From NCBI GenBank assembly GCA_027920525.1, contig CP115858.1:3782001-3846000 (forward strand): 64,000 bases of DNA, written 5' to 3'. Source of the stretch: Chryseobacterium daecheongense (GTDB lineage Bacteria > Bacteroidota > Bacteroidia > Flavobacteriales > Weeksellaceae). This document shows, one piece after another, positions 1-64,000 of this stretch (positions are counted from its first letter, which is position 1; every line of letters starts with the position of its first letter). The translations under genes and the position numbers were made by a program. The notes under the pieces were generated by a model. It was not told the DNA's origin. It saw only the letters and a program-made list of their open reading frames with translations, and searched no databases.

Positions 1-1
1 G

Positions 2-571
2 AGAAATATATCTATTCCTAATGTAGTTGGCTTAACGGTAAAAGAGGCCAGAGCATTAATTACAAGAAGTATGTTTGAAGTAGGACTGGTAGAACATGAA
101 GATGGAGGTAAAGATGAATCTGATATTATCTATTATCAGGATCCTGCTGCAGGAGATGTAAGAGATCAGGGAATGCAGATGGACCTCTGGGCAAGTAAAA
201 AGACTCCGGCAGAATTGCGCTCTAAAATAGAAGAGCTGAACTCCGTATACCGTATGAAGGTAGATACTTCGTTGCCACCTATACAATATGAAGAAGTTCC
301 TGTTCATCAGCAGCCTGTTTACGAACCAGTTCCTGTACCACCAGTGGTTCATAAAAAAATTGAACCTGCTAAAACGGAAGTTTCTAAAACTCCGGTTTCA
401 AAACCTGCGACTGCTGATACGAAGCCGAAAACAACAACCGAAAGTAAACCTAAGAGTACAACAACCAATACTCCTGCGGGAAATAATAATGCTGGAAATA
501 ACAAAACAGCAACAAATGGTACACAACAACCAGCTCAAAAGCCAAAGGCTAAGAAAGTTGTAGTAGAGTAG
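2..571 (+). CDS. PASTA domain-containing protein, 3' part only
   Basis: The frame is open from the first bases of the window, so the start lies upstream. The visible residues begin with a PASTA repeat (IPNVVGLTVKEA at the front, closing with YYQDPAAGDVRDQG), the beta-lactam/muropeptide-type module used in cell-envelope proteins. It is followed by a charged stretch and a Pro/Lys/Thr/Asn-rich low-complexity tail of about 80 residues ending in basic residues, probably disordered. In flavobacteria PASTA proteins of this type are small membrane-anchored envelope proteins rather than kinases; the kinase part, if any, is not in view. The gene lies directly upstream of an RluA-family gene and ends at a hairpin terminator. 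Substrate unknown. Confidence 0.8.
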   Translation, partial: RNISIPNVVGLTVKEARALITRSMFEVGLVEHEDGGKDESDIIYYQDPAAGDVRDQGMQMDLWASKKTPAELRSKIEELNSVYRMKVDTSLPPIQYEEVPVHQQPVYEPVPVPPVVHKKIEPAKTEVSKTPVSKPATADTKPKTTTESKPKSTTTNTPAGNNNAGNNKTATNGTQQPAQKPKAKKVVVE

Positions 572-594
572 TTACCATTTATTATTAAAAATAC

Positions 595-628
595 AGGCTT
601 CAACTTATCATGTTGAAGCCTTTTGTGT
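595..628 (+). terminator. Rho-independent terminator after the PASTA gene
   Basis: A 10-bp perfect stem (AGGCTTCAAC with GTTGAAGCCT, 7-nt loop) is followed by TTTTG. It sits 24 nt after the PASTA stop codon and 15 nt before the next start codon, so it separates the two genes. Confidence 0.8.
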
Positions 629-642
629 AAAAAATAAAAATC

Positions 643-1707
643 ATGACAGAAGATAACGAGGATTTTTTTGATGAAGAATTATTGGATTCCAACAATATTG
701 ATATTGATGAGGAAAATAAAGGACTGTATGAGCATTTCAATATTACTGTCGATAAAAACCAGGAGCCTTTAAGAATAGATAAGTTTTTACTGATTTTCAG
801 GCAGAATTCTTCAAGAAATAAAATTTCACAAACATGCAGAGCAGGTAACGTTGTCGTAAACGGAACTCCTGTAAAACAGAATTACCGTGTAAAGCCGGGA
901 GATCAGATTTCTGTTCTACTGGCCCATCCTCCGAGAGAAAATGTAATTATCCCTCAGGATATTCCGATCAATATTGTTTATGAGGATGATGATCTTGTTG
1001 TTGTAGATAAAGAACCAGGAATGGTTGTGCATCCCGGATTTGGAAACTGGGATGGTACTTTGGTAAATGCTCTTGCATTTCATTTTGCCAAAAATGGTGA
1101 GAAATCTGATCTGGATAGAGTAGGCCTTGTTCACAGGATTGATAAAGATACCTCGGGTCTACTGGTTATCGCCAAGAATGAATATGCATTAAGCTTCCTT
1201 GCCAAACAATTTTTTGACAGAAAGACGAAAAGATTATATTGGGCTTTTGTATGGGGGAATGTACAGGATGATGAAGGTACTATTCGGGGGCATATAGGGC
1301 GTCACCCTAAGAACAGGATGCAGATGTCGGTTTACGAGGATGGAAGCCACGGGAAGCATGCGGTTACGCATTATAAGGTTTTGGAAAGATTCAGATATAT
1401 GACCTGGGTAGAATGTAAACTGGAAACGGGAAGAACCCATCAGATCAGGGCTCATTTTAAACATATTGGCCATACCCTTTTCAATGATGAAAGATATGAA
1501 GGTCATACGCCTTTAAGAGGAGTGAATTTACCTAAATATAAGCATTTTATTAAAAATGTTTTCGAAATCCTGCCAAGACATGCACTTCATGCCCATACCT
1601 TAGGTTTTATACATCCTACCACTAAACAGGAATTGTATTTTGAAAGCCCAATGCCTCAAGATATGGCGGATGCTGTAAAAAAATGGAGAAATTATTTGGA
1701 AAACTAA
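643..1707 (+). CDS. RluA family pseudouridine synthase
   Basis: Isomerises uridine to pseudouridine in RNA, most likely 23S rRNA (RluD/RluC type). An acidic N-terminal extension (about residues 1-40) precedes an S4 RNA-binding domain (about 45-110, DKFLLIF to VKPGDQI). The catalytic domain carries the family motif HRIDKDTSGLL with the catalytic Asp at residue 167, and GRTHQIRAH further on. At 354 residues it is a normal length for the S4-containing subgroup. It follows the PASTA gene but is separated from it by a terminator, so it probably has its own promoter, which I do not see clearly. The exact target uridine cannot be deduced from sequence alone. Confidence 0.93.
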   Translation: MTEDNEDFFDEELLDSNNIDIDEENKGLYEHFNITVDKNQEPLRIDKFLLIFRQNSSRNKISQTCRAGNVVVNGTPVKQNYRVKPGDQISVLLAHPPRENVIIPQDIPINIVYEDDDLVVVDKEPGMVVHPGFGNWDGTLVNALAFHFAKNGEKSDLDRVGLVHRIDKDTSGLLVIAKNEYALSFLAKQFFDRKTKRLYWAFVWGNVQDDEGTIRGHIGRHPKNRMQMSVYEDGSHGKHAVTHYKVLERFRYMTWVECKLETGRTHQIRAHFKHIGHTLFNDERYEGHTPLRGVNLPKYKHFIKNVFEILPRHALHAHTLGFIHPTTKQELYFESPMPQDMADAVKKWRNYLEN

Positions 1708-1727
1708 AAATATATTGAGATTTTTTT

Positions 1728-1735
1728 TATATTTG
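1728..1735 (+). promoter_or_regulatory. -7 promoter element for the PorP/SprF-like gene
   Basis: TATATTTG fits the Bacteroidetes -7 consensus TAnnTTTG. No well-spaced TTG is visible upstream. The implied transcript start near 1741 argues against the TTG at 1741 as start codon and for the ATG at 1759. Confidence 0.5.
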
Positions 1736-1758
1736 TTGAATTGAAATCAAGATTTGTT

Positions 1759-2709
1759 ATGAGAAAACTATATGCTATAGTGTGTTTGGCTCTTTTGTCA
1801 AATGCATACAAAGCACAAGAAACACTACCATATTATCAACAATATCTTTTGGATGGTGAGTTCCTGTTCAACCCGGCACAATACGGTAAAACAGATTATG
1901 TTCAGCTCAACCTCAATTATCAACAGCAATTTTCAAAATTTAATGAGTCTCCTAATGTGCAGTCAGTAGGGATCAATGCTAACATTTTTGATAGAGTTGG
2001 TGCAGGGATATCTGTTTTTAGAGATAGTAATGGTCCTATTTCAGCAGGAGGTATTACAGCGGGTGCTTCATATTTTATTCCGCTTAGTAGTGAAGGAGAG
2101 AGAAAAGATCAGTTCTCATTCGGTACCAGTGTTAGTTTTTACAATATGAATTTTGATTATACTAAAATCAATACTGAAGATGGGTATGATCCTTTATTGC
2201 AGGGTACGGAGAGTAATATTTTCATGGCATATGCCAACTTTGGTTTAGCCGCGACTTTTAGAAATATCTTTGCCGGAGTATCGGTTAATGATATTGCTTT
2301 GACGAATGACGAATCTATTGTGAATGGTCGTGAGCCTTCTCCTATCAAGTTCTTCTTAAACTTAGGATATGACTGGCATTTCGCAGATAATATGTACGTT
2401 ACACCATCTGCATTAATCAATTTGAATACGAATTCTACAAGAACAATTGATTATAACTTGATGGCCACATTCTTTAATGATATCAATTCATTCTCTTTTG
2501 GGGTAAGTTACAGATCAGTTCAGAACAGATTTGATAACCAGCAATTAAGTATTTCACCACTAGTAAAAGTAAGATTCAATAAGTTTATGATCGGAGCAAC
2601 TTATAATTTAGGTTTGTCTGATATTCAGACTTATGGAGGAAACAGCTTTATGATCGGATTGGGTTATAACTTCGATAACTTTATTAATCATAGAGGATAT
2701 AGATATTAA
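1759..2709 (+). CDS. PorP/SprF family type IX secretion membrane protein
   Basis: Outer-membrane beta-barrel of the PorP/SprF family; family members work with the type IX secretion and gliding machinery or anchor surface proteins. The chosen ATG gives a clear signal peptide (MRKLYAIVCLALLSNAYKAQ, cleavage near residue 19). The mature part begins PYYQQYLLDGEFLFNPAQYG, matching the family's 'NPA' start, and then alternates amphipathic beta strands to a C-terminal GLGYNFDNFINHRGYRY. 316 residues is typical. An in-frame TTG at 1741 would add six residues but lies at the probable transcript start. The gene stands alone: promoter element upstream, terminator downstream. Which family paralogue it is cannot be told; these genomes carry several. 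Confidence 0.9.
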   Translation: MRKLYAIVCLALLSNAYKAQETLPYYQQYLLDGEFLFNPAQYGKTDYVQLNLNYQQQFSKFNESPNVQSVGINANIFDRVGAGISVFRDSNGPISAGGITAGASYFIPLSSEGERKDQFSFGTSVSFYNMNFDYTKINTEDGYDPLLQGTESNIFMAYANFGLAATFRNIFAGVSVNDIALTNDESIVNGREPSPIKFFLNLGYDWHFADNMYVTPSALINLNTNSTRTIDYNLMATFFNDINSFSFGVSYRSVQNRFDNQQLSISPLVKVRFNKFMIGATYNLGLSDIQTYGGNSFMIGLGYNFDNFINHRGYRY

Positions 2710-2732
2710 TCAATTTAATTTAAATAAATTTG

Positions 2733-2759
2733 AGCTCTGAATTTTTCAGAGCTTTTTTT
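2733..2759 (+). terminator. Terminator whose T-tract touches the hemW start codon
   Basis: A 9-bp perfect stem (AGCTCTGAA with TTCAGAGCT) is followed by seven T. The final T is at 2759 and the ATG of the next gene starts at 2760, so the terminator for the PorP/SprF-like gene forms the complete leader of hemW. Confidence 0.8.
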
Positions 2760-3884
2760 ATGATTTATATTCACATTCCTTTTTGTAAACAAAAGTGTAG
2801 TTATTGTAATTTTCATTTTTCAACATCTTTACAGTCTAAAGATGAGGTGCTTTCTGCTATTAAGAAAGAACTTTTTTTAAGGAAAGATGAATTACATAAT
2901 AAAACACTACAGTCGTTGTACTTTGGTGGCGGAACACCTTCAATCCTATCAGGAGATGAGATCAATTCAATTGTTGATGAGGTATTGAAGTATTATAGTT
3001 TTGAAAAGGATATAGAAATTACTTTGGAAGCCAATCCGGATGATCTGGATAAGACCTTCCTGAAAGATCTCTCGAAATCACCGGTTAACCGATTGTCAAT
3101 CGGAACGCAAAGCTTTTTTGATGATGACCTTAGGTTGATGAACCGTGCTCATAATGCTTCACAGGCAGAGGATTCTATTAAGAGAGCACAGGATTTCGGT
3201 TTTGAAAATCTGAGTATTGATCTGATCTATGGATCTCCCACTTCTAATTTGGAAATCTGGAAAGAAAATCTGAATAAAACAATTGCCCTGGATGTTCCTC
3301 ATATCTCTTCTTATGCACTGACCGTAGAGCCTAAGACGGTATTGAATGACTGGATTTTGAAAGGGAAAGTGGCTACACCAAAAGAAGAAAAGCAAAATAG
3401 AGAGTTCTACTATTTGTCAGACTTTTTAAAAGACAATGGTTTTGATCATTATGAGGTATCTAATTTTGCTAAACCAGGATTTTATTCAAGGCACAACTCG
3501 TCCTATTGGAAGTACAAAGAATATTTGGGACTAGGACCCTCAGCCCATTCATATAACGGAGCTGACGTGAGAAGTTGGAATGTCGCAAATAATCAGCTTT
3601 ATATAAAGAAGCTGAATTCAAATTCTTTGGCTAAAGAAACTGAAATTCTATCGCAGGAAGACCAGTTTAATGAGATGATCATGATCGGATTACGGACGAT
3701 ATGGGGAGTGGACCTGGATAAACTGAAGAATAAGTTTTCTCCTGAAATAGTTGAGAAATTTCATCAGGAGATTAAAGAAAAGATAGCTGACGGCATACTT
3801 GTTATTGAAAATAATCATTTGAAAATACCGGAAAAGCACTGGTTTATGGCGGATGGAATTGCTTCAGATCTGTTCCTGATTTGA
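2760..3884 (+). CDS. hemW: Radical SAM family heme chaperone HemW
   Basis: HemW binds heme and transfers it to respiratory proteins; older annotation calls the family oxygen-independent coproporphyrinogen III oxidase-like. The protein starts MIYIHIPFCKQKCSYCNF: the CxxxCxxC cluster (Cys9, Cys13, Cys16) that binds the 4Fe-4S/SAM centre, followed by one Phe spacing typical of HemW. The GGGTPS SAM-contacting motif lies near residue 57, and EANPDD and SIGTQSF follow as in the family. 374 residues is the normal length. The ATG at 2760 is chosen over an in-frame TTG at 2730 because conserved HemW proteins begin within a few residues of this Met. The start codon directly follows a terminator hairpin, which is odd (see findings). 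Confidence 0.94.
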   Translation: MIYIHIPFCKQKCSYCNFHFSTSLQSKDEVLSAIKKELFLRKDELHNKTLQSLYFGGGTPSILSGDEINSIVDEVLKYYSFEKDIEITLEANPDDLDKTFLKDLSKSPVNRLSIGTQSFFDDDLRLMNRAHNASQAEDSIKRAQDFGFENLSIDLIYGSPTSNLEIWKENLNKTIALDVPHISSYALTVEPKTVLNDWILKGKVATPKEEKQNREFYYLSDFLKDNGFDHYEVSNFAKPGFYSRHNSSYWKYKEYLGLGPSAHSYNGADVRSWNVANNQLYIKKLNSNSLAKETEILSQEDQFNEMIMIGLRTIWGVDLDKLKNKFSPEIVEKFHQEIKEKIADGILVIENNHLKIPEKHWFMADGIASDLFLI

Positions 3885-3894
3885 TTGTAAAAGT

Positions 3895-3927
3895 TTGATG
3901 TAATACTGGTGAAATTCATTATTTTTG
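3895..3927 (+). promoter_or_regulatory. Promoter of murI
   Basis: TTG at 3895-3897 and TATTTTTG at 3920-3927 are separated by 22 nt, fitting the Bacteroidetes sigma-A pattern. Transcription would begin about 3932, which rules out translation from the TTG at 3925 and supports the TTG at 3946. Confidence 0.65.
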
Positions 3928-3945
3928 TATAAAATTTCAACTCTT

Positions 3946-4776
3946 TTGAAAACTAAGAAACAAGATTATTCGCATCTTTCGGCTAAACAACCTATCGGAA
4001 TTTTTGATAGTGGTGTAGGAGGTTTAACCGTTGCTAAAGAAATTAAAAGGCTTCTTCCTCATGAAGATCTTATTTACTTTGGTGATACCAAGCACCTTCC
4101 TTACGGAGAAAAGTCTCGTGAAGCTATTATAGAATATTCTACCAAAATCACAAATTTTTTATTGGAGCAGAATTGTAAAGCAATTGTTATCGCCTGTAAT
4201 ACAGCAACAGCAAATGCTCTTAATGAAGTGATGCAGACAGTTGCCGGAAGAGTTCCTGTTATTGATGTTATTAATCCGGTTGCAGAGAAGGTATCTTATG
4301 AGATCCACACCAATGTTGGAGTGATTGCTACAAAAGCAACTGTGAATTCAGGGCTGTATAAAAAAAGTATAAGAAAGCATAATAAATGGATCAAAGTGGA
4401 TGAGCTGGCAACTCCGTTGCTGGTTCCTGCCATTGAGGAAGGATTTAAAAACCATCCGATTACACATGCGATCATTTACAATTATTTAAGCAATAACAAG
4501 CTAAAAAATATTGAAACATTGATATTAGGATGCACTCATTATCCTTTATTAATTGATGAGATCAAACAATATTACGGAAACCGTGTTCGTGTTATCGATT
4601 CCCCGAATATCGTGGCAAGCCATTTGAAAATTATTCTGGATAAATACAATCTTTTAAACGATCTTAATGCCAAGCCAAATTATCACTTTTATCTTTCGGA
4701 TCTGACGAAGAATTTCGAAAAGATATCCAAAAAGTTCTTTGGTAAAAGTATTGACCTGGAATTGAAAGTATTATAA
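3946..4776 (+). CDS. murI: Glutamate racemase
   Basis: Converts L-glutamate to D-glutamate for peptidoglycan precursors in the cytoplasm. The opening GIFDSGVGGLTVAKEI is the family signature. The two catalytic cysteines are visible: Cys84 in ACNTATAN and Cys196 in LGCTHYP (numbered from the TTG at 3946). 276 residues is normal. There is no ATG near the front: the first in-frame start after the promoter is TTG at 3946, giving a leader of about 14 nt. A rarer start codon on an essential cell-wall gene may keep expression low. The gene ends at a bidirectional hairpin shared with the nitroreductase gene on the other strand. Confidence 0.93.
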   Translation: MKTKKQDYSHLSAKQPIGIFDSGVGGLTVAKEIKRLLPHEDLIYFGDTKHLPYGEKSREAIIEYSTKITNFLLEQNCKAIVIACNTATANALNEVMQTVAGRVPVIDVINPVAEKVSYEIHTNVGVIATKATVNSGLYKKSIRKHNKWIKVDELATPLLVPAIEEGFKNHPITHAIIYNYLSNNKLKNIETLILGCTHYPLLIDEIKQYYGNRVRVIDSPNIVASHLKIILDKYNLLNDLNAKPNYHFYLSDLTKNFEKISKKFFGKSIDLELKVL

Positions 4777-4780
4777 TATA

Positions 4781-4814
4781 AAAAAGCTGTTACAAGGAAT
4801 GTAGCAGCTTTTAT
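4781..4814. terminator. Bidirectional terminator between murI and the nitroreductase gene
   Basis: A 13-bp stem with one G-U pair (AAAAGCTGTTACA with TGTAGCAGCTTTT) has A-runs on the left and T-runs on the right, so it can act for both convergent genes. Confidence 0.75.
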
Positions 4815-4834
4815 TTTAATCAACATTTAAAAAG

Positions 4835-5434
4835 TTATAGTTCTACTATTATTTTTTCTGATTTCAGTCTTTTCTTAGAGGTGATTGTCGGTTGATTAGT
4901 GTCCGTTCCGGATCTTTCTCCGATAGTGACAGCAAATAGAGTTTCATAAAGATCATTCTTCAGGATATTATCGTACTTGTCCGTTTCAATTCCTTCCATA
5001 GGAGTGGAATCTATTCCCATTTCGGCGCATGCAGCAAGCAATACACCAAGAGAGAGATATACCTGATGGGCTAACCAGGCCCGTATTGCAATGTCACCTT
5101 TAGGTTTTACCATCGTTTTATAGTAATTAATCGATCCTTCAGGTAAGTTTTCCTGAATTTGCTTTTCAAAATCTTCAACGTTTTTCAGAACCTGGAAGAC
5201 AATGAGTTGACTGCTGTCCAATACTTTCTCCTTATTAAAATAAGAAGCTTCAGCCAATTGTTCTTTTATTTTCTGATTATTTACAAAAATAAAATTCCAT
5301 GGCTGGCTGTTGATAGAAGAAGGGCTCAGGTTGAGGATTTCCTTTAATTCAAGAATTTGTTCTTCGCTTACTTTACCTTGTGGATTATACTTTTTCACAG
5401 TATACCTGGTTTTCATTTTGTTTAAAAAATTCAT
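4835..5434 (-). CDS. Nitroreductase family protein (NfsB-like NAD(P)H oxidoreductase)
   Basis: Predicted FMN-dependent NAD(P)H oxidoreductase of the nitroreductase fold. It starts MNFLNKMKTRYTVKKYNP, the 'RYTVKKY' FMN-binding front of the family; SPSSINSQPWNFIFV follows near residue 33 and the C-terminal half has the GVLLAACAEMGIDSTPMEG segment. 199 residues is normal; the enzyme should be a homodimer in the cytoplasm. Natural substrates of such enzymes (quinones, nitroaromatics, flavins) cannot be told from sequence. It is divergent from an HxlR-type regulator whose promoter interlocks with its own, so regulation by that neighbour (often in response to quinones, aldehydes or other electrophiles) is a reasonable inference. 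Confidence 0.9.
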   Translation of the reverse strand: MNFLNKMKTRYTVKKYNPQGKVSEEQILELKEILNLSPSSINSQPWNFIFVNNQKIKEQLAEASYFNKEKVLDSSQLIVFQVLKNVEDFEKQIQENLPEGSINYYKTMVKPKGDIAIRAWLAHQVYLSLGVLLAACAEMGIDSTPMEGIETDKYDNILKNDLYETLFAVTIGERSGTDTNQPTITSKKRLKSEKIIVEL

Positions 5435-5458
5435 AATTTTGTACTATATTTTTTATAG

Positions 5459-5489
5459 TTGCAAAACTAATTTAAGTTTAATAAATTTG
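5459..5489 (+). promoter_or_regulatory. Promoter of the HxlR-type regulator gene
   Basis: TTG at 5459-5461 and TAAATTTG at 5482-5489, spacer 20 nt. The expected start near 5494 leaves a leader of about 25 nt. It interlocks with the opposing nitroreductase promoter. Confidence 0.65.
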
Positions 5490-5492
5490 CAA
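5462..5492 (-). promoter_or_regulatory. Promoter of the nitroreductase gene
   Basis: On the minus strand the -33 element is TTG (5492-5490) and the -7 element TAGTTTTG (5469-5462), spacer 20 nt. The two divergent promoters share nearly the same 34 bp, giving a TTGCAAA-N20-TTTGCAA dyad. Confidence 0.65.
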
Positions 5493-5518
5493 GAACGGTC
5501 AAAAAGGATAGTAGTAAA

Positions 5519-5866
5519 ATGTATACAATAGATAATAAAACGTACCCGTGTTGTACAAGTATCACCATGAAGTTTATTGGTGGGAAATGGAAAGCAGTGA
5601 TTTTATACCATCTTATTGAGGGGGCAAAAAGATATAATGAGATCAGGAAAGATATTCCTACCATTACGGAAAGAACATTAAGCCTTCAATTAAAACAATT
5701 GGAGGAAGACGGTATTATCAGCAGAAAGGTTTATACGGAAAAACCGCCGTTAGTAGTGGAGTATGCCTTAACGGATTTTGGAAAGACGCTTCTTCCTGTT
5801 TTGAATGAAATTACAAGATGGGGAGACGAAGCCATTGCCAATTCCAAAAAAATAACCAGGAATTAG
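5519..5866 (+). CDS. HxlR family winged-helix transcriptional regulator
   Basis: DNA-binding regulator of the HxlR/MarR-like class. The front 'YPCCTSITMKFIGGKWKAVILYHL' region is the family hallmark: Cys residues that may sense oxidants or electrophiles (two adjacent Cys near residues 11-12) followed by the GGKW helix. The recognition helix is around ITERTLSLQLKQLEEDGII and the wing around KPPLVVEYALTDFG. 115 residues is the usual length. It is divergently transcribed from the nitroreductase gene with interlocked promoters, the standard layout for a local regulator and its target. Its stop codon overlaps the convergent rsmD stop by 4 bp. Confidence 0.9.
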   Translation: MYTIDNKTYPCCTSITMKFIGGKWKAVILYHLIEGAKRYNEIRKDIPTITERTLSLQLKQLEEDGIISRKVYTEKPPLVVEYALTDFGKTLLPVLNEITRWGDEAIANSKKITRN

Positions 5867-5879
5867 AGTTCCTGGTTTT
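5852..5879. terminator. Convergent terminator built into two overlapping stop codons
   Basis: AACCAGGAA and TTCCTGGTT form a 9-bp stem whose loop contains the stop codons of both the HxlR gene (5864-5866) and rsmD (5863-5865). A-run to the left and T-run to the right allow use on both strands. Confidence 0.7.
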
Positions 5880-6441
5880 CTGTATCTGATTGAGTTGGTT
5901 CAAAAAAGCTGAAACTTACGTTTCCATATTTTCTGGTATCTATAAGATTCGGGTGTTCAAATTTTAAGCGACTCTGATGCTCTATAATAAGAACTCCGTT
6001 TTCTTTTAGGTATTTATTGTTTAATACCAAAGAGATGATTTCATAGTATTTCTTCTCTTCAGTTTCAAAAGGAGCATCGGCAAAAACAATTTCAAAAGAT
6101 TTTTTATTTCTGAATTTCTTGAGCCAGTCCACCACGTCCCCTCTTTGCACATTAACCTGTAACGACATGTCCAGTTCGGATGCCGTAGAATTAATGAAGC
6201 TTGTATGTTTGGGGTTCATCTCTACAGAAGTTACATCCTGACAGCCTCTGGAGGCAAATTCTAATGAAATAGAGCCTATTCCTGCAAAAAGATCAAGAAC
6301 AGAGATCGATTGCATATCATATTTATTTTCCAGAATACTGAACAGAGCTTCCTTTGCAAAGTCAGTAGTTGGCCTTACATCAAAGTTTTTTGGGGCGGCA
6401 ATTTTTTTGGCTTTCCATCGGCCTGAAATTATTCTGTACAT
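5863..6441 (-). CDS. rsmD: 16S rRNA methyltransferase RsmD family
   Basis: SAM-dependent methyltransferase expected to make m2G966 in 16S rRNA. The start MYRIISGRWKAKKI and DVRPTTDFAKEALFSIL match the family; the SAM site DLFAGIGSISLEFASRG is intact. The catalytic motif IV, normally (D/N)PP(Y/F), reads DAPF here (FADAPFE), with the first proline replaced by alanine; this is the only unusual point. 192 residues is normal. It is the last gene of a minus-strand unit (phosphoesterase, Smr protein, DUF3822, rsmD), 70 nt after the DUF3822 gene. Confidence 0.9.
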   Translation of the reverse strand: MYRIISGRWKAKKIAAPKNFDVRPTTDFAKEALFSILENKYDMQSISVLDLFAGIGSISLEFASRGCQDVTSVEMNPKHTSFINSTASELDMSLQVNVQRGDVVDWLKKFRNKKSFEIVFADAPFETEEKKYYEIISLVLNNKYLKENGVLIIEHQSRLKFEHPNLIDTRKYGNVSFSFFEPTQSDTENQEL

Positions 6442-6511
6442 GTTGTTTAGATATTAGATTGTTGGTAATGGATGCAATGTCAGGTAAGACCTGGCGTCTG
6501 CAACCTGTGAC
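6442..6511. other. Short spacer with heptad-like repeats between the DUF3822 gene and rsmD
   Basis: The spacer contains two to three degenerate 7-nt units (TGTTTAG, ATATTAG, ATTGTTG, 6444-6464) of the same family seen in the nuo spacers, followed by short imperfect CAGGT/ACCTG inversions. No gene or clear promoter is seen. Confidence 0.35.
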
Positions 6512-7228
6512 CTAATTAAGTATAAAATTCTTATTAGGAACGTTATCATATACAATTTTCAGGTTCTTTACGAATTTTTGTAATTCAGAAATGAATGTTT
6601 CATTTTCAGTGGTTTCACCATAAGCATAGAAGTTGGTTTCATTGATCCCAAATCCTATTTTACTTAATGTGAACATTACAAAATAAAGAAAATCAACCTC
6701 AGAATTGACATCCAGATTATTGTATAAGATCAGTTTTTTATTATCAAGGGCAAAAAATTCACATTGGTTATGATAAAGGTTAATGTGGATTTCTTTATTG
6801 TTTTTATGGCTGATTGAATTCAGGAATTTTTCTCCTGAAAAATTAAAGTGAACGGGAACGGCCAGCTCCTTTATCTTTTTATAAAAGTTTTTAGGAAAAG
6901 TATAATAGAACTGAATCCTGAACTTTTTATTAAGGGACAGCATCAGCTCTTCATTGTCCTTATCCACAGGAGCATTGAATGCAATAAGTTCATACCCCGC
7001 CTCATGTTCTGAAAATCCTTCAGGCATAAGGGTAAAATGGTTCAAGGCTGAAATGACAGAAATCTCATCGAACCTTTGCTTTATTAAAACTTCATCCAGT
7101 TTCTCAGCGATAAAATTTTTAGGAGACTCTTCATTAACGAAATAAGATTTCTCTTCCAAAATGCTTTTATTCCTCGCAATTTGGTAGATTAATCCGTCTT
7201 TTGTAAAAAGTAAATTAAGTACGTTCAT
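6512..7228 (-). CDS. DUF3822 family protein
   Basis: Matches, from memory of the family, the Bacteroidetes protein DUF3822, which usually sits beside rsmD as it does here. 238 residues; no signal peptide, no membrane segment. The fold resembles an actin-like (ASKHA) ATPase half in general pattern (alternating strands and acidic turns), but no catalytic motif can be pointed to, so no function is assigned. The start MNVLNLLFTKDGLIY is 18 nt after the Smr-domain gene stops at 7247, consistent with one transcript. Confidence 0.75.
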   Translation of the reverse strand: MNVLNLLFTKDGLIYQIARNKSILEEKSYFVNEESPKNFIAEKLDEVLIKQRFDEISVISALNHFTLMPEGFSEHEAGYELIAFNAPVDKDNEELMLSLNKKFRIQFYYTFPKNFYKKIKELAVPVHFNFSGEKFLNSISHKNNKEIHINLYHNQCEFFALDNKKLILYNNLDVNSEVDFLYFVMFTLSKIGFGINETNFYAYGETTENETFISELQKFVKNLKIVYDNVPNKNFILN

Positions 7229-7246
7229 ATTTCTATTGCTGCAAAT

Positions 7247-7741
7247 TTAGTGAAATTCTACCATTACCGCACCTGATTGATGATGAAGTATTTCCTTATT
7301 GTAAAAATCCAGATCGGTCTGGCTTTCTAAAACATCTAAAACCATCCTTTGCAGAACACCGTCTCCAATGCCATGAACAATTTCCAACCGTTTAAGATGA
7401 TTTTTCCGGCAGAAGATCAATGTATCGATTAATTTTTCCTTTTGGAGGAAAAGTCTCTCGAATCCGTCATAATCATTTGGGTTTTTAACGAGATTATGAA
7501 AATGCAGGTCGAGAACCATATGATTTTTCTGATGTTTCTTTGAAGTGATTTTTTTGGGTTCAGCCTTTTTTACTACTTTTATATTATCATATATGGAAGC
7601 ATTTTTCGGAACCAGCTTTTCCTTTGGATACTGATGGGTAAAACCATATCCATCTTTAAGAACAACAATATTTCCTTTTACGGAAGTTACAACCCCGCTT
7701 AAATCTTCATCTACCACAGAAACCTGATCTCCAATCTTCAT
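7247..7741 (-). CDS. Smr/MutS2-type domain protein
   Basis: An N-terminal SH3-like barrel (about residues 1-50, KIGDQVSVVDEDLSGVV) is joined by a basic linker to a C-terminal Smr domain. The Smr signature residues are present: LDLHFHNL (LDxH motif, about residue 78) and IVHGIGDGVLQ (HGxG motif, about residue 121). Smr domains nick or bind nucleic acids; stand-alone forms are linked to ribosome rescue or mRNA cleavage in other bacteria, but the activity of this flavobacterial form is unproven. 164 residues. The gene starts 9 nt after the phosphoesterase stop. Confidence 0.82.
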   Translation of the reverse strand: MKIGDQVSVVDEDLSGVVTSVKGNIVVLKDGYGFTHQYPKEKLVPKNASIYDNIKVVKKAEPKKITSKKHQKNHMVLDLHFHNLVKNPNDYDGFERLFLQKEKLIDTLIFCRKNHLKRLEIVHGIGDGVLQRMVLDVLESQTDLDFYNKEILHHQSGAVMVEFH

Positions 7742-7749
7742 ATGTATTT

Positions 7750-8244
7750 CTATTTTGGACCTAATTCAATAATTTCCAGATCTTTTACTTCTTCACCATC
7801 GACCACAAAACGCATCATTGTTCTCACTTTGTGCCACCCCTGTTTTCCGCATGCCCCGGGATTAAGGTGAAGTAAATTATTTTTTGCATCAAACATCGCT
7901 TTCAGAATATGAGAATGTCCTGAAATAAATAGCTTAGGAGCTTTTTCTCCAATTTCTTTTTTAGCTATTGCGGTATATTTTCCGGGATAACCTCCGATAT
8001 GGATCATAAGAACTTCCAGATTCTCACAGAAAAACCTGTTTACCTCCGGAAATTCGGACCGGATTTTTGCATTATCAATGTTTCCGTAAACGCCTTTTAG
8101 TGGACCGATTTTCTCAAGTTGTTCGATCACTTCAAGACTACCGAAATCACCACAGTGCCAGATTTCATCAGCGTCTTTGGCATATTCCAGGATCCTGTCA
8201 TCAATATAGGAATGAGAGTCGGAAAGAAGAAGGATTTTAGTCAT
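7750..8244 (-). CDS. YfcE/MJ0936-type metallophosphoesterase
   Basis: Small calcineurin-like phosphoesterase. It starts MTKILLLSDSHSYID with the metal-binding DSH; the other ligands follow: HCGDFG (about residue 33), GNID (near 60), HIGGYPG and the closing GHSH (about residue 117). Members hydrolyse phosphodiesters such as bis-pNPP or cyclic nucleotides; the true substrate is unknown. The ATG at 8244 is preferred to an upstream in-frame start at 8295, because a TAnnTTTG element at 8293-8300 places the transcript start downstream of that codon. First gene of the unit running to rsmD. 164 residues. Confidence 0.88.
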   Translation of the reverse strand: MTKILLLSDSHSYIDDRILEYAKDADEIWHCGDFGSLEVIEQLEKIGPLKGVYGNIDNAKIRSEFPEVNRFFCENLEVLMIHIGGYPGKYTAIAKKEIGEKAPKLFISGHSHILKAMFDAKNNLLHLNPGACGKQGWHKVRTMMRFVVDGEEVKDLEIIELGPK

Positions 8245-8292
8245 TATCTTACATTTTCTTTCAGGGATATTCTTCGTGTTTAAAATAAAGTT

Positions 8293-8300
8293 CAAATTTA
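8293..8300 (-). promoter_or_regulatory. -7 element for the phosphoesterase-rsmD unit
   Basis: TAAATTTG on the minus strand. No clean TTG lies 19-23 nt upstream. Expected start near 8288, leader about 45 nt. Confidence 0.5.
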
Positions 8301-8321
8301 CTTAATAAATGTCGAATTGAT

Positions 8322-8329
8322 TAACTTTG
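8322..8329 (+). promoter_or_regulatory. -7 element for the serine hydrolase gene
   Basis: TAACTTTG fits TAnnTTTG 18 nt before the ATG at 8347. The -33 region has no TTG. The divergent phosphoesterase promoter lies immediately to the left. Confidence 0.5.
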
Positions 8330-8346
8330 AGAAAATTTAAAAAATA

Positions 8347-9894
8347 ATGAAACAGAAAATTTCTTTTTTCATATTTCTTTTGACAGTCGGCTTGATGAAT
8401 GCACAGGTTGAAGAAAAAAAACTGGATGAGCTCATTCAAAATACCTTAAAAACCTTTGATGTTCCGGGAATGTCCGTTGGAGTGATTAAAGATGGACAAT
8501 TGATCTATTCGAAAGGATTCGGTGTTCGTTCTTTGGCTTCAAAACAACCCATGGACGAAAATACCCTTGTAGGAATTGCTTCAAATTCTAAGGGATTTAC
8601 CTGTACGGCACTGGCAATTCTGGCAGACGAAGGAAAACTGAAATGGGATGATAAGGTTTCAAAATACCTTCCTGAATTCCAGATGTATGATCCGTACGTT
8701 TCTCAAAATGTAACCATCAAGGATCTGGTAACTCACAGGGCAGGATTGGGATTAGGACAGGGAGATCTGATGTTTTTTCCGGAAGGAGGAAGTCTTACGG
8801 TAAATGATATCGTCCATAATGTAAGATATCTGAAACCTGAAAATCCTTTCAGAACAACGTTAGATTATAATAATATCATGTTCATTGTTGCAGGGGAGGT
8901 TATTCACAGGATTTCCGGCTTAAGCTGGGCAGATTTTATTGAGCAAAGAATTATGAAACCTGTCGGTATGAACTCCAGTTTTGGAAGCTATAACAGGGCA
9001 AAAGGGGTAACCAATAAAATTGATGCCCATGCTCCGGTAGATGGAAAAGCAATTGCTGTTCCCCACGACTGGAATGAAACAGGAAATGCAGCCGGAGGGA
9101 TTATGAGTAATATCAAAGATATGACCACCTGGGCCCAGTTCTTATTAAATAATTTCACAACGAAAGAAGGAAAAAAACTGGTTTCTGACAAACAGGTACA
9201 ACAGTTATGGAGTCTGCAGATACCTAGCGGAGTAGCTCCTAAAAATCCTTATGATACAAGCTTTTACGGATATGGAATGGGATGGTTCCTGAGTGATGTT
9301 AAAGGACATAAACAAATTCAGCATACAGGAGGGCTGATCGGCACCGTAACCCAGTTTACATTGATTCCGGATATGAAATTAGGGATTGTCGTTTTAACCA
9401 ATCAGCAGTCCGGAGCAGCTTTTAATACCGTGACCAATACTTTAAAGGATTCTTATCTGGGAATTGCAGACCGGAACTGGCTCAAAACATACGGGGACAG
9501 AATGGCTAAAATGAATGCTGAATACGATAAACAAAAGAAGGAAGCTTTTGAAAAATCCGAAACATTTAAAAAGAATAAAAACCTACAGCCAAAAGCAGAA
9601 CAGTTTGTTGGAAAATATAATGATATCTGGTTTGGGGATGTAGAAATTACCCAGCAGGGAAATGCTTACAGAATCACATGTGAAAATTCTCCGAGATTAA
9701 AGGGAGAATTGCTTCCTTATTCCAACAATTCTTTCATTATCAAATGGGATGATAGAAGTTATGATGCAGATGCGTATATTATCTTTAATTATGATGAAAG
9801 CGGGAAGGCTGAATCCGCAAGGCTAAAAGCTATTTCCGATGTGACGGACTTCAGTTTTGATTTTGATGATCTGGATTTAAAAAAAATTCTCTAA
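8347..9894 (+). CDS. Secreted serine hydrolase, class C beta-lactamase/PBP4-like fold, with DUF3471-like tail
   Basis: Exported penicillin-binding-protein-like hydrolase. Signal peptide MKQKISFFIFLLTVGLMNAQ, cleavage after about residue 20. The catalytic SxxK is S-N-S-K in GIASNSKGFT (near residue 81); the second element is YNN in TTLDYNNIMF (near residue 178) and the third box reads HTGG (near residue 326). After about residue 385 a separate C-terminal domain of about 115 residues follows (FVGKYNDIWFGDVEITQQG), of DUF3471/lipocalin-like type. 515 residues. Class C-like folds include esterases, peptidases and true beta-lactamases; nothing here proves a beta-lactamase, and a peptidase or esterase role is equally likely. 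Monocistronic, ending at a strong convergent terminator. Confidence 0.88.
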   Translation: MKQKISFFIFLLTVGLMNAQVEEKKLDELIQNTLKTFDVPGMSVGVIKDGQLIYSKGFGVRSLASKQPMDENTLVGIASNSKGFTCTALAILADEGKLKWDDKVSKYLPEFQMYDPYVSQNVTIKDLVTHRAGLGLGQGDLMFFPEGGSLTVNDIVHNVRYLKPENPFRTTLDYNNIMFIVAGEVIHRISGLSWADFIEQRIMKPVGMNSSFGSYNRAKGVTNKIDAHAPVDGKAIAVPHDWNETGNAAGGIMSNIKDMTTWAQFLLNNFTTKEGKKLVSDKQVQQLWSLQIPSGVAPKNPYDTSFYGYGMGWFLSDVKGHKQIQHTGGLIGTVTQFTLIPDMKLGIVVLTNQQSGAAFNTVTNTLKDSYLGIADRNWLKTYGDRMAKMNAEYDKQKKEAFEKSETFKKNKNLQPKAEQFVGKYNDIWFGDVEITQQGNAYRITCENSPRLKGELLPYSNNSFIIKWDDRSYDADAYIIFNYDESGKAESARLKAISDVTDFSFDFDDLDLKKIL

Positions 9895-9905
9895 TATAAA
9901 TACAA

Positions 9906-9947
9906 TAATAATCCGGGCTCTAATATTTGTTAGAGCCCGGATTATTA
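9906..9947. terminator. Strong bidirectional terminator
   Basis: A perfect 17-bp stem (9906-9922 with 9931-9947, core CCGGGCTCTA) with an 8-nt loop lies between two convergent genes. The flanks are AT-rich, allowing use in both directions. Confidence 0.85.
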
Positions 9948-9954
9948 ATATAAG

Positions 9955-11004
9955 CTATTCTTTAATGAATTTTTTAATCAGATCTCCGGTCTGAATGATA
10001 TAGGCTCCCTTTATCAGTTGACTTATATCGATATTATTTCTTTCGAGTTTTCCGGACAATATAAGTTTCCCTACCATGTCATATATTTTATATTCTTTTG
10101 ATGGAGGGTTCATAACTGTTATGAAATCCTTAGCAGGATTGGGATAAATCTGTGTTTTATTTTTGTACTGTTGTTCAGAAACAGACAAAGCACCCAGATC
10201 TGCTTTTAATAATGAGCCTCCGAAGAAATCCGTAATAAAAATCGTGTTATTTTTTACGGCTAATCCTGATGGGTAGCTGAATTCACTGGAGACAATACCA
10301 TCGGAAACTATTGGATTAGCCAGGGTGAAATTTAATTGGGATATTTTAGAAGCTCCTGCTTCAGAAATATATAATTGATTTCCATGAGAGGTTAAACCGG
10401 AAGGATAACTTAATCCCTGAGCTATTGTTATTGGAGAAGTAGAACTATTGAGTTTAAATTTTGAAACTCTTCCTTCAAACCGTTCAGTGTAGAAAATTTC
10501 ATCTCCGATTATTTCCAATTCAAATGGAGATGCTGCGGATGTAATATCCACTAATTGTGGGATCGGTTGGCTTACATCTATTTTGGCAATCTTATTATCT
10601 CCCTCAAGAGCCATATACAGGTCATTTCCAACGAATTCAAGCCCTAGAGGACTGTTTACATTCGTCAGGATAACTTCAGGCGCCGGATTGGAAATACTGA
10701 GATTGACCCTTGAAATTTTATTTCCTCCAAATTCAGAGATATATAGATATTTATCTTTTAATGCCAGACCATAAGGTCTGTTTACTCCTGTAACCACATC
10801 CACTGGCGCGGCGCCGGGATTATCGAGGTTTATCTTTACCACTTTATCCAAAGCATAAATGCCGATATACATTTCATTGTCTTCAATGATCATGGGGTTG
10901 GGTGTATTCAGATTGGTAATAATTGAACTGGCCGAAACCTGTGCGTAAATTGTGTTCCCTGTAAGCAACAGGATCAACAGTAAGAAATAGAATTGTTTTT
11001 GCAT
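9955..11004 (-). CDS. T9SS-sorted beta-propeller protein
   Basis: Secreted surface protein. Signal peptide MQKQFYFLLLILLLTGNTIYAQ; six or so propeller blades of about 42 residues follow, each with the pattern 'PxGL...LYISE/FITD...KIxxxxL' (SMP-30/NHL-like, residues about 28-270). The end is a type A T9SS sorting domain: QIYPNPAKDFITV, then IYDMVGKL and a final KGAYIIQT...FIKE, which directs the protein through the type IX machinery for attachment to or release from the surface. 349 residues. The substrate or partner of the propeller is unknown. It converges on the serine hydrolase gene. Confidence 0.87.
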   Translation of the reverse strand: MQKQFYFLLLILLLTGNTIYAQVSASSIITNLNTPNPMIIEDNEMYIGIYALDKVVKINLDNPGAAPVDVVTGVNRPYGLALKDKYLYISEFGGNKISRVNLSISNPAPEVILTNVNSPLGLEFVGNDLYMALEGDNKIAKIDVSQPIPQLVDITSAASPFELEIIGDEIFYTERFEGRVSKFKLNSSTSPITIAQGLSYPSGLTSHGNQLYISEAGASKISQLNFTLANPIVSDGIVSSEFSYPSGLAVKNNTIFITDFFGGSLLKADLGALSVSEQQYKNKTQIYPNPAKDFITVMNPPSKEYKIYDMVGKLILSGKLERNNIDISQLIKGAYIIQTGDLIKKFIKE

Positions 11005-11037
11005 TATTACTTTTATTTAGAATAAATATTAATAAAG

Positions 11038-11068
11038 CAAAAATATTTTATTCTGAATACAATGACAA
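11038..11068 (-). promoter_or_regulatory. Promoter of the T9SS propeller gene
   Basis: Minus-strand TTG (11068-11066), 20-nt spacer, TATTTTTG (11045-11038). The rest of the 11005-11217 gap holds no gene; it contains a GGGCAA/TTGCCC inversion (11082-11099) and an ATGCATTATGCAT palindrome near 11155 of unknown meaning. Confidence 0.6.
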
Positions 11069-11217
11069 AAAGGGCAACATGATATTTGCCCATATATTAG
11101 AAACTGTTATGTATAAAAGCGGAACTGGAGATATGATCTTTATAAAAATTTTCTCATGCATTATGCATAAGAAAGGAGATTGTAAAAAGAATAAAACAAT
11201 AAATTTTTAAAATAATT

Positions 11218-11694
11218 TTAGATTTTTCCAGGTTCGTAAAAAAATAAAAGCTTTTTCGTTGCTCCATCAAATTCCGACCATGAATCACAGTCTATTTCAA
11301 AACCGGCAACTCCGCAGGTAGGAAAATGAAAAATATCCTCTGATATAGAGTTGGCAAAATTGGAAATTCCGTTGTTGTGTGAAAAAAATGCTACCGAATT
11401 ATGATGGTCATCCAGGTTGTAAATTACAGATTCAAAATTCCTTTCAGAAGGGTTGTATAGCTTTTCATCAGTCATGTAATTCAACTGGTATGTCTGATTG
11501 AAAATCTTACAGGTATTCAATGCACGAACCGCTGGGCTCGACACTAAATAATCTATAGAAATACTATTGTTTTTTAAGAATCTGGACATGTTCATTGCGT
11601 CCTCCAAACCCTTGTCTGCCAAAGGTCTGTCAAAATCTTCAGTTTCTTCCGGCCAGTCGCTCTTTGCATGTCTCACAAGAATGAGTTTCTTCAT
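11218..11694 (-). CDS. SixA-like histidine phosphatase
   Basis: Histidine phosphatase superfamily (branch 1, phosphohistidine phosphatase SixA type). It starts MKKLILVRHAKSDWPEE with the catalytic RHAKSDW motif (His9), then DRPLADKG, SSPAVRALNT (conserved Arg) and FFSHNNGISNFA (second catalytic His). 158 residues is normal for SixA. The start at 11694 is used: a longer open frame reaches 11916, but that would run through ruvX, which lies divergently from 11809. The role of SixA in flavobacteria is not known to me; in E. coli it removes phosphate from phosphohistidine on a phosphotransferase protein. Confidence 0.87.
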   Translation of the reverse strand: MKKLILVRHAKSDWPEETEDFDRPLADKGLEDAMNMSRFLKNNSISIDYLVSSPAVRALNTCKIFNQTYQLNYMTDEKLYNPSERNFESVIYNLDDHHNSVAFFSHNNGISNFANSISEDIFHFPTCGVAGFEIDCDSWSEFDGATKKLLFFYEPGKI

Positions 11695-11767
11695 AATTTC
11701 GTTTTTTGGAAGATTAAAATTATAAAAAAAAATATGGAATGAAACATGATTTATAAAAAAAACTACG

Positions 11768-11801
11768 TTGTGAATAAAATCATTAAAATTTACTAAATTT
11801 G
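11768..11801 (+). promoter_or_regulatory. Promoter of ruvX
   Basis: TTG at 11768-11770, 23-nt spacer, TAAATTTG at 11794-11801. The ATG is at 11809, only 7 nt after the -7 element, so the mRNA would be almost leaderless. Confidence 0.6.
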
Positions 11802-11808
11802 CAAACCT

Positions 11809-12225
11809 ATGGGACAAATCCTTGCAATAGACTATGGAAAGGCCCGTTGTGGCATTGCAACAACGGATGACATGCAGATTATAGCGAGCAGCCTTGATAC
11901 TGTAGAAACAAAACATATACTGTCTTTTCTGAAAAAATATTTCAGCGAAAATAAGGTAGATGATGTAGTAATAGGACTTCCGATAGATTTAAAAGGAAAC
12001 GTATCCGAGGTGGAAACAGATATTTTACAATTCATTGATGAATTTAAAAAAGAATTTCCAACTATTTCCGTTTACCGTTTTGATGAAAGGTTTACTTCCA
12101 AAATGGCATCATTTTTTATTTCCCAGAGTGGGAAAAGTAAAAAAAAGAGAGAGGAAAAGGGTTTAATAGATAAAATAAGTGCAACCATCATATTGCAGAA
12201 TTTTTTAGAACAAAGAACAAGATGA
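11809..12225 (+). CDS. ruvX: YqgF/RuvX family putative Holliday junction resolvase
   Basis: RNase H-fold protein of the YqgF/RuvX family. It starts MGQILAIDYGKARCGIATTD with the conserved Asp of the DYGxxRxG motif; VVIGLPIDLKGNVSEVE (GLP motif) and YRFDERFTSKMA (DERFTS/ST motif) follow, as does the last acidic residue of the active site in KGLIDKISATIILQNFL. Family members process pre-16S rRNA ends in E. coli and cleave Holliday junctions in vitro. 138 residues. It overlaps def by 4 nt (ATGA), indicating translational coupling. Confidence 0.93.
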   Translation: MGQILAIDYGKARCGIATTDDMQIIASSLDTVETKHILSFLKKYFSENKVDDVVIGLPIDLKGNVSEVETDILQFIDEFKKEFPTISVYRFDERFTSKMASFFISQSGKSKKKREEKGLIDKISATIILQNFLEQRTR

Positions 12226-12794
12226 TTCTACCAATAAGAGCCTTTGGGGATCCTATTTTAAGAAAAGTAGGCAAAGATATAGACAAAAATTATCCCGATT
12301 TACAAGAACTGATTGATAATATGTTCGAAACTATGAATAGTGCGAACGGAATTGGCCTTGCAGCTCCGCAGATTGGCCTAGATATTCGTTTATTCGTAAT
12401 AGATGTAACTCCTTTGGCTGATGATGAGGATTATGAAGATATCAAAGAAGAATTGAAAAGCTTCAAAAAAGTTTTCATCAACGCTAAAATTCTGGAAGAA
12501 TCCGGGGAAGAGTGGAAGTTTAACGAAGGCTGCCTTTCGATTCCGGATGTGAGAGAAGATGTAAAAAGAAAGAGCACAATCCTGATCGAATATTATGACG
12601 AAAATTTTGTGAAGCATACAGAAACTTTTTCCGATATTAGAGCCCGCGTAATTCAACATGAATATGATCATATTGAAGGGACATTATTTACCGATCACCT
12701 TAGTGCTTTAAAGAAAAAGCTGGTAAAAGGTAAATTAACAAAAATATCTCAGGGGGATGTAAGCATCAACTACAAAATGAGATTTCCGAAGTAA
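12222..12794 (+). CDS. def: Peptide deformylase
   Basis: Removes the formyl group from the N-terminal Met of new proteins; metal-dependent cytoplasmic enzyme. All three motifs are intact: GIGLAAPQIG (about residue 44), EGCLSIP (about 104, metal ligand Cys) and QHEYDHIEG (about 147, HExxH with the two His ligands and catalytic Glu). An acidic insert (DDEDYEDIKEELKS) after the first motif is a common Bacteroidetes feature. 190 residues. The start overlaps the ruvX stop (ATGA). Confidence 0.96.
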   Translation: MILPIRAFGDPILRKVGKDIDKNYPDLQELIDNMFETMNSANGIGLAAPQIGLDIRLFVIDVTPLADDEDYEDIKEELKSFKKVFINAKILEESGEEWKFNEGCLSIPDVREDVKRKSTILIEYYDENFVKHTETFSDIRARVIQHEYDHIEGTLFTDHLSALKKKLVKGKLTKISQGDVSINYKMRFPK

Positions 12795-12874
12795 CAGGTG
12801 TATTTAATTATAAACAAAAAATAATAGACAGTAAAAGGTTTCTACTGATTACTAAAAATTAAAAAAATAAAATT

Positions 12875-13435
12875 ATGTTGTTAGAAAAAATAATTTCAAT
12901 CTCTGGAAAGCCAGGACTTTTTAAATTAGTTTCTCAATTAAGAAACGGATTTATTATTGAAGATGTATCTACAAAGAAGAAAGTAAGTATAGGAAACTCA
13001 AGCCAGGTGAGCTTGTTGGATAACATTGCTATGTTTACATTTGATAAGGAGGTTCCTTTGTTTGAGGTTTTTGAAAATATTGCTAAAAACCAGGATTACA
13101 AAGAAACAATTTCTCATAAATCTTCTGACGCTGAGTTGAAAGAATTTATGGCAGCTTCTCTTCCTAATTATGATACGGAGAGAGTATATGCTTCTGACAT
13201 CAAAAAATTAGCACAGTGGTATAATATCCTTCACAAGGCAGGATATATTACACCTGAAAGCTTTGTTAAAGCTGAGCCTGAAACTTTAGACCCGGCACAG
13301 GATGAAGTTGCTGTTACTGAGAAAGCAGCTCCTAAAAAAGCAGCTCCAAAAGCAGAAAAACCTGCTACTCCAAAAGCAAAAGCTTCAACGGGAGCAAAAG
13401 CTGCTACTAAAAGTACACACAGAAAAATGGGATAA
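12875..13435 (+). CDS. DUF5606 family protein with Ala/Lys-rich tail
   Basis: The first 130 residues (MLLEKIISISGKPGLFKLVSQ onwards) match the Bacteroidetes family DUF5606 by my recollection: 'ISGKPGLFKL' and 'ASDIKKLAQWYNILHKAGYI' are the parts I recognise. The tail from about residue 140 is Ala/Lys/Pro-rich low complexity (KKAAPKAEKPATPKAKA), like histone H1-type or nucleic-acid-binding tails, and ends THRKMG. 186 residues, cytoplasmic. It follows def by 80 nt and may be cotranscribed with ruvX-def. Function unknown; nucleic acid or ribosome contact is only a guess from the basic tail. Confidence 0.8.
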   Translation: MLLEKIISISGKPGLFKLVSQLRNGFIIEDVSTKKKVSIGNSSQVSLLDNIAMFTFDKEVPLFEVFENIAKNQDYKETISHKSSDAELKEFMAASLPNYDTERVYASDIKKLAQWYNILHKAGYITPESFVKAEPETLDPAQDEVAVTEKAAPKKAAPKAEKPATPKAKASTGAKAATKSTHRKMG

Positions 13436-13456
13436 TCCCTTTGCCCTGATTTAAAA

Positions 13457-13493
13457 TAAAGCCTTGTTGAGAATTTCTTAACAAGGCTTTTTT
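13457..13493 (+). terminator. Terminator after the DUF5606 gene
   Basis: AAGCCTTGTTGAGAA pairs with TTCTTAACAAGGCTT (one G-U-type wobble), followed by T6. Confidence 0.85.
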
Positions 13494-13562
13494 AATAAAA
13501 AAAGTACCGGATAAAATTTTTAAAGCCAGAAAAATCTATTCAAAGGCTTCTCCTTAATTTTG

Positions 13563-13604
13563 CATCTAACATCTAACATCTAACATCTAACATCTAACAT
13601 CTAA
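13563..13604. repeat. Perfect heptanucleotide tandem repeat, (CATCTAA) x 6
   Basis: Six exact head-to-tail copies of CATCTAA occupy 42 bp in the 243-bp gap between the DUF5606 terminator and mazG. It lies 17 nt upstream of the mazG -33 element. The unit is the same family (CTnnnAT / ATnnnAG) as the degenerate 7-nt arrays in the nuo operon. Confidence 0.95.
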
Positions 13605-13620
13605 CTTTCCCCACGAAGTT

Positions 13621-13652
13621 TTGTACCCAAGTTAAAATAACCCTTACATTTG
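13621..13652 (+). promoter_or_regulatory. Promoter of mazG
   Basis: TTG at 13621-13623, 21-nt spacer, TACATTTG at 13645-13652; expected start near 13657, leader about 22 nt. Confidence 0.65.
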
Positions 13653-13678
13653 TATAAGATTGAATTCCCAATTGACCT

Positions 13679-14452
13679 ATGAATACCAGACAAGAAAAAT
13701 TAGACGCTTTCGGAAGATTATTGGACATTATGGACGACCTTCGTGAAAAGTGCCCGTGGGATCAGAAGCAGACCTTACAATCTCTGCGTCATCTTACACT
13801 TGAAGAAACCTATGAACTCTCTGATGCGATCTTACAGGAAGACCTGCAGGAGATCAAAAAAGAATTGGGAGATGTATTGCTTCACTTGGTTTTCTATGCT
13901 AAAATAGGTTCTGAAAAAGAAAGTTTTGATATTGCAGATGTCATCAATTCCCTTAATGAAAAGCTTATTTTCCGTCATCCTCACATTTATGGAGATACAG
14001 AGGTGAAAGATGAAGAAGAAGTAAAGCAGAATTGGGAAAAACTAAAACTGAAAGAAGGGAATAAATCCATTTTAGGAGGGGTACCCAAAAGTCTTCCAAG
14101 TATGGTAAAAGCTTACCGGGTTCAGGATAAAGTGAAAGGAATTGGATTTGAATTTCATGATGCGGAGGATGCATGGAAGAAAGTAGATGAGGAACTTGAA
14201 GAATTTCATGCTGAAACGGATCTTGAGAAAAAAGAGCAGGAACTGGGAGATGTATTTTTCTCCCTGATTAATTACGCACGGATCACCGGAATTAATCCTG
14301 ATTCTGCCCTGGAGAAAACTAATTTAAAATTTATCTCAAGATTTCAGAAGATGGAAGAGATGGCGTCGGAAAGAAATCTGAATTTAGGAGAAATGTCCCT
14401 GGAAGAGATGGATTTGCTTTGGGATGAAGTTAAAATATTAAATAAAAATTAA
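13679..14452 (+). CDS. mazG: Nucleoside triphosphate pyrophosphohydrolase MazG
   Basis: House-cleaning NTP pyrophosphohydrolase (NTP to NMP + PPi). Two tandem MazG domains of all-alpha fold: the first has CPWDQKQTLQSLRHLTLEETYEL and KKELGDVLLHLVFYAK (ExxE and ExxD metal ligands, residues about 18-75), the second VDEELEEFHAE and KEQELGDVFFSLINYARI (residues about 165-205), with GGVPKSLPSM between them. 257 residues is normal for the two-domain enzyme. The stop codon overlaps the start of the downstream lipoprotein gene by one base (TAATG). Confidence 0.94.
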   Translation: MNTRQEKLDAFGRLLDIMDDLREKCPWDQKQTLQSLRHLTLEETYELSDAILQEDLQEIKKELGDVLLHLVFYAKIGSEKESFDIADVINSLNEKLIFRHPHIYGDTEVKDEEEVKQNWEKLKLKEGNKSILGGVPKSLPSMVKAYRVQDKVKGIGFEFHDAEDAWKKVDEELEEFHAETDLEKKEQELGDVFFSLINYARITGINPDSALEKTNLKFISRFQKMEEMASERNLNLGEMSLEEMDLLWDEVKILNKN

Positions 14453-15333
14453 TGAAAATGTATATCTTTTGTATGGTAACCTCTCTTTTATTAATGGGAT
14501 GTAATCCTAAAAATTCAGAACAAACTAAAGAAGATACTTTAAAAGTAGAGTTTTCATTACCTAAAAAATTAAAAGAAGTTTCCGGTATTACCTTGTCTCC
14601 GGATAAAAAGACAATATGGGCTATAGAAGACCAGGGAAATAAAAACCGGGTGTACGGACTGGACAGAAAGGGAGCATTTGTTTCGGATGTGCTGGTGGAG
14701 AATGCTGAAAATAATGATTGGGAAGAAATTACCAGCGACCGTGACGGAAATATCTATATTGGTGATTTTGGGAACAATGATAATGACAGACGCAATCTTT
14801 CTATTTTGAAAATTGATTTAAAAGATGCCTCTCAGACAACAACAAAAGTTACCCAGAAAACCAGCTTTCATTATGAAGGACAAACAGAGTTTCCGCCTAA
14901 AAAGTCAAACCTTTTATATGATTGTGAAGCTTTTGTTGAGATGAACGGAAATTTTTATCTTTTTACTAAAAACAGAAGCAAAGGTTTTGACGGGAGTTTT
15001 CTGATTTTCCGTGTACCCAATAAAGCAGGTGATTTTGAAGCAAAGCTAATGGGTAAATTCAAGCTGGATGGAAAGTATGCCGATGCAGCGATCACAGCAG
15101 CGTCAATCAATAGTAAAGGGGATCAGATCGTATTGCTGAATCATAAAAATGTGCGTATCGTTACAGGCTTTACTCCTGATGACTTTTCGAAAATTAAAGT
15201 TCAAAAAATTTCATTACACCATAATTCGCAGAAAGAAGCGGTTACTTTTGTGGATGATAAAAATCTTTTAATTGCTGATGAAAAGGATAAGAAGGATGGA
15301 GGTAATGTTTATCTTTTTACATTAAAACCTTAG
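14452..15333 (+). CDS. Lipoprotein with SdiA-regulated/propeller-like repeats
   Basis: Exported lipoprotein: MKMYIFCMVTSLLLMGCNPK has a lipobox (LLMGC) with Cys17 as the lipidated residue. The mature part looks like a beta-propeller: ITLSPDKKTIWAIEDQGNKNRVYGLDRKG, ITSDRDGNIYIGDFGNNDN, YDCEAFVEMNGNFYLFTKN and KEAVTFVDDKNLLIADEK each give a blade-like strand set, resembling the SdiA-regulated/esterase-like phytase group by pattern. 293 residues. Translation is coupled to mazG (TAATG); an internal ATG at 14458 is an alternative start. Substrate unknown. Confidence 0.72.
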   Translation: MKMYIFCMVTSLLLMGCNPKNSEQTKEDTLKVEFSLPKKLKEVSGITLSPDKKTIWAIEDQGNKNRVYGLDRKGAFVSDVLVENAENNDWEEITSDRDGNIYIGDFGNNDNDRRNLSILKIDLKDASQTTTKVTQKTSFHYEGQTEFPPKKSNLLYDCEAFVEMNGNFYLFTKNRSKGFDGSFLIFRVPNKAGDFEAKLMGKFKLDGKYADAAITAASINSKGDQIVLLNHKNVRIVTGFTPDDFSKIKVQKISLHHNSQKEAVTFVDDKNLLIADEKDKKDGGNVYLFTLKP

Positions 15334-15406
15334 AGATAATTTTCAGTTAAGCGGACGTGTGAATCAGCACTTCCTTTTAAATTGATCTTTCAAATATATA
15401 ATATAA

Positions 15407-15440
15407 AAAAGTCGCGCAGAAATTTCTGTGCGACTTTTAT
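15407..15440. terminator. Hairpin terminator after the lipoprotein gene
   Basis: AAAAGTCGCGCAGAAA pairs with TTTCTGTGCGACTTTT (one wobble). Short A- and T-runs on both sides mean it could also serve the convergent gene ending at 15521. Confidence 0.75.
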
Positions 15441-15520
15441 TATTTTAATAAGGTATTCTAAAGCTCTCTTTTGTTTTGAAAAATGTAAAATTTTTAACAA
15501 TAAAAATGGATAGTGCCGTT

Positions 15521-18500
15521 TTAGAAATTCATTCCTACGCCTGCAGAAATTCTTCCCCCGTCAGATCCATAGAAATAGTTTAATCTTGCGGAAAACATTT
15601 CGACAAGGCTTAACCATAAACCAACTCCTGCAGCCTGATGCCATTTTCTGGAATTCTCGTTATCATTCCAAACCCGTCCCAGATCATATCCAACCAATAT
15701 ACCCAGATTAGCCGGAATAATATTATTTTTGATCCTTCCAAAGTCCCAACGGATCTCGGAGTTGTTAGTGAAGTACGATTTTCCGGAAAACCGGTCATTT
15801 CTGAATGCCCTTAAGCCATTATTACCTCCGATACTTGCCGCCTGATAAAACTCAAAATTATTGTTGTTGATCCACATTACATTATTGGAATTCGAAAAAA
15901 CAAAATTTGCTTTTTTATCAATTCTGTGGTGAATATTTAATGATCCGTTTACAAATAAAAAGTTTCTGTCGAAGTCCGAGAGATTGGTTTTCCAGTTCAC
16001 GCTCGCGACAAATTCCAGACCTAAGGTAGGAAAAGCATTATTATCAAGGTTTTTGAAACTAAAGGTATAATTGGCTCCTCCGAATTGCTGACTTTTGAAA
16101 ACACCAGGATTTACATCAGGAGATTGATCCACAAAGCGGTCACCCTTTCTCTGTACCTTATTGTCTTCAAAGGTAAGCTGAAACTGATGGCTTAAATTAA
16201 GCCAGCTCTTCTTTGAAATGGAAGGTGCAAAATTAAATTTTGAGATCCTGGCCCTGTTGTACTTTGCTTTAGTATCCTCACGGTCATATTCACTTTCATT
16301 GGATAATCCAAAGAAGTTTTCGGAAAAACGGGGAGTGGTATAGGCTGCATCAAGATTGAAATCCCATCCTGAAATTGCTTTCTTAAAGATACCTTTGTAA
16401 GCAAGGCTGAAACCTGCCGTATTGGTGTAAAAATTGGCTTTTAAACTATGTTTCTGTGTAAATGGATCACGAACGAAGTTATTTACTGTATAATTGGCTA
16501 AAACACCGATAATCAATCCATCATCCGGATTGTAATCTGCATTGGGATAGCCGGCAAAGAAGTTATACTTCGGATGCTTGTAATTATAGGTGTTAACATC
16601 ATAATCATCAGAAATATGTTTGGCCGCTGAACCTGCGTTATAGGTATTCTTTTGGGATTTAAAATCATAGATGCTGATCTTTTTTCCGTTGGCAACATTA
16701 TACACATCGTGATTATCTCCTCCCACCAATCTGATATTCATTTTAGGTTTGCCGTTTCCTGACACATCGTAAACATCATCATCTTCAAGACCGTAGATCC
16801 AAAGCTCTTTGGTTTTATTGTCGTAATATGTTTTTTCAAATACCAATTCAGGGTTTTCACCTTTATCGTCAAGTTTATACTGTTTAACATCAACGGAATT
16901 TGCATTTTTAACGATTACAAATTTATCCTGGTTTACAGTTCCTGCTAACGGAACTTTTTCCTGTAAAACATCATAATACTGAACAGCATAGTCCTGTAGT
17001 TTTTCTTTTCTTAATTTTAATTTTCTCTGAATATCCTCACTGGTTTCATCTCTAACCTCTTTCGGCAAATGATCGAATGCTTCATTGATATCAGCATCAG
17101 TAAGGTGTTCCTGAATATATTTTGCCTGTGCAACCCATTCTTCCTGTGTTGAACCTTTTAAGAAAACAAGATCAATAGGATAAGGTTCTGTAGCCAGGAG
17201 TTTTACACTTTGAATGTCTTCCTTGAACGTTTTCATATGGCGGATAGCCGGAACGTTCATGATCAGTTTAAATGCAGCACCGTCATACTTGCTGAAAGCC
17301 TGGTCACGGTCTCTTGGAATCGGCTTATAGATGATCTTATCACCGTCTTTATATTCTGCCCATTTCCATTGATCAGAATGTCTGTCCCAATCTCCTAAAA
17401 GCATATCAAAAATTCTGGCTCTGATGTACGATTCTTTGTCGATAGAATATTTATAATTTTTGGATAGGTTTTTCAGGACATCGTCGGTTGAAAGAATATC
17501 TCTTGCATTGTCCAGGGATTCAAGCGTTTTAGGATCTGAAGAAAAGCGTTCTTCGATCATGTACATTTCGTCACCGTAATGTTCATTGTAATCTCCAAGG
17601 GCCTGTTGTTTTGGAATATAGAATAATCTTGGATTACTGTGCGTAATATTTACTTTTTCCGCCAGATTTCCAACAATAAATGGAGTGAACGGATGACTGG
17701 TTGTATAGAAGTCAAGCAGGAATTTGTCCGGAAAAGTGTCATACAGTTCCTCTCCGAAGGTACTTTTTTTAAAGGCCATGTTATTCAGAAAACGTACGGC
17801 ACTTTTTTTAATGCCTCTCATGACGAATTCCTGACCATCTTTAGCTTTTAGTCTCAAGCTGTTGGACTGGTTTCCACCTCCTTCCCTGAAAGGGATATAT
17901 CCACCGTCTAATTCTGAAATATTGGCAGTTTTAGCTTCAATAGGAATTCCATAATATTTTCTGTAATGGTCACCCCATAACCATCTGTAGAACTTCCTTT
18001 TTTCCGTTAAGTTTGCCGGATACACCGTTGAGGTGATGGTAGCCGGAAAGGAATTAGGGTAGTTGTTGACAAAGGTTTCAGGTTTGGATATTACGTCGAT
18101 ATGGGCCAATGTTTTAACCTTGCTATTTTTAGTGGAAAAGTACTCAACATCGCAGCTTTGATCTTTGCGGATGTTTAAAACAGCAAAACCACTTCCTCCA
18201 TAGGAAAAATCGGTCTGTTCAGCGATGGTTGCAGGATCTACTTTGGAACCTCCGCCGCTGATGATCTGTTTGATATTCCTGTCGGTGTGGTATTGAAGGT
18301 TATGGTCATGTCCCGAAACAAAGATTACATTTTCTTTATCCTGGACGATACTCTTTAACCTGTTGGCAAGGTCGGCATAATGCTGGTTGTTGATATCCTC
18401 CATGCTGGCACCGGAGGTATTTCTGAGAATATTAATAATTGTTGCAATTCCGGGAGCCGGAATATTTCCTTTAAATGGAAAAAGGTGAGACCTAGCAGAA

Positions 18501-19237
18501 TTATATCCCGCATGAGTTCCACTGCTGATAACAGGGTGGTGTAAAGCGACAATAATCCTTTTTCCCTGATTTTTAGTAATCAGATCCTGGAATTCATAAA
18601 AAAGATCGTCCCGGGTTTTGATATTGCAGTTTTTATTCATTCCCGGATATTTGTCCCAGTTGGCTATAACCCACTCACTATCGATAACGATTAACTTGAT
18701 ATCACTGGTCAGGCTTATATCATCAATAGGACAAGCATTTTTAGGTAAAAAAGCCTTTTTATCATTCAGATAATCCTTCACAAAATCTTCCTGTGCTTTT
18801 AATCCGTCTAAACCATGATACCAATCATGATTTCCGGGAATGACGAGGGTTCTTCCCTTGAAATTTTTTGTAATGGAAAGCTGATTTTCCATTTTTTCTT
18901 TGGCCAGAGGATACTCTTTATCTTTCTTTTTAGGCATTCCTGAAGGATAGATGTTATCACCCAAAAAGATCAGCATCGAATTTTTGTCGGCTGAGTCCAG
19001 TTTACCCTTAAGAATATCCAGCGTTTGCTTCGCCTGTGGCTCATCTGCGTTGCCCGCATCCCCAACCAGGAAAATTTTAAAGTCGTTTTCAGAATTTATA
19101 GCAGAATTTTTAATTTCCTGTAAGTTTTTTCCCTTTTTTACGTTATAGGTAGCACAAGAATATAAGAGTCCTGATACCAATAAGAACCTAAATGGGACTG
19201 AAATTATTTTTAGATGAGTTTTAAAGGATAAATTCAT
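15521..19237 (-). CDS. Lipoprotein fusion: metallophosphoesterase, kinase-like domain, Omp85-type barrel
   Basis: 1238 residues. The leader has a lipobox (LLYSC, Cys28), so the N-terminus may be lipidated. Residues about 53-365 form a calcineurin-like phosphoesterase: VGDAGN, LGDNIYPSG, PGNHDWYHG, LHHPVISSG and GHDHNLQYH supply all metal ligands. Residues about 445-660 look like an atypical protein-kinase fold: a Gly-rich turn (GGGNQSNS), a strand with a candidate ATP-binding lysine (FVMRGIKK), a catalytic-loop-like GDWDRHSDQW (615-624) and a metal-binding-like PRDRDQAF (641-648), as in HipA/CotH/FAM20-type enzymes. The last 350 or so residues are beta strands ending SAGVGMNF, like an Omp85/BamA-type barrel. 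The phosphoesterase is clear; the kinase reading is inference. It stands alone, convergent with the lipoprotein gene. Confidence 0.8.
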   Translation of the reverse strand: MNLSFKTHLKIISVPFRFLLVSGLLYSCATYNVKKGKNLQEIKNSAINSENDFKIFLVGDAGNADEPQAKQTLDILKGKLDSADKNSMLIFLGDNIYPSGMPKKKDKEYPLAKEKMENQLSITKNFKGRTLVIPGNHDWYHGLDGLKAQEDFVKDYLNDKKAFLPKNACPIDDISLTSDIKLIVIDSEWVIANWDKYPGMNKNCNIKTRDDLFYEFQDLITKNQGKRIIVALHHPVISSGTHAGYNSARSHLFPFKGNIPAPGIATIINILRNTSGASMEDINNQHYADLANRLKSIVQDKENVIFVSGHDHNLQYHTDRNIKQIISGGGSKVDPATIAEQTDFSYGGSGFAVLNIRKDQSCDVEYFSTKNSKVKTLAHIDVISKPETFVNNYPNSFPATITSTVYPANLTEKRKFYRWLWGDHYRKYYGIPIEAKTANISELDGGYIPFREGGGNQSNSLRLKAKDGQEFVMRGIKKSAVRFLNNMAFKKSTFGEELYDTFPDKFLLDFYTTSHPFTPFIVGNLAEKVNITHSNPRLFYIPKQQALGDYNEHYGDEMYMIEERFSSDPKTLESLDNARDILSTDDVLKNLSKNYKYSIDKESYIRARIFDMLLGDWDRHSDQWKWAEYKDGDKIIYKPIPRDRDQAFSKYDGAAFKLIMNVPAIRHMKTFKEDIQSVKLLATEPYPIDLVFLKGSTQEEWVAQAKYIQEHLTDADINEAFDHLPKEVRDETSEDIQRKLKLRKEKLQDYAVQYYDVLQEKVPLAGTVNQDKFVIVKNANSVDVKQYKLDDKGENPELVFEKTYYDNKTKELWIYGLEDDDVYDVSGNGKPKMNIRLVGGDNHDVYNVANGKKISIYDFKSQKNTYNAGSAAKHISDDYDVNTYNYKHPKYNFFAGYPNADYNPDDGLIIGVLANYTVNNFVRDPFTQKHSLKANFYTNTAGFSLAYKGIFKKAISGWDFNLDAAYTTPRFSENFFGLSNESEYDREDTKAKYNRARISKFNFAPSISKKSWLNLSHQFQLTFEDNKVQRKGDRFVDQSPDVNPGVFKSQQFGGANYTFSFKNLDNNAFPTLGLEFVASVNWKTNLSDFDRNFLFVNGSLNIHHRIDKKANFVFSNSNNVMWINNNNFEFYQAASIGGNNGLRAFRNDRFSGKSYFTNNSEIRWDFGRIKNNIIPANLGILVGYDLGRVWNDNENSRKWHQAAGVGLWLSLVEMFSARLNYFYGSDGGRISAGVGMNF

Positions 19238-19263
19238 AAATTTACATTAACAAAAATTCAGTA

Positions 19264-20442
19264 ATGGATATTTTACAAAAAGCTAAAAATTATGTTGAAA
19301 ACTTATTCAAAGATAAGTTATCTTCTGTATATTTCTATCATAATTTTATTCATACCACATATACGGTTAACAAGGCCGAAGAAATAATGAAAAATACTCC
19401 TGTCTCCAAAGAAGACCAGGAGAAAGTGATATTAGCTCTGTGGTTTCATGATGCAGGATATGTTGAATGTGCTCAGGATCATGAAGAGAAGGGAGTAGAG
19501 ATTATGAAAAATTTTCTCATCAATGAAAATTATCCTGAAAATTATATCGAAGACGTTTCTAAATTGATTTTGGCGACAAAGATCAACTATGAACCACAGA
19601 ATTTACTGGAGAAAATAGCAAAAGATGCCGATTGCAGTCATTTTGCAAGCCATGATTATAATGATATTTCAGATTCTTTAAGGAAAGAGTGGGAGCTTAC
19701 CAATGTAAGATGCTTTTCTAATGATGAATGGAATGCCGGAAACCTTGAGCTTCTGAAAAACAAGCATAAATATTATACCGATTATGCCAAAGAAAATTGG
19801 GAGCCTTTAAAGAAAAAGAATATTAAGAAGATTGAGAAGAAGTTGGAAAAGGAAGAGGAGAAGAAGGAAAATTCCGATGCTAAAGACAATAAAAAAGAAC
19901 CTAAAGAACCGAAATCCGACAGAAGTGTGGATACTCTGTTCAGGGTTACTTTAAATAACCATACCCGCCTTAGTGATATTGCAGACAGCAAGGCCAACAT
20001 ATTACTTTCTGTAAATGCGATTATTATCTCGGTTTGTCTTTCAGTTCTGGTACCAAAGCTGGATGCACCTAAAAACGCCCACCTGATTGTACCTAGTTTT
20101 CTGTTGCTTATTTCAAGTGTGATGACCATTATTTTTGCCATCTTATCCACAAAGCCGAATGTGACAAAAACGAAATTTACGAACACAGATGTTAGCAATA
20201 GAAAAGTAAACCTCCTGTTTTTTGGAAACTTTCATCAGATGATCTTTGATGATTACCATAATGCAATGAAGGATCTGATCAAGGACAGGGATTATATCTA
20301 TGATTCGATGGTAAAAGACCTGTATTACCTGGGAAAGGTACTGGATAGAAAATATAAACTTTTATCGATTACGTATCAGATTTTCATGGCAGGAATTATA
20401 ATTTCCGTACTTTCTTTTGCCTATGCATTCCTTACACTTTAA
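19264..20442 (+). CDS. HD hydrolase fused to a Pycsar-effector-type transmembrane domain (PycTM, DUF5706-like)
   Basis: Residues about 20-175 form an HD phosphohydrolase domain: His30, His62-Asp63 in LWFHDAGY, His73 and Asp121/Asp123 in KDADCSHFA are the expected metal ligands. A very charged Lys/Glu linker (183-220) follows. Residues 225-392 match the membrane domain of Pycsar effectors: NHTRLSDIADSKANILLSVNA leading into TM1 (about 246-263), TM2 (274-294), a cytoplasmic helical part, and TM3 (373-391). In Pycsar systems such proteins respond to cCMP or cUMP and damage the membrane. No cyclase gene lies nearby, so this may be an orphan effector or a housekeeping relative. It starts 26 nt from the divergent phosphoesterase-fusion gene. 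Confidence 0.82.
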   Translation: MDILQKAKNYVENLFKDKLSSVYFYHNFIHTTYTVNKAEEIMKNTPVSKEDQEKVILALWFHDAGYVECAQDHEEKGVEIMKNFLINENYPENYIEDVSKLILATKINYEPQNLLEKIAKDADCSHFASHDYNDISDSLRKEWELTNVRCFSNDEWNAGNLELLKNKHKYYTDYAKENWEPLKKKNIKKIEKKLEKEEEKKENSDAKDNKKEPKEPKSDRSVDTLFRVTLNNHTRLSDIADSKANILLSVNAIIISVCLSVLVPKLDAPKNAHLIVPSFLLLISSVMTIIFAILSTKPNVTKTKFTNTDVSNRKVNLLFFGNFHQMIFDDYHNAMKDLIKDRDYIYDSMVKDLYYLGKVLDRKYKLLSITYQIFMAGIIISVLSFAYAFLTL

Positions 20443-20548
20443 TCGTGTTCAGGATGATAGGATAATTCTATAGGGAAATTGGATTATTCCCACTATATTT
20501 TACAAGTGAACTAAAGGGAAGCCTGATGTTTTTTTGTGGAGAAAATCT

Positions 20549-22849
20549 TTAAGCAATCGAAACCCTCAGGGCTAATAATCCTGTTATCCCCTGGAGGTCT
20601 TCAACCTTTAAAAACTCAACATCAGACTGAAGGATTTCTTTTTTCTGAAGCTTACTGATGTATTGCAGGTATTCTTTCTGGTTTTCCATTCCAAAGTAAA
20701 CAATAGTTATTTTTCCAGGACAGGTAATTCTTTCGGTTGAATTTTTTATGTGGGCCTTATCTATTCTTTTTTTGATAATTTCATAATACGAATTATAAGC
20801 ACCATCTACATCGAAACGCTTTTCATCCATACGGAAGCGGATATCTATTTTTTCATTATAAACGAAAATAAGTGAAGCGATATCCAACGGAATGGGAAGC
20901 TCTTCCTTAAAGGTTTTAATTTCCTGTTCCATTTTACAGATCGTTTTCAGCTGCCAGTATCTTAACTGGTGAACCACCTTGGATGTGTAATGAAGATCCG
21001 GAGTGATACTTGGTCCGATGAATAAATTATGCTCTACACCATCTGATTTAAACCTTTCGTAGTAATGGGGAAATATGGCTTGCGCTTTGATCTGATTCTC
21101 ATCAAGTATATCGGCAAGTTTCCTGTTGATCAGAGTAATCGAATCATCAAGGCTTTTTCTGCTATTGTAAAACAGATCGGTTTGAGTGAAGACCTGGGAA
21201 AAATACTCTGAAATCATTGTTTTTACCTCCTTAGTGGACCTTACCTCTAATTTTGCTTGAAGATACGGATGAATTTCATCCCTTAATAACCTTTGGAAGC
21301 GCTGTTCCGTATCGGCCTTGATCTCATTATTCAGTTCATTTTCAAAAATCTCCAAAGCCAGTAAATATTTCTCGGAATCTGAATTGACCAGAGTGAAAAT
21401 ATCATGAAGACAATCAATCTGCCTGTTAAGATCTTCCAACATAAGATTGAATCGTTTTTCGGAGGAAGAACGGATATCAGAGAACCCAAACAGCGGCGTA
21501 AGATTTTTAAAAGAAATCTGCTTTAAGGTATAGATCTTCTTGGCTAACGAAGCATTAAAATACTTTTCTGCCTCATTTCTGAACTTCCAGACCACACTGT
21601 TGTGGATGGACGTGTATTCCCGTTGAATGATTGCCTCAATCTGATAATTCTTTTCAAAACTGAATCTGTTCAGCGAAAAAAGAATCATATCACTGAAAAA
21701 CTCTAGCTTTTTCAATTTTAAGCCATTCAGACTATTGGGAATAGGAGAGGTAAACTCCATAATGGCGAGTAATTCCCCATCTTTCATGATTGGAATTACC
21801 ATGAAACTGTTGATGTTGTTTTCCTTTAAGATACTAAAGGAAGGCTGATCTTTTATTTCCTGCTCCATATTATTGACATTGGATATGACAATAGCCCTGG
21901 AGTTATTATTTAAATTTTCAAAGGTGCTTTTCCGGGTTTCTTCATCAAAGGTATTGATCCAGAAATCAAGGATATGATTCGTAAAAAGATTTTCGTAAAT
22001 CGGAACCTTTTCCAGCCTCTGGTCTTTTTTGTTGAAAAGCATCAGCCCGAAGTTCAATTCCGCGACATCAAAATAAGACTTAAATATCTCGATCAAATTG
22101 TTATCCGGAGTAAGGTTTTCAGGATTAATCTGGATCATACTTGATTTAAGATCGGAAAGTGCAACTTCAGATGTACAGTCGACCAGAGAAACAATGGTAA
22201 AACCTTTTAAGACCCATGATTTCGATGGAAAGTGTTTTTTCCACAGCTTGTAATCATCCAGGTTTTCAAGAAGCATGTCGATAACATCATCCGCCGGTAT
22301 TTTAGCCTTTTCCGTAGGATAAATATCTGTGAAATCTGAATTTACTGTGATTTTATAATGCTTCATGATTCCCTGCTTATTGGGAATATCATAATACAAT
22401 GGCATTGTACTTTTCACATCTCTCTTGAAATAACTTTGGAGGATAAGACAGCAGCAGAATACATAGAACTCATCATCACTGATATTCCTAAGCTCAATTT
22501 CAAAATCCTTACCGGCATCTTTTAAAATATTCTTGAATCGTTCGGTATAATTGAATGTCGTTTTTGAAAGAGGAATACTGGCGGCTTTTATCTCATTATT
22601 GGTTAAACCCGTTGGAAACAAGTCAGCCAATAAAAGCCTGATGAGGTCCTCGTGTTTTTCTAATAACGAAACATCCTGGAAACCGTCTTTGAGTTCCTTG
22701 ATTTTTTTTGTTTTCTCGATAAGGGATTCCGCATAATTCACCCGGTATTCTAATCGGTCATTGTACCGGATATGCTCAAGAACATCCAAATATTTTTTGA
22801 ATGAAATGGATACTTGAAAAGGGGCGTCTTTTTTGTAAAGATGTAACAA
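20549..22849 (-). CDS. GAF domain-containing protein of unknown function
   Basis: 766 residues, no signal peptide or membrane segment. A GAF-like sensor domain spans about residues 260-405: FKSYFDVAELNFGLMLFNKK, then SRAIVISNVNN and FSILKENNINSFMVIPIMKDGELLAIMEF, the typical GAF end, and a linker helix LKKLEFFSDMILFSLNRFS. The N-terminal 250 residues (with SYFKRDVKSTMPLYYDIP) and the C-terminal 350 residues are largely helical and carry no motif I recognise; there is no HWE/histidine kinase, GGDEF or DNA-binding signature. It lies downstream of nuoN on the same strand but behind the nuoN terminator, so it is probably a separate unit. Confidence 0.7.
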   Translation of the reverse strand: MLHLYKKDAPFQVSISFKKYLDVLEHIRYNDRLEYRVNYAESLIEKTKKIKELKDGFQDVSLLEKHEDLIRLLLADLFPTGLTNNEIKAASIPLSKTTFNYTERFKNILKDAGKDFEIELRNISDDEFYVFCCCLILQSYFKRDVKSTMPLYYDIPNKQGIMKHYKITVNSDFTDIYPTEKAKIPADDVIDMLLENLDDYKLWKKHFPSKSWVLKGFTIVSLVDCTSEVALSDLKSSMIQINPENLTPDNNLIEIFKSYFDVAELNFGLMLFNKKDQRLEKVPIYENLFTNHILDFWINTFDEETRKSTFENLNNNSRAIVISNVNNMEQEIKDQPSFSILKENNINSFMVIPIMKDGELLAIMEFTSPIPNSLNGLKLKKLEFFSDMILFSLNRFSFEKNYQIEAIIQREYTSIHNSVVWKFRNEAEKYFNASLAKKIYTLKQISFKNLTPLFGFSDIRSSSEKRFNLMLEDLNRQIDCLHDIFTLVNSDSEKYLLALEIFENELNNEIKADTEQRFQRLLRDEIHPYLQAKLEVRSTKEVKTMISEYFSQVFTQTDLFYNSRKSLDDSITLINRKLADILDENQIKAQAIFPHYYERFKSDGVEHNLFIGPSITPDLHYTSKVVHQLRYWQLKTICKMEQEIKTFKEELPIPLDIASLIFVYNEKIDIRFRMDEKRFDVDGAYNSYYEIIKKRIDKAHIKNSTERITCPGKITIVYFGMENQKEYLQYISKLQKKEILQSDVEFLKVEDLQGITGLLALRVSIA

Positions 22850-22875
22850 TGCTGAAAATTATAAAGTAAAGTTAT

Positions 22876-22905
22876 AAAAAAAGCACAACTTTATGTTGTG
22901 CTTTT
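22876..22905 (-). terminator. Terminator of the nuo operon
   Basis: An 11-bp perfect stem (AAAAGCACAAC with GTTGTGCTTTT, 5-nt loop) follows the nuoN stop codon; the minus-strand transcript ends in a U-run from the A-run at 22876-22882. Confidence 0.85.
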
Positions 22906-22923
22906 ATATTTTTATGATTTTGA

Positions 22924-24303
22924 TTACAGTCCAAATTGTTTTGCGAACAGGTCAGGGAATACTCCTAAAATGATGATAGAAGCTATAATTACCACCGCTA
23001 CAATATTGTACGTAATTGTTACTTTTTCTGAAGTTTTGAATGTTGTTTCTTTAAAGAAAAACATGGCTATGATTAATCTCAGGTAATAAGCAATTGAAAC
23101 TGCAGAACCTAAAACGGCAACCAGCACTAAAAAGGCAGCTCCGTTCATTGCCTGGGAAAATAATGCAAATTTACCCATAAAACCGGCTGTTAAAGGAACC
23201 CCAGCCATTGAAAGCATGGAGATTGCAGCTACGGTAGCCAAAAGAGGCTCTGATTTTGCCAATCCTTTAAATGCTCCAAAAGAAGTTTCTCTTTTCAATT
23301 TTTCTACCCATATCAGACACATAAATACTCCTACAGTAGATAATGAGTAAGCAAAAAGATAGAAAGCCAGATTATAAGTAGAAAGATTCGTCATTCCAAA
23401 GAATACCAATCCGATATATCCTGCATGAGAAACAGAAGAATAAGCCAGCATTCTCTTCGCATTGGTCTGTGCAAGACCCATAACATTGGCCAGAAGCAAG
23501 GTTATGATAATGAATACTCCAAGTATATTAATCCATTCGTGGGTTACTCCTGCAAAACTTATATTCATTAATCTGAAGAATGCGAAAAATCCTGAAATTT
23601 TTACAACACTTGCCATGAAAGCTGTGATCAATGATGGAGAACCATAATATACATCAGGACTCCACATATGGAACGGTGCTAATGCTACTTTAAATGCCAA
23701 TGCACAAAGCATCAGGATCACCCCTAAGATGAACATTACATCTTTTGGGTGAGCAGCTCCGAAATCATGGATTTTATAGATATCAAAAGTTCCTGTACTT
23801 CCATAGATGAACGTAATACCGAATAAAAGGAATCCGGTGGCAAACGCTCCCATCAGGAAGTATTTTATAGAGGCTTCGTTTGATCTTAAATCAGTTTTAT
23901 TAGCTCCGGCCATCACATACAATGGGATGGAAAGGATTTCAATACCTAAGAACAGGGTTACCAGATTCTGATATCCGAAAAGAGTAATACCTCCGCACAA
24001 AGCGAATAGCATCAATGCATACAATTCGGACTGATGGCTTCTGTGATTACTGAATGCGAAACCACCCAGAAAGAACAATAGTAAAGTAGTTACAATTGAG
24101 ATTTTTGTAAATAAGGCAGTATTAGAGCCATATTCATACATATGTCTGTAATGTTCGAAAAATGAACATTCAGGCAGGAAGCTAACATATAATGCAATGA
24201 TTAACCCCAAAATCCCAATGTACCTTGCGAATTTTCCTTGTTCAAAAACGCCTGAAAATAACGCAGCAACTGCAGTTAGGAAAACAATAATTAAAACACT
24301 CAT
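22924..24303 (-). CDS. nuoN: NADH-quinone oxidoreductase subunit N
   Basis: Membrane-arm antiporter-like subunit of complex I, a proton channel. 459 residues with about 14 predicted transmembrane helices. The family signatures are present: LFLGIEILSIPLYVMAG (the Glu in TM5), FKVALAPFHMWSPDVYYGSP (Lys/His of the broken TM7) and LAYSSVSHAGYIGL. Last gene of the minus-strand nuoA-N operon, followed by a terminator. A 121-nt spacer with 7-nt periodic repeats separates it from nuoM, much longer than the spacers among J-M. Confidence 0.96.
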   Translation of the reverse strand: MSVLIIVFLTAVAALFSGVFEQGKFARYIGILGLIIALYVSFLPECSFFEHYRHMYEYGSNTALFTKISIVTTLLLFFLGGFAFSNHRSHQSELYALMLFALCGGITLFGYQNLVTLFLGIEILSIPLYVMAGANKTDLRSNEASIKYFLMGAFATGFLLFGITFIYGSTGTFDIYKIHDFGAAHPKDVMFILGVILMLCALAFKVALAPFHMWSPDVYYGSPSLITAFMASVVKISGFFAFFRLMNISFAGVTHEWINILGVFIIITLLLANVMGLAQTNAKRMLAYSSVSHAGYIGLVFFGMTNLSTYNLAFYLFAYSLSTVGVFMCLIWVEKLKRETSFGAFKGLAKSEPLLATVAAISMLSMAGVPLTAGFMGKFALFSQAMNGAAFLVLVAVLGSAVSIAYYLRLIIAMFFFKETTFKTSEKVTITYNIVAVVIIASIIILGVFPDLFAKQFGL

Positions 24304-24340
24304 AATATAGATTTGAGATTCGAGATTCGAGATTCAAGAT
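24304..24340. repeat. Heptad repeat array in the nuoM-nuoN spacer
   Basis: Five adjacent 7-nt units in one phase: AATATAG, ATTTGAG, ATTCGAG, ATTCGAG, ATTCAAG. The remainder of the spacer to 24424 is AT-rich with a weaker 7-nt rhythm. No gene is seen. Confidence 0.75.
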
Positions 24341-24424
24341 AAAAACACTGACTTCTCAATTTCATACTCTCTTAATTTTTTAAATTATTAAATTAATCTT
24401 TAAATTTTTGAATCTTTCAATCTT

Positions 24425-25918
24425 TTAATTAATCAAAGATGCATAGATAAACTTCAGCGAACTACTCACCATTTCGATTACCGGTTGAGGGAAAATACCA
24501 AGTAAGATCACAAAAACCGCTAAACTGGCCAGAACAGAAAACTCCACTCCTGAAAGATCTTTCGCTGTACTCAATACGGCTTCATCTCCTTTTCCGAACA
24601 TTGCCTTTCCGTAGAATCTCAATAGATAAACAGCAGAAAGAATCACAGTTAAACCTGCAATAATAGCAGCTAATACATTAAAGTCAAAGATTGATTTAAT
24701 CAAAATGAATTCCCCGATAAAACCATTAGTCAACGGAACGCCCATTGAACCTAAAAGGATCAGTAAAAACAATACGGCAAATTTAGGAGCTACTTTCGCT
24801 AAACCACCCATTTGTCTGATGTCTCTTGATTTAAATCTTTTATATAAAATGTCTGCACAATAGAATAAACCTACGACATTAATACCGTGAGCAAAAGTTT
24901 GTACCAAAGCACCTTCAGCACCTTCAGTAGTAAATGTTCCTCTTAGTGTAACAACAGCAGATGCAAAAATACCTGCTACCATCAATCCAACGTGAGAGAA
25001 AGATGAATAGGCAATGATCCTCTTCATATCATCCTGGATAATTGCGATCAATGCTCCATGAAGGATTCCTACTATCGCAAGGATAATAACGATCTGCCCT
25101 GAAATTCCCATAATAGGAATAGGAGTGATCGGTAATAAATAACGGATAACACCATACACAGCCATTTTAAGCATGATCCCTGATAATAACATCGATCCCT
25201 GGGTAGGTGAGTAGGTATAGGTATCAGGCTGCCATGTGTGGAACGGGAAGATCGGTAATTTCACAGCAAATGCAAAGAATATAAACCAAAATACAACCGT
25301 CTGCTGAGTTTCATTAAGTGATGCATTGTATAGATCTGTTAAGGCAAATGATGCAGAGTGATTATACACATAAATCAATCCGGCAAGCATGAATAAAGAT
25401 CCTACGAATGTATATACAAAGAACTTCGTGGTGAATTCAAATCTTTTATTTTCCTGGCCCCAAAGTCCGGCAATGAACCAGATTGGAATCAGTGTTACCT
25501 CCCAGAAAATGTAGAACAATAATCCATCCAGAGATGTGAAAACTCCTACAAGTCCAAACTGCATCAACAGGATAAGACCATAGAATGAGTTTCTGTAATT
25601 GATGTTCTCATTAAATGAAGATAAAATAATGATTGGCGAAAGGATATTGGTCAGCAATAAAAGCAGCATACTCATCCCGTCAATACCGAAATGAAGCGAG
25701 CTTTTAATAAATTGTGACCATGGATAATTGATCTCATGCTGCAATACACTATCTACGGTCGGAGTAAAATCGAAATCCGAAAGTATATAAAATGTAAGAA
25801 GCATTTGTACCAATGCAATTCCTAGTGCCAAATATTTGCTGGATTTATTTTTCCAGGCAAAAACAAGTCCCGACCCTACTAGAGGTAAAAGCAATAATGT
25901 TAATAATAAACAAGACAT
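24425..25918 (-). CDS. nuoM: NADH-quinone oxidoreductase subunit M
   Basis: Antiporter-like membrane subunit of complex I. 497 residues, about 14 transmembrane helices; visible signatures are FYIFWEVTLIPIWFI (key Glu), FAVKLPIFPFHTWQPDTY and IAYSSFSHVGLM. Its start is 2 nt from the nuoL stop, indicating tight coupling with nuoL. Part of the J-K-L-M stretch where the genes touch or overlap. Confidence 0.97.
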   Translation of the reverse strand: MSCLLLTLLLLPLVGSGLVFAWKNKSSKYLALGIALVQMLLTFYILSDFDFTPTVDSVLQHEINYPWSQFIKSSLHFGIDGMSMLLLLLTNILSPIIILSSFNENINYRNSFYGLILLMQFGLVGVFTSLDGLLFYIFWEVTLIPIWFIAGLWGQENKRFEFTTKFFVYTFVGSLFMLAGLIYVYNHSASFALTDLYNASLNETQQTVVFWFIFFAFAVKLPIFPFHTWQPDTYTYSPTQGSMLLSGIMLKMAVYGVIRYLLPITPIPIMGISGQIVIILAIVGILHGALIAIIQDDMKRIIAYSSFSHVGLMVAGIFASAVVTLRGTFTTEGAEGALVQTFAHGINVVGLFYCADILYKRFKSRDIRQMGGLAKVAPKFAVLFLLILLGSMGVPLTNGFIGEFILIKSIFDFNVLAAIIAGLTVILSAVYLLRFYGKAMFGKGDEAVLSTAKDLSGVEFSVLASLAVFVILLGIFPQPVIEMVSSSLKFIYASLIN

Positions 25919-25920
25919 TA

Positions 25921-27834
25921 TTATTGTAATATAAAGTTAACAATCAGTATAATTCCCACAGCTAAAGACATGATAAGAATGTATGTCTCAACATTTCCGT
26001 TTTGAATACGTTTCATAGATTTACCGCTGTCCTCAGCTCCTTCACCTACGAAGTCTACAAAACGATCTAGAACACCCTTATCAAACATTTTACCTCCACG
26101 TCCTAATCCTTCAACAGTTTTTACAATTAATGCATTGTAAAGTTCGTCAATATATAATTTTTTAGCAGACAGCTTTTCCCAGCCTGTATAGCTTTCTTCC
26201 GGAAGGGCTCTCTTTTGCTTATTCACATACGTGTTTTTAACGATGAACCATACCGCGAAGAACATTACAACAGTGGCTGCTAATAATATCATTTCAGTAT
26301 TAAAATCAACTCCTGAAAGCGTAGCTTCCATTTGTTTGAAACTTTCTTCAGTAAGAACCGGCTTCAGCCATTCCATTAATTTTGCATAATGACCGTGGCC
26401 GATAAAGTGAGGAAGGTTAATAAAACCTCCGATAACAGAAAGAATAGCCAATACGATCAACGGTAACGTCATGTTCATCGGGCTTTCATGCAAGTGGTGT
26501 TTCTGTTCCTCAGTTCCTCTGAACTCTCCGTGGAATGTAAGGTAATACAGTCTGAACATATACGTTGCCGTAATAGCTGCCAGAATGAATAACATTACCC
26601 AGTAGATTGGATTTTTTGCAAATGCCGCTACCAGAATTTCATCTTTGGAAATCATCCCTGAAAGTAAAGGGAAACCAGAGATTGCCAGTGTTCCGATAAG
26701 GAAAGTAGCGTGCGTAACAGGAATTACTTTCTTAAGTCCGCCCATAAAACGCATGTCCTGCTCATTACTCATAGCGTGGATCACAGATCCTGCTCCTAAG
26801 AATAACAATGCTTTGAAGAAGGCGTGTGTCATTACATGGAACATCGCTGTAGTATAAGCTCCTAATCCCAAAGCAATGAACATAAATCCAAGCTGCGATA
26901 CAGTAGAATAGGCCAATACTTTTTTGATGTCGTTCTGACGAAGTGCATAGAAACCTGCTAAAGCTGCAGTTAAGAATCCGATCAACAGAATTCCGCCCTG
27001 AACAGTTGGAGCCAAAGTAAATAAGAAATTAGATCTTACTACCAGGTAGATCCCCGCAGTAACCATTGTTGCTGCGTGAATTAATGCAGAAACAGGAGTT
27101 GGTCCGGCCATTGCGTCCGGTAACCATGTATATAAAGGAACCTGTGCCGATTTACCGGTAGCACCGATAAATAAACTCGCCGTAATAAAGATAATTACAG
27201 TTCCGTCCAATTCAAATTTTGAAGCGTTTTGAGATACTGAAAGATAATCAATAGCATTGGTCTGAGAAGCGATCATGAAAATACCGATCAATAAACCAAG
27301 GTCCCCAATTCTGTTCATGATAAACGCTTTTCTTGCTGCTTTACCATATTCTTCATTTGTGAACCAGAATCCGATCAATAGATATGAACACAAACCTACA
27401 CCTTCCCATCCGATAAACAGGATCAGGTAATTGCTTCCCATTACTAAAAGTAACATAGAGAAGATGAAAAGATTCAGATAAGTAAAGAACTTATAGAAAC
27501 CTTTATCATGGCTCATATATCCGATAGAGTATAAGTGGATCAATGATCCGATACCTGTAATGATCATGATCATCATTAAAGATAACTGATCGATCTGGAA
27601 ACCAAAGTTAATCTGAACTCCATTTACTCTGAACCATTCAAAAGCTTTTACGATAACCGGCTGGCTTTCAGAATTGAAATTCATGAAAATACTTACCGCG
27701 ATACAGAAAGATCCGAAAACCGCTGCAGTTGCCAATCCCCCTACTACTATTTTTGGAAGATTTTTCCCGAATAAACCGTTAATAAGAAAGCCTAAAAGTG
27801 GTAAAAGTACTATTGCATACACTAAATTTTCCAT
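25921..27834 (-). CDS. nuoL: NADH-quinone oxidoreductase subunit L
   Basis: Largest antiporter-like subunit of the complex I membrane arm. 637 residues with about 16 transmembrane helices. Seen motifs: LFIGWEGVGLCSYLLIGFW, KSAQVPLYTWLPDAMAGPTP and SALIHAATMVTAGIYL, all diagnostic for NuoL. The C-terminal part after about residue 490 carries the long lateral helix region. Coupled to nuoK (3-nt spacing) and nuoM (2-nt spacing). Confidence 0.97.
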   Translation of the reverse strand: MENLVYAIVLLPLLGFLINGLFGKNLPKIVVGGLATAAVFGSFCIAVSIFMNFNSESQPVIVKAFEWFRVNGVQINFGFQIDQLSLMMIMIITGIGSLIHLYSIGYMSHDKGFYKFFTYLNLFIFSMLLLVMGSNYLILFIGWEGVGLCSYLLIGFWFTNEEYGKAARKAFIMNRIGDLGLLIGIFMIASQTNAIDYLSVSQNASKFELDGTVIIFITASLFIGATGKSAQVPLYTWLPDAMAGPTPVSALIHAATMVTAGIYLVVRSNFLFTLAPTVQGGILLIGFLTAALAGFYALRQNDIKKVLAYSTVSQLGFMFIALGLGAYTTAMFHVMTHAFFKALLFLGAGSVIHAMSNEQDMRFMGGLKKVIPVTHATFLIGTLAISGFPLLSGMISKDEILVAAFAKNPIYWVMLFILAAITATYMFRLYYLTFHGEFRGTEEQKHHLHESPMNMTLPLIVLAILSVIGGFINLPHFIGHGHYAKLMEWLKPVLTEESFKQMEATLSGVDFNTEMILLAATVVMFFAVWFIVKNTYVNKQKRALPEESYTGWEKLSAKKLYIDELYNALIVKTVEGLGRGGKMFDKGVLDRFVDFVGEGAEDSGKSMKRIQNGNVETYILIMSLAVGIILIVNFILQ

Positions 27835-27837
27835 TCT

Positions 27838-28167
27838 TTATCCTCTTAATTTATTAAATATACTAACATCTACAGAACGGGTATTTCTATATAGCATAGC
27901 AATAATTGCCAAACCTACTGCTACTTCAGCAGCAGCAACCACCATAATGAAGAAAACTAAAAGTTGTCCATCGCTGTTTCCTTTATACGCCGAAAAAGCA
28001 GCTAATAAAAGATTTGCAGAATTGAGCATAAGCTCTACACAACCCAAAATTACAATAGCGTTTTTTCTCAATAACACTCCCAATACTCCCAAACAGAACA
28101 ATACTGATGAAAGAATAATGAAATAATTTAAAGGGACGCTTTGTATAAATGTATTTACTTCTCCCAT
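27838..28167 (-). CDS. nuoK: NADH-quinone oxidoreductase subunit K
   Basis: Small membrane subunit of complex I, three transmembrane helices. 109 residues. The two conserved membrane glutamates of the E-channel lie in GCVELMLNSANLLL and AAAEVAVGLAI. It is spaced 4 nt from nuoJ and 3 nt from nuoL, so translation is likely coupled. Confidence 0.96.
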   Translation of the reverse strand: MGEVNTFIQSVPLNYFIILSSVLFCLGVLGVLLRKNAIVILGCVELMLNSANLLLAAFSAYKGNSDGQLLVFFIMVVAAAEVAVGLAIIAMLYRNTRSVDVSIFNKLRG

Positions 28168-28171
28168 AATT

Positions 28172-28669
28172 TTATAAATCTTTTTTACCGATTAATACCG
28201 CACCTACAATACCTGCCAAAATAAGGATGGAAGCAAGCTCAAACGGTAAAACATATTCATTAAACAAAAGTTTACCCAGATTTTTAGTAAGACCCACACC
28301 TCTGTCTACATTTTCCACTACAATATGGTTGTCCTGAACTCCTCTGAATACTCCTAAAATACCAATCAATAATAGACCGGCTGTAAAGACTCCAATAAAT
28401 TTTAAAGTATTGTTCTTCTTACTTTCGTCTTCTTTATTAAGATTAAGCATCATCAGGATGTAAAGGAACAATACCATAATCGCTCCTGCATATACGATGA
28501 TCTGAATAATAGCAAGGAACTGCGCATTCAAAAGAATGTACATCCCTGCAATGGAAAACATTGTAACAATTAATGATAAGATAGCATACAAAGGATTTTT
28601 TGCAAATACAAAGTATACTGCACCTGCCACTGCTAAAAAAGCCACCAAGAAAAATAAAAACTGATCCAT
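28172..28669 (-). CDS. nuoJ: NADH-quinone oxidoreductase subunit J
   Basis: Membrane subunit of complex I, five transmembrane helices, 165 residues. The conserved QIIVYAGAIMVLFLYILMML segment (third helix, with the pi-bulge region) identifies it. The first base of its start codon is the last base of the nuoI stop, so the two genes are joined. Confidence 0.96.
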   Translation of the reverse strand: MDQFLFFLVAFLAVAGAVYFVFAKNPLYAILSLIVTMFSIAGMYILLNAQFLAIIQIIVYAGAIMVLFLYILMMLNLNKEDESKKNNTLKFIGVFTAGLLLIGILGVFRGVQDNHIVVENVDRGVGLTKNLGKLLFNEYVLPFELASILILAGIVGAVLIGKKDL

Positions 28670-29226
28670 TATTTTACCGCATTTTTTTGTTTCTCGGATT
28701 GTCTTGTCGTGATGTCAATCCTTTCGTTTATCTTTTCAACTAATTTATCTTTTCCATAGATAAAAGAACCTCTGTTGGTTTCCACATCTACCAATCTATC
28801 GGTTAAATAAATTGCTGATTTTGGACATGCTTCTTCACACATTCCGCAGAAAATACATCTCAGCATATTGATTTCATATACTGATGCATATTTTTCTTCT
28901 CTGTAAAGATGTTTTTCTTCCTTAGTTCTTTCAGCAGCAGTCATGGTAATTGCTTCTGCAGGACATGCCACCGCACAAAGTCCGCAAGCGGTACATCTTT
29001 CTCTGCCTTCCTCGTCTCTTTTCAGAACGTGCTGACCTCTCCAGATATCTGCTCTTGGTTTCTGTACTTCTGGATACGAGTATACTGCAGGAGCTCCTTT
29101 TACAACGGTTCTTACAGCATGCTTGAATGTAATCCCCATACCTTTGAAAATCGCCGGTAAGTAGATTTTCTCAGCAAGGGTCATTTCTTTATTAGAAACA
29201 ACTTTTGATCTGTTAGTAAGTTTCAT
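28669..29226 (-). CDS. nuoI: NADH-quinone oxidoreductase subunit I
   Basis: Carries iron-sulfur clusters N6a and N6b. The two ferredoxin motifs are CTACGLCAVACP and CIFCGMCEEACP (eight Cys in the right spacing). 185 residues; an N-terminal amphipathic helix (YLPAIFKGMGITFKHAV) lies on the membrane. The downstream nuoJ start overlaps its stop by one base. A 138-nt spacer separates it from nuoH. Confidence 0.97.
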   Translation of the reverse strand: MKLTNRSKVVSNKEMTLAEKIYLPAIFKGMGITFKHAVRTVVKGAPAVYSYPEVQKPRADIWRGQHVLKRDEEGRERCTACGLCAVACPAEAITMTAAERTKEEKHLYREEKYASVYEINMLRCIFCGMCEEACPKSAIYLTDRLVDVETNRGSFIYGKDKLVEKINERIDITTRQSEKQKNAVK

Positions 29227-29229
29227 TTA

Positions 29230-29250
29230 ATTATAGATTATAGATGGTAG
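29230..29250. repeat. Short heptad repeat in the nuoH-nuoI spacer
   Basis: Three units in phase: ATTATAG, ATTATAG, ATGGTAG, immediately upstream of nuoI. The rest of the spacer to 29364 is AT-rich with no gene. Confidence 0.65.
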
Positions 29251-29364
29251 ACTAATTCTGTCTTTTATCTTAATTTTTAATATTTTATGTCTGAATAGAG
29301 CTGCTTAAGTAAAGATAAAATTTGATTTCACTTTCAAATCAGCTCATTTCAAATGTTCAATTTT

Positions 29365-30426
29365 TTAATGTCCGAATGCTAAAATCAAAGCTCCGGTAAC
29401 AATCAGGTTCAAAACAGCCAATGGAATCAAAGTTTTCCATCCTAAGTGCATCAGCTGGTCATATCTGAATCTCGGTAGTGTCCATCTGATCCACATAAAG
29501 ATCAGAATTCCGATAATAGTTTTAACTAAAAACGCTCCGATACTTAATATTCCTGCAATATTTTCTCCCCAGTTTTGTGTTACCCACTCAATTCCCGGAT
29601 AGTTATAACCACCAAAGAAAAGAACAACCATAAATGCGTTGGAGATAAACATATTTACATATTCTCCGAACATGTATAAACCTAATTTCATGGAGGAATA
29701 TTCCGTAGAATATCCTGTCACAAGTTCGGATTCACACTCCGGTAAATCGAAAGGGTGTCTGTTCGTTTCTGCTAGTGCAGCAACAATAAAAATAAGGAAA
29801 GCCAACGGTTGATAGAAAATATTCCAGTTCATCCCGTCAATGTGGATAAGTCCCCACAGTTTTCCTGTTGTTTGAGCTTCAGTAATTACTTTTAAATCTA
29901 AACTTCCTGTCATCATGATGATAGAAAGCAGCGCCAATCCCATTGCCAATTCATAAGAGATCATCTGAGAAGAAGCACGGATAGCACCCAATAATGAATA
30001 TTTATTATTAGATGCCCAACCTCCGATCATGATCCCATAAACCCCAATGGAAGCCATTCCGATAATGAAAAGTACGCCGACATCAATGTTAGCCACCTGA
30101 AGGTCGTAAGACATTCCTCCGATATTTAAACTTTTCCCCCAAGGAATAACAGCTCCTGTAATTAATGAAATAAACATCACCAAAGCAGGTCCCAATACGA
30201 AAAGGAATTTTTCTGCATTGGCAGGAGTAAAGTCTTCTTTAAAGAAAAACTTTCCACCATCAGCAAGAGGCTGCAGCAATCCGAAAGGTCCGGCTCTGTT
30301 AGGCCCGATTCTGTCCTGCATGATAGAAGCAACCTTTCTTTCTGCCCAGGTAGAGTAGGCCGCTATCGTTAGCGAAAGCAAGAAAAGTGCTAGTACAAGT
30401 ATCAATTTAAATGTAATTAAATCCAT
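29365..30426 (-). CDS. nuoH: NADH-quinone oxidoreductase subunit H
   Basis: Quinone-site membrane subunit of complex I. 353 residues, eight or nine transmembrane helices. Diagnostic stretches are ERKVASIMQDRIGPNRAGPF (first cytosolic loop), AETNRHPFDLPECESELV (acidic loop of the quinone cavity) and RWTLPRFRYDQLMHLGWK near the end. Separated from nuoG by a 93-nt spacer with inverted heptad repeats. Confidence 0.97.
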   Translation of the reverse strand: MDLITFKLILVLALFLLSLTIAAYSTWAERKVASIMQDRIGPNRAGPFGLLQPLADGGKFFFKEDFTPANAEKFLFVLGPALVMFISLITGAVIPWGKSLNIGGMSYDLQVANIDVGVLFIIGMASIGVYGIMIGGWASNNKYSLLGAIRASSQMISYELAMGLALLSIIMMTGSLDLKVITEAQTTGKLWGLIHIDGMNWNIFYQPLAFLIFIVAALAETNRHPFDLPECESELVTGYSTEYSSMKLGLYMFGEYVNMFISNAFMVVLFFGGYNYPGIEWVTQNWGENIAGILSIGAFLVKTIIGILIFMWIRWTLPRFRYDQLMHLGWKTLIPLAVLNLIVTGALILAFGH

Positions 30427-30430
30427 TTTT

Positions 30431-30511
30431 ATTATAGATGTTAGATATGAGATGTCAGATGCTAGATTTCAGATCTTTAATCTGATGTCTGTAGTCTGAT
30501 ATCTGAAATCT
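30431..30511. repeat. Inverted heptad repeat array in the nuoG-nuoH spacer
   Basis: Six direct 7-nt units (ATTATAG, ATGTTAG, ATATGAG, ATGTCAG, ATGCTAG, ATTTCAG; 30431-30472) are followed after 9 nt by four units in the opposite sense (CTGATGT, CTGTAGT, CTGATAT, CTGAAAT; 30482-30509). The outer ends form an 11-bp perfect inverted repeat (30464-30474 with 30501-30511), so RNA from either strand can fold into a hairpin. Confidence 0.85.
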
Positions 30512-30519
30512 TATTAAAG

Positions 30520-31518
30520 TTATTTTTCGTCTTTTTCACTGATTTCTTTAGCCATAGGATTGTCTAAAACTCTTAGCTCATCCTTAGGTTTTTCATAATG
30601 GTTGAGTGAAATCACAGAATGTCTGTCGATATGTCTTGGACCTTCAATATTCCAGTCTTTCAATTCTTTTCTTTCAAAACGACATGTATCACAGATAAAT
30701 TCTTCAACTTCTCCCCACTGGTCTTTTCTGGCTGTAACCCTTACCACTTCATCTCCTTTCAACCATACAACTGCTTTTCCTGAACACTTGTCACATTTAC
30801 ATGAAGCATTCATCGGGTTGGTAAACCAAACTCTGCTTGCAAAACGTGCGGTTCTGTCTGTAAGAGCTCCTACCGGACAAACGTCGATAACGTTCCCAAT
30901 GAAATCATTATCCAAAGCTTTATTTAAATAAGTCGAGATTTCTGCGTGATCTCCTCTGAAAAGAATACCATGCTCTCTGGTTTCAGTAAGTTGATTCGCT
31001 GTAAGAACACATCTTGCACAAAGAATACAACGGTTCATATTCAGCTTGATATGTGGTCCCAGGTCATCCGCTTCGTAGGTGTTTCTTTCAAACTCCGTTC
31101 TGGTATTTTCCACACCATGTTCATATCCAAGATCCTGAAGATGACATTCTCCAGCCTGATCACAAATAGGGCAGTCCAGCGGGTGGTTAACCAATAAAAA
31201 TTCAGTAACGGCTTTTCTACCTTCTTGAGCTTTATCAGAAGTAAGATTTTTCACTTCCATTCCGTCCATTACATTGGTTCTGCAGCTTGCCACCAGTTTT
31301 GGCATGGGACGAGGGTCCGCTTCAGATCCCTTAGAAACTTCTACTAAACAAGTTCTGCATCTTCCTCCACTGGTTTCCAACTTGCTGTAGTAGCACATTG
31401 CCGGAGGTACAGATTTTCCACCGATTTGTCTTGCTGCTTCCAGGATGGAAGTCCCAGGCAACACTTCAGTAGTCTGTCCGTCTATCGTTATTTTGAATTT
31501 TTTAACTTCTTCGCTCAT
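30520..31518 (-). CDS. nuoG: Short NuoG: iron-sulfur N-terminal part of the complex I G subunit
   Basis: Holds the 2Fe-2S and 4Fe-4S clusters of the peripheral arm. Order: 2Fe-2S ferredoxin domain (AMCYYSKLETSGGRCRTCLVEV), the His/Cys cluster (DCPICDQAGECHLQDLGYEHG), a CILCARCV...CPVGAL site and a CKCDKCSG...CDTC site. At 332 residues it lacks the long C-terminal molybdopterin-oxidoreductase domain of E. coli NuoG (about 900 residues); the stop is clean and the nuoH gene follows, so I read this as the short lineage form rather than a truncation. Confidence 0.93.
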   Translation of the reverse strand: MSEEVKKFKITIDGQTTEVLPGTSILEAARQIGGKSVPPAMCYYSKLETSGGRCRTCLVEVSKGSEADPRPMPKLVASCRTNVMDGMEVKNLTSDKAQEGRKAVTEFLLVNHPLDCPICDQAGECHLQDLGYEHGVENTRTEFERNTYEADDLGPHIKLNMNRCILCARCVLTANQLTETREHGILFRGDHAEISTYLNKALDNDFIGNVIDVCPVGALTDRTARFASRVWFTNPMNASCKCDKCSGKAVVWLKGDEVVRVTARKDQWGEVEEFICDTCRFERKELKDWNIEGPRHIDRHSVISLNHYEKPKDELRVLDNPMAKEISEKDEK

Positions 31519-31559
31519 ATTATACGCTTTAAGCTTTCTGCAATAAGCAATAGGCTTTA

Positions 31560-32441
31560 TTAATTATATTTTTTCGTATTAAATGTATATCCAATTCCGG
31601 CAAGGACTTGTCCAAAAACGAAATCTTGTCGTGCTTTATCTGGTTTATTATTCAACGTGGTTTTAATATCCCACATATTGATATATCCAAATTTTCCTTC
31701 CAGTCTTGCCATCCAGTGATTCCAGAACACAAGGTTTAAGCTGGTTCTTACATCAGTTCCCATACCGGCAACGTGAAAACGGTCACTCCTTTCATTCCCA
31801 AAAAGTCTTACGTTACTTTTGGGAAACATTACCCCAATTCCTGCTCCATAAGACCATACCAGGTCAATATTTTTCTTATTGATAAGGCTCTGGTATCTTT
31901 CAAGACCTAAGTTTTCATAGTTAAGTCCGTCTGTATGTTCGAAAGTAAGGAACTTCTCATCTGCCAGGTTTACCTGCCCGTTTTGAACCATGCCTGCATA
32001 TGTAGGATCTGAAATATGTCCCTTAAAATTAACGGTTTGGTTCTGATCCATCACATACTTCATATGATCAATCCCAAGAACAAGCGCTAAATTATCTTTT
32101 ATGAAATAACCAGCTCTGAAGTTGTACTGAACCACTGTAAACCACGTAGGATCAAAATATACAATTCCAAATTTTGTAGGTCTGTCATGAGCGGATACAT
32201 TATTCAGCTGGAAATTATAACCATTTCCTGAAAAATTGATATCAGAATTACTGAAAGCAGCTCTGTTCCAGCCAAAGAAAACAAACATCTGACCTTTTTT
32301 GGATAGAGGGTCTGGTTTTTGTTTTTTTGGAGTTGCACCTGTAAATGTTTCCAGATTTCTTTCCACACTTAAAGTATCTTTTTCTTTTTGTCCGAAAACA
32401 AAACTCGACATCATTACGCCGATCACAAACAACTTCTTCAT
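31560..32441 (-). CDS. Outer-membrane beta-barrel-like protein inserted in the nuo operon
   Basis: 293 residues with a signal peptide (MKKLFVIGVMMSSFVFGQ). The mature part has amphipathic beta strands and aromatic girdles: MFVFFGWNRAAFSNSDI, FTVVQYNFRAGYFIKDNLALVLGIDHMKY, DLVWSYGAGIGVMFP, and a C-terminal VLAGIGYTF close. I do not recognise a named family; an outer-membrane barrel is the best reading. The ATG directly follows the nuoF stop codon (TAA-ATG, no spacer), so it should be translated with the complex I genes although it cannot be part of the inner-membrane complex. nuoG follows 41 nt later. Confidence 0.75.
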   Translation of the reverse strand: MKKLFVIGVMMSSFVFGQKEKDTLSVERNLETFTGATPKKQKPDPLSKKGQMFVFFGWNRAAFSNSDINFSGNGYNFQLNNVSAHDRPTKFGIVYFDPTWFTVVQYNFRAGYFIKDNLALVLGIDHMKYVMDQNQTVNFKGHISDPTYAGMVQNGQVNLADEKFLTFEHTDGLNYENLGLERYQSLINKKNIDLVWSYGAGIGVMFPKSNVRLFGNERSDRFHVAGMGTDVRTSLNLVFWNHWMARLEGKFGYINMWDIKTTLNNKPDKARQDFVFGQVLAGIGYTFNTKKYN

Positions 32442-33800
32442 TTATACATTTTTTTCAACAGCCGGAATAGGATCAGCATAATTAGCCAGACCATAATTTT
32501 GAGTTAAACATAACTCTGGATTTTTGATATGCCATTCAAATTCATCTCTGAAATGGCGTATTGCTGCTGCAACCGGCCAGGCTGCGGCATCACCTAAAGG
32601 ACAAATGGTATTTCCTTCGATTTTTCTCTGGATATCCCAAAGCAAATCGATGTCTTCCATCTTTCCTTGTCCGTTTTCAATCTTTTTCAATATCTTATAC
32701 ATCCATCCTGTCCCTTCACGACAAGGTGTACATTGTCCACAACTTTCGTGATTATAGAATCTTGCTAAAGTCATGGTATGTTCCACGATGCACTGATCTT
32801 CATCTAAAACAATGAAACCTCCTGAACCCATCATGGTTCCGGTAGCAAATCCTCCATCTGCTAAGGATTCATAGTTCATATATCTTGGTTCTCCGTTTAC
32901 TGTTCTCAACAATAGGTTGGCTGGAACAATAGGAACCGAACTACCACCAGGAATACAGGCTTTTAACCTTTTTCCGTTTGGAATACCTCCACAATATTCA
33001 TCAGAATAAATGAATTCTTCCACAGTGATCGTCATATCAATTTCATAAACTCCCGGTTTATTGATATTTCCACATGCAGAAATTAATTTCGTACCTGTAG
33101 ATCTTCCCACTCCGATTTTTGCAAATTCAGCACCGGTAATATTAATGATCGGTACCACAGCTGCAATTGATTCCACGTTGTTAACAACCGTAGGTCTTTC
33201 CCAAAGTCCTTTTACAGCCGGGAATGGTGGTTTCAATCTCGGGTTACCTCTTTTTCCTTCCAGCGATTCAAGCAATGCTGTTTCTTCACCACAGATATAA
33301 GCTCCACCACCTCTCTGAACATAGATTTCAAGATCGAAACCTGTTCCCAAAATGTTTTTACCTAAAAATCCTGCTGCTTTAGCCTCTTCAATAGCTTCTT
33401 CCAAAATATCCGGGATCCATGAATACTCTCCACGGATGTAGATATAAGAAACATTTGAGCCTAAACAGAACGAGGAGATAAGCATTCCCTCAATCAATAA
33501 ATGAGGAATAAATTCCATCAGATATCTGTCTTTAAAAGTTCCCGGTTCAGACTCATCTGCATTCACTACAAGGTGTCTTGGAACTCCTTCAGGCTTTGCC
33601 AGAAAGCTCCATTTCATCCCCGTAGGGAATCCTGCACCACCACGACCACGAAGTCCTGAAGTTTTTACTTCTTCCAAAATTTCATCGGGTGTCATCTTCA
33701 AGGCTTTTTCAGCAGCTTCGTAACCTCCCTGTTTGCGGTATGTTTCGAAATAGCGAATACCTTCTATATGTGCATCTTTAAGTAAAAGTTTTTTACTCAT
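32442..33800 (-). CDS. nuoF: NADH-quinone oxidoreductase subunit F
   Basis: NADH-binding, FMN-containing subunit of complex I. 452 residues. Visible sites: GLRGRGGAGFPTGMKW (FMN/NADH loop), NADESEPGTFKDR, the NADH glycine stretch RGGGAYICGEETALLESLEG, and the 4Fe-4S N3 ligands in ESCGQCTPCREGTGW with the fourth Cys in NTICPLGD. Starts 12 nt after the nuoE stop. Confidence 0.97.
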   Translation of the reverse strand: MSKKLLLKDAHIEGIRYFETYRKQGGYEAAEKALKMTPDEILEEVKTSGLRGRGGAGFPTGMKWSFLAKPEGVPRHLVVNADESEPGTFKDRYLMEFIPHLLIEGMLISSFCLGSNVSYIYIRGEYSWIPDILEEAIEEAKAAGFLGKNILGTGFDLEIYVQRGGGAYICGEETALLESLEGKRGNPRLKPPFPAVKGLWERPTVVNNVESIAAVVPIINITGAEFAKIGVGRSTGTKLISACGNINKPGVYEIDMTITVEEFIYSDEYCGGIPNGKRLKACIPGGSSVPIVPANLLLRTVNGEPRYMNYESLADGGFATGTMMGSGGFIVLDEDQCIVEHTMTLARFYNHESCGQCTPCREGTGWMYKILKKIENGQGKMEDIDLLWDIQRKIEGNTICPLGDAAAWPVAAAIRHFRDEFEWHIKNPELCLTQNYGLANYADPIPAVEKNV

Positions 33801-33812
33801 CGTATATTTTAA

Positions 33813-34322
33813 TTAATCCAAAGCGATTTGCCCCTCTCTGCAAAGATCAAGGATTTCATCTACTTTTTCTATCGTTAAATTTTCATGAAAGAATTTCCCC
33901 AACTGCATCATCGGTGCATATCCGCATGCACCAAGACATTCAGCAGGTTTTAGAGTGAACATACCATCTTCAGTCGTTTCACCATCCTTAATGTTCAGTT
34001 TAGTCCTGATGTGATTCAGGATCTTTTCGCTTCCGCAAACCATACAAGGTCCCGTTCGGCAAACTTCCAAAACATATTTACCAACCGGTTTCATATTGAA
34101 CATGGTATAAAAAGTAGCTACTTCATATACTTCAATTGGCGTAATACTCAATAATTCAGCAACGTAATCCATTACCGGAACATCCAGCCATCCTCCAAAT
34201 TCTTTTTGTGCTAAATGCAGAACAGGAAGAAGGGCAGACTTCTGTCTTCCTTCAGGATATCTTGCGATAATTTTATGTACTTGTTCTAAACTTTCCGGTT
34301 TAAAAGCTATTGTTTCGCTCAT
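33813..34322 (-). CDS. nuoE: NADH-quinone oxidoreductase subunit E
   Basis: Thioredoxin-like 2Fe-2S (N1a) subunit of the NADH module. 169 residues. Cluster ligands are in CRTGPCMVCGS and ECLGACGYAP; the helical N-terminal part (YPEGRQKSALLPVLHLAQKEFGG) is typical. A 123-nt spacer with a heptad repeat hairpin lies between it and nuoD. Confidence 0.97.
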   Translation of the reverse strand: MSETIAFKPESLEQVHKIIARYPEGRQKSALLPVLHLAQKEFGGWLDVPVMDYVAELLSITPIEVYEVATFYTMFNMKPVGKYVLEVCRTGPCMVCGSEKILNHIRTKLNIKDGETTEDGMFTLKPAECLGACGYAPMMQLGKFFHENLTIEKVDEILDLCREGQIALD

Positions 34323-34336
34323 TTTTTATCTCTTAG

Positions 34337-34448
34337 ATTAAAGAGTAAAGAACAAAGAAAAAAGATTCTTAAGTTCGATATTCTAAATTCGTTTTTATTG
34401 GGTTGATGAAAGTCTTTTTTCTTTCATCTTTATTCTAACTTCTTATTA
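34337..34448. repeat. Inverted heptad repeat array in the nuoD-nuoE spacer
   Basis: Direct units ATTAAAG, AGTAAAG, AACAAAG, AAAAAAG (34337-34364), then two less regular units, a 40-nt middle, and opposite-sense units CTTTTTT, CTTTCAT, CTTTATT, CTAACTT, CTTATTA (34414-34448). The last unit runs into the nuoD stop codon. Confidence 0.75.
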
Positions 34449-35669
34449 TGCGTCTAATTCTCCCGCAATAATATTCATACTACACATGGTTACAATGGCA
34501 TCAGAAATTACAGAGCCTGTAATCATTTCCGGATACGCCTGGTAGTAGATGAAACATGGTCTTCTGAAGTGTAGTCTGTAAGGACTTCTTCCTCCGTCAC
34601 TCACTAAGTAGAATCCTAATTCTCCGTTTCCTCCCTCTACAGCATGGTATACTTCTCCTTTCGGAATTTCGGTTTCTCCCATTACAATTTTGAAGTGATA
34701 GATCAAGGCTTCCATTTTGTTATAAACGTCAGCTTTTTCAGGAAGATAGAAATCAGGAACATCAGCATGGAAATCCCCTTCCGGAAGATTGTTATATGCC
34801 TGCTCGATAATTTTAATAGATTCCCAGATCTCCTGTTGACGAACCATGAAACGGTCGTAGGTATCACCAGCTGTTCCTACAGGAATGATAAAATCAAAGT
34901 CCTGGTAAGAAGAATAAGGTTGTGCTACCCGAACATCATAATCTACACCTGCAGCACGTAAATTAGGACCTGTAAAACCATAGCTTAAAGCTCTTTCAGC
35001 TGAAATTGCTCCCGCACCAATGGTTCTGTCCATGAATATTCTGTTTCTTTCCAAAAGCTGGCAGAATTCAGCAAACTTCTTAGGGAAAGTTTTTAAGAAA
35101 TCTTTGATCAGTTCATGACATTTCGGTGTAAGATCTCTTTCGAAACCTCCGATTCTTCCCATATTGGTTGTCATTCTCGCACCGCAGATCTGTTCGTAAA
35201 TATCATAAATACGTTCTCTTTCGATGAACATATAAGTAAGTCCGGTAATTGCTCCAGAGTCCATACCAGTTACTCCGTTACAGATCAGGTGATCCCCGAT
35301 CCTTGCTAATTCCATAAGAATTACCCGGATATAATCCACACGTTTTGGAACTTCAATTCCTATCAGTTTCTCAACCGTCATATGCCAGCCCAGATTGTTA
35401 ATTGGAGCAGAACAATAATTCATACGGTCGGTAAGGGTCGTAATCTGGGTATAATTTCTTCTTTCAGAAATTTTTTCAAATGCCCGATGGATGTAACCTA
35501 CGGTTTGCTCAGCATGAAGAATTCTTTCCCCATCCATCGTTAAAACGTTCTGGAAGATCCCGTGAGTAGCAGGGTGAGTCGGACCTAAATTGAGGGTGTA
35601 CAACTGACCGTCAATCTGCTCCTTACTTTCGTATTGGTTAAGTATATTAGATAATGAGTTATCTTTCAT
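34446..35669 (-). CDS. nuoD: NADH-quinone oxidoreductase subunit D
   Basis: Quinone-site subunit of the peripheral arm (49-kDa homologue). 407 residues from the ATG at 35669. Signature NLGPTHPATHGIFQ near the start supplies the quinone-pocket His; ERIYDIYEQICGARMTTNMGRIGG and the end ...DAIVTMCSMNIIAGELDA (in the usual place of xDxV.GExDR) follow. An in-frame ATG at 35714 would add 15 residues, but those codons come entirely from the 7-nt repeat array, so I reject it. NuoC and NuoD are separate genes here, not fused. Confidence 0.96.
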   Translation of the reverse strand: MKDNSLSNILNQYESKEQIDGQLYTLNLGPTHPATHGIFQNVLTMDGERILHAEQTVGYIHRAFEKISERRNYTQITTLTDRMNYCSAPINNLGWHMTVEKLIGIEVPKRVDYIRVILMELARIGDHLICNGVTGMDSGAITGLTYMFIERERIYDIYEQICGARMTTNMGRIGGFERDLTPKCHELIKDFLKTFPKKFAEFCQLLERNRIFMDRTIGAGAISAERALSYGFTGPNLRAAGVDYDVRVAQPYSSYQDFDFIIPVGTAGDTYDRFMVRQQEIWESIKIIEQAYNNLPEGDFHADVPDFYLPEKADVYNKMEALIYHFKIVMGETEIPKGEVYHAVEGGNGELGFYLVSDGGRSPYRLHFRRPCFIYYQAYPEMITGSVISDAIVTMCSMNIIAGELDA

Positions 35670-35674
35670 AATAT

Positions 35675-35730
35675 ATAATTGATAATTGATAAGCGATAAT
35701 TGATCATTAATCAATCATCAGCAATCATTA
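35675..35730. repeat. Inverted heptad repeat array in the nuoC-nuoD spacer
   Basis: Eight 7-nt units in unbroken phase: ATAATTG, ATAATTG, ATAAGCG, ATAATTG, then ATCATTA, ATCAATC, ATCAGCA, ATCATTA. The second half is close to the reverse complement of the first (CAATTAT-like). Confidence 0.85.
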
Positions 35731-35740
35731 TATTTTTATT

Positions 35741-36235
35741 TTATCTTCCGAACATGCTATCGTTCTTGTCGGTTCTTGTACCATCCTCAAGACGATATTC
35801 CTTCAGCATCGGGTGGTAACCAAGATCTTCCATATTTAAAATAGGTCGCAGATCCGGATGTCCCTTGAATTTGATTCCAAAGAAATCATAGGTTTCCCTT
35901 TCCATCCAGTTCGCTCCGGCATATAGATCTGTAAGAGAGTCTACCTCAATATTCTCTCTGGACATAAATACTTTAAGACGGATTCTGAAATTCGTCATCA
36001 TATTATGTAAATGGTAGACTACGCCGATTTCTTTCTCCGGAAATTCAGGATAATGAATTCCACAAATATCTGTAAGGAAATTAATTTCTAAAGACGAATC
36101 CTTAAGGTAATGAATCACTTTTTTGATGTCATCTTTCTTCACTTCAACGGTAAGCATTCCATAAGGCTCTGAACTGGAAATTACAGTTTCAGGAAACTCC
36201 CTGGTGATTGCTTCTAATACAAATTCGTTCGTCAT
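35741..36235 (-). CDS. nuoC: NADH-quinone oxidoreductase subunit C
   Basis: 30-kDa subunit of the complex I peripheral arm. 164 residues; the signature ANWMERETYDFFGIKFKGHPDLRPIL is fully present, followed by the acidic-basic tail EYRLEDGTRTDK. It starts 6 nt after the nuoB stop. Confidence 0.96.
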   Translation of the reverse strand: MTNEFVLEAITREFPETVISSSEPYGMLTVEVKKDDIKKVIHYLKDSSLEINFLTDICGIHYPEFPEKEIGVVYHLHNMMTNFRIRLKVFMSRENIEVDSLTDLYAGANWMERETYDFFGIKFKGHPDLRPILNMEDLGYHPMLKEYRLEDGTRTDKNDSMFGR

Positions 36236-36241
36236 TTCCGT

Positions 36242-36802
36242 TTAGTTGCTTATGTTGTAAGAGTCTAATAAATTCTGATATTCAGGCATATCTCTTCTTC
36301 TGATGCTTTCGCTTTCTGCAAGAGCCTGAACCTGCATTACTCCTTCAATGATCTGCTCCGGTCTTGGCGGGCATCCCGGAACGTATACGTCAACCGGAAT
36401 AATCTTATCGATTCCCTGTAAAACAGAGTAGGTGTCAAAAATACCACCGCTGGAAGCACATGCTCCTACAGCAACCACCCATTTCGGCTCAGCCATCTGA
36501 GTGTACACTTCTTTTAGGACCGGGCCTAATTTCTTGGATATAGTTCCACAAACCATCAACATGTCTGCCTGTCTTGGAGAGAAAGAGTTTCTTTCCATTC
36601 CAAATCTTGAAGCATCATATGTTGGGTTAAGAGTCGCCATAAACTCGATACCACAACAAGAGGTAGCAAATGGTAACGGCCAAAGAGAAAACTTTCTTGC
36701 CATTCCGATTACACTGCTCAGTTTCGTTGCGAAAAATCCTTCTCCTTCAAATCCTTCGGGAGCAGGTGCATCTGTTCTTATTACTGGTTTTTTATCTGAC
36801 AT
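36242..36802 (-). CDS. nuoB: NADH-quinone oxidoreductase subunit B
   Basis: Carries cluster N2 next to the quinone site. 186 residues. Ligands: FATSCCGIEFMA (adjacent Cys pair), GACASSGG and VPGCPPRPEQIIEG. N-terminal 25 residues are polar, then the membrane-facing helix. Close spacing to nuoC. Confidence 0.97.
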   Translation of the reverse strand: MSDKKPVIRTDAPAPEGFEGEGFFATKLSSVIGMARKFSLWPLPFATSCCGIEFMATLNPTYDASRFGMERNSFSPRQADMLMVCGTISKKLGPVLKEVYTQMAEPKWVVAVGACASSGGIFDTYSVLQGIDKIIPVDVYVPGCPPRPEQIIEGVMQVQALAESESIRRRDMPEYQNLLDSYNISN

Positions 36803-36896
36803 TTTATTAAATATTTAAAGATTAAAAATTTAGAAGTTTAAAAGCATGATAAAGCTTTAAATCCATCAAATAATTAAATCTTTTTAATGTTAAAAT

Positions 36897-37268
36897 TTAT
36901 TTATCCCAATCTAGCGCGCCACGTTTCCATACATAGATAAAACCTACGAAGAAAATAGCCACGAAGGTAAGGACTGCAAGGAATCCTTCGAATCCGAATT
37001 CTCTGAAGTTAACGGCATATGGATAAAAAAATACGATTTCGATATCGAATAGAACGAACAAGACAGCTGTAAGGAAATATTTGATCGAAAAAGGGGTTCT
37101 GGCATTTCCTTCAACAGGAACACCGCACTCCCAACTTTGATTTTTCACAGAATTTCCTTTCTTCTGACGAGGTCCTAAGAAATGCGCTCCAAGCAATGAA
37201 ACAGCTACAAAACCAATGGCAACGGCAGCTTGGATAAGGATCGGAATATAACTTTCAGGTAAATTCAT
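36897..37268 (-). CDS. nuoA: NADH-quinone oxidoreductase subunit A
   Basis: Small membrane subunit of complex I, three transmembrane helices, 123 residues. NQSWECGVPVEGNARTPFSIKYFLTAVLFVLFDIEIVFFYPYA is in the family's conserved loop and second helix (key acidic residues in FDIEIVF). First gene of the nuoA-N operon; the spacer to nuoB (94 nt) is AT-rich with repeated TTTAAAAG-like words. Confidence 0.97.
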   Translation of the reverse strand: MNLPESYIPILIQAAVAIGFVAVSLLGAHFLGPRQKKGNSVKNQSWECGVPVEGNARTPFSIKYFLTAVLFVLFDIEIVFFYPYAVNFREFGFEGFLAVLTFVAIFFVGFIYVWKRGALDWDK

Positions 37269-37291
37269 TTTTGCATTATTATCTCAATTTG

Positions 37292-37299
37292 CAAATTTA
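37292..37299 (-). promoter_or_regulatory. -7 element of the nuo operon promoter
   Basis: TAAATTTG on the minus strand, 24 nt upstream of the nuoA start codon. No TTG is correctly spaced, so the -33 part is weak or activator-dependent. Confidence 0.5.
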
Positions 37300-37389
37300 G
37301 CGAATAAACAAGAAAGCATGAAATTAATAACCTTAAATGTGGAGTTAAAATGGGAAAAACCGGTAATTTAGAATTAATAAAAATAACGG

Positions 37390-37566
37390 TTATTTCTGCA
37401 TTTTTTTGAGTAAAGAGTAAGCCATAAATGAAATATAACCGAAAAGGATACTGGCGTAAATAATATTGATTACCGTGTTTGTTTTATCGTCTCCGTTTTG
37501 GAAAAAAAAGTTGTAAATAATAAACCCGGCAATTAAAATAGCGAAGACGATGAGATGTGGTTTCAT
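37390..37566 (-). CDS. Small two-helix membrane protein, 58 residues
   Basis: A minus-strand frame translates to MKPHLIVFAILIAGFIIYNF followed by a polar loop (FFQNGDDKTNTV) and a second hydrophobic stretch (INIIYASILFGYISFMAYSL) ending KKMQK. Two predicted transmembrane helices with a positive C-terminus and an acidic loop are coherent for a real small protein, and the region is otherwise empty between nuoA and the GNAT-like gene. I know no named family. The spacer from 37567 to 37750 holds nothing else I can identify. Confidence 0.55.
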   Translation of the reverse strand: MKPHLIVFAILIAGFIIYNFFFQNGDDKTNTVINIIYASILFGYISFMAYSLLKKMQK

Positions 37567-37750
37567 AGGAGAGGATTTATACGTTTGAGTAATTAATTGT
37601 GAGCGACGAGATACAGGATGTGAAATTCGATTTATGGATGTATGTGTCGATGTTCAGGATTGAAAATCATTGGTTTAAATTATCAAATTGAAACTTATGT
37701 TATGTTTATAACCGGAATTGAAAATCCAGCAATACAAACCTCGTACCTTA

Positions 37751-38881
37751 TCAGCTATTGATCTTCAGTGAATAGGTTCTCCTTCTTTTATGATTAACCG
37801 GATTGTAATCCTGCCAAAGCAGTTGCACACTTTTGTTTTCTTCCAGTTCCGGATTGGTTTCTGCAAATTTGATTCCCATACTGGTAAAACGAACGAAAAT
37901 TTCCTTAAAAATAATAGCCGTAACTCCTCTTCTCTGGTATTCCGGATGAATACCGATAAGATAGAAATTAGCGCGGTCATTCTTTTTACCGGCCTGTAAA
38001 AAATGCCACCACCCGAACGGGAATAGTTTACCCTTTGATTTCTGTAACGCTTTCGAATAAGAGGGCATCGTGATTGCAAAAGAAATCAGCTGATCATTTT
38101 CATCAACAACGCAGATCACGTAGTTTTTATCGATAAACGGGAAATATTTTTCTCTGTATGTTTTGATCTGTTCGTCGGAAATAGGAGTATACGTGGAGAG
38201 GTGCTTATAGGTTTCATCCAAAAGCTTAAACATAGGTTCCACATACGGAAGAATTTCCTCTTTAGATTTGAAGTTCAGGACTTTCAGTTTATATTTTTGA
38301 GCGATCAATCCACTGAATTTTTCTACTTTTTCAGGAAGGACTTTAGGGAATTCCATTTCAAATTCCACCCATTCCTTTTCCTTGGTGAGGCCAAGGCTTT
38401 CAAGATGTTTAGGATAGTAATCATGATTGTAAATTCCGATCATGGTTGCCAGTTTGTCAAACCCCATGGTCAGCATTCCTGCTTTATCCAGGTTGGTAAA
38501 TCCCATAGGACCTTCGATCATGTCTATATGATGCTCTTTTGCGTAGTCAATTGCTTTTTGAATCAATGCTTCAGAAACCTCTTTGTCATCGATAAAATCG
38601 ATCCACCCAAAACGAACTTTTTTTATGCCCAGTTCCTTTTCCTCCTTGTGATTGATCATCACGGCAATACGTCCCACTACTTTTTTGTCTTTATAGGCAA
38701 GGTACTGTTTTGATTCCGAGTAATTCAGTGCTGGATTTTCTTTGGCGTCCCAGATCTTCATTTCATCTTTGATAAATGAGGGTACATAGTAAGGATTGTT
38801 TTTATACAAATCCATGGGGAACATCACAAACTGTTTTAATTCGTTCTGGTTTTTTACTTCTAGAATTGAAACTTTAGACAT
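37751..38881 (-). CDS. GNAT-like N-acetyltransferase family protein
   Basis: 376 residues. Two-part protein with an N-terminal region like the acetyltransferase fold (QYLAYKDKKVVGRIAVMINHK, then RFGWIDFIDDKEVSEALIQKA, a typical GNAT strand-helix pair) and a C-terminal half with YLIGIHPEYQRRGVTAIIFKEI, a clear acetyl-CoA binding motif (Q/R-x-x-G-x-A/T). The substrate is unknown; similar flavobacterial proteins are annotated only as GNAT-like. The ATG at 38881 gives MSKVSILEVKNQ; an upstream TTG frame (38908) is less likely. Monocistronic. Confidence 0.78.
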   Translation of the reverse strand: MSKVSILEVKNQNELKQFVMFPMDLYKNNPYYVPSFIKDEMKIWDAKENPALNYSESKQYLAYKDKKVVGRIAVMINHKEEKELGIKKVRFGWIDFIDDKEVSEALIQKAIDYAKEHHIDMIEGPMGFTNLDKAGMLTMGFDKLATMIGIYNHDYYPKHLESLGLTKEKEWVEFEMEFPKVLPEKVEKFSGLIAQKYKLKVLNFKSKEEILPYVEPMFKLLDETYKHLSTYTPISDEQIKTYREKYFPFIDKNYVICVVDENDQLISFAITMPSYSKALQKSKGKLFPFGWWHFLQAGKKNDRANFYLIGIHPEYQRRGVTAIIFKEIFVRFTSMGIKFAETNPELEENKSVQLLWQDYNPVNHKRRRTYSLKINS

Positions 38882-38988
38882 GGTTTTTCTGGGGTAATTA
38901 AAAGGCAAATATAAATAAATAAAATGTAATACTTTGGCACAGTTTTTACATCTTACAGGTTAAAAAATATCTATAAAATTTTATTAAA

Positions 38989-39699
38989 ATGATTGGTTAT
39001 TATGTAATTATTGGGATTACAATGTTGGTGAGTTGGTATGTTTCATCAAAGTTGAAATCCAAATTTGAGTATTATTCCAATGTACACCTTCGAAATGGCC
39101 TTTCAGGAAAAGAAGTGGCTGAAAAAATGTTAAGAGATAACGGAATTAATGATGTTCAGGTAATTTCGGTTCCCGGACAATTAACAGATCACTATAATCC
39201 AGCAGATAAAACGGTCAACCTTTCGGAAGGGGTGTATATGCAGAGGAATGCAGCGGCAGCCGCAGTGGCTGCTCATGAATGCGGCCATGCAGTACAGCAT
39301 GCAGTAGGGTATTCCATGCTTCAGATGCGTTCAAAATTAGTTCCTATTGTGAATATCAGTTCTAATTTAATGCAGTTTGTCATTTTTGCAGGTATTGCCA
39401 TTATGGCTGCCAGCAGAACAATTGAGAATCCTAATGGGAATACAACCGTCCTGGCTATTGGCGTAGCATTGTTTGCCGTGACTACTTTATTTGCTTTTAT
39501 CACCCTTCCTGTAGAATACGATGCAAGTAACAGGGCGATGAAATGGCTTAAAGATACAGGAACCGTAACTCCTGAAGAATATGTAGGAGTACAGGACAGC
39601 TTAAAATGGGCTGCCAGAACCTATGTAGTTGCAGCTATCGGATCACTGGTACAACTTCTTTACTGGTTGTCGATCCTGATGGGAGGCCGAAGAAATTAA
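38989..39699 (+). CDS. Zinc metallopeptidase, YugP family
   Basis: Inner-membrane zinc peptidase of the YugP type. 236 residues: N-terminal transmembrane helix (YYVIIGITMLVSWYVSS), catalytic HExxH in AAHECGHAVQHAVGY (near residue 97), then two further hydrophobic segments (LMQFVIFAGIAIMAAS; TVLAIGVALFAVTTLFAFITL) and a last one at VAAIGSLVQLLYWLSIL. Substrates are unknown. It converges on the yigZ-type gene: both genes end in the same four bases, TTAA (39696-39699). Confidence 0.87.
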   Translation: MIGYYVIIGITMLVSWYVSSKLKSKFEYYSNVHLRNGLSGKEVAEKMLRDNGINDVQVISVPGQLTDHYNPADKTVNLSEGVYMQRNAAAAAVAAHECGHAVQHAVGYSMLQMRSKLVPIVNISSNLMQFVIFAGIAIMAASRTIENPNGNTTVLAIGVALFAVTTLFAFITLPVEYDASNRAMKWLKDTGTVTPEEYVGVQDSLKWAARTYVVAAIGSLVQLLYWLSILMGGRRN

Positions 39700-40298
39700 T
39701 CTTTAAATGTAAAGGATACATATTGCATCTCGGATAATTTATCTGAGATGTTTTCTTTTTGTGCCGTTTTTAAAGAGGCGGTAAGGATGCAGTTTTCATT
39801 CGCATCAAAATTCAGGACTTTTGCATCGAATTTTGACAACAGGGTGAAAATGGTATTTTGCTGATTAAAATTAAATCGGATTTCAACTTCTGTTTCCAGT
39901 TCCCGTGTAATAATATTGGCTTCTTCAAGGGTTAACTTTGCAGACTCTTTATATGCTTTCACAAGACCTGATACGCCCAGTTTAGTTCCTCCATAATAGC
40001 GGACTACAATCACGAGAACATTGGTAATTTCATGGGCTAATAGTTGATTGTAGATTGGTAACCCGGCACTTCCCGAAGGCTCTCCGTCATCATTTGCTCG
40101 GTAATTTTCACCATGAAGGCCCATTCTGAAAGCGTAGCAATGGTGTGTCGCTTTAGGATGCTCGTTTCTTACTTTTTCAAGCGCGTCCTTAAGTTCATTT
40201 TCGTTCGCAACGGGATAAGCAAATCCGATGAATTTGCTTCCCTTTTCCTTGATTAAAGTGTTTTCGATGGGTTTATCAATGGTTTTGTATTCGTGCAT
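39696..40298 (-). CDS. YigZ/IMPACT family protein
   Basis: Two-domain protein of the YigZ (UPF0029/IMPACT) family: N-terminal RNase PH-like fold with IKEKGSKFIGFAYPV, ATHHCYAFRM, DDGEPSGSAGLPIYNQLLAHEITNVLVIVVRYYGGTKLG (the family signature), and a C-terminal ferredoxin-like domain. 200 residues from the ATG at 40298; the next ATG, at 40301, is equally possible. An upstream in-frame start (40355) lies inside the promoter and is rejected. Members may regulate translation; the function in bacteria is unclear. Confidence 0.9.
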   Translation of the reverse strand: MHEYKTIDKPIENTLIKEKGSKFIGFAYPVANENELKDALEKVRNEHPKATHHCYAFRMGLHGENYRANDDGEPSGSAGLPIYNQLLAHEITNVLVIVVRYYGGTKLGVSGLVKAYKESAKLTLEEANIITRELETEVEIRFNFNQQNTIFTLLSKFDAKVLNFDANENCILTASLKTAQKENISDKLSEMQYVSFTFKD

Positions 40299-40321
40299 CA
40301 TTATGGCCGGCTTTAAAAGTA

Positions 40322-40355
40322 CAAAAGTATAAAATGCTTTAGTTTGAAACCCCAA
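40322..40355 (-). promoter_or_regulatory. Promoter of the YigZ-type gene
   Basis: Minus-strand TTG (40355-40353), 23-nt spacer, TACTTTTG (40329-40322); expected start near 40317, leader about 18 nt. Confidence 0.6.
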
Positions 40356-40395
40356 TAGACTTTTATAATTTAACTACGGGTTCAGTTTAAAACGG

Positions 40396-41424
40396 TTACA
40401 CCATACGGGAAGTATGAAAAGCCATCGTATTATCTCTCACGGTTTCGGTTTTAAAAGGTTCTGAATGGAATTCAGGGGCTTGTGTTCCCTTTTTAAGGAT
40501 GAGATTTTCATTTTTGATAACGATAGCTTCGTCCCAAAGGTTAGCGTCAATGAATTGCTGAAGGGTAAAACGCCCTCCTTCTATTATAACGGATTGGATC
40601 TGCTCCTGATACAGGATGTCCATCAGGTCGGAAATGAAATCATCCTTTCTGATTTTGATCCAGTGGATATTTTCTTCGTTTCCTTCTTTGACAGAATTAA
40701 GAACCAACGTTTTGGCTTCTTTGTTGAAAATCTTAAAATTATCAGGGACTTTCAGGTTGAGATCTATTAAAATTCTTACAGGATTTACTCCTTCAACATT
40801 TCTTACGGTAAGGCCGGGATTATCGTTAAGTGCGGTTTGTGTACCTACTAAAATGGCATGTTCATCAGCTCGTAGTTGATGGACAAACTGATTGACCAGC
40901 GAATTTGAAATTGAAGTCGGTTTAAAATCTTTATCCAAAAATCCGTCTTTTGACTCAGCCCATTTTAAAATGATATAAGGTCTTTTCTTTTCATGGTATG
41001 TAGAGAATCTTTTGTTCAGCTCAACAGACTCTTTTTCAAGTATGCCTGAAATGACTTCTATTCCGGCATCCTGAATGATCTTTTTGCCTTTCCCGTTCAC
41101 TTTGTCATGAGAGTCCATCGCCCCGATCACCACTTTTTTGAATCCCAGTTCTTTGATCTTTAATGCGCATGGTGGAGTTTTCCCGTAATGAGCACAGGGC
41201 TCAAGGGATACGTAAATGGTAGATTCAGGAATCAGATCCTTATTGATTACGGAATTGATTGCATTGATCTCTGCATGAGGTTCTCCGGCTTTGTGATGAT
41301 AGCCTTCTCCAATAATTTCGCCGCTATGTACAATCACACTTCCTACAAGAGGATTAGGATATGTTCTGCCCAAAGCTTTTTGAGCGAGCTCGATACATCT
41401 TTTTATGTATAATTCGTCCTGCAT
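40396..41424 (-). CDS. ribD: Bifunctional riboflavin deaminase/reductase RibD
   Basis: Second and third steps of riboflavin synthesis. N-terminal deaminase domain (zinc ligands in AGEPHAEINAI and EPCAHYGKTPPCALKI, catalytic Glu in HAE); C-terminal reductase domain from about residue 145 (RPYIILKWAESKDGFL) to about 340, with GGRFTLQQFI near the end. 342 residues is the usual bifunctional length. The start codon lies 6 nt after the U-tract of the upstream DUF349 terminator, with no obvious own promoter. Confidence 0.94.
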   Translation of the reverse strand: MQDELYIKRCIELAQKALGRTYPNPLVGSVIVHSGEIIGEGYHHKAGEPHAEINAINSVINKDLIPESTIYVSLEPCAHYGKTPPCALKIKELGFKKVVIGAMDSHDKVNGKGKKIIQDAGIEVISGILEKESVELNKRFSTYHEKKRPYIILKWAESKDGFLDKDFKPTSISNSLVNQFVHQLRADEHAILVGTQTALNDNPGLTVRNVEGVNPVRILIDLNLKVPDNFKIFNKEAKTLVLNSVKEGNEENIHWIKIRKDDFISDLMDILYQEQIQSVIIEGGRFTLQQFIDANLWDEAIVIKNENLILKKGTQAPEFHSEPFKTETVRDNTMAFHTSRMV

Positions 41425-41430
41425 AATATA

Positions 41431-41464
41431 AAAAAGGCGAAGACAAATTTCTTTGCTTCGCCTT
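41431..41464 (-). terminator. Terminator between the DUF349 gene and ribD
   Basis: AAGGCGAAG-x-CAAA pairs with TTTG-CTTCGCCTT; the minus-strand transcript then has UUUUU and reaches the ribD ATG six bases later. Confidence 0.8.
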
Positions 41465-41484
41465 GGGTGTTATTTTTTTATCTG

Positions 41485-43287
41485 TTATTCTCCGACAATA
41501 ATGTTGTGAAGATTCTGTTTTAAAGTTTCTAGATGAGCTTTCTTCTCATCAATCGTGTTGAACGTATCTGCTAAAAGAGGATTGTCCCTTGAAGGTTTAT
41601 TGAAGAATGAAAGGTTGTTCTCTAATTTAACGATTTCTGATTCCAGGTCAGAGATCTGGCTCTTCATTTTTCTTGCCTTATCGGTTAATTGATTTTCAGA
41701 AAGACCGTCTTCTTTCAACTCCAGTTCATTGATCTTATTCAGCTTTAATTTTTCTCTTAAAGTTTTGTTGAATTCGGAGTTGATAGAGATCTTATCTCTA
41801 GGAACTTTTCCTACATTATTCCATGCTGTTTTTATCGTCTCTATTTTTTCAATACTTCCTTCATCGTTAGAGATCGTTTTCAGCTCTTCAAGAAGCTCTT
41901 TTTTCTGTTTGTAGTTCTCCTTCCAGTTATCTGTAGATGCATTGCTTTTTTCTCTGTAATTATTAAAGAAAGTATTGCAGGCATCACGGAACTCATCCCA
42001 GATCTTGTTGGTCATGCTTTTTGGAACATGGCCGATTTTTTTCCAGTCTTCCTGAAGTTTTTTAAATAATGGAACGGCAATATCCCATTCTTCATTATTC
42101 ATATTGTCCTTGGCAGTCTGGATCAGTTTTAATTTTTCCTCCAGGTTGGTTTGCTGAGAACCCTTCAAAGATTTATAATAATTGTTCTTTGTCGTATTGA
42201 AATTCCTTAGAGTGGTTTTGAAATCATTCCAGTTTTGGTTGGATAACTTTCTTGGAACACTTCCCGTTTTCAAAAACTCTGAACGGAGATCCTCAACTCT
42301 TCTGATGGCATTTTGCCAGTAATTGTGGTTAGGAGTTTCCGCAGGTTCGGATAATTTCTTTATCTCTTCGATAATCTTGTTCTTCTTTTCAAGATTATCA
42401 TTCTGTTCAGTTTCTATGGCTGCGGAAAGTTCAGATTTTCTTTCGTGTATCTTATTCGAAATTTCTTTGAACTCTTCCCATGTTTTTTCACGGAATTCTT
42501 CTGCTACAGGTTCTGCCTCTTCTTTCCAAAGCTTATGAAGATATTGCAGCTCATTCAGCGCTTTTTGAATAACAGGCTCATTTTCCAGTTCTTTAGCACG
42601 GGCAATAATATGCTGTCTTTTTTCAAGATTATGACCATATTCCTGCTCCAGAAATTCTTTATTTAAATCCAGCATTTGATAAAATTGATTCAGATGGTGG
42701 AAATAATTATTGTTAAGGATTTTAAATTCAGATTTTGCTACCTGTCCCGCGTTAGACCAGTCTTCCTTGATCTCGCGGATCGATTTGAATAAATTGGTAT
42801 TGGGTTCGGAATTGGTGTAAAGATTTTTAAGCCTTTCAATGATTCCCTGACGGTGTTCCAGATTCTTTTTTTGTTCTTCCTCCAGTCCTTTCTGGAAATT
42901 GTCATGCTTTTCTCTGAAGATGTTAACCAAAGCCGAAAGCTTGGATTGAGAAGGGTGCTCATAGCTGAAATTTTCAGGAGCATTCCCGGCTTCTACATAT
43001 TCGTGCTTTTTGTCCTCCACTTCATCATGGATGTAATGACTTGCTTTTTCTTTTAACTGGTTGAATTTTTTTACATCCTCGCCCGCATTAGGAGCGTTGA
43101 TGATTTTTTCCATTTCCTTCAATGCATCAGCCAAAGAAATATCAGTATCTGCTTCCTCTTCCAGATGTTCAGCATCATCATGCTGGTTTTCTTCCTGAGG
43201 TACAGTGTTTTCTGAAGTTTCTTCATTTGATCCTTCGATAGAATTTTTACTTTCTTCGTTTTCAGAAAGGTTATTTTCTGTTGTCAT
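41485..43287 (-). CDS. DUF349 domain-containing protein
   Basis: 600 residues, strongly charged and helical. An acidic N-terminus (EESKNSIEGSNEETSEN) is followed by at least six copies of the DUF349 repeat of about 75 residues, recognisable by W-x4-G-x-V or E-x-W patterns: REIKEDWSNAGQVAKSEF, LHKLWKEEAEPVAEEFREKTWEEF, EDLRSEFLKTGSVPRKLSNQNWNDF, QEDWKKIGHVPKSMTNKIWDEF, KTAWNNVGKVPRDKISINSEF. It ends in a coiled coil (QISDLESEIVKLENNLSFF). The family function is unknown in bacteria. Downstream of aroE, upstream of the ribD terminator. Confidence 0.88.
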   Translation of the reverse strand: MTTENNLSENEESKNSIEGSNEETSENTVPQEENQHDDAEHLEEEADTDISLADALKEMEKIINAPNAGEDVKKFNQLKEKASHYIHDEVEDKKHEYVEAGNAPENFSYEHPSQSKLSALVNIFREKHDNFQKGLEEEQKKNLEHRQGIIERLKNLYTNSEPNTNLFKSIREIKEDWSNAGQVAKSEFKILNNNYFHHLNQFYQMLDLNKEFLEQEYGHNLEKRQHIIARAKELENEPVIQKALNELQYLHKLWKEEAEPVAEEFREKTWEEFKEISNKIHERKSELSAAIETEQNDNLEKKNKIIEEIKKLSEPAETPNHNYWQNAIRRVEDLRSEFLKTGSVPRKLSNQNWNDFKTTLRNFNTTKNNYYKSLKGSQQTNLEEKLKLIQTAKDNMNNEEWDIAVPLFKKLQEDWKKIGHVPKSMTNKIWDEFRDACNTFFNNYREKSNASTDNWKENYKQKKELLEELKTISNDEGSIEKIETIKTAWNNVGKVPRDKISINSEFNKTLREKLKLNKINELELKEDGLSENQLTDKARKMKSQISDLESEIVKLENNLSFFNKPSRDNPLLADTFNTIDEKKAHLETLKQNLHNIIVGE

Positions 43288-43362
43288 AGCAAATCTTTTA
43301 TGTGAATGGCGTTTATTATCTGTCGCACGTAGCTAAAAAGCCAATTAATGCACTAATTTATG

Positions 43363-44100
43363 TTATTTTTTTTGAAAATTCCAAATTTCCCAAGCTTTTT
43401 CTGCTTGCTGTTCAAGCATATAATAGCCATTTACAGTCTTTGCTCCTTTTTCCGAAGCATTAATAATGAACTTCGTGTAATTGGGATTGTATATAAGATC
43501 GATGATCAAATGTTCGCGGGAAAGTCCCTCAAATGGGAATTTTAAGCAATCCTCAACATTCGGAAATGTACCTACGGGAGTAGTCTGGATGATCAGCTTG
43601 TGGTTGTTTACTGTTTCTGTATCCAGATTATCAAAATTTAATATAGACTTTCTGGAAACGGTCTGTGAAGAAATGCCATTTTTATCCAATACATATTGTA
43701 CCGCTTTGGCGGCTCCGCCATCACCTAAAATCAATGCTGAAGTATGGTGTGGTTTTTTATGGAGAAGCAGGGTTTTTTCAAATCCGAAAGCATCCGTGTT
43801 ATAACCTGTTTTCTTTCCATCTTCAATTAAAACACAATTTACAGCGCCTATTTTTTCAGCTTCTTCACTCAAGTTGTCCAGATAATTGATGATCTTTTCT
43901 TTATACGGGATGGTCACATTAAAGCCCAGGAGCCCAGGTGTTGAAAACAGGTTTTCAACCTCTTCGATTTCCTGAAGATCAAAAATACTATAGGAGATGC
44001 CTTTCAGCATTAGTTTTTGGAATTTATCTTCAAAGAATTTTTTGGAAAAAGAATAAGAAATATTTCTTCCTATTAAGCCTAATTTTTTATTGGAATCCAT
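43363..44100 (-). CDS. aroE: Shikimate dehydrogenase
   Basis: NADP-dependent reduction of 3-dehydroshikimate to shikimate in aromatic amino acid synthesis. It starts MDSNKKLGLIGRNISYSFS (SYS in place of the usual SHS substrate motif); the catalytic Lys is in NVTIPYKEK and the Asp in GYNTDAFGF. The nucleotide-binding loop is ILGDGGAAKAVQY and the C-terminus is GYYMLEQQAEKAWEIW (Gln near 235). 245 residues is short but complete. A TATTTTTG element ends 4 nt upstream of the ATG, so the mRNA would begin at about the start codon. Confidence 0.93.
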   Translation of the reverse strand: MDSNKKLGLIGRNISYSFSKKFFEDKFQKLMLKGISYSIFDLQEIEEVENLFSTPGLLGFNVTIPYKEKIINYLDNLSEEAEKIGAVNCVLIEDGKKTGYNTDAFGFEKTLLLHKKPHHTSALILGDGGAAKAVQYVLDKNGISSQTVSRKSILNFDNLDTETVNNHKLIIQTTPVGTFPNVEDCLKFPFEGLSREHLIIDLIYNPNYTKFIINASEKGAKTVNGYYMLEQQAEKAWEIWNFQKK

Positions 44101-44104
44101 CTAT

Positions 44105-44112
44105 CAAAAATA
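44105..44112 (-). promoter_or_regulatory. -7 element for aroE directly behind a terminator
   Basis: TATTTTTG on the minus strand, merged with the U-tract of the endonuclease terminator; the ATG begins 5 nt later. The -33 region falls inside the terminator hairpin and has no clean TTG. Confidence 0.5.
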
Positions 44113-44139
44113 AAAAAAAGACCGAACAAATCGGTCTTT
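44113..44139 (-). terminator. Terminator of the endonuclease gene
   Basis: A 9-bp perfect stem (AAAGACCGA with TCGGTCTTT, loop ACAAA) followed on the minus strand by U8. Confidence 0.85.
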
Positions 44140-44161
44140 ATAGATTAAAATATTTTTAAGA

Positions 44162-45949
44162 TTATTCCACAATGAATTTTGCAGAAATGTTGTCGGTTTT
44201 TAGGATGTAATTTCCTTTGGTCAAACCATTTAAATGAATTCTGTTAGAATTTTTGAATGGATTGTTAATCACCCGGATCAGTTTTCCCGACAGATCATAA
44301 ATCTCTGCTTTGGAAATTTTATTCAGCTGTTCACCTTTTACATAAAGCTCATTATTTGTAACCGGATTAGGATAAACCACAAATGATGATGAATTTTTAG
44401 TGGCATCAACAGTAGCTAATGTTGAATTACATGTCCAGCTAAGATCATCCATAGCGATTCTGTTTGTTGCAGATGATGTTGTGATGATTTTGATCACGGC
44501 ATTTCCGGTAACATTAATATTGCTGATCGTTGTTGTTTGTACGGAAGCGCTGTACGGTATGGTACCGACAAGATTTCCATTGATTTCAACATTCAATGTT
44601 CCGGCTGCTCCACTATACTTCAACTGGGTAGTTAGTGTTAAGCTTTGTACACCTCCTGAAATGGTAGAGCTTGTTAAGACTCCGTTTTTGATCGTGATGG
44701 ATTTTCCATTGATCGTTTCATCCGTTCTTGCAGAGGTAGCATTCCATGTAATTCCATTGCTCGTCCATGTTCTATCGATGTAAGAACTAGGATTAGGAGC
44801 GGTTGGTATGGCATCAAAAGTTTCGGTTCCACAACTTCCTCCTGCCGGTGATGCCAAGGTAGTCCCTTGTGCGATATTGCTTTGAGGAGATGAATTTCCG
44901 CCTGCATCCTTAGCAATTACATAGAAATCATACGTAGTAGACGGAGATAATCCGGAAACCACAGCCGTAGTTCCTGTTACATAAGTTTTGAATGTATTGT
45001 TTGCATAAATATCATAGCCAATTACGCCTATATTGTCTGTTGCTGCCGTCCAGCTCAATGACATGGAGTTAGAAGTAGGGTTGTTGGCTATCAGGTTGGT
45101 CGCTGCTGTTGGCGCCTGGGTATCGATAACCGGAGTTCCCCAGATCAGTGCCACATATTCAGGGTGATCGATATAAGGGTTTCTGTTGTTTTGATAAGCA
45201 TAAGATGCATTGTTTCTTGCAATTTCCTCCGGTGACACCGGATCTGCCGCATGCCATGCCAGCAACTGATTAAGTTCCCAAGATTGAAGCCCCGGGAAAG
45301 GAGAACCTCCCAGAATATTCCCTGTGCTGAAAGTAGAAAGCTGGGCTTCATATCTTGTTACGAAATAAAGGACCATTCTTGCTATATCGCCCTTAAAAGC
45401 ATGGTTAGGTTCAAATACAATACCTGTATATCCCGCGGAAGCAGAACTTCCAAGCTTGGATCCGTTTTGGGAAACGAATGTTGGTACGTCTACAACTCCA
45501 AAAGGGTAATTAGATCTCATGCCGTTCACCTTATAATCTGTAGGGCGTATAAAATGAATGTCAGATTTCATGGGAAGGTTTTCACTGAAAAGACTCTGAG
45601 GGACAATATGCTCTCTGTTGTAGCAGGTTCCTTCAGGTCCATTGTTGCTGCCGCATTGATTGACTATAAAGGTATAGTTATAATTATCCGGTCCCGTAGG
45701 GTTTTCGGAATAGATGTCCAGAACGGTGCCATCCATCTCGTAAAAATTGTCTTTGTCGGTCGATTGATAAGCATCCCAAAGGTCGTTATAGGTATGTTGA
45801 ACATATCCGGTAGAAATAATTTCCTTAAGTTGGGTTTTTAATGAAGGACCGGTTAATCCAACAGCCGAATCATAATAGCCTGCAGGTATTTGTGCTAATG
45901 TATAAAAACAAGCTAATACCAATAAAAAAGAAGATAAAATTCGTTTCAT
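44162..45949 (-). CDS. Secreted endonuclease I-family nuclease with FN3 and T9SS sorting domain
   Basis: Exported nuclease for extracellular DNA or RNA. Signal peptide MKRILSSFLLVLACFYTLAQ. Endonuclease I domain at about residues 30-280: TCYNREHIVPQSLFSE (His-containing active site), MKSDIHFIRPTDYKVNGMRSNYPFG, and GDIARMVLYFVTRY. Fibronectin type III domain about 285-370 (DTQAPTAATNLIAN to SPQSNIAQGTT), a beta-sandwich region 375-505, and a type A T9SS sorting domain (FVVYPNPVTNNELYVKG, IYDLSGKLIRV, KGNYILKTDN...KFIVE). 595 residues. Monocistronic; terminator at 44113-44139. Confidence 0.92.
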   Translation of the reverse strand: MKRILSSFLLVLACFYTLAQIPAGYYDSAVGLTGPSLKTQLKEIISTGYVQHTYNDLWDAYQSTDKDNFYEMDGTVLDIYSENPTGPDNYNYTFIVNQCGSNNGPEGTCYNREHIVPQSLFSENLPMKSDIHFIRPTDYKVNGMRSNYPFGVVDVPTFVSQNGSKLGSSASAGYTGIVFEPNHAFKGDIARMVLYFVTRYEAQLSTFSTGNILGGSPFPGLQSWELNQLLAWHAADPVSPEEIARNNASYAYQNNRNPYIDHPEYVALIWGTPVIDTQAPTAATNLIANNPTSNSMSLSWTAATDNIGVIGYDIYANNTFKTYVTGTTAVVSGLSPSTTYDFYVIAKDAGGNSSPQSNIAQGTTLASPAGGSCGTETFDAIPTAPNPSSYIDRTWTSNGITWNATSARTDETINGKSITIKNGVLTSSTISGGVQSLTLTTQLKYSGAAGTLNVEINGNLVGTIPYSASVQTTTISNINVTGNAVIKIITTSSATNRIAMDDLSWTCNSTLATVDATKNSSSFVVYPNPVTNNELYVKGEQLNKISKAEIYDLSGKLIRVINNPFKNSNRIHLNGLTKGNYILKTDNISAKFIVE

Positions 45950-45998
45950 TATTTAAAAATTGGGTCGCAAAGGTAAAGAAAATACGATCTTACGTATA

Positions 45999-47204
45999 TT
46001 AATTTTTAGTAATATATTCCTTACTTATTTTTGAAAATACCCATGAAATAATGAAGCCGAATAGAGATGCCGTAACGGCTACAATGATATAATTTTTACC
46101 TACGATCTTTACCGGGAACGGCAAAGTTTCGTTGGCTTTAAAAAATTCTGTAAACAATTGGAAATAGCATAATGCTGTCCCCAGAATCAACCCGGAAATA
46201 ATCCCTGATATTACAATAAGGACCCCGGTGTAGAAGTAAATTCTTCTCAGGTGGCTTAACGGGAATCCAAGCGAGATCAGTGATCTGGCCTGTTCTTTTT
46301 TATCCAGTTGCAGAATGATAATGGCTCCTGCCAGGTTAAAGGTCGTGATAAAAATAACCAGTGCGAAGATTAAATAGATGAAAAGCTTTTCTGTATTGAT
46401 CATTTTCCAGAAAGCGGCATTTTCTTCTTCTTTGGTCTTGATATCAATCCCTTTGCCTAAAGTAGAAAGTAATTTACCTTTAACGATATCTGCATTTTCA
46501 GGATTTTTTAATTTGATGACGATCTGGTAGGCTGAATTTTTGGGCAGGTTCAATAGTTGCTCCGTCAATTCTATCGGGGAAATGATGTAACTGTCCAGCT
46601 GATCTTTTCCCGGAAAAATACCGGTCACCAGAATGTCTTTTTTATTATAAATATCATCCTCTTTATTGATGATCCCAAGTCCTGGTTTCGGCATAAAGAT
46701 GGTGGCATAATCCTTTGAAGAAGCCACGGGAATCGAAAGCCTGTTATCCAGTGAATTTTCCATCAATACCTCATTCGAATAATCGAAACTTGGATAGCTG
46801 CCGTAAAATACGTCTTTATTGATGGGATTGACTACGGTGTAAGCTGAATCCACTCCTCTCAGATAGGCAATGTCTCCTTTACCGTTATAATTAATGTATA
46901 CTTTTTCCTCAATGACACGGGAAAAGCTGGTAATATCTTTGTTTTTTTTAAGAAGGTCTTCAATTTTTGGCAGGTTCTTTAAGGTCTTGCCAGCAGAGCT
47001 CTTGATCGTAAGATCCGCATGAAGATTAGAGATGAGGTCCTTATTAAGATCCTCAAGACCCGAGAAAACTGAAATAATGACAAACATTGCAGTAACGGCA
47101 ACCATCATTGCTCCCACGGATAACCATGTGATGAAGGTAACGGCAGTGCTTCCTTTTTTTGCTAAAAGGTATCGGGAAGCAATATAGAATGCAATGTTTT
47201 TCAA
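45999..47204 (-). CDS. LolC/LolE-type ABC transporter permease (FtsX fold)
   Basis: Inner-membrane permease with the MacB/FtsX fold. 401 residues: first transmembrane helix with FYIASRYLLAKKGSTAVTFITWLSVGAMMVAVTAMFVIISVFSGLE (the LolC/E opening, FxxAxRYL), a periplasmic core of about 200 residues, and three C-terminal helices (FIYLIFALVIFITTFNLAGAIIILQLDKKEQARSLISLGFP, VLIVISGIISGLILG, YIIVAVTASLFGFIISW). It likely extracts lipoproteins with an ATPase partner encoded elsewhere. Starts 3 nt after the rbfA stop. Confidence 0.87.
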   Translation of the reverse strand: MKNIAFYIASRYLLAKKGSTAVTFITWLSVGAMMVAVTAMFVIISVFSGLEDLNKDLISNLHADLTIKSSAGKTLKNLPKIEDLLKKNKDITSFSRVIEEKVYINYNGKGDIAYLRGVDSAYTVVNPINKDVFYGSYPSFDYSNEVLMENSLDNRLSIPVASSKDYATIFMPKPGLGIINKEDDIYNKKDILVTGIFPGKDQLDSYIISPIELTEQLLNLPKNSAYQIVIKLKNPENADIVKGKLLSTLGKGIDIKTKEEENAAFWKMINTEKLFIYLIFALVIFITTFNLAGAIIILQLDKKEQARSLISLGFPLSHLRRIYFYTGVLIVISGIISGLILGTALCYFQLFTEFFKANETLPFPVKIVGKNYIIVAVTASLFGFIISWVFSKISKEYITKN

Positions 47205-47207
47205 AAT

Positions 47208-47567
47208 TTATAATACAGGATTGTCTCCCTCGCCTCTTAATTCTTTTTCCAGTTTTTCAACATCATCAAGAGAAGTGTCAAGGTAGAAACTAAGCTGTGG
47301 AATGATACGAACTTGTTTAGCCATTTTCTGGCCAATGAAATTTCTGTACTGAGGTTTGTTCTCCTCAATCTCCTTCATAATATCTGAACGGAATTCCTGA
47401 GGGAAAATACTTAAGTAGATCTTTGCTATTCCCAGGTCTGCGGTTACTTTAACATCTGAAACAGAAACCAAAATGTTCTGTTTGCTGTCAGCTGCCTGTT
47501 TGCGGAATAATTCTGCAAAATCTTCCTGTATAATCTGTGCTACTTTTCTTTGTCTGTTACTTTCCAT
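47208..47567 (-). CDS. rbfA: Ribosome-binding factor A
   Basis: KH-like 30S maturation factor. 119 residues. Conserved start RQRKVAQIIQEDFAELF, then VTADLGIAKIYLSIFP and the family's IRKxxAxxLxxRxxPxLxF-like segment (IGQKMAKQVRIIPQLSFYLD). It is followed with only 3 nt by the permease gene. A TAAATTTG element 9 nt upstream of the ATG makes the transcript nearly leaderless. Confidence 0.93.
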   Translation of the reverse strand: MESNRQRKVAQIIQEDFAELFRKQAADSKQNILVSVSDVKVTADLGIAKIYLSIFPQEFRSDIMKEIEENKPQYRNFIGQKMAKQVRIIPQLSFYLDTSLDDVEKLEKELRGEGDNPVL

Positions 47568-47575
47568 AATTTATG

Positions 47576-47583
47576 CAAATTTA
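47576..47583 (-). promoter_or_regulatory. -7 element of rbfA
   Basis: TAAATTTG on the minus strand; the ATG at 47567 is 8 nt downstream. No TTG at the -33 spacing. Confidence 0.45.
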
Positions 47584-47658
47584 GTACTTTTGTTTGAATT
47601 GCTCATTTGAAATGTAATGGGTATTTCAAATTTACGATTTAATTATAGTATTTTATTT

Positions 47659-48057
47659 ATGAAGTTAGAACATATCGGCATTGCCGTAAAATCTTTAGGG
47701 GTTTCCGATGAACTTTTTGAAAAGCTTTTAGGAAAACCTTCCTACAAAAAAGAAACCGTAGAAAGGGAAGGAGTAGTGACCTCGTTTTATGGAACCGGTG
47801 AAAGCAAAATCGAGCTTCTTGAAGCCAGCAACCCTGAAAGTCCGATCTCAAAATTCATCGATAAAAAGGGAGAGGGCATCCATCACCTGGCTTTTGGTGT
47901 TGAAAATATCGTCGAAGAAGTAAAAAGATTAAAAAAAGAAGGTTTTCAATTTATCTCCGAAGAGCCGAAAGAAGGTGCTGATAACAAATTAGTTGTATTC
48001 CTTCATCCTAAATCCACCAACGGAGTGCTCGTAGAACTTTGTCAAGAAAAGTCATAA
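47659..48057 (+). CDS. mce: Methylmalonyl-CoA epimerase
   Basis: Glyoxalase/VOC-fold enzyme interconverting (R)- and (S)-methylmalonyl-CoA in propionate metabolism. It starts MKLEHIGIAVKSLG, with His5 as metal ligand; KIELLEAS, GIHHLAFGVENI (second His) and VLVELCQEKS (Glu) follow. 132 residues is normal. The in-frame ATG at 47617 would add 14 unrelated residues; the one at 47659 fits the family start. A TACTTTTG match at 47585-47592 may be its -7 element. Confidence 0.93.
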   Translation: MKLEHIGIAVKSLGVSDELFEKLLGKPSYKKETVEREGVVTSFYGTGESKIELLEASNPESPISKFIDKKGEGIHHLAFGVENIVEEVKRLKKEGFQFISEEPKEGADNKLVVFLHPKSTNGVLVELCQEKS

Positions 48058-48063
48058 AAAGTT

Positions 48064-48092
48064 TTGTAGTGAAAGAAATTTTACTATTTTTG
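48064..48092 (+). promoter_or_regulatory. Promoter of the tRNA gene
   Basis: TTG at 48064-48066, 18-nt spacer, TATTTTTG at 48085-48092; tRNA begins 27 nt downstream. Confidence 0.55.
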
Positions 48093-48119
48093 CAAGCACA
48101 AAATTTAACCAAGTTTTGA

Positions 48120-48193
48120 GGTCCTATAGCTCAGTTGGTTAGAGCACCTGACTCATAATCAGGTGGTCCCTGGTTCGAGCCCAGGTGGGACCA
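48120..48193 (+). tRNA. tRNA with CAU anticodon (tRNA-Met, or lysidine-type tRNA-Ile2)
   Basis: A complete cloverleaf can be folded: acceptor GGTCCTA with TGGGACC (one wobble), D arm with AGCTCAGTTGGTTAGAGC, anticodon stem CCTGA/TCAGG with loop CTCATAA, and T arm with GGTTCGAGCC. The discriminator is A; CCA is not encoded. The acceptor with CC at positions 4-5 resembles tRNA-Ile2 of other bacteria more than elongator tRNA-Met, but I cannot decide. It is not an initiator by its D-arm features. The 3' end is the attachment site of the island that follows, with an exact 13-bp copy at 55604. Confidence 0.92.
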
Positions 48194-48194
48194 C
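48182..48194 (+). repeat. Left attachment repeat (attL-like), inside the tRNA 3' end
   Basis: CAGGTGGGACCAC occurs here as the end of the tRNA T arm and acceptor stem, and again at 55604-55616. Thirteen identical bases in direct orientation at the two ends of an AT-rich region mark a tRNA-targeted integration. Confidence 0.85.
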
Positions 48195-48208
48195 TACAAA
48201 AACTCGAC

Positions 48209-48234
48209 AAGCCCCTATTCATGGGGCTTTTTTA
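48209..48234 (+). terminator. Terminator of the tRNA transcript
   Basis: AAGCCCC and GGGGCTT form a 7-bp stem (loop TATTCAT) followed by T6. By the att model it came with the island, replacing the original downstream sequence. Confidence 0.8.
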
Positions 48235-48499
48235 TTTCCCAAAATCACAACGCTGAAATATACGCTTAAACTTTCTCGGAAAAGCCTTGCTGGATTGACT
48301 TTTCAAGAATATGGTTCTATTTTAAAATAAAAATTAAAATGACTTTGTGATTTCAAAATTACAGAAGTTATTCTCCTGCTTTATATCTGTATTGCCTTTG
48401 CCTAAAGAGATTGAGAAAATTTCCATTTTCGTCAATCTCCGATATCCCTTCAGATTCCACCAAATATTTTTATCTTAGTTCTTCCGAAAGCCCTGTTTT
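48235..48499. other. Left end of the island without a gene
   Basis: 265 bp with no convincing reading frame, of intermediate base composition. It contains ACGCTTAAAC (48262-48271), repeated at 55488-55497 near the right end, possibly integrase arm sites. I see no clear promoter for the following operon. Confidence 0.4.
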
Positions 48500-49051
48500 A
48501 TGACTGAATATGATTTAACAGAAATTCCGATCAAATCTTCGGTAAAGATATTTAGATTTTTAAATTACTTTTTAGAGAAGAAAAATCTTGATCCTGCATA
48601 CTTTGAAAGTAATCTGAATAAGTTTTCCGAAGAAGAATTATTTTTCCTGTTCAAATATGCTTCAAAGTATTTTGAGTACAATGAAGGGAGTTTCTTATTT
48701 AACTGGGTAAAGGAAATCAATTATTTATACGGTTTTGAGGATAGTAAAGATTATCTGGCAGAAATTATTTCTAATGCTGACCAACTTATCACTATAATAA
48801 CAGATCGTGAAATTCTAAAATTTTTGGAGAAAGAATACATACATTTCAAAAAAAGCAAAGAAGCGTATTTTAAATTTGACTTTATCGAACCTGTTAAACA
48901 GAATATTGGAATAGAGGTTAAAAAATATGCTTTAAAAAGATATGACCGTATTCCGTTGTATGTAAATGAAGAACGTTTTAATAGCTTCAAAGAAGACTTT
49001 CTCAATTTTGTTATTTTTATTATAATTATTTATAACCATGGAATTATATAG
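48500..49051 (+). CDS. Small helical protein encoded with the CHAT protease
   Basis: 183 residues, predicted nearly all alpha-helical and soluble, AT-rich coding sequence. I recognise no family. The C-terminus (FNSFKEDFLNFVIFIIIIYNHGII) is hydrophobic but overlaps the next gene, so that part may be shaped by the overlap. Its stop codon lies 14 nt inside the CHAT gene, which makes translational coupling and a joint function likely: a regulator, inhibitor or sensor partner of the protease is the natural inference. First cargo gene of the tRNA island. Confidence 0.65.
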   Translation: MTEYDLTEIPIKSSVKIFRFLNYFLEKKNLDPAYFESNLNKFSEEELFFLFKYASKYFEYNEGSFLFNWVKEINYLYGFEDSKDYLAEIISNADQLITIITDREILKFLEKEYIHFKKSKEAYFKFDFIEPVKQNIGIEVKKYALKRYDRIPLYVNEERFNSFKEDFLNFVIFIIIIYNHGII

Positions 49052-52000
49052 AGAAATCATATTAAAAGAAAATCCTTTTTCATTAGAATTTGACATTGAG
49101 AAATTAAATGAATTAATTGAAGATGAGAATTTAGGGGATGAAAACAAAGATATTATTGACTTTTTATTTTTGTGCCATCAAATATTCAGAAATTGTTATA
49201 AGGGATTTATAGAAGTTTTTGAGGCACTCAAACTTACCTATGAAGAATCTATAAGATTTATATATGTAGTAGTTAATTATCATTATAACGAAATTCAAAA
49301 ATTTTATTTCGAGCAATTAAAGTCAACTAGAGATGAACGTAATGTAATTAATTTGGAATCAGCTGTTTTTGAAAAGATTAATTTTGAAAATGGTTTAAAT
49401 ATTCCTGTAGGGCAAGGAATGGAAAAGGGAGGTGATGTTGTTATTATTCTTTTAGAGTTTTTCATTTTGTTAGGTAAAGAATTAATAGGAAAAAAATGTA
49501 TTGATGATTTCCCAGATTTTTTATTAGCAGAATCATCTACGAAATTATGGAGTTTAGCTTCAGAGCTCTATGCATTTAATTCTTTTTATGAAATTGTGAA
49601 GTATGAAAATGGAAATGTATTTATTGAAGAAGATGCCAAGGTAATTAAAATAAAAAAATCTGAGAAAAATATAAAACTGACCACTTTAGAAGTTATAGGG
49701 GAAGTAAGAAGTCTAAATAACTATAGTGAATACTCTTATGGATTGAAAAGCTTTTTAAAAGAAAAAAGAAGAGAAAAGTATTTTGATTCTATAAAAATTC
49801 AAAAGGGAGAAATTTTTCCAAATGTAGGTTATAAAAACTCCAATGAATCATTTATTCGTGATGCTGTTTTATCTCTTAGAACAGGAAATATATTTTCAAA
49901 GGATGACTATGGGGGATTAGATTTAATTGATTTAATTAAAATATTTAGTTCTATTTCTCAATTAGTGAAAAAAGTATCACAAGAAGTTTTTAGTAAAAAC
50001 TATACTATAAAGAATATACCCTTTGTTATTAATAAAGATTTATTGATTGAGAAAATTAGCTTTATCACAAACTTGGATAGTGATAAAATAGTTCCTGTAA
50101 TTAATTCTATTACTGACAAAAATGATTCTCCATATTTTTGGCGAAAACCCTTATTTGAAAGTGATAATAAAATATATTTATCATTTTCATTACTTAAAGC
50201 ACCAAATTATAGTTTGTTGCTAGAGAGCTATTGTGAAACTTTGACAATAGATTTAGTTGGGAAACAACAGAGGTTCAAAAATTACATATTGTCTGAACTT
50301 ACAGATATTGAATATTGTAAAATTATAATTGATGAGGAAATTTCAAATGTGATTCTTTTAGAACTCCAAGATTACTATCTATCAATTAATACTTTTTATA
50401 TTACACAATTTCCAATTGAGAAAAAAGAAAATCTTGACTATTTAGACAAAATTAGTCTTGAGATTTCAAAAATAACGGAAAAATTAAAAGTTTTAAATAA
50501 CACTGGAGAAAAGCCATATATTCCAATTATTTTGACTAATTATAATAAATATTCTGGTTTAATATTAAATGAAATACCTGTCTTAGATATTATTTTATTA
50601 AATAATTATTTAGTTACAGGAGCTTTTCAAAAAGGACAAATTATCAGGAATAAAAACAAAATAAAACAAGATATTCTAAGTGGCTTCACATACTATGATG
50701 ATGAAGACGATTTTAACAACAATCTTTTAAACTTTTTATATTATCCCGTTCCTGTATATGAAATCAAAAATAAAATATACTGGTTAGAAACTCCTGTACT
50801 GCCTTCAGATGCAAAGATGCAGATTTATCTTGACAATTATAATTATGAAAGTGAAGAGGGAAATATTGAATATGAATTAACTCTCTTATCTGAAACGCTA
50901 AAACGTCAATATCTAACTAATCCTGAAGGTAAATTAAATCATTTGGCAAATAAAGTTATATTATTTAGAATAACAAATATATTTCACTATATAACTTTTA
51001 GCAAATACAAATTAACTTCATACAGACATCAATTAATTAATGTCTTTTCTGAAATTAATGTTAATGGTTATATACATTTACTGCATTATTTCAGAATCTC
51101 ATTGAGGTATCTAAATAACGTCAAATTAAAAAAAACTATAAAGTTTAAATCGGTAAAATATAACAGCGATCAAGTTTTTCAAAGTTTAGAAAAAAACTTT
51201 AAAAAAAATAATAAGTTTAGCGTTACTACATTAGATTTTGAACATAAATATTCAAAAGAAGAGGAGAAGGAAATTATTTCTCTAGCGATAGATGTGATTT
51301 CAACTTTAACAATCAAAAAATATGAACCAGAAGAAATAGAAAACTATTTATTAATGCTAGCCATCATTCGATATTTTAAAGCAAAGTATAATTTGAATGA
51401 TTATTTCTATTTGGGTGCTAGCAATATAATTTCAGCTTTAAATCATAATTTCCTATATCAACAAGCAAGAAATTTATCCGAAGAAATATTTGCAATTGCA
51501 ATAAAAGAAGGAAAGGAATTCAAAGGTTGGGGAACATTATTTATGTGTTCTGATCAGCAACGTAATAAATTTAATTCCCTTATTTATAGTTGCTTTTATC
51601 TTAACTCATTATCTGTAGTTGACAAATTACCGTATACGGAAGCAATAGATGTATTTTATAATATTTTAAAGTTTGCTAGAAGTTTAGAATTGCCTGAAGT
51701 TCTAGATGATGTATTTAATTTTATGATAAGTTTAAAATTAGAAGAATATGATTTTCAGAAAGCTCATTTAACATATTATTTATCTATAGCAAATAGAAAA
51801 CAAAAAGATAGAGAAAAAATAGTAGATGATTCTATTGTGTTTTTCAGTAAAAATAGAGAGCGTATTTTTAAATATGGAGATAAGGGGGCAATACCTTGGT
51901 TGAATTATTTTTATAATGTAAAAAGACTAAATGATGAAGGATTTAAGACTGTAAATGTGGATGATATTATTAAATCAATAGAAGATATTTTAAATGAAGA

Positions 52001-53324
52001 AGATGTCTTACCTATAAAAAGTAGACATTTTTATAATGCAGATACAAAAGAAAATTTTATTAAGAACTTAAAAAGGATATTTTCAACGTATTATGTTTAT
52101 GATTTTGTATCTGAGATAACCAATCTTGAAATGGATACAAATGTCATTATTGAAAATGCCATAAAGGAAAATGATTTTGAAAGCATACTATTAACTGGAA
52201 TTGTTCTTAACGATATTCGCCTTATTTATAAAGAAAGCAATAATGTTAGTGGTGAAGAAGTAGGGTTTATTATTAATAATTCAAATAGTGACATATTTGA
52301 TCAATATTTGAAAAATATTTTAGATAAACTAACATTAAAGCCAAAACAATTATTCGTATACTTTTTTAGTCATAAAAATAAAGTTTATTATCTTATGATT
52401 AATCATGAGAAAAAAATTATGATTAAAGATGCCATGACTTGGCACTCTAATTATAATTTTTTAAAGAGTAAAAATAAATTTTACTTTAATTCTGCTGATT
52501 ATTATGGAATTGAAGAACAAGAAGAACATTATTCAGAGTTGATAGAGGAATTAAAGTATACTTCAATAGATATAAAAGAGGAGTTTGAAGAACTACTTAT
52601 TACCACAAATTTAGAAGTTTCTAAAACTCCATTTAATCTAATTGTAAATAATGGAGATTTTATTGGCTCAAATAAACCTATTACAAATGTTTTATTAATC
52701 GATTGGTTTATAGAAAATTGCGATGAGGTAATAATAGAAAATTTACTAATAAATTGTTGGATACCTATTGAAGATGGGGATCCTACGTTAAATCTAGGAT
52801 ATGACAAAATAAAACCTGTTTTTGACGAATTTAAAATAAAAACTTTTACTAAAAGCATTCCTGAGGTGCCATTTGATAAGGATATTAATATCTTTTTTGC
52901 TCATGGAGAATTAGATGAAATTGGTTTTAAGGTGGTTTCTGTTAATGAAGAAAAATTTGTTGTTAACAAAGAAAAAATTTTTGGTTATGGAAAAATAGCA
53001 ATATTATTTATTTGTCATTCAGGGTCTATTAATGAAGACTTGTTTTCAAATAAGGTTCAATCTCTCATTTATGAATTAATTCAATATGGTTATAGTTCTG
53101 TAATAGCTCCATTTTGGGCATTAGAAGCTACTATCCCATCTTTTTGGTTAAGATTTTTTTTAGAAAACTTTAGAGAGGGATATACAATAAGTGAATCTGT
53201 GTATTTAGCAAACAATAGTTTAGCTGATTATCAACAAGAAATTTCAGATTCATTTTATGTGCCTGAAGGGAGATTAGCGATGCATTTGTATGGTAATCCT
53301 AATATTACATTAAAAACAATATGA
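49038..53324 (+). CDS. Large CHAT-domain (caspase-like) protease, candidate defence protein
   Basis: 1428 residues. The last 180 or so form a CHAT peptidase domain: the catalytic His1289 is in NIFFAHGELDEIG and the catalytic Cys1326 in ILFICHSGSINE, followed by the usual tail (SSVIAPFWALEATIPSFWLRFFLENFREG, MHLYGNPNITL). Residues about 408-560 resemble a restriction-endonuclease-like region in its outline (helix FKNYILSEL, then strands, ending IPIILTNYNKYSGLILNEIPVLDIILLNNYL), but the catalytic Asp and ExK are not evident. Residues about 760-1000 are helical, TPR-like by pattern only. The first 400 residues are unrecognised. No membrane segment. AT-rich throughout; cotranscribed with the small gene upstream. 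Confidence 0.75.
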   Translation: MELYREIILKENPFSLEFDIEKLNELIEDENLGDENKDIIDFLFLCHQIFRNCYKGFIEVFEALKLTYEESIRFIYVVVNYHYNEIQKFYFEQLKSTRDERNVINLESAVFEKINFENGLNIPVGQGMEKGGDVVIILLEFFILLGKELIGKKCIDDFPDFLLAESSTKLWSLASELYAFNSFYEIVKYENGNVFIEEDAKVIKIKKSEKNIKLTTLEVIGEVRSLNNYSEYSYGLKSFLKEKRREKYFDSIKIQKGEIFPNVGYKNSNESFIRDAVLSLRTGNIFSKDDYGGLDLIDLIKIFSSISQLVKKVSQEVFSKNYTIKNIPFVINKDLLIEKISFITNLDSDKIVPVINSITDKNDSPYFWRKPLFESDNKIYLSFSLLKAPNYSLLLESYCETLTIDLVGKQQRFKNYILSELTDIEYCKIIIDEEISNVILLELQDYYLSINTFYITQFPIEKKENLDYLDKISLEISKITEKLKVLNNTGEKPYIPIILTNYNKYSGLILNEIPVLDIILLNNYLVTGAFQKGQIIRNKNKIKQDILSGFTYYDDEDDFNNNLLNFLYYPVPVYEIKNKIYWLETPVLPSDAKMQIYLDNYNYESEEGNIEYELTLLSETLKRQYLTNPEGKLNHLANKVILFRITNIFHYITFSKYKLTSYRHQLINVFSEINVNGYIHLLHYFRISLRYLNNVKLKKTIKFKSVKYNSDQVFQSLEKNFKKNNKFSVTTLDFEHKYSKEEEKEIISLAIDVISTLTIKKYEPEEIENYLLMLAIIRYFKAKYNLNDYFYLGASNIISALNHNFLYQQARNLSEEIFAIAIKEGKEFKGWGTLFMCSDQQRNKFNSLIYSCFYLNSLSVVDKLPYTEAIDVFYNILKFARSLELPEVLDDVFNFMISLKLEEYDFQKAHLTYYLSIANRKQKDREKIVDDSIVFFSKNRERIFKYGDKGAIPWLNYFYNVKRLNDEGFKTVNVDDIIKSIEDILNEEDVLPIKSRHFYNADTKENFIKNLKRIFSTYYVYDFVSEITNLEMDTNVIIENAIKENDFESILLTGIVLNDIRLIYKESNNVSGEEVGFIINNSNSDIFDQYLKNILDKLTLKPKQLFVYFFSHKNKVYYLMINHEKKIMIKDAMTWHSNYNFLKSKNKFYFNSADYYGIEEQEEHYSELIEELKYTSIDIKEEFEELLITTNLEVSKTPFNLIVNNGDFIGSNKPITNVLLIDWFIENCDEVIIENLLINCWIPIEDGDPTLNLGYDKIKPVFDEFKIKTFTKSIPEVPFDKDINIFFAHGELDEIGFKVVSVNEEKFVVNKEKIFGYGKIAILFICHSGSINEDLFSNKVQSLIYELIQYGYSSVIAPFWALEATIPSFWLRFFLENFREGYTISESVYLANNSLADYQQEISDSFYVPEGRLAMHLYGNPNITLKTI

Positions 53325-53385
53325 ATAAAAAAAATATAAATAAATTAAATCTATTTGATTATTTTAATATAAAATTTAATATAAA

Positions 53386-53736
53386 ATGATAAAAAGTAAG
53401 TATTTAAAAGAATTTCAGAAACGACTTCCTGAAGATATTAAAATAGTTGACGAAACTTCATTTGATTTTACGGAGGATGAAGTTATCGGTATTTTTTCAT
53501 GGTTAAAATATTTTAATCACCATTATGAAATTTATAGTAAAAATGAATCCCCCAAAATTATATTTCCAATAATTTCAAAAAGAATGCGTCTTGATTTTGG
53601 ACTTTATATTGTCAAAAGTGATACTGAGCCGTATAAAGGTCAACATAATATTTATATTTCAGAAAATGGGAAATTATTGACAGGAAAAGTTGAAAAACAG
53701 TCTGTAAATAAAGTTATTAATACTTGGAATTTATAA
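53386..53736 (+). CDS. Small protein of unknown function, island gene
   Basis: 116 residues, soluble, mixed alpha/beta by eye, with no motif I recognise. It follows the CHAT gene by 61 nt on the same strand and precedes the next small gene by 38 nt, so it may be in the same transcript. The clean frame, start ATG and consistent AT-rich codon use support a real gene. Whether it is a substrate, inhibitor or unrelated cargo is open. Confidence 0.6.
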   Translation: MIKSKYLKEFQKRLPEDIKIVDETSFDFTEDEVIGIFSWLKYFNHHYEIYSKNESPKIIFPIISKRMRLDFGLYIVKSDTEPYKGQHNIYISENGKLLTGKVEKQSVNKVINTWNL

Positions 53737-53774
53737 ATCATATAATATTACAGAACTTAAAATAATATATAATT

Positions 53775-54155
53775 ATGCTAACAAATTTTTTTAGAATAAA
53801 CCTACCTTACGGAATTGCAAGAAATGATAAAGATGAATGGATGGCTTTCAATAGAGAATATATGCCTCTTGGATTTAATGATCTGAGTTTTAAAGAGCAT
53901 GTTGGGAAAAGCTACAATGATAACCCGATCTATACAAAATATAATGGGTTTACTGAGAAATTACTATTAGAGCTTTCTTTTGATGGAGAAAGAGGAGTTA
54001 GGAGAGATTCTAATGGGAAAATTGAAACAGTTTTTCTTTACAATGATGGTACAAATCCTTCAAGTGGACATGCTTCAAAAAGTGATGAAGAAAAAATGTG
54101 GAATAATTATTTTCAAAAATTGCAGAAAGTTTCAAAATTAAAACGAAAGGTTTAG
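53775..54155 (+). CDS. Small protein of unknown function, 'FRINLPYGIARN' type
   Basis: 126 residues. The N-terminal part reads FFRINLPYGIARNDKDEWMAFNREYMPLGFND, a distinctive pattern I associate with small hypothetical proteins in bacterial accessory regions but cannot name. The C-terminus is Lys-rich (KVSKLKRKV). No signal peptide or membrane helix. A hairpin with a T-run follows at 54177-54208, so this is probably the last gene of the transcript that starts with the CHAT operon or the pair 53386-54155. Confidence 0.6.
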   Translation: MLTNFFRINLPYGIARNDKDEWMAFNREYMPLGFNDLSFKEHVGKSYNDNPIYTKYNGFTEKLLLELSFDGERGVRRDSNGKIETVFLYNDGTNPSSGHASKSDEEKMWNNYFQKLQKVSKLKRKV

Positions 54156-54176
54156 TTAATGTCAGAAAATCAAGTA

Positions 54177-54208
54177 GAGCAGCCTGATTAGGCTGTTCTC
54201 AATTTTTT
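54177..54208 (+). terminator. Terminator after the small island genes
   Basis: GAG-CAGCC and GGCTG-TT-CTC form a stem with a TT bulge, followed by AATTTTTTT. It divides the island cargo into two transcripts. Confidence 0.65.
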
Positions 54209-54398
54209 TGATAAAATTTTAGAATAGCATTAGAGAAAATAATTTGTAGAAGTTTTTATAAAATATACTTCACTTTAATATTTTTAGATTATTACTCAAA
54301 TTTAAAGAATAACTTTTTATATGATAAAATTTCTCCGGAACTTTTTAAGGAAATAAATTTCCTTAATTATTTTCAAAAATCACTATTGAAATATTATA

Positions 54399-54406
54399 TA
54401 TATTTG
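54399..54406 (+). promoter_or_regulatory. -7 element for the transmembrane island gene
   Basis: TATATTTG fits TAnnTTTG 14 nt before the ATG at 54421. No TTG is well spaced. The gap 54209-54398 has no gene. Confidence 0.45.
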
Positions 54407-54420
54407 ACTTTTAACAAATA

Positions 54421-55401
54421 ATGACTGAAAGACTAGAATCATATATAGAAAGCCAAAGTAGACTTGAAATTCACTATTGGTTTAATGATAATACACACAC
54501 AATGGATGCTATTGTTCAGAATAGGTGTGAATATGAAGTATTGGGAATAATTAAAGAAGTTGCGAAGATTTATTCTTTAAATATTTCCATTGAGACAGAG
54601 CCATTTGGGGAAGGTGGATTAAAAAGATGGTTAAAAGTAATATCAAAAGAAGAAAATAAAAAAGCAACTATATCCACAGCAATTATCACTGCCTTACTTT
54701 CTGTAATATTAATAGTTCCGTTAACCAAAATCTCTGAAAAATTTATAGATAAAATTTTTGAAGATACAGAAATGAGTGATCTGCAAAAAGAGAAATTAAA
54801 GTTAGAAATTGATAAATTAAAAAAAGAAAATTCAGTTAATATTCTTGAAAACCCAGTGATAAAAAAGCGTAAATCTAACTTTTATGAAACTTTAGAGAAA
54901 TATCCAAAAGTAGATAAGATTTCATTTGAGGTGACTGATGAAAACAAAAGTAGGATTCAAAATGAGAGAGTTGTTAAAAAGAATGAATTTAAAGAGTTCA
55001 TTTTGATTAGTGACGATTTAGATCCTATTGAAATTGAAGATGCAATAATAGAAATAATTTCCCCTGTTTTGAAAAAAGGACATTACAAATGGACAGGATA
55101 TTTAAACGGTGAACCTATTAACTTTAATATGAAATCTAATGAGTTTAAAACATTAGTCCAAAATGGCAAAATAGAATTTAAGAATGGCTCTTCAATAAAT
55201 TGCGCACTTATTGTGAAGAAAAAAATTGATAATGATGGAGCAGTTAAAATCACTGGTTATGATGTTATAAGGGTAAATCATTATTTTGAGAACGAAAAAC
55301 CGATTGAAACGAAAGAAGGAAAAAACCATCGACAAAAAAAGGATTATGAAAAAAATCAACCCAACTTATTCACATATCTTGATGAAGAAGTTGGAAATTA
55401 A
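54421..55401 (+). CDS. Transmembrane protein with coiled coil, candidate effector, island gene
   Basis: 326 residues. An N-terminal soluble part (about 1-80; LEIHYWFNDNTHTMDAIVQNR, FGEGGLKRWLKVI) precedes one hydrophobic helix (TAIITALLSVILIVPLTKI, about 83-101), a charged coiled coil (about 115-140) and a C-terminal alpha/beta domain (about 165-290; LKKGHYKWTGYLNGEPINFNMKS) with a basic tail. I know the family only as recurrent hypothetical proteins. Separate promoter element and preceding terminator suggest independent expression. As the only membrane protein of the island it is the candidate effector or protease target; that is inference. Confidence 0.6.
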   Translation: MTERLESYIESQSRLEIHYWFNDNTHTMDAIVQNRCEYEVLGIIKEVAKIYSLNISIETEPFGEGGLKRWLKVISKEENKKATISTAIITALLSVILIVPLTKISEKFIDKIFEDTEMSDLQKEKLKLEIDKLKKENSVNILENPVIKKRKSNFYETLEKYPKVDKISFEVTDENKSRIQNERVVKKNEFKEFILISDDLDPIEIEDAIIEIISPVLKKGHYKWTGYLNGEPINFNMKSNEFKTLVQNGKIEFKNGSSINCALIVKKKIDNDGAVKITGYDVIRVNHYFENEKPIETKEGKNHRQKKDYEKNQPNLFTYLDEEVGN

Positions 55402-55603
55402 TTATATTGCCAATTTCATACTATTCTTTGTAAAATTGTCAAGACTAGGAAATTTCTGTATCAGAAAGTATTTTTTTAAGCCTAAACACGCTTAAACCCA
55501 TCTGCATCCACAGCGCTTCACACAATTACAATATTTTAATAAATAGCTGATATAAAGTAAATCTAACTCCATCTGACTCCAAGTAAATACACCGGGGACA
55601 TTA

Positions 55604-55616
55604 CAGGTGGGACCAC
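55604..55616 (+). repeat. Right attachment repeat (attR-like), displaced tRNA 3' end
   Basis: CAGGTGGGACCAC, identical to the tRNA 3' end at 48182-48194, in the same orientation. The remaining 61 nt of the tRNA are absent, so it is not a second tRNA gene but a target-site remnant. Confidence 0.85.
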
Positions 55617-55624
55617 AGAAAATT

Positions 55625-55657
55625 AAACAGCTTATAGTAATGTGAGCGGTTTTTTTA
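55625..55657 (+). terminator. Probable original terminator of the tRNA, displaced by the island
   Basis: AAACAGCT and AGCGGTTT pair over 8 bp with one mismatch, then a T-run. It follows the displaced tRNA end by 8 nt, just where a tRNA terminator would lie before integration. Confidence 0.45.
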
Positions 55658-55794
55658 TACCGATCAATATTTTGTTTTTAAACATCGAACAAAAAGCGTA
55701 GATAGGAATTTTTAATCAAACATTACTCAGATTTATCTACAATATTTTCACTAAGAAATTTTTTTCTGCCACATCATCCTGTGCTCTAATTGCC

Positions 55795-55802
55795 TAACTT
55801 TG
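55795..55802 (+). promoter_or_regulatory. -7 element for map
   Basis: TAACTTTG; leader to the ATG at 55862 about 55 nt. No clean TTG at -33. Confidence 0.45.
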
Positions 55803-55861
55803 TAGTTTCCAGTAAATTTTGTGAACAACGATTCAAAAATAACCTACGTAAACAAATAACA

Positions 55862-56626
55862 ATGTCAATAACAAACGAATCCGAATTAATAGGAATGCAA
55901 AAAGCAAGTGAAGCAGTTGCCTATACCTTAAAGGAAATGACCAACTATGCTCAACCTGGAATGACGACAAAAGAACTTGATGAGTTTGGAGCAAAAATAC
56001 TTTCTGACTTTGGCGCTAAATCGGCTCCTTATCTGACCTATGGATTTCCAGGTTGGACATGCATCAGCGTAGATAATGAATTCTGCCATGGTATTCCAAC
56101 GGAAGAAAGAGTTCTGAAAGAAGGAGATTTAATTAATATCGATGTTTCAGCAGAGTTAAATGGATTCTGGGCGGATAATGGAGGTTCGTTTATTATTGGG
56201 GAAGATGTTCATCAGCATCAGAAATTAGTGGATGCTTCTAAAAATATTCTTGAAAAAGCAATTAACAGTATTAAAGGTGGGGTTAAAATTTCAGATATCG
56301 GATGGCTTATGGAGACTGAGGCTAAGAAAAGAGGTTTTAAAGTGATTAAAAATCTTGCCGGGCATGGCATTGGAAGAAGTCTGCACGAACAGCCGGATGA
56401 TCTGCTGAATTATAAAAACCGTTATGATTCCAGACGATTCAAAAAGAATTCGGTTGTTGCTATCGAAACATTTATCTCAACCACTTCCAGCCTTGCCGTT
56501 GAGCTGAATGACGGATGGACCATGGTAGGAAATAAAGGTGGGTACATGGCACAGCATGAACATACAATCATCGTGACTGATGGGAAGCCGGTAATTTTAA
56601 CAGAGATGAACGGGATTCTTAATTAA
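55862..56626 (+). CDS. map: Type I methionine aminopeptidase
   Basis: Removes N-terminal Met from nascent proteins; cytoplasmic metalloenzyme of the pita-bread fold. Metal ligands are visible in order: NIDVSAELNGFWADNGG (two Asp), AGHGIGRSLHE (His), VAIETFIS (Glu) and AQHEHTIIV (Glu). 254 residues from the ATG at 55862; an in-frame TTG at 55790 lies upstream of the promoter element and is rejected. These genomes usually carry another map near ribosomal protein genes, so this may be a second copy (not checkable here). Confidence 0.92.
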   Translation: MSITNESELIGMQKASEAVAYTLKEMTNYAQPGMTTKELDEFGAKILSDFGAKSAPYLTYGFPGWTCISVDNEFCHGIPTEERVLKEGDLINIDVSAELNGFWADNGGSFIIGEDVHQHQKLVDASKNILEKAINSIKGGVKISDIGWLMETEAKKRGFKVIKNLAGHGIGRSLHEQPDDLLNYKNRYDSRRFKKNSVVAIETFISTTSSLAVELNDGWTMVGNKGGYMAQHEHTIIVTDGKPVILTEMNGILN

Positions 56627-56658
56627 GATTATAAGAGTTCGGTTCCGAACGGATAAAG

Positions 56659-56690
56659 AAAGGACTTTTTGAATTTCAAAAAGTCCTTTT
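56659..56690. terminator. Bidirectional terminator between map and the outer-membrane receptor gene
   Basis: AAAGGACTTTTTGA and TCAAAAAGTCCTTT form a 14-bp stem with a 3-nt loop between two convergent genes. Confidence 0.85.
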
Positions 56691-56715
56691 CTATTAGTAA
56701 CAATTAAAATAGTAT

Positions 56716-58896
56716 TTACTTTTCTCCGCCGCCACCGCCGCCTTTTTCGACATCGGTCTTTGTATTGGTTTTTACTTTCTGGTTTCCGAAACGTTTCACA
56801 AAAGACAGGGAAACTCCGTACCAATCGGATTGGGTGGAATTTCTGAAAGTTCCCACAGGACTGAAGGTCGTGGAATCAAAGTTCGGTCTCTGGAAAATAT
56901 TCATCAGCTGAAGGCTGACTTCCATCTGTGTTTTTGGGAATATTTTTGTCATGGAAATATTGTGGAATACATTCGTTTTATTGGCGTAAGAGTTCCCGTT
57001 ATTCTGATTGGATATTTCTACCCAAGCACTTAGATTAATATTCTTGTTAAACAGGTTGGTGTACGAAAGGTTGGTTGATCCTCCCCAATAGCTGATGTAG
57101 TCTCTTGCTTTCAGGTCATTCCTTTGATTGAAATCACTGTTGTCAATATAATACCAGCCAAAGCCTACATTTACATTTAATTTATTCTTCAGAAAAGTCT
57201 GGTTGGTATTGGCAAACAGGTAGTATTTCTGAACCTTTCCGCTAAAATTGCCGGGATAGGTCACTGTTATTTCTTTTGTAGGGTTGTCGGGATCTCCAGG
57301 TGTATTAACTACCTGAGTACTATACGTGGTCCAGTAATCTTGTTTGGTAAACATGTATCTGGCAGAAAGGAAATATTTTTTCAAGATTCCGAATTTCAGA
57401 TAAAGCCTGTCGCTTGGGTTGGGTTGTAAGTCGATATTTCCTCTGGAGTAGATCCCATCATTATTAGGTAGAAGGAAAGGGTTGAACTCGGCATACCACG
57501 GACGCCAGATATTACGGTTGTAGGTAAGGCTTAGATCGTACTTATCTGAAAAAGAATATTTTAACAATAGATTCGGAAGGAAAGTACCATAGCCGTCTTT
57601 TCTTGAAGTTCCTGCAATATCCTGTCTTACTTTGAAATCAATATATTCATAGCGTATCCCGACTCTGGTTTCCAGCTTCTTAAAAAAGGTTTTACTAAAA
57701 TTGGCATAAAGGGAACTGATATTATCTTCATAATGGAATTTATCTGTTTTTTGAAGCAGATCAAGCTTGTTCCCCGTCAAATAATAAGGAGCAACATTAT
57801 TATTGAAATCTATTTTTCCTCCGGCTTCAAATGTGGCTCCCGACTTTCCAATGGATTGCGTATAATCAATTTTGATATAATAGTTACGCATCTGATTGTT
57901 GGAATTAACTCCTATTTGATCCGGAATCGGTTTATTGCTAAATGTTTTCAGGAAATCATTGGAATCTTTTTGAGAGTCGTAGTTCGTCCCTAAATTGACA
58001 TCCAAGATCCTGTTTTTTTCTTTATCATAATACTTGTAAAACAGATTGGTTCCCAAAGTACGATTCATACCCGCTAAGTTTTGGCTCTGATCATAAGAAT
58101 ACTTGAACTGGTCATTGGCATAATTGCTTGCCTCCGCTTCTGATGAAGACGTTCTTTTACTTTGATAATATTCCACAATAAAACCGATGTTGTTTTTATC
58201 GTTCAGCTCATATTCTGAAGTGGAAGAAATGGAGGGACTTTTACTTTTATCTGTGTTTAAAGTATTGATTGTGGTAATATCATTATTTTCATACAGGGAA
58301 TTAACAATCGAATTGGTTTGTACCCATGTATTGTCACTATAACTTCCAATAACCGTTTGTGTAAATTTTTTCTTATGGTAATTCAGGTTGAAGTTGGTGT
58401 ATTGCGAATTTTTTCTGTTTTGTCTGTTATTCAGGGTGATGCTTCCTTTCATTCCTTCATCATCCCGCTTTTTCAGTACGATATTAATGACGGACCCTGT
58501 CGTTTCATAACGGGAAGAAGGACTGGTGATCACCTCGATTTTCATGAGATTATCGGCGGGAATTGTTGCCAGATATTCTTTTAGTTCTTTTCCTGTAAAA
58601 ACAGATTTTCTGTCATTAATATAAACCGTAACGTTCTCGCCTTCTGCTTTAATAGCATCATTATTATCTATACTTACTAAAGGAGTCATTCTCAGTACAT
58701 CCCAGGTGGTATTTCCGGCCAGGATGGAGCTGTTGGCTACATTAAAAACCGTCCTGTCAACTTTGGATTCCACTGTCGGTTTTCTTACCACTAAAGTAAC
58801 TGCTTCTATGTCTTTTAGTTTAACGGTGTCTTTTTTGGCCTGAGCCAAAGCTAAAGAAGCGGTTAATAGGGCGATTGTACATGTTATTATTTTCAT
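56716..58896 (-). CDS. Outer-membrane beta-barrel protein of TonB-dependent receptor type
   Basis: 726 residues from the ATG at 58896, which gives the signal peptide MKIITCTIALLTASLALAQA. A plug-like domain spans about residues 30-150 (VDRTVFNVANSSILAGNTTWDVLRMTPLVSID, VYINDRKSVFTGKELKEYL, IEVITSPSSRYETTGSVINIVLKKR), then about 550 residues of barrel strands. There is no carboxypeptidase-like N-terminal domain and no SusD partner. The C-terminus is Gly-rich (GGGGGGEK). An upstream in-frame ATG at 58980 would add 28 residues before the signal peptide and is rejected. Ligand unknown; a palindrome upstream may be a regulatory site. Confidence 0.87.
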   Translation of the reverse strand: MKIITCTIALLTASLALAQAKKDTVKLKDIEAVTLVVRKPTVESKVDRTVFNVANSSILAGNTTWDVLRMTPLVSIDNNDAIKAEGENVTVYINDRKSVFTGKELKEYLATIPADNLMKIEVITSPSSRYETTGSVINIVLKKRDDEGMKGSITLNNRQNRKNSQYTNFNLNYHKKKFTQTVIGSYSDNTWVQTNSIVNSLYENNDITTINTLNTDKSKSPSISSTSEYELNDKNNIGFIVEYYQSKRTSSSEAEASNYANDQFKYSYDQSQNLAGMNRTLGTNLFYKYYDKEKNRILDVNLGTNYDSQKDSNDFLKTFSNKPIPDQIGVNSNNQMRNYYIKIDYTQSIGKSGATFEAGGKIDFNNNVAPYYLTGNKLDLLQKTDKFHYEDNISSLYANFSKTFFKKLETRVGIRYEYIDFKVRQDIAGTSRKDGYGTFLPNLLLKYSFSDKYDLSLTYNRNIWRPWYAEFNPFLLPNNDGIYSRGNIDLQPNPSDRLYLKFGILKKYFLSARYMFTKQDYWTTYSTQVVNTPGDPDNPTKEITVTYPGNFSGKVQKYYLFANTNQTFLKNKLNVNVGFGWYYIDNSDFNQRNDLKARDYISYWGGSTNLSYTNLFNKNINLSAWVEISNQNNGNSYANKTNVFHNISMTKIFPKTQMEVSLQLMNIFQRPNFDSTTFSPVGTFRNSTQSDWYGVSLSFVKRFGNQKVKTNTKTDVEKGGGGGGEK

Positions 58897-58933
58897 TTTC
58901 AAGGGGCGTTTCAATTGATAAGACAACCATAGG

Positions 58934-58947
58934 GTGACATATGTTAC
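58934..58947. promoter_or_regulatory. Palindrome upstream of the receptor gene, possible operator
   Basis: GTGACATATGTTAC reads the same on both strands except for one pair, 38 bp upstream of the start codon at 58896. This could be a regulator site; no protein can be assigned. Confidence 0.3.
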
Positions 58948-59049
58948 ATCCATATTGGGAAAAAAATGAAAAAAAATCAAGAAAATAAATATATTCCAAA
59001 GTATGTAAAGCAGAGCTGCCCTATTTTGGAAGAGAAATGAGTAAAAAAC

Positions 59050-59074
59050 AAAGCCGGCTCATTGAACCGGCTTT
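59050..59074 (-). terminator. Terminator of the DUF4822 lipoprotein gene
   Basis: AAAGCCGG-C and CCGGCTTT arms around an 8-nt loop; A-run on the minus-strand distal side. Confidence 0.75.
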
Positions 59075-59093
59075 CACTTATTATAAAAAGAGC

Positions 59094-59579
59094 CTAAGGC
59101 TCGGGATGAGTTGTTGGAGTATGGATGATATCATAATATACAGATGGATCATTAACATCAGGAAATATTCTGTAAGTAAATTCCTGTTCCGTTAAAACTG
59201 TAATTTTTACTATTCTTGTAAAAAGTACGTTTCCGTTCGCATCTTTTGCTATGATAGTTCTGGTTGCTCCGTCTGCAGAAACGGACCAGTCTCCATGCAT
59301 TTTAGGAGAATCATCAAGATTATACATCGTAAATGTACCATCTGCTTTAAAATAAGCAAAGCCTACAAAGTTCGTTACATGAGTGTCCGTTAAAGGAACC
59401 GGCTGTCCATTTTGGTTTTTAGCATGGGTTGTTTCCCATGGAGTAGACGAAAGTATCTGTGAAGGGGTGAGAACGGTTTCCCCAACAGTAGTTTCGTCAT
59501 TATTGTCGGAGCATGAGATTACAGATATCATCATCAATACATACAGTCCGTAAAATAGCTTTTTTAAAATGTTCATCAT
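59094..59579 (-). CDS. DUF4822 family lipoprotein
   Basis: 161 residues. Lipoprotein signal: hydrophobic LFYGLYVLMMISVISC with lipobox Cys23. The mature part (PWETTHAKNQNGQPVPLTD, NFVGFAYFKADGTFTMYNLDD, HGDWSVSADGATRTI, EFTYRIFPD, YYDIIHTPTTHPEP) matches the DUF4822 family as I remember it, a small beta-barrel found in Bacteroidetes and other bacteria, of unknown function. Monocistronic, terminator downstream; no clear promoter. It is divergent from the AraC regulator gene at 59712. Confidence 0.8.
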   Translation of the reverse strand: MMNILKKLFYGLYVLMMISVISCSDNNDETTVGETVLTPSQILSSTPWETTHAKNQNGQPVPLTDTHVTNFVGFAYFKADGTFTMYNLDDSPKMHGDWSVSADGATRTIIAKDANGNVLFTRIVKITVLTEQEFTYRIFPDVNDPSVYYDIIHTPTTHPEP

Positions 59580-59711
59580 AAATAGGTTTTAAACAGGACA
59601 AACTTATCGTTTATAAAAATCAAAAGATTGTATAAAACATTCCTTTTGTTGTAAAAAGCATCATTGATTGTTGCTATTTTGTGATTCCGGAAATAGTATG
59701 GCAGATCTGTT

Positions 59712-60617
59712 GTGAACTTTTTTGATATTCGTACTTTTGGAACCATTAGAGAAGCATATAATATGTATGATGAAGTGCTCATCTTCGATAAGGAAATAAA
59801 GGATTCTTTTCAGGTGGTTAAACTGGATCATTCGGTTCTGGAAAAAACGGATGTAGTCAGTGTTACCTATAACAGAGTGCTCATTGTTCACGAAGGAAAC
59901 GGAAGCATCATTATTGATGGGAAACAATTTAATATTCAGGGGCCGGAGGTATTTGTCATATCGAAAGGACAAATATTTTCTTTATCCCATCCCAATCAGT
60001 TGTCCGGATATGAAATAAGCTTTGGAGATTGCTTTTGGGAAAAGGCACCTTCAAGTGCCTCCAATTGTAAATTGCTGCTTTTTAATGATGCTGCCCTTCA
60101 TCAGAATTTTCCTTTACAGGAAAAGGACTTCACTGAACTGATTGGGGTTTGTGAGATTCTTTTTAAAGAATATGAAAGTGCCGATTATCCCAATAAATTA
60201 GATGCTATGGCAGCCTATTTAAAAATTCTGATGATTAAGCTGGCCAATGCGATGCCTTCATTTCAGGATGGAATTGACGATTTCGACAATCAGATCTATC
60301 GCAGGTTTCTTGAATTACTCAGTCAGCAATATAACAAGATGCATGATGTATTGTACTATGCAGAACACCTATCCGTTTCACCCCGTAAATTATCCGATAT
60401 ATCAAAAAAGAAAAGCGGTAAAGGAGCTAAAGAGGTCATTGCGGTACAAGTGATCGCCGAATCAAAAAGATTATTGCAATTTTCTGCTAAAACAATAAAA
60501 GAAATTGCTTATCACCTTGCATTCAGTACGCCTGAACAATTCAGTCATTTTTTCAAAAAACACACAGATATCTCACCATTGGAATACCGTAGGATGTTTG
60601 TAAATATTGGCAGGTAA
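59712..60617 (+). CDS. AraC family transcriptional regulator
   Basis: 301 residues: N-terminal cupin-like sensor (VHEGNGSIIIDGKQFNIQGPEVFVISKGQIFSLSHP, about 60-100) and C-terminal double HTH of the AraC family (YAEHLSVSPRKLSDISKKKSGKGAKEVIA and TIKEIAYHLAFSTPEQFSHFFKKHTDISPLEYRRMF). The frame begins with GTG at 59712; an ATG at 59763 (MYDEVLIFDK) is an alternative. It is followed on the same strand by HD and SnoaL-like genes, which are likely targets or operon partners. Effector unknown. Confidence 0.9.
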   Translation: MNFFDIRTFGTIREAYNMYDEVLIFDKEIKDSFQVVKLDHSVLEKTDVVSVTYNRVLIVHEGNGSIIIDGKQFNIQGPEVFVISKGQIFSLSHPNQLSGYEISFGDCFWEKAPSSASNCKLLLFNDAALHQNFPLQEKDFTELIGVCEILFKEYESADYPNKLDAMAAYLKILMIKLANAMPSFQDGIDDFDNQIYRRFLELLSQQYNKMHDVLYYAEHLSVSPRKLSDISKKKSGKGAKEVIAVQVIAESKRLLQFSAKTIKEIAYHLAFSTPEQFSHFFKKHTDISPLEYRRMFVNIGR

Positions 60618-60656
60618 TAGGTATATTCTGACATTCCGGAGCAAGAAGGACAGGCC

Positions 60657-60664
60657 TATTTTTG
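60657..60664 (+). promoter_or_regulatory. -7 element for the HD gene
   Basis: TATTTTTG, 22 nt upstream of the ATG at 60687; no TTG with good spacing. Confidence 0.45.
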
Positions 60665-60686
60665 TATTGATTAAAATATAAAAAAT

Positions 60687-61337
60687 ATGTCAGTCCAAAG
60701 ATTAAAAAGTGTTGCCGGAATTATAATTCCGGACAGTAAAATTGCTACAGAAGCCACTGAATTGCTGTTAGAGCATGGAACGGAATTTATTTATAACCAC
60801 TCATTACGGGTTTTCCTTTTTTCTTCACTTAACGGAAAACGAAAAAATATGGAGTATGATGCAGAACTTTTGTATATAAGCTCAGTTTTTCATGATCTGG
60901 GTTTAGTGCCCCATTACAGCAGTCCCGATTTGAGATTTGAAGTAGACGGAGCTAATGCAGCAAGGGATTTTCTGAAAAGCCACGGTCTTCCGAAAGATCA
61001 ATTGCAGCTGGTTTGGGATACGATAGCATTGCATACAACCATTGGGATTGCAGAACATAAAGAGAATGAAGTAGCTTTGATGTACTCCGGAGTAGGATTG
61101 GATGTAATGGGAGAAGGGTATGAGTATCTGAGTGATCCACACCGGAATGAGATTATAGATGCATTCCCCCGGAATGATTTTAAGAATAAAATTATTCCAA
61201 CGTTTTTTGATGGTTTTAAACATAAAACCGAAACCACTTTCGGAAATATAAAAGCAGATGTCTGTGCATTTATGATTCCAAATTTTGAAAGGAAAAATTT
61301 CTGCAACTGTATTCTGCATTCTCCTTGGAGCGAATAA
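60687..61337 (+). CDS. HD domain-containing protein (cyanamide hydratase-like)
   Basis: 216 residues with an HD phosphohydrolase-type core. NHSLRVFLFSS supplies the first His, VFHDLGLVPHYS the HD pair, and DTIALHTTIGIAEHKENEV the later His residues; FEVDGANAARDFL is typical of the cyanamide hydratase/urea-metabolism HD group by pattern. Substrate unknown. It lies 69 nt behind the AraC regulator and 48 nt before a SnoaL-like gene, so these three may form a small regulated cluster. Confidence 0.83.
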   Translation: MSVQRLKSVAGIIIPDSKIATEATELLLEHGTEFIYNHSLRVFLFSSLNGKRKNMEYDAELLYISSVFHDLGLVPHYSSPDLRFEVDGANAARDFLKSHGLPKDQLQLVWDTIALHTTIGIAEHKENEVALMYSGVGLDVMGEGYEYLSDPHRNEIIDAFPRNDFKNKIIPTFFDGFKHKTETTFGNIKADVCAFMIPNFERKNFCNCILHSPWSE

Positions 61338-61385
61338 TGTTTTATCCTAAATTTACGTATCTAAGAAAAAAATCAATAATAAGAT

Positions 61386-61808
61386 ATGGATTTGCAACAG
61401 GAAAAAAACAAAGAAATAGTAAAACGCTTTAATATAGAAGTTATTGAAAAGGGGAACGTTGAAACCTTTGAAGAACTCATGGATGAAAACTTCATCAACC
61501 ACTCTGCCCCACAAGGTGCTGATAATGGAAAACAGGGAATGATCAATACTTTCAATGGAATATTAAGACCTGCCATGCCAGATATCCAGGTGACTATTCT
61601 TCAGCAGGTTGCGGAAGGAGATCTCGTTACGACCAGAAAAAATATATCCGGAACTCACACCGGAAATTTTATGGGAATTGCACCTTCAGGGAAAAGAATA
61701 AGTATTGATGTCATTGATATTGTCCGTCTTAAAAATGGGAAATATTTTGAGCATTGGGGAATTAACAATTTATCGGTAGTCCTGGCACAGCTTAAAAGCA
61801 ATGAGTAA
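61386..61808 (+). CDS. SnoaL-like ester cyclase family protein
   Basis: 140 residues, one NTF2-like alpha+beta domain: KEIVKRFNIEVIEKGNVETFEELMDENFINHSAP at the front, the GNFMGIAPSGKRISIDVIDIVRLKNGKYFEHWG signature at the end. This is the SnoaL/ester-cyclase group, whose members have varied or no known catalytic roles. In the AraC-HD cluster it would be a co-regulated detoxification enzyme, by inference. Ends at a hairpin terminator. Confidence 0.87.
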   Translation: MDLQQEKNKEIVKRFNIEVIEKGNVETFEELMDENFINHSAPQGADNGKQGMINTFNGILRPAMPDIQVTILQQVAEGDLVTTRKNISGTHTGNFMGIAPSGKRISIDVIDIVRLKNGKYFEHWGINNLSVVLAQLKSNE

Positions 61809-61830
61809 CCCATCAAAATAATAAATTATA

Positions 61831-61858
61831 AAATCCCTGTCACTGATGGGGATTTTTT
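61831..61858 (+). terminator. Terminator after the SnoaL-like gene
   Basis: AAATCCC and GGGGATTT arms with a 10-nt loop, followed by T-run. The spacer up to 61971 has no gene. Confidence 0.7.
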
Positions 61859-61971
61859 AATGAACAAAGATTATTTAATGTATTTTAAATTTTTCATTTT
61901 TACGTCAACAATAATGTAGAGTGTACTTTTATTGCTGAAAAAAATCTGCTATTTTGGTTAAAAATTTTTAA

Positions 61972-62622
61972 ATGAGCGGAATTCAGCCATGTTCTTTGTT
62001 TTTTTCGGGCTCCTGGAAAGAAAAATATGAAGCCATTGTTTCGGAAGAACATCTTCGGACTATCGATCAAAACATTCAAAGATTTAAAGATGGAACTTTA
62101 GATTGGCATCTTCCTTATTTTAACGAAGAAATTCTGATTGACCGGAAGCAAAGTTTCGGGCACTTTATCCATATTCTGGAAACTAAGGATCAAAATGAAG
62201 AAAAAGCAAGACAATTGGAAGAGATCCCCTTTGAATACTGGCTTGATGTTCTGGGGCAGAGACTTACTTCAGCAAGCGTTCGTGATGAACAAGCCATTCC
62301 ACCTCTAAAAGATGCTTTGATTGGTAGTTGTCAGGTCTATTTTAATAAAGAAATCACCATTGCACAGAGGGCATGGGAAAAACATGTGGGAAGAACGGAC
62401 GACCAGTTCTGGGGTGAGGTAAAAGGCAGTAATTTTCAAAAACAGGAAAAGGTAATGGCTAAAATCTATTATATCATCGAGAATAAAACCTGGTGGAATG
62501 TATTCTTTCATTATAAGCATGGGGTTGTCTACGAAATAAGGGAAAAAGAAGGACACGGCATTCGTTGGGCAAGTGGAGGAACACAGCTTATTGGTTTTCT
62601 GGAAACTTTTATCAATGAATAA
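61972..62622 (+). CDS. Conserved-looking protein of unknown function
   Basis: 216 residues, cytoplasmic, rich in Trp, Glu and Lys. The frame is clean with normal local codon use. It has no motif I can place; the middle (QRAWEKHVGRTDDQFWGEVKGSNFQKQEKV) looks helical. It begins with ATG 24 nt after a TATTTTGG stretch that resembles the -7 consensus imperfectly. Not part of the AraC cluster (terminator between). Function unknown. Confidence 0.6.
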   Translation: MSGIQPCSLFFSGSWKEKYEAIVSEEHLRTIDQNIQRFKDGTLDWHLPYFNEEILIDRKQSFGHFIHILETKDQNEEKARQLEEIPFEYWLDVLGQRLTSASVRDEQAIPPLKDALIGSCQVYFNKEITIAQRAWEKHVGRTDDQFWGEVKGSNFQKQEKVMAKIYYIIENKTWWNVFFHYKHGVVYEIREKEGHGIRWASGGTQLIGFLETFINE

Positions 62623-62679
62623 TATATTGCGTAAAAAGATTACGTAGCAAATGCTTTATTTTGCCAAAAACTCATTTGA

Positions 62680-63003
62680 ATGAAAAATATCTATAACAAA
62701 GGAGCTTTTCGGGCTTTTGAATATGGGAAAATAGGACCTTACCTGAAAAAGTATGGGAACAAAAAGTGGCGGAGAACTGAGCAATCCGATATAGATGACC
62801 AATTATCTGAATCCATACCATTCCGGAAAGTAAGAAGACAAAAACAAAAGCTTGTCTGGGTGAAAATAATCAAAGAAATTAATGGAACAAAATATTCCAG
62901 GTACAAGAAATTCCATAGTGAAAGATCTTTTAGAAGTGCCGTAACCAGTCCCCATATAATAAGATATTTTCATATCAATAACAAAACAAAAAAAGAAAAA
63001 TGA
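62680..63003 (+). CDS. Small basic protein of unknown function upstream of tatD
   Basis: 107 residues, rich in Lys and Arg (KKWRRTEQS, FRKVRRQKQKLVWVK, HINNKTKKEK), so probably nucleic-acid- or membrane-surface-binding if real. No family recognised. The stop overlaps the tatD start by 4 nt (ATGA), a coupling that supports expression. It starts 58 nt after the preceding gene. Confidence 0.55.
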   Translation: MKNIYNKGAFRAFEYGKIGPYLKKYGNKKWRRTEQSDIDDQLSESIPFRKVRRQKQKLVWVKIIKEINGTKYSRYKKFHSERSFRSAVTSPHIIRYFHINNKTKKEK

Positions 63004-63788
63004 ATACCTACATTGATATTGGCATTAATCTGATCAATAAACAGTTCTATAATGAACAAGACGAAGTGATTAACCGTGCTCTGGACAATGGCGTAGACTA
63101 TATGATCCTTACGGGGACAAGTGTGCGAGGAAGTAAAGAATCTGCAGATATAGCGCAGGATTATCCGGATATTTTATTTTCAACGGCGGGCATTCACCCT
63201 CATGATGCTAAATCATTTAATGATCAAAGTATCGGCGAACTCAGGAACCTTCTAAAACAGGACCATGTGGTTTCAGTGGGAGAGTGCGGATTGGATTTTG
63301 ACCGTGATTTTTCACCAAGGCCTCTACAAGAGAAGTGTTATCGTGCACAACTTGAACTGGCAATTCAAATCAATAAACCTTTATTTCTTCATGAGAGATC
63401 TGCATTTAAAAGATTTACCGAAATTACAGAGGATTACCTTTCTCAACTTCCGGAATCAGTCGTTCATTGTTTCACCGGGACTTTAGAAGAAGCAAAAAGC
63501 TATTTGGATAAAGGGTTTTATTTAGGATTTACAGGAGCAATCAGTGATGAAAAAAGATTTAAACACCTTGAGGAAGTGATCAGGTATGTTCCATTAGAAA
63601 GAATGATGATTGAAACGGATGCTCCGTTTATGCTTCCGAAAAATATCTCAGCGCGAAGTCAGAACCGGAGAAATGAACCTGCCTTTCTACCTTATGTGGC
63701 GCAAACCATTGCTCAGATCAAGAAAATAAGTTTGACGGATGTAGCAGAAGAAACAACAGCGGTCGCCAGGAAATTTTTCAGGATATAA
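63000..63788 (+). CDS. tatD: TatD family hydrolase
   Basis: Metal-dependent hydrolase of the TatD DNase family, TIM-barrel fold. 262 residues. Opening YIDIGINLINKQF matches E. coli TatD; ligands follow in STAGIHPHDAKS, GECGLDFDRDF, LFLHERSAF, VVHCFTGTLEEA and IETDAPFMLPKN; NRRNEPAFLPYVAQTIAQI is the closing signature. Proposed roles are 3'-5' exonuclease in DNA repair or proofreading of D-aminoacyl-tRNA in related enzymes. Coupled to the small basic gene upstream; terminator downstream. Confidence 0.93.
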   Translation: MNTYIDIGINLINKQFYNEQDEVINRALDNGVDYMILTGTSVRGSKESADIAQDYPDILFSTAGIHPHDAKSFNDQSIGELRNLLKQDHVVSVGECGLDFDRDFSPRPLQEKCYRAQLELAIQINKPLFLHERSAFKRFTEITEDYLSQLPESVVHCFTGTLEEAKSYLDKGFYLGFTGAISDEKRFKHLEEVIRYVPLERMMIETDAPFMLPKNISARSQNRRNEPAFLPYVAQTIAQIKKISLTDVAEETTAVARKFFRI

Positions 63789-63789
63789 A

Positions 63790-63824
63790 AAAGAGCTCTA
63801 CTGAATAAGTGAAGCTCTTTTTTT
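63790..63824 (+). terminator. Terminator after tatD
   Basis: AAAGAGCT and AGCTCTTT (8 bp) around a 15-nt loop, followed by T8. It may also end the convergent deoD transcript. Confidence 0.75.
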
Positions 63825-63886
63825 ATGGTTGAAAAGCAAATTGCGAATCGCAATATTGCTTTCTATAATTAGGGTGATATAAGGTT

Positions 63887-64000
63887 TTAAATAACTTTCA
63901 ATGCCGATTCCAAAGCCAGCTCAATCATCGGTTTCAAAGCTGTCTCTCTTTGGTCTGCTGAAATTTTTTCGTGCGTCGGAATGATATCCGTTACCGTAAG
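63887..64000 (-). CDS. deoD: Purine-nucleoside phosphorylase, DeoD type, C-terminal end only
   Basis: Thirty-seven codons before the stop are visible, reading LTVTDIIPTHEKISADQRET and then ALKPMIELALESALKVI. This matches the end of DeoD-type purine-nucleoside phosphorylases, whose E. coli member ends with the similar TVSDHIRTHEQTTAAERQT. The enzyme phosphorolyses purine nucleosides for salvage. The rest lies beyond the window, so the assignment rests on the tail alone. Confidence 0.7.
   Translation of the reverse strand, partial: LTVTDIIPTHEKISADQRETALKPMIELALESALKVI

Follow-up and report, generated by a model that had tools for sequence, protein, structure and literature searches.

The described elements that come closest to the locus analyzed here are of two kinds. 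Pipolins, in the relevant sections of their description (PMC7385651), are self-synthesizing elements that combine a tRNA target, terminal direct repeats, a tyrosine recombinase, a DNA polymerase of their own (piPolB) and flexible cargo. Cis-mobilizable elements (CIMEs) are decayed ICEs or IMEs that have lost their integration and transfer genes and retain attL and attR (according to the portion of PMC5704250 that deals with them).

The present locus is located in a 64-kb window (the whole stretch of DNA that was analyzed), in which an insert of 7.4 kb, core to core, occupies the 3' end of a Chryseobacterium tRNA gene. The comparisons reported below suggest that this insert very probably descends from a family of mobile elements that integrate into tRNA genes, having lost an internal part, the integrase gene included. 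Among the described kinds, pipolins are the closest to the full-length relatives of the insert, which share all the features listed above but encode a family A polymerase and a separate exonuclease instead of piPolB (DNA_pol_A in G151; genomes and loci are designated here by sample numbers starting with G and L, respectively); no polymerase was found in the window copy. The gutted copy itself is closest to CIMEs, with which it shares the presence of both cores, the lack of a recombinase, an apparent origin by deletion and a tRNA site, and tandem arrangements are found in its relatives in G063, G151 and G042. Unlike the ICEs and IMEs from which CIMEs decay, the full-length relatives have no recognized transfer gene among the proteins scanned; they possess a polymerase and a helicase of their own, and the site showed no accreted working element.

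Tycheposons occupy tRNA sites and carry replication genes, and together with other phage satellites they resemble the family in these respects as well as in the tyrosine recombinase and the swappable cargo; the difference is that neither a packaging nor a capsid gene was found among the scanned proteins of the family, nor any confirmed viral contig. Tycheposons and other phage satellites belong to the helper-dependent elements, as outlined in the pertinent part of PMC11389934. Within Chryseobacterium, ICECleSHZ29 and related ICEs also insert at the 3' end of a CAT tRNA gene, but the relevant passages of the source (PMC12561888) describe another CAT tRNA gene, a 17-bp repeat, tcccgtcttcgctacaa, and a 75-kb ICE with resistance cargo; other ICEs of the genus are reported, in sections of PMC12561888 and PMC8694125, at other tRNA genes. 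The Dehalococcoides ssrA islands, in the part of PMC3146451 that is concerned with them, have one conserved site, a conserved integration module and varied cargo, and some lack integration or transfer genes, but their recombinase is of the serine type and their target is ssrA. Among the papers listed in a literature search, mostly open-access ones and without bioRxiv, no element family appeared that combines a family A polymerase with a recombinase specific for the target tRNA. What is new here is the element family.

Table 1. Positions of the features of the insert and its borders in the window
Feature	Position	Strand	Observation
Target tRNA gene	48120..48193 (or 48194)	+	Anticodon CAU; ARAGORN label tRNA-Met, probably tRNA-Ile2 (lysidine) by elimination
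Left attachment core CAGGTGGGACCAC	48182..48194	+	Rebuilt tRNA 3' end
Conserved left end of the family	48195..48500	+	E<1e-40 in 11/173 genomes of the genus, own genome included
New terminator hairpin of the tRNA, element-borne	48209..48229	+	-12.5 kcal/mol
Putative arm-type motif ACGCTTAAAC, left	48262..48271	+	10/10 examined left ends
Remnant of the first backbone gene (ORF1)	48500..49051	+	183 aa, against 337-374 aa in five relatives
Approximate deletion junction (backbone loss, cargo start)	49005..49037	+	ORF1 similarity stops; homology to G288 starts at the ATG of the CHAT-like protein
1428-aa cargo protein, CHAT-like C-terminus	49038..53324	+	Conserved His 1289 and Cys 1326
116-aa protein	53386..53736	+	No match at E<=1 in Pfam, PADLOC, NCBIfam or PHROGs
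126-aa protein	53775..54155	+	NCBIfam matches weak, far under the cut-off
326-aa defence candidate PDC-S42	54421..55401	+	PADLOC E=4.3e-110, residues 11-317
Conserved right end of the family	55478..55603	+	E<1e-20, 13 places in 12/173 genomes of the genus
Putative arm-type motif ACGCTTAAAC, right	55488..55497	+	11/11 examined right ends
Right attachment core (13 bp, CAGGTGGGACCAC)	55604..55616	+	Very likely the displaced original tRNA 3' end
Old terminator hairpin of the tRNA (very likely)	55625..55652	+	-9.9 kcal/mol; weaker than the G112 counterpart (-18.3 kcal/mol)
map	55862..56626	+	ATG at 55862; Peptidase_M24, E=2.4e-39 (Pfam); return to chromosome

Target gene and attachment cores

A preliminary description of this DNA had interpreted the 13-bp repeat of the tRNA 3' end, present in the same direction at both borders, as the target duplication of a genomic island and considered a chance match very unlikely. 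A search of both strands of the 4,858,345-bp genome detected exactly two copies of the core, on the same strand and at the two positions in Table 1; on this count and the junction comparisons with relatives described below, a chance match was rejected. The reported AT-richness of the insert is evident from the GC profile as well: its GC content is 0.259 (25.9%), compared with 36.7% across the remainder of the window and with 0.348-0.390 in 415 overlapping windows of equal length from that remainder, none of which falls below 34.8%. The hairpin that had been read as the new tRNA terminator at the left end retains its stem in 8/8 aligned left ends, and the left and right hairpins are both more stable than nearly all shuffled sequences. 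On the other side of the insert, the chromosome resumes with map, as had been noted. An integrase was not found in the insert, either among the ORFs or with Pfam and PHROGs.

The CAU anticodon of the target gene was borne out as well. ARAGORN labels the gene Met, as it does all CAU tRNAs. The genome contains 69 Rfam tRNA matches, and the 52 that were read besides the target include four CAU genes of a single type, which we take to be the initiator tRNA, one further CAU gene, which encodes the elongator Met tRNA, and no second gene of the target's type. The lysidine type (tRNA-Ile2) is the third class of CAU tRNAs, and by elimination among these 52 the target is probably this tRNA, not Met. The CAT gene that serves as target of the published Chryseobacterium ICEs corresponds to the elongator Met gene, which is identical to the first 15 bases of the ICE repeat; the initial 16 bases of that repeat have no exact match in the window's genome. 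The tRNA-adjoining gene was found in 118/118 sampled genomes of the genus, and in 117 of them the match extends to the final or penultimate base of the tRNA.

Insert-free sites in related genomes

If an element had integrated at the tRNA 3' end, relatives that lack it should join the tRNA directly to the chromosome, as the preliminary description had predicted. Twenty loci extending towards map were fetched, and among the eight that were read, six (L014, L017, L019, L021, L024 and L025) are free of an insert, with the tRNA followed by the terminator and then by map; the remaining two contain 1.2-1.9 kb between the tRNA and map. In seven loci of a 20-locus set (L030, L031, L032, L035, L036, L040 and L042), the bases that follow the tRNA match those that follow position 55616 of the window, the matches (50-56 bp, 80-91% identity) beginning at the core and crossing 55616, with an intact tRNA. 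Because map is absent downstream in the DNA read, these seven loci are evidence of the junction but not of an entirely empty site; the matches nevertheless imply that the right copy of the core is very likely the displaced tRNA end with the old terminator, which is the origin that had been suggested for the right-hand hairpin. L039 calls for caution: its sequence past the tRNA is 81% similar to the old terminator, yet the integrase gene of another element comes next, so that terminator similarity by itself is no proof of an empty site.

The gene content at the locus is not conserved either, given that G112, a genome labeled as the same species, contains unlike genes between related ends. Thus, the interpretation of the insert as a tRNA-integrated genomic island is supported by the repeat of the tRNA end, the insert-free sites in relatives, the atypical composition and the variable content, and the rebuilding of the tRNA end with a new terminator is consistent with it.

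Conserved ends define an element family

The genomes sampled represent one per species, with the exception of the window's species, and G000 is the window's own genome; only strong matches to the ends (left, E<1e-40; right, E<1e-20) were counted, weaker ones being left out. Both ends are strong in 10/173 genomes (G000, G063, G112, G147, G016, G151, G121, G083, G103 and G135), with varied cargo between them. In eight of these ten, the left end follows a complete tRNA gene, and the left ends in G063 and G151 follow a tRNA fragment of 43 or 21 bases, which represents a tandem arrangement. G137 and G146 match at the right end only, and G047 combines a strong left end with a weak right end. The left end of G103 is interrupted by inserted sequence; both cores together with both ends were found in G000, G112, G103 and G016. 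Among 84,980 species genomes, the right-end pattern was detected in nine records, all named Chryseobacterium; a search of viral collections identified 0 viral contigs with this pattern and, likewise, no confirmed viral contig with the family recombinase. The two ends share a putative 10-bp arm-type motif (Table 1), and because 127 of 2000 mononucleotide shuffles of the right end also had some 10-mer in common with the left end, this motif alone is not beyond chance.

Full-length members and probable loss of the backbone

In G151, G121, G083 and G135, the left end is followed by a backbone of genes for ORF1, a small HTH protein, a helicase-like protein, an exonuclease, a polymerase, an uncharacterized protein and a tyrosine recombinase. 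Profile searches were run for the G151 proteins and the G121 exonuclease; the genes of G121, G083, G135 and the decayed G063 were assigned by gene order and DNA similarity. The Pfam matches for G151 include Phage_integrase (E=5.1e-13) and DNA_pol_A (E=1.7e-131). The 3'-5' exonuclease of the backbone matches DNA_pol_A_exo1 (E=1.8e-26), the small HTH/excisionase-like protein matches HTH_17, and the primase-helicase-like protein matches phrog_28855 (E=1.3e-58), with DUF5906 below the cut-off. No relaxase, conjugation or virion family was found in the 30 scanned proteins of G151, G083 and G121 (four of these by PADLOC only).

At E<=1e-60, the recombinase was identified in 5/173 genomes, always within this element. 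Among the ten genomes with both ends, it is intact in four, broken in one (the G063 copy, with 4 stops) and absent from five, including the window's; a matching recombinase elsewhere in the window's genome was sought at the same threshold and none was found. The members without a recombinase are shorter: three intact members measure 17.1, 23.2 and 29.4 kb core to core and G063 20.2 kb, compared with 7.0 kb in G112, 7.4 kb in the window, 9.1 kb in G016 and 9.4 kb in G103, all of which are recombinase-less (G135 and G147, being split over contigs, are left out of this comparison).

In the insert of the window, about half of ORF1 is all that was found of the backbone, and Pfam gave no match to a polymerase. 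The ORF1 remnant aligns with residues 31-208 of the 345-residue G121 ORF1 at 42% identity over 179 columns. Three other short members look like parallel cases of one kind of event, although their left junctions differ. G016 passes from a G083-like left end to G083-like sequence at 11.9 kb, ahead of partly shared cargo (81%, 1.9 kb), and in G103 a G063-like left end is separated by about 0.5 kb from the G063 cargo at 13.5 kb. In G112, compared with G083 and G063, a G083-like left end leads to the lipoprotein-like region that precedes the cargo, the two alignments overlapping by 14 bp. Given that the left junctions differ among the window, G016, G103 and G112, the deletions look independent. Judging by the aligned sequences, the comparison indicates gutting, whereby the backbone would have been lost and the ends and cargo retained, with a different junction each time. 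A full-length element with the window's cargo was not found among the genomes compared.

The preservation of both cores and ends in these four short members, the absence or breakage of the recombinase in six of the ten genomes and the presence of different gutted islands on two close chromosomes (about 98% identical) would also be compatible with a non-autonomous tier of integrase-less forms, not simply dead, for which the recombinases of full-length relatives would carry out integration and excision in trans, similarly to MITEs or to integrase-less integron cassettes. We regard this possibility as somewhat doubtful because no gutted structure is common to two species among the members compared, the differing left junctions fit deletions in place, and the window's genome lacks a cognate recombinase at the threshold used.

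Movement between strains and species

On both sides of the insert, as far as the tRNA and again from map, the chromosomes of G112 and the window share about 98% identity, whereas the ends of the two islands are only 87.0% (left) and 85.6% (right) identical, with no cargo in common; therefore, at least one of the islands arrived or was replaced after the strains parted. Such replacement could in principle result from strain-to-strain transfer by homologous recombination via the tRNA and map flanks, followed by decay of the site-specific functions, and the right intergenic 250 bp, which are 87.6% identical between the two strains against about 98% for map, look as if the exchanged tract were longer than the element. 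This 250-bp stretch is, however, non-coding and in G112 adjoins a second insert, of 3.7 kb; furthermore, the identity on the left drops from about 98% to about 85-87% right at the tRNA end, and the junctions at the insert-free sites are clean, so that we consider exchange through the flanks an unlikely explanation.

In three pairs from different species, parts of the elements are more similar than a chromosomal marker. The left ends of the window and G063 are 96.3% identical, compared with 86.9% for the chromosomal marker, and those of G112 and G083 are 98.0% identical, compared with 85.4%. G063 and G103 share 96.2% identity over 6,955 bp comprising cargo and the right side, and their tRNA-adjoining chromosomal marker is 74.8% identical. 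Evidently, the cargo crosses species. Taken together, the elements look like a mobile family in which the ends stay constant, immune-type genes are exchanged among species, and the machinery for movement has been lost more than once.

A sister element in tRNA-Phe

A related element is located in tRNA-Phe(GAA) of G047, with the 13-bp sequence CTGGAGAAACCAC at both ends and in the same register in the tRNA. Its left and right ends are 83% and 69% identical to those of the window, respectively; the inner left end is near the CAU-tRNA family and the outer arms differ. At both G047 ends, ACGCTTAAAC is replaced by ATGCTCAA, a swap that fits putative arm sites of the recombinase. A close family recombinase was not found in G047 at E<=1e-60. 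G166 has a left end of the tRNA-Phe type, and no right end was found within the 15 kb fetched.

Cargo genes

The genes of the insert had been described as belonging to unknown families, which holds for the 116-aa and 126-aa proteins but not for PDC-S42 and the CHAT-like protein. The latter, 1428 aa in length, has no Pfam family and no match in phage records. Its C-terminus is matched by plasmid proteins annotated as CHAT domain-containing, and the context of the candidate dyad (His-Gly and Cys-His-Ser) is invariant in 5/5 aligned sequences. A structure model of residues 701-1428 from the five-sequence alignment had a mean pLDDT of 45.5, too poor for use. The protein is full-length in only 2/316 family genomes. 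G288, which belongs to another genus, encodes a full-length relative (78%) near a DUF4238 gene and what by eye is a DNA methyltransferase gene; shorter relatives (27%) are encoded in three genomes.

PDC-S42 contains, by eye, one hydrophobic segment, and a homologue in G026 lies between two genes that, by eye, look like purA and like a conserved chromosomal gene. The possibility that the CHAT-like protein and PDC-S42 constitute one system is weakened by the stretches read in G288 and G026, each of which has one without the other. The cargo of other members includes Thoeris ThsA (E=3.6e-186) and ThsB (E=1.2e-72), methyltransferases, a weakly BrxD-like ATPase and an LRR-Roc-TIR protein, and in G151 an nSTAND3 protein is encoded in the unit after the main element; several cargo proteins of the family showed no defence match. 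Phage defence is the likely role of the cargo.

The 326-aa PDC-S42 protein also matches NCBIfam LAPAL_fam, a family named for a putative phage structural protein and not for defence (62.3 bits, cut-off 60). This match, the tyrosine recombinase, HTH and replication genes, which are common in such elements, and the relatives of the backbone helicase in 5/50,697 phage and 3/72,556 plasmid records could be taken for signs of an ordinary decayed prophage, ICE or mobilizable-element remnant of an already described family, an improbable origin considering that those helicases are only 27-35% identical, that the scanned proteins of the full-length members include no relaxase, conjugation or virion family, and that neither the right-end pattern nor the recombinase was traced to a confirmed viral contig.

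Origin and significance of the island

Based on the gene orders and borders compared, we propose the following scenario for the gutted derivative. The full-length relatives reside at the 3' end of the target tRNA, or at a tandem tRNA fragment, between 13-bp cores, and bring a terminator for the rebuilt tRNA, their backbone with the tyrosine recombinase preceding swappable, often immune-type cargo. The original integration would have been the work of a recombinase like that of the full-length elements, bound to the conserved ends, and a deletion would then have taken the backbone and spared the cargo. Today the island would be immobile by itself, and the arrival of a matching recombinase could still permit recombination. 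Of the cargo proteins, the one of CHAT type could serve as a protease effector, and PDC-S42, with its hydrophobic segment, could function at the membrane.

A broader and more speculative model, to which we give limited credence, would portray the family as a two-tier defence vehicle that consists of full-length elements, with their own polymerase, helicase and recombinase, and gutted satellites, reduced to ends and immune-type cargo, that passing full-length relatives would move in trans through their recombinases, and that has split into two sister lineages re-targeted to different tRNAs by a joint change of the arm motifs and the 13-bp core.

At a single tRNA gene of this genus, the elements form a compact natural series from full length through decaying and gutted to empty, and one can trace at each junction how mobility genes disappear while immune-type cargo stays. 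The conserved ends provide a marker for uncharacterized cargo, such as the large CHAT-like protein.

Relatives of the family and other elements at the CAU tRNA

The sister elements of the family reside in a different tRNA gene (Table), and the one in genome G047 possesses a 13-bp core of its own, in the same register as in the window family. More distant relatives of the helicase-like protein, with 31-37% identity, were detected in loci L009 (G058), L122 (G201) and L121 (G289), which represent three genera. In two of the genera they lie on the downstream side of the CAU tRNA, and in the other one a tRNA-Arg is nearby; no polymerase matching that of the window family was found beside them in the stretches of these loci that were read.

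Elements other than those of the window family also have a hot spot at the CAU tRNA (loci L007, L026, L028, L029, L033 and L039, from G073, G076, G111, G005, G022 and G054); their recombinases show just 23-28% identity to the recombinase of the window family. In several genomes, tRNA copies of 46-50 bp are present downstream of the CAU tRNA.

Cargo and additional units

The nucleotide-modification genes in the cargo of the full-length member in G083 encode Nmad2, MazG_C and HMUDK_hel. The second insert in G112, the genome labelled as the same species, has a copy of the old terminator region on either side. The sole gene of the additional unit in G151 encodes an nSTAND3 protein with an Mrr_cat-like N-terminus, and the unit terminates in its own copy of the family right end; it is possible that this unit is a mini-element.

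Table. Sister elements, cargo and additional units (coordinates local to each locus)
Feature	Location	Description
Sister elements	L085 (G047), L092 (G166)	target tRNA-Phe(GAA)
G083 cargo	L083:737-11414	Thoeris genes, nucleotide-modification genes, LRR-Roc-TIR protein
Gene splitting left end of G103 element	L027:11165-12109	transposase, as read by eye
Second insert, G112	L006:7678-11505	3.7 kb, four genes; between right end of element and map
Single-gene unit, G151	L079:6882-10166	3.3 kb; after main element
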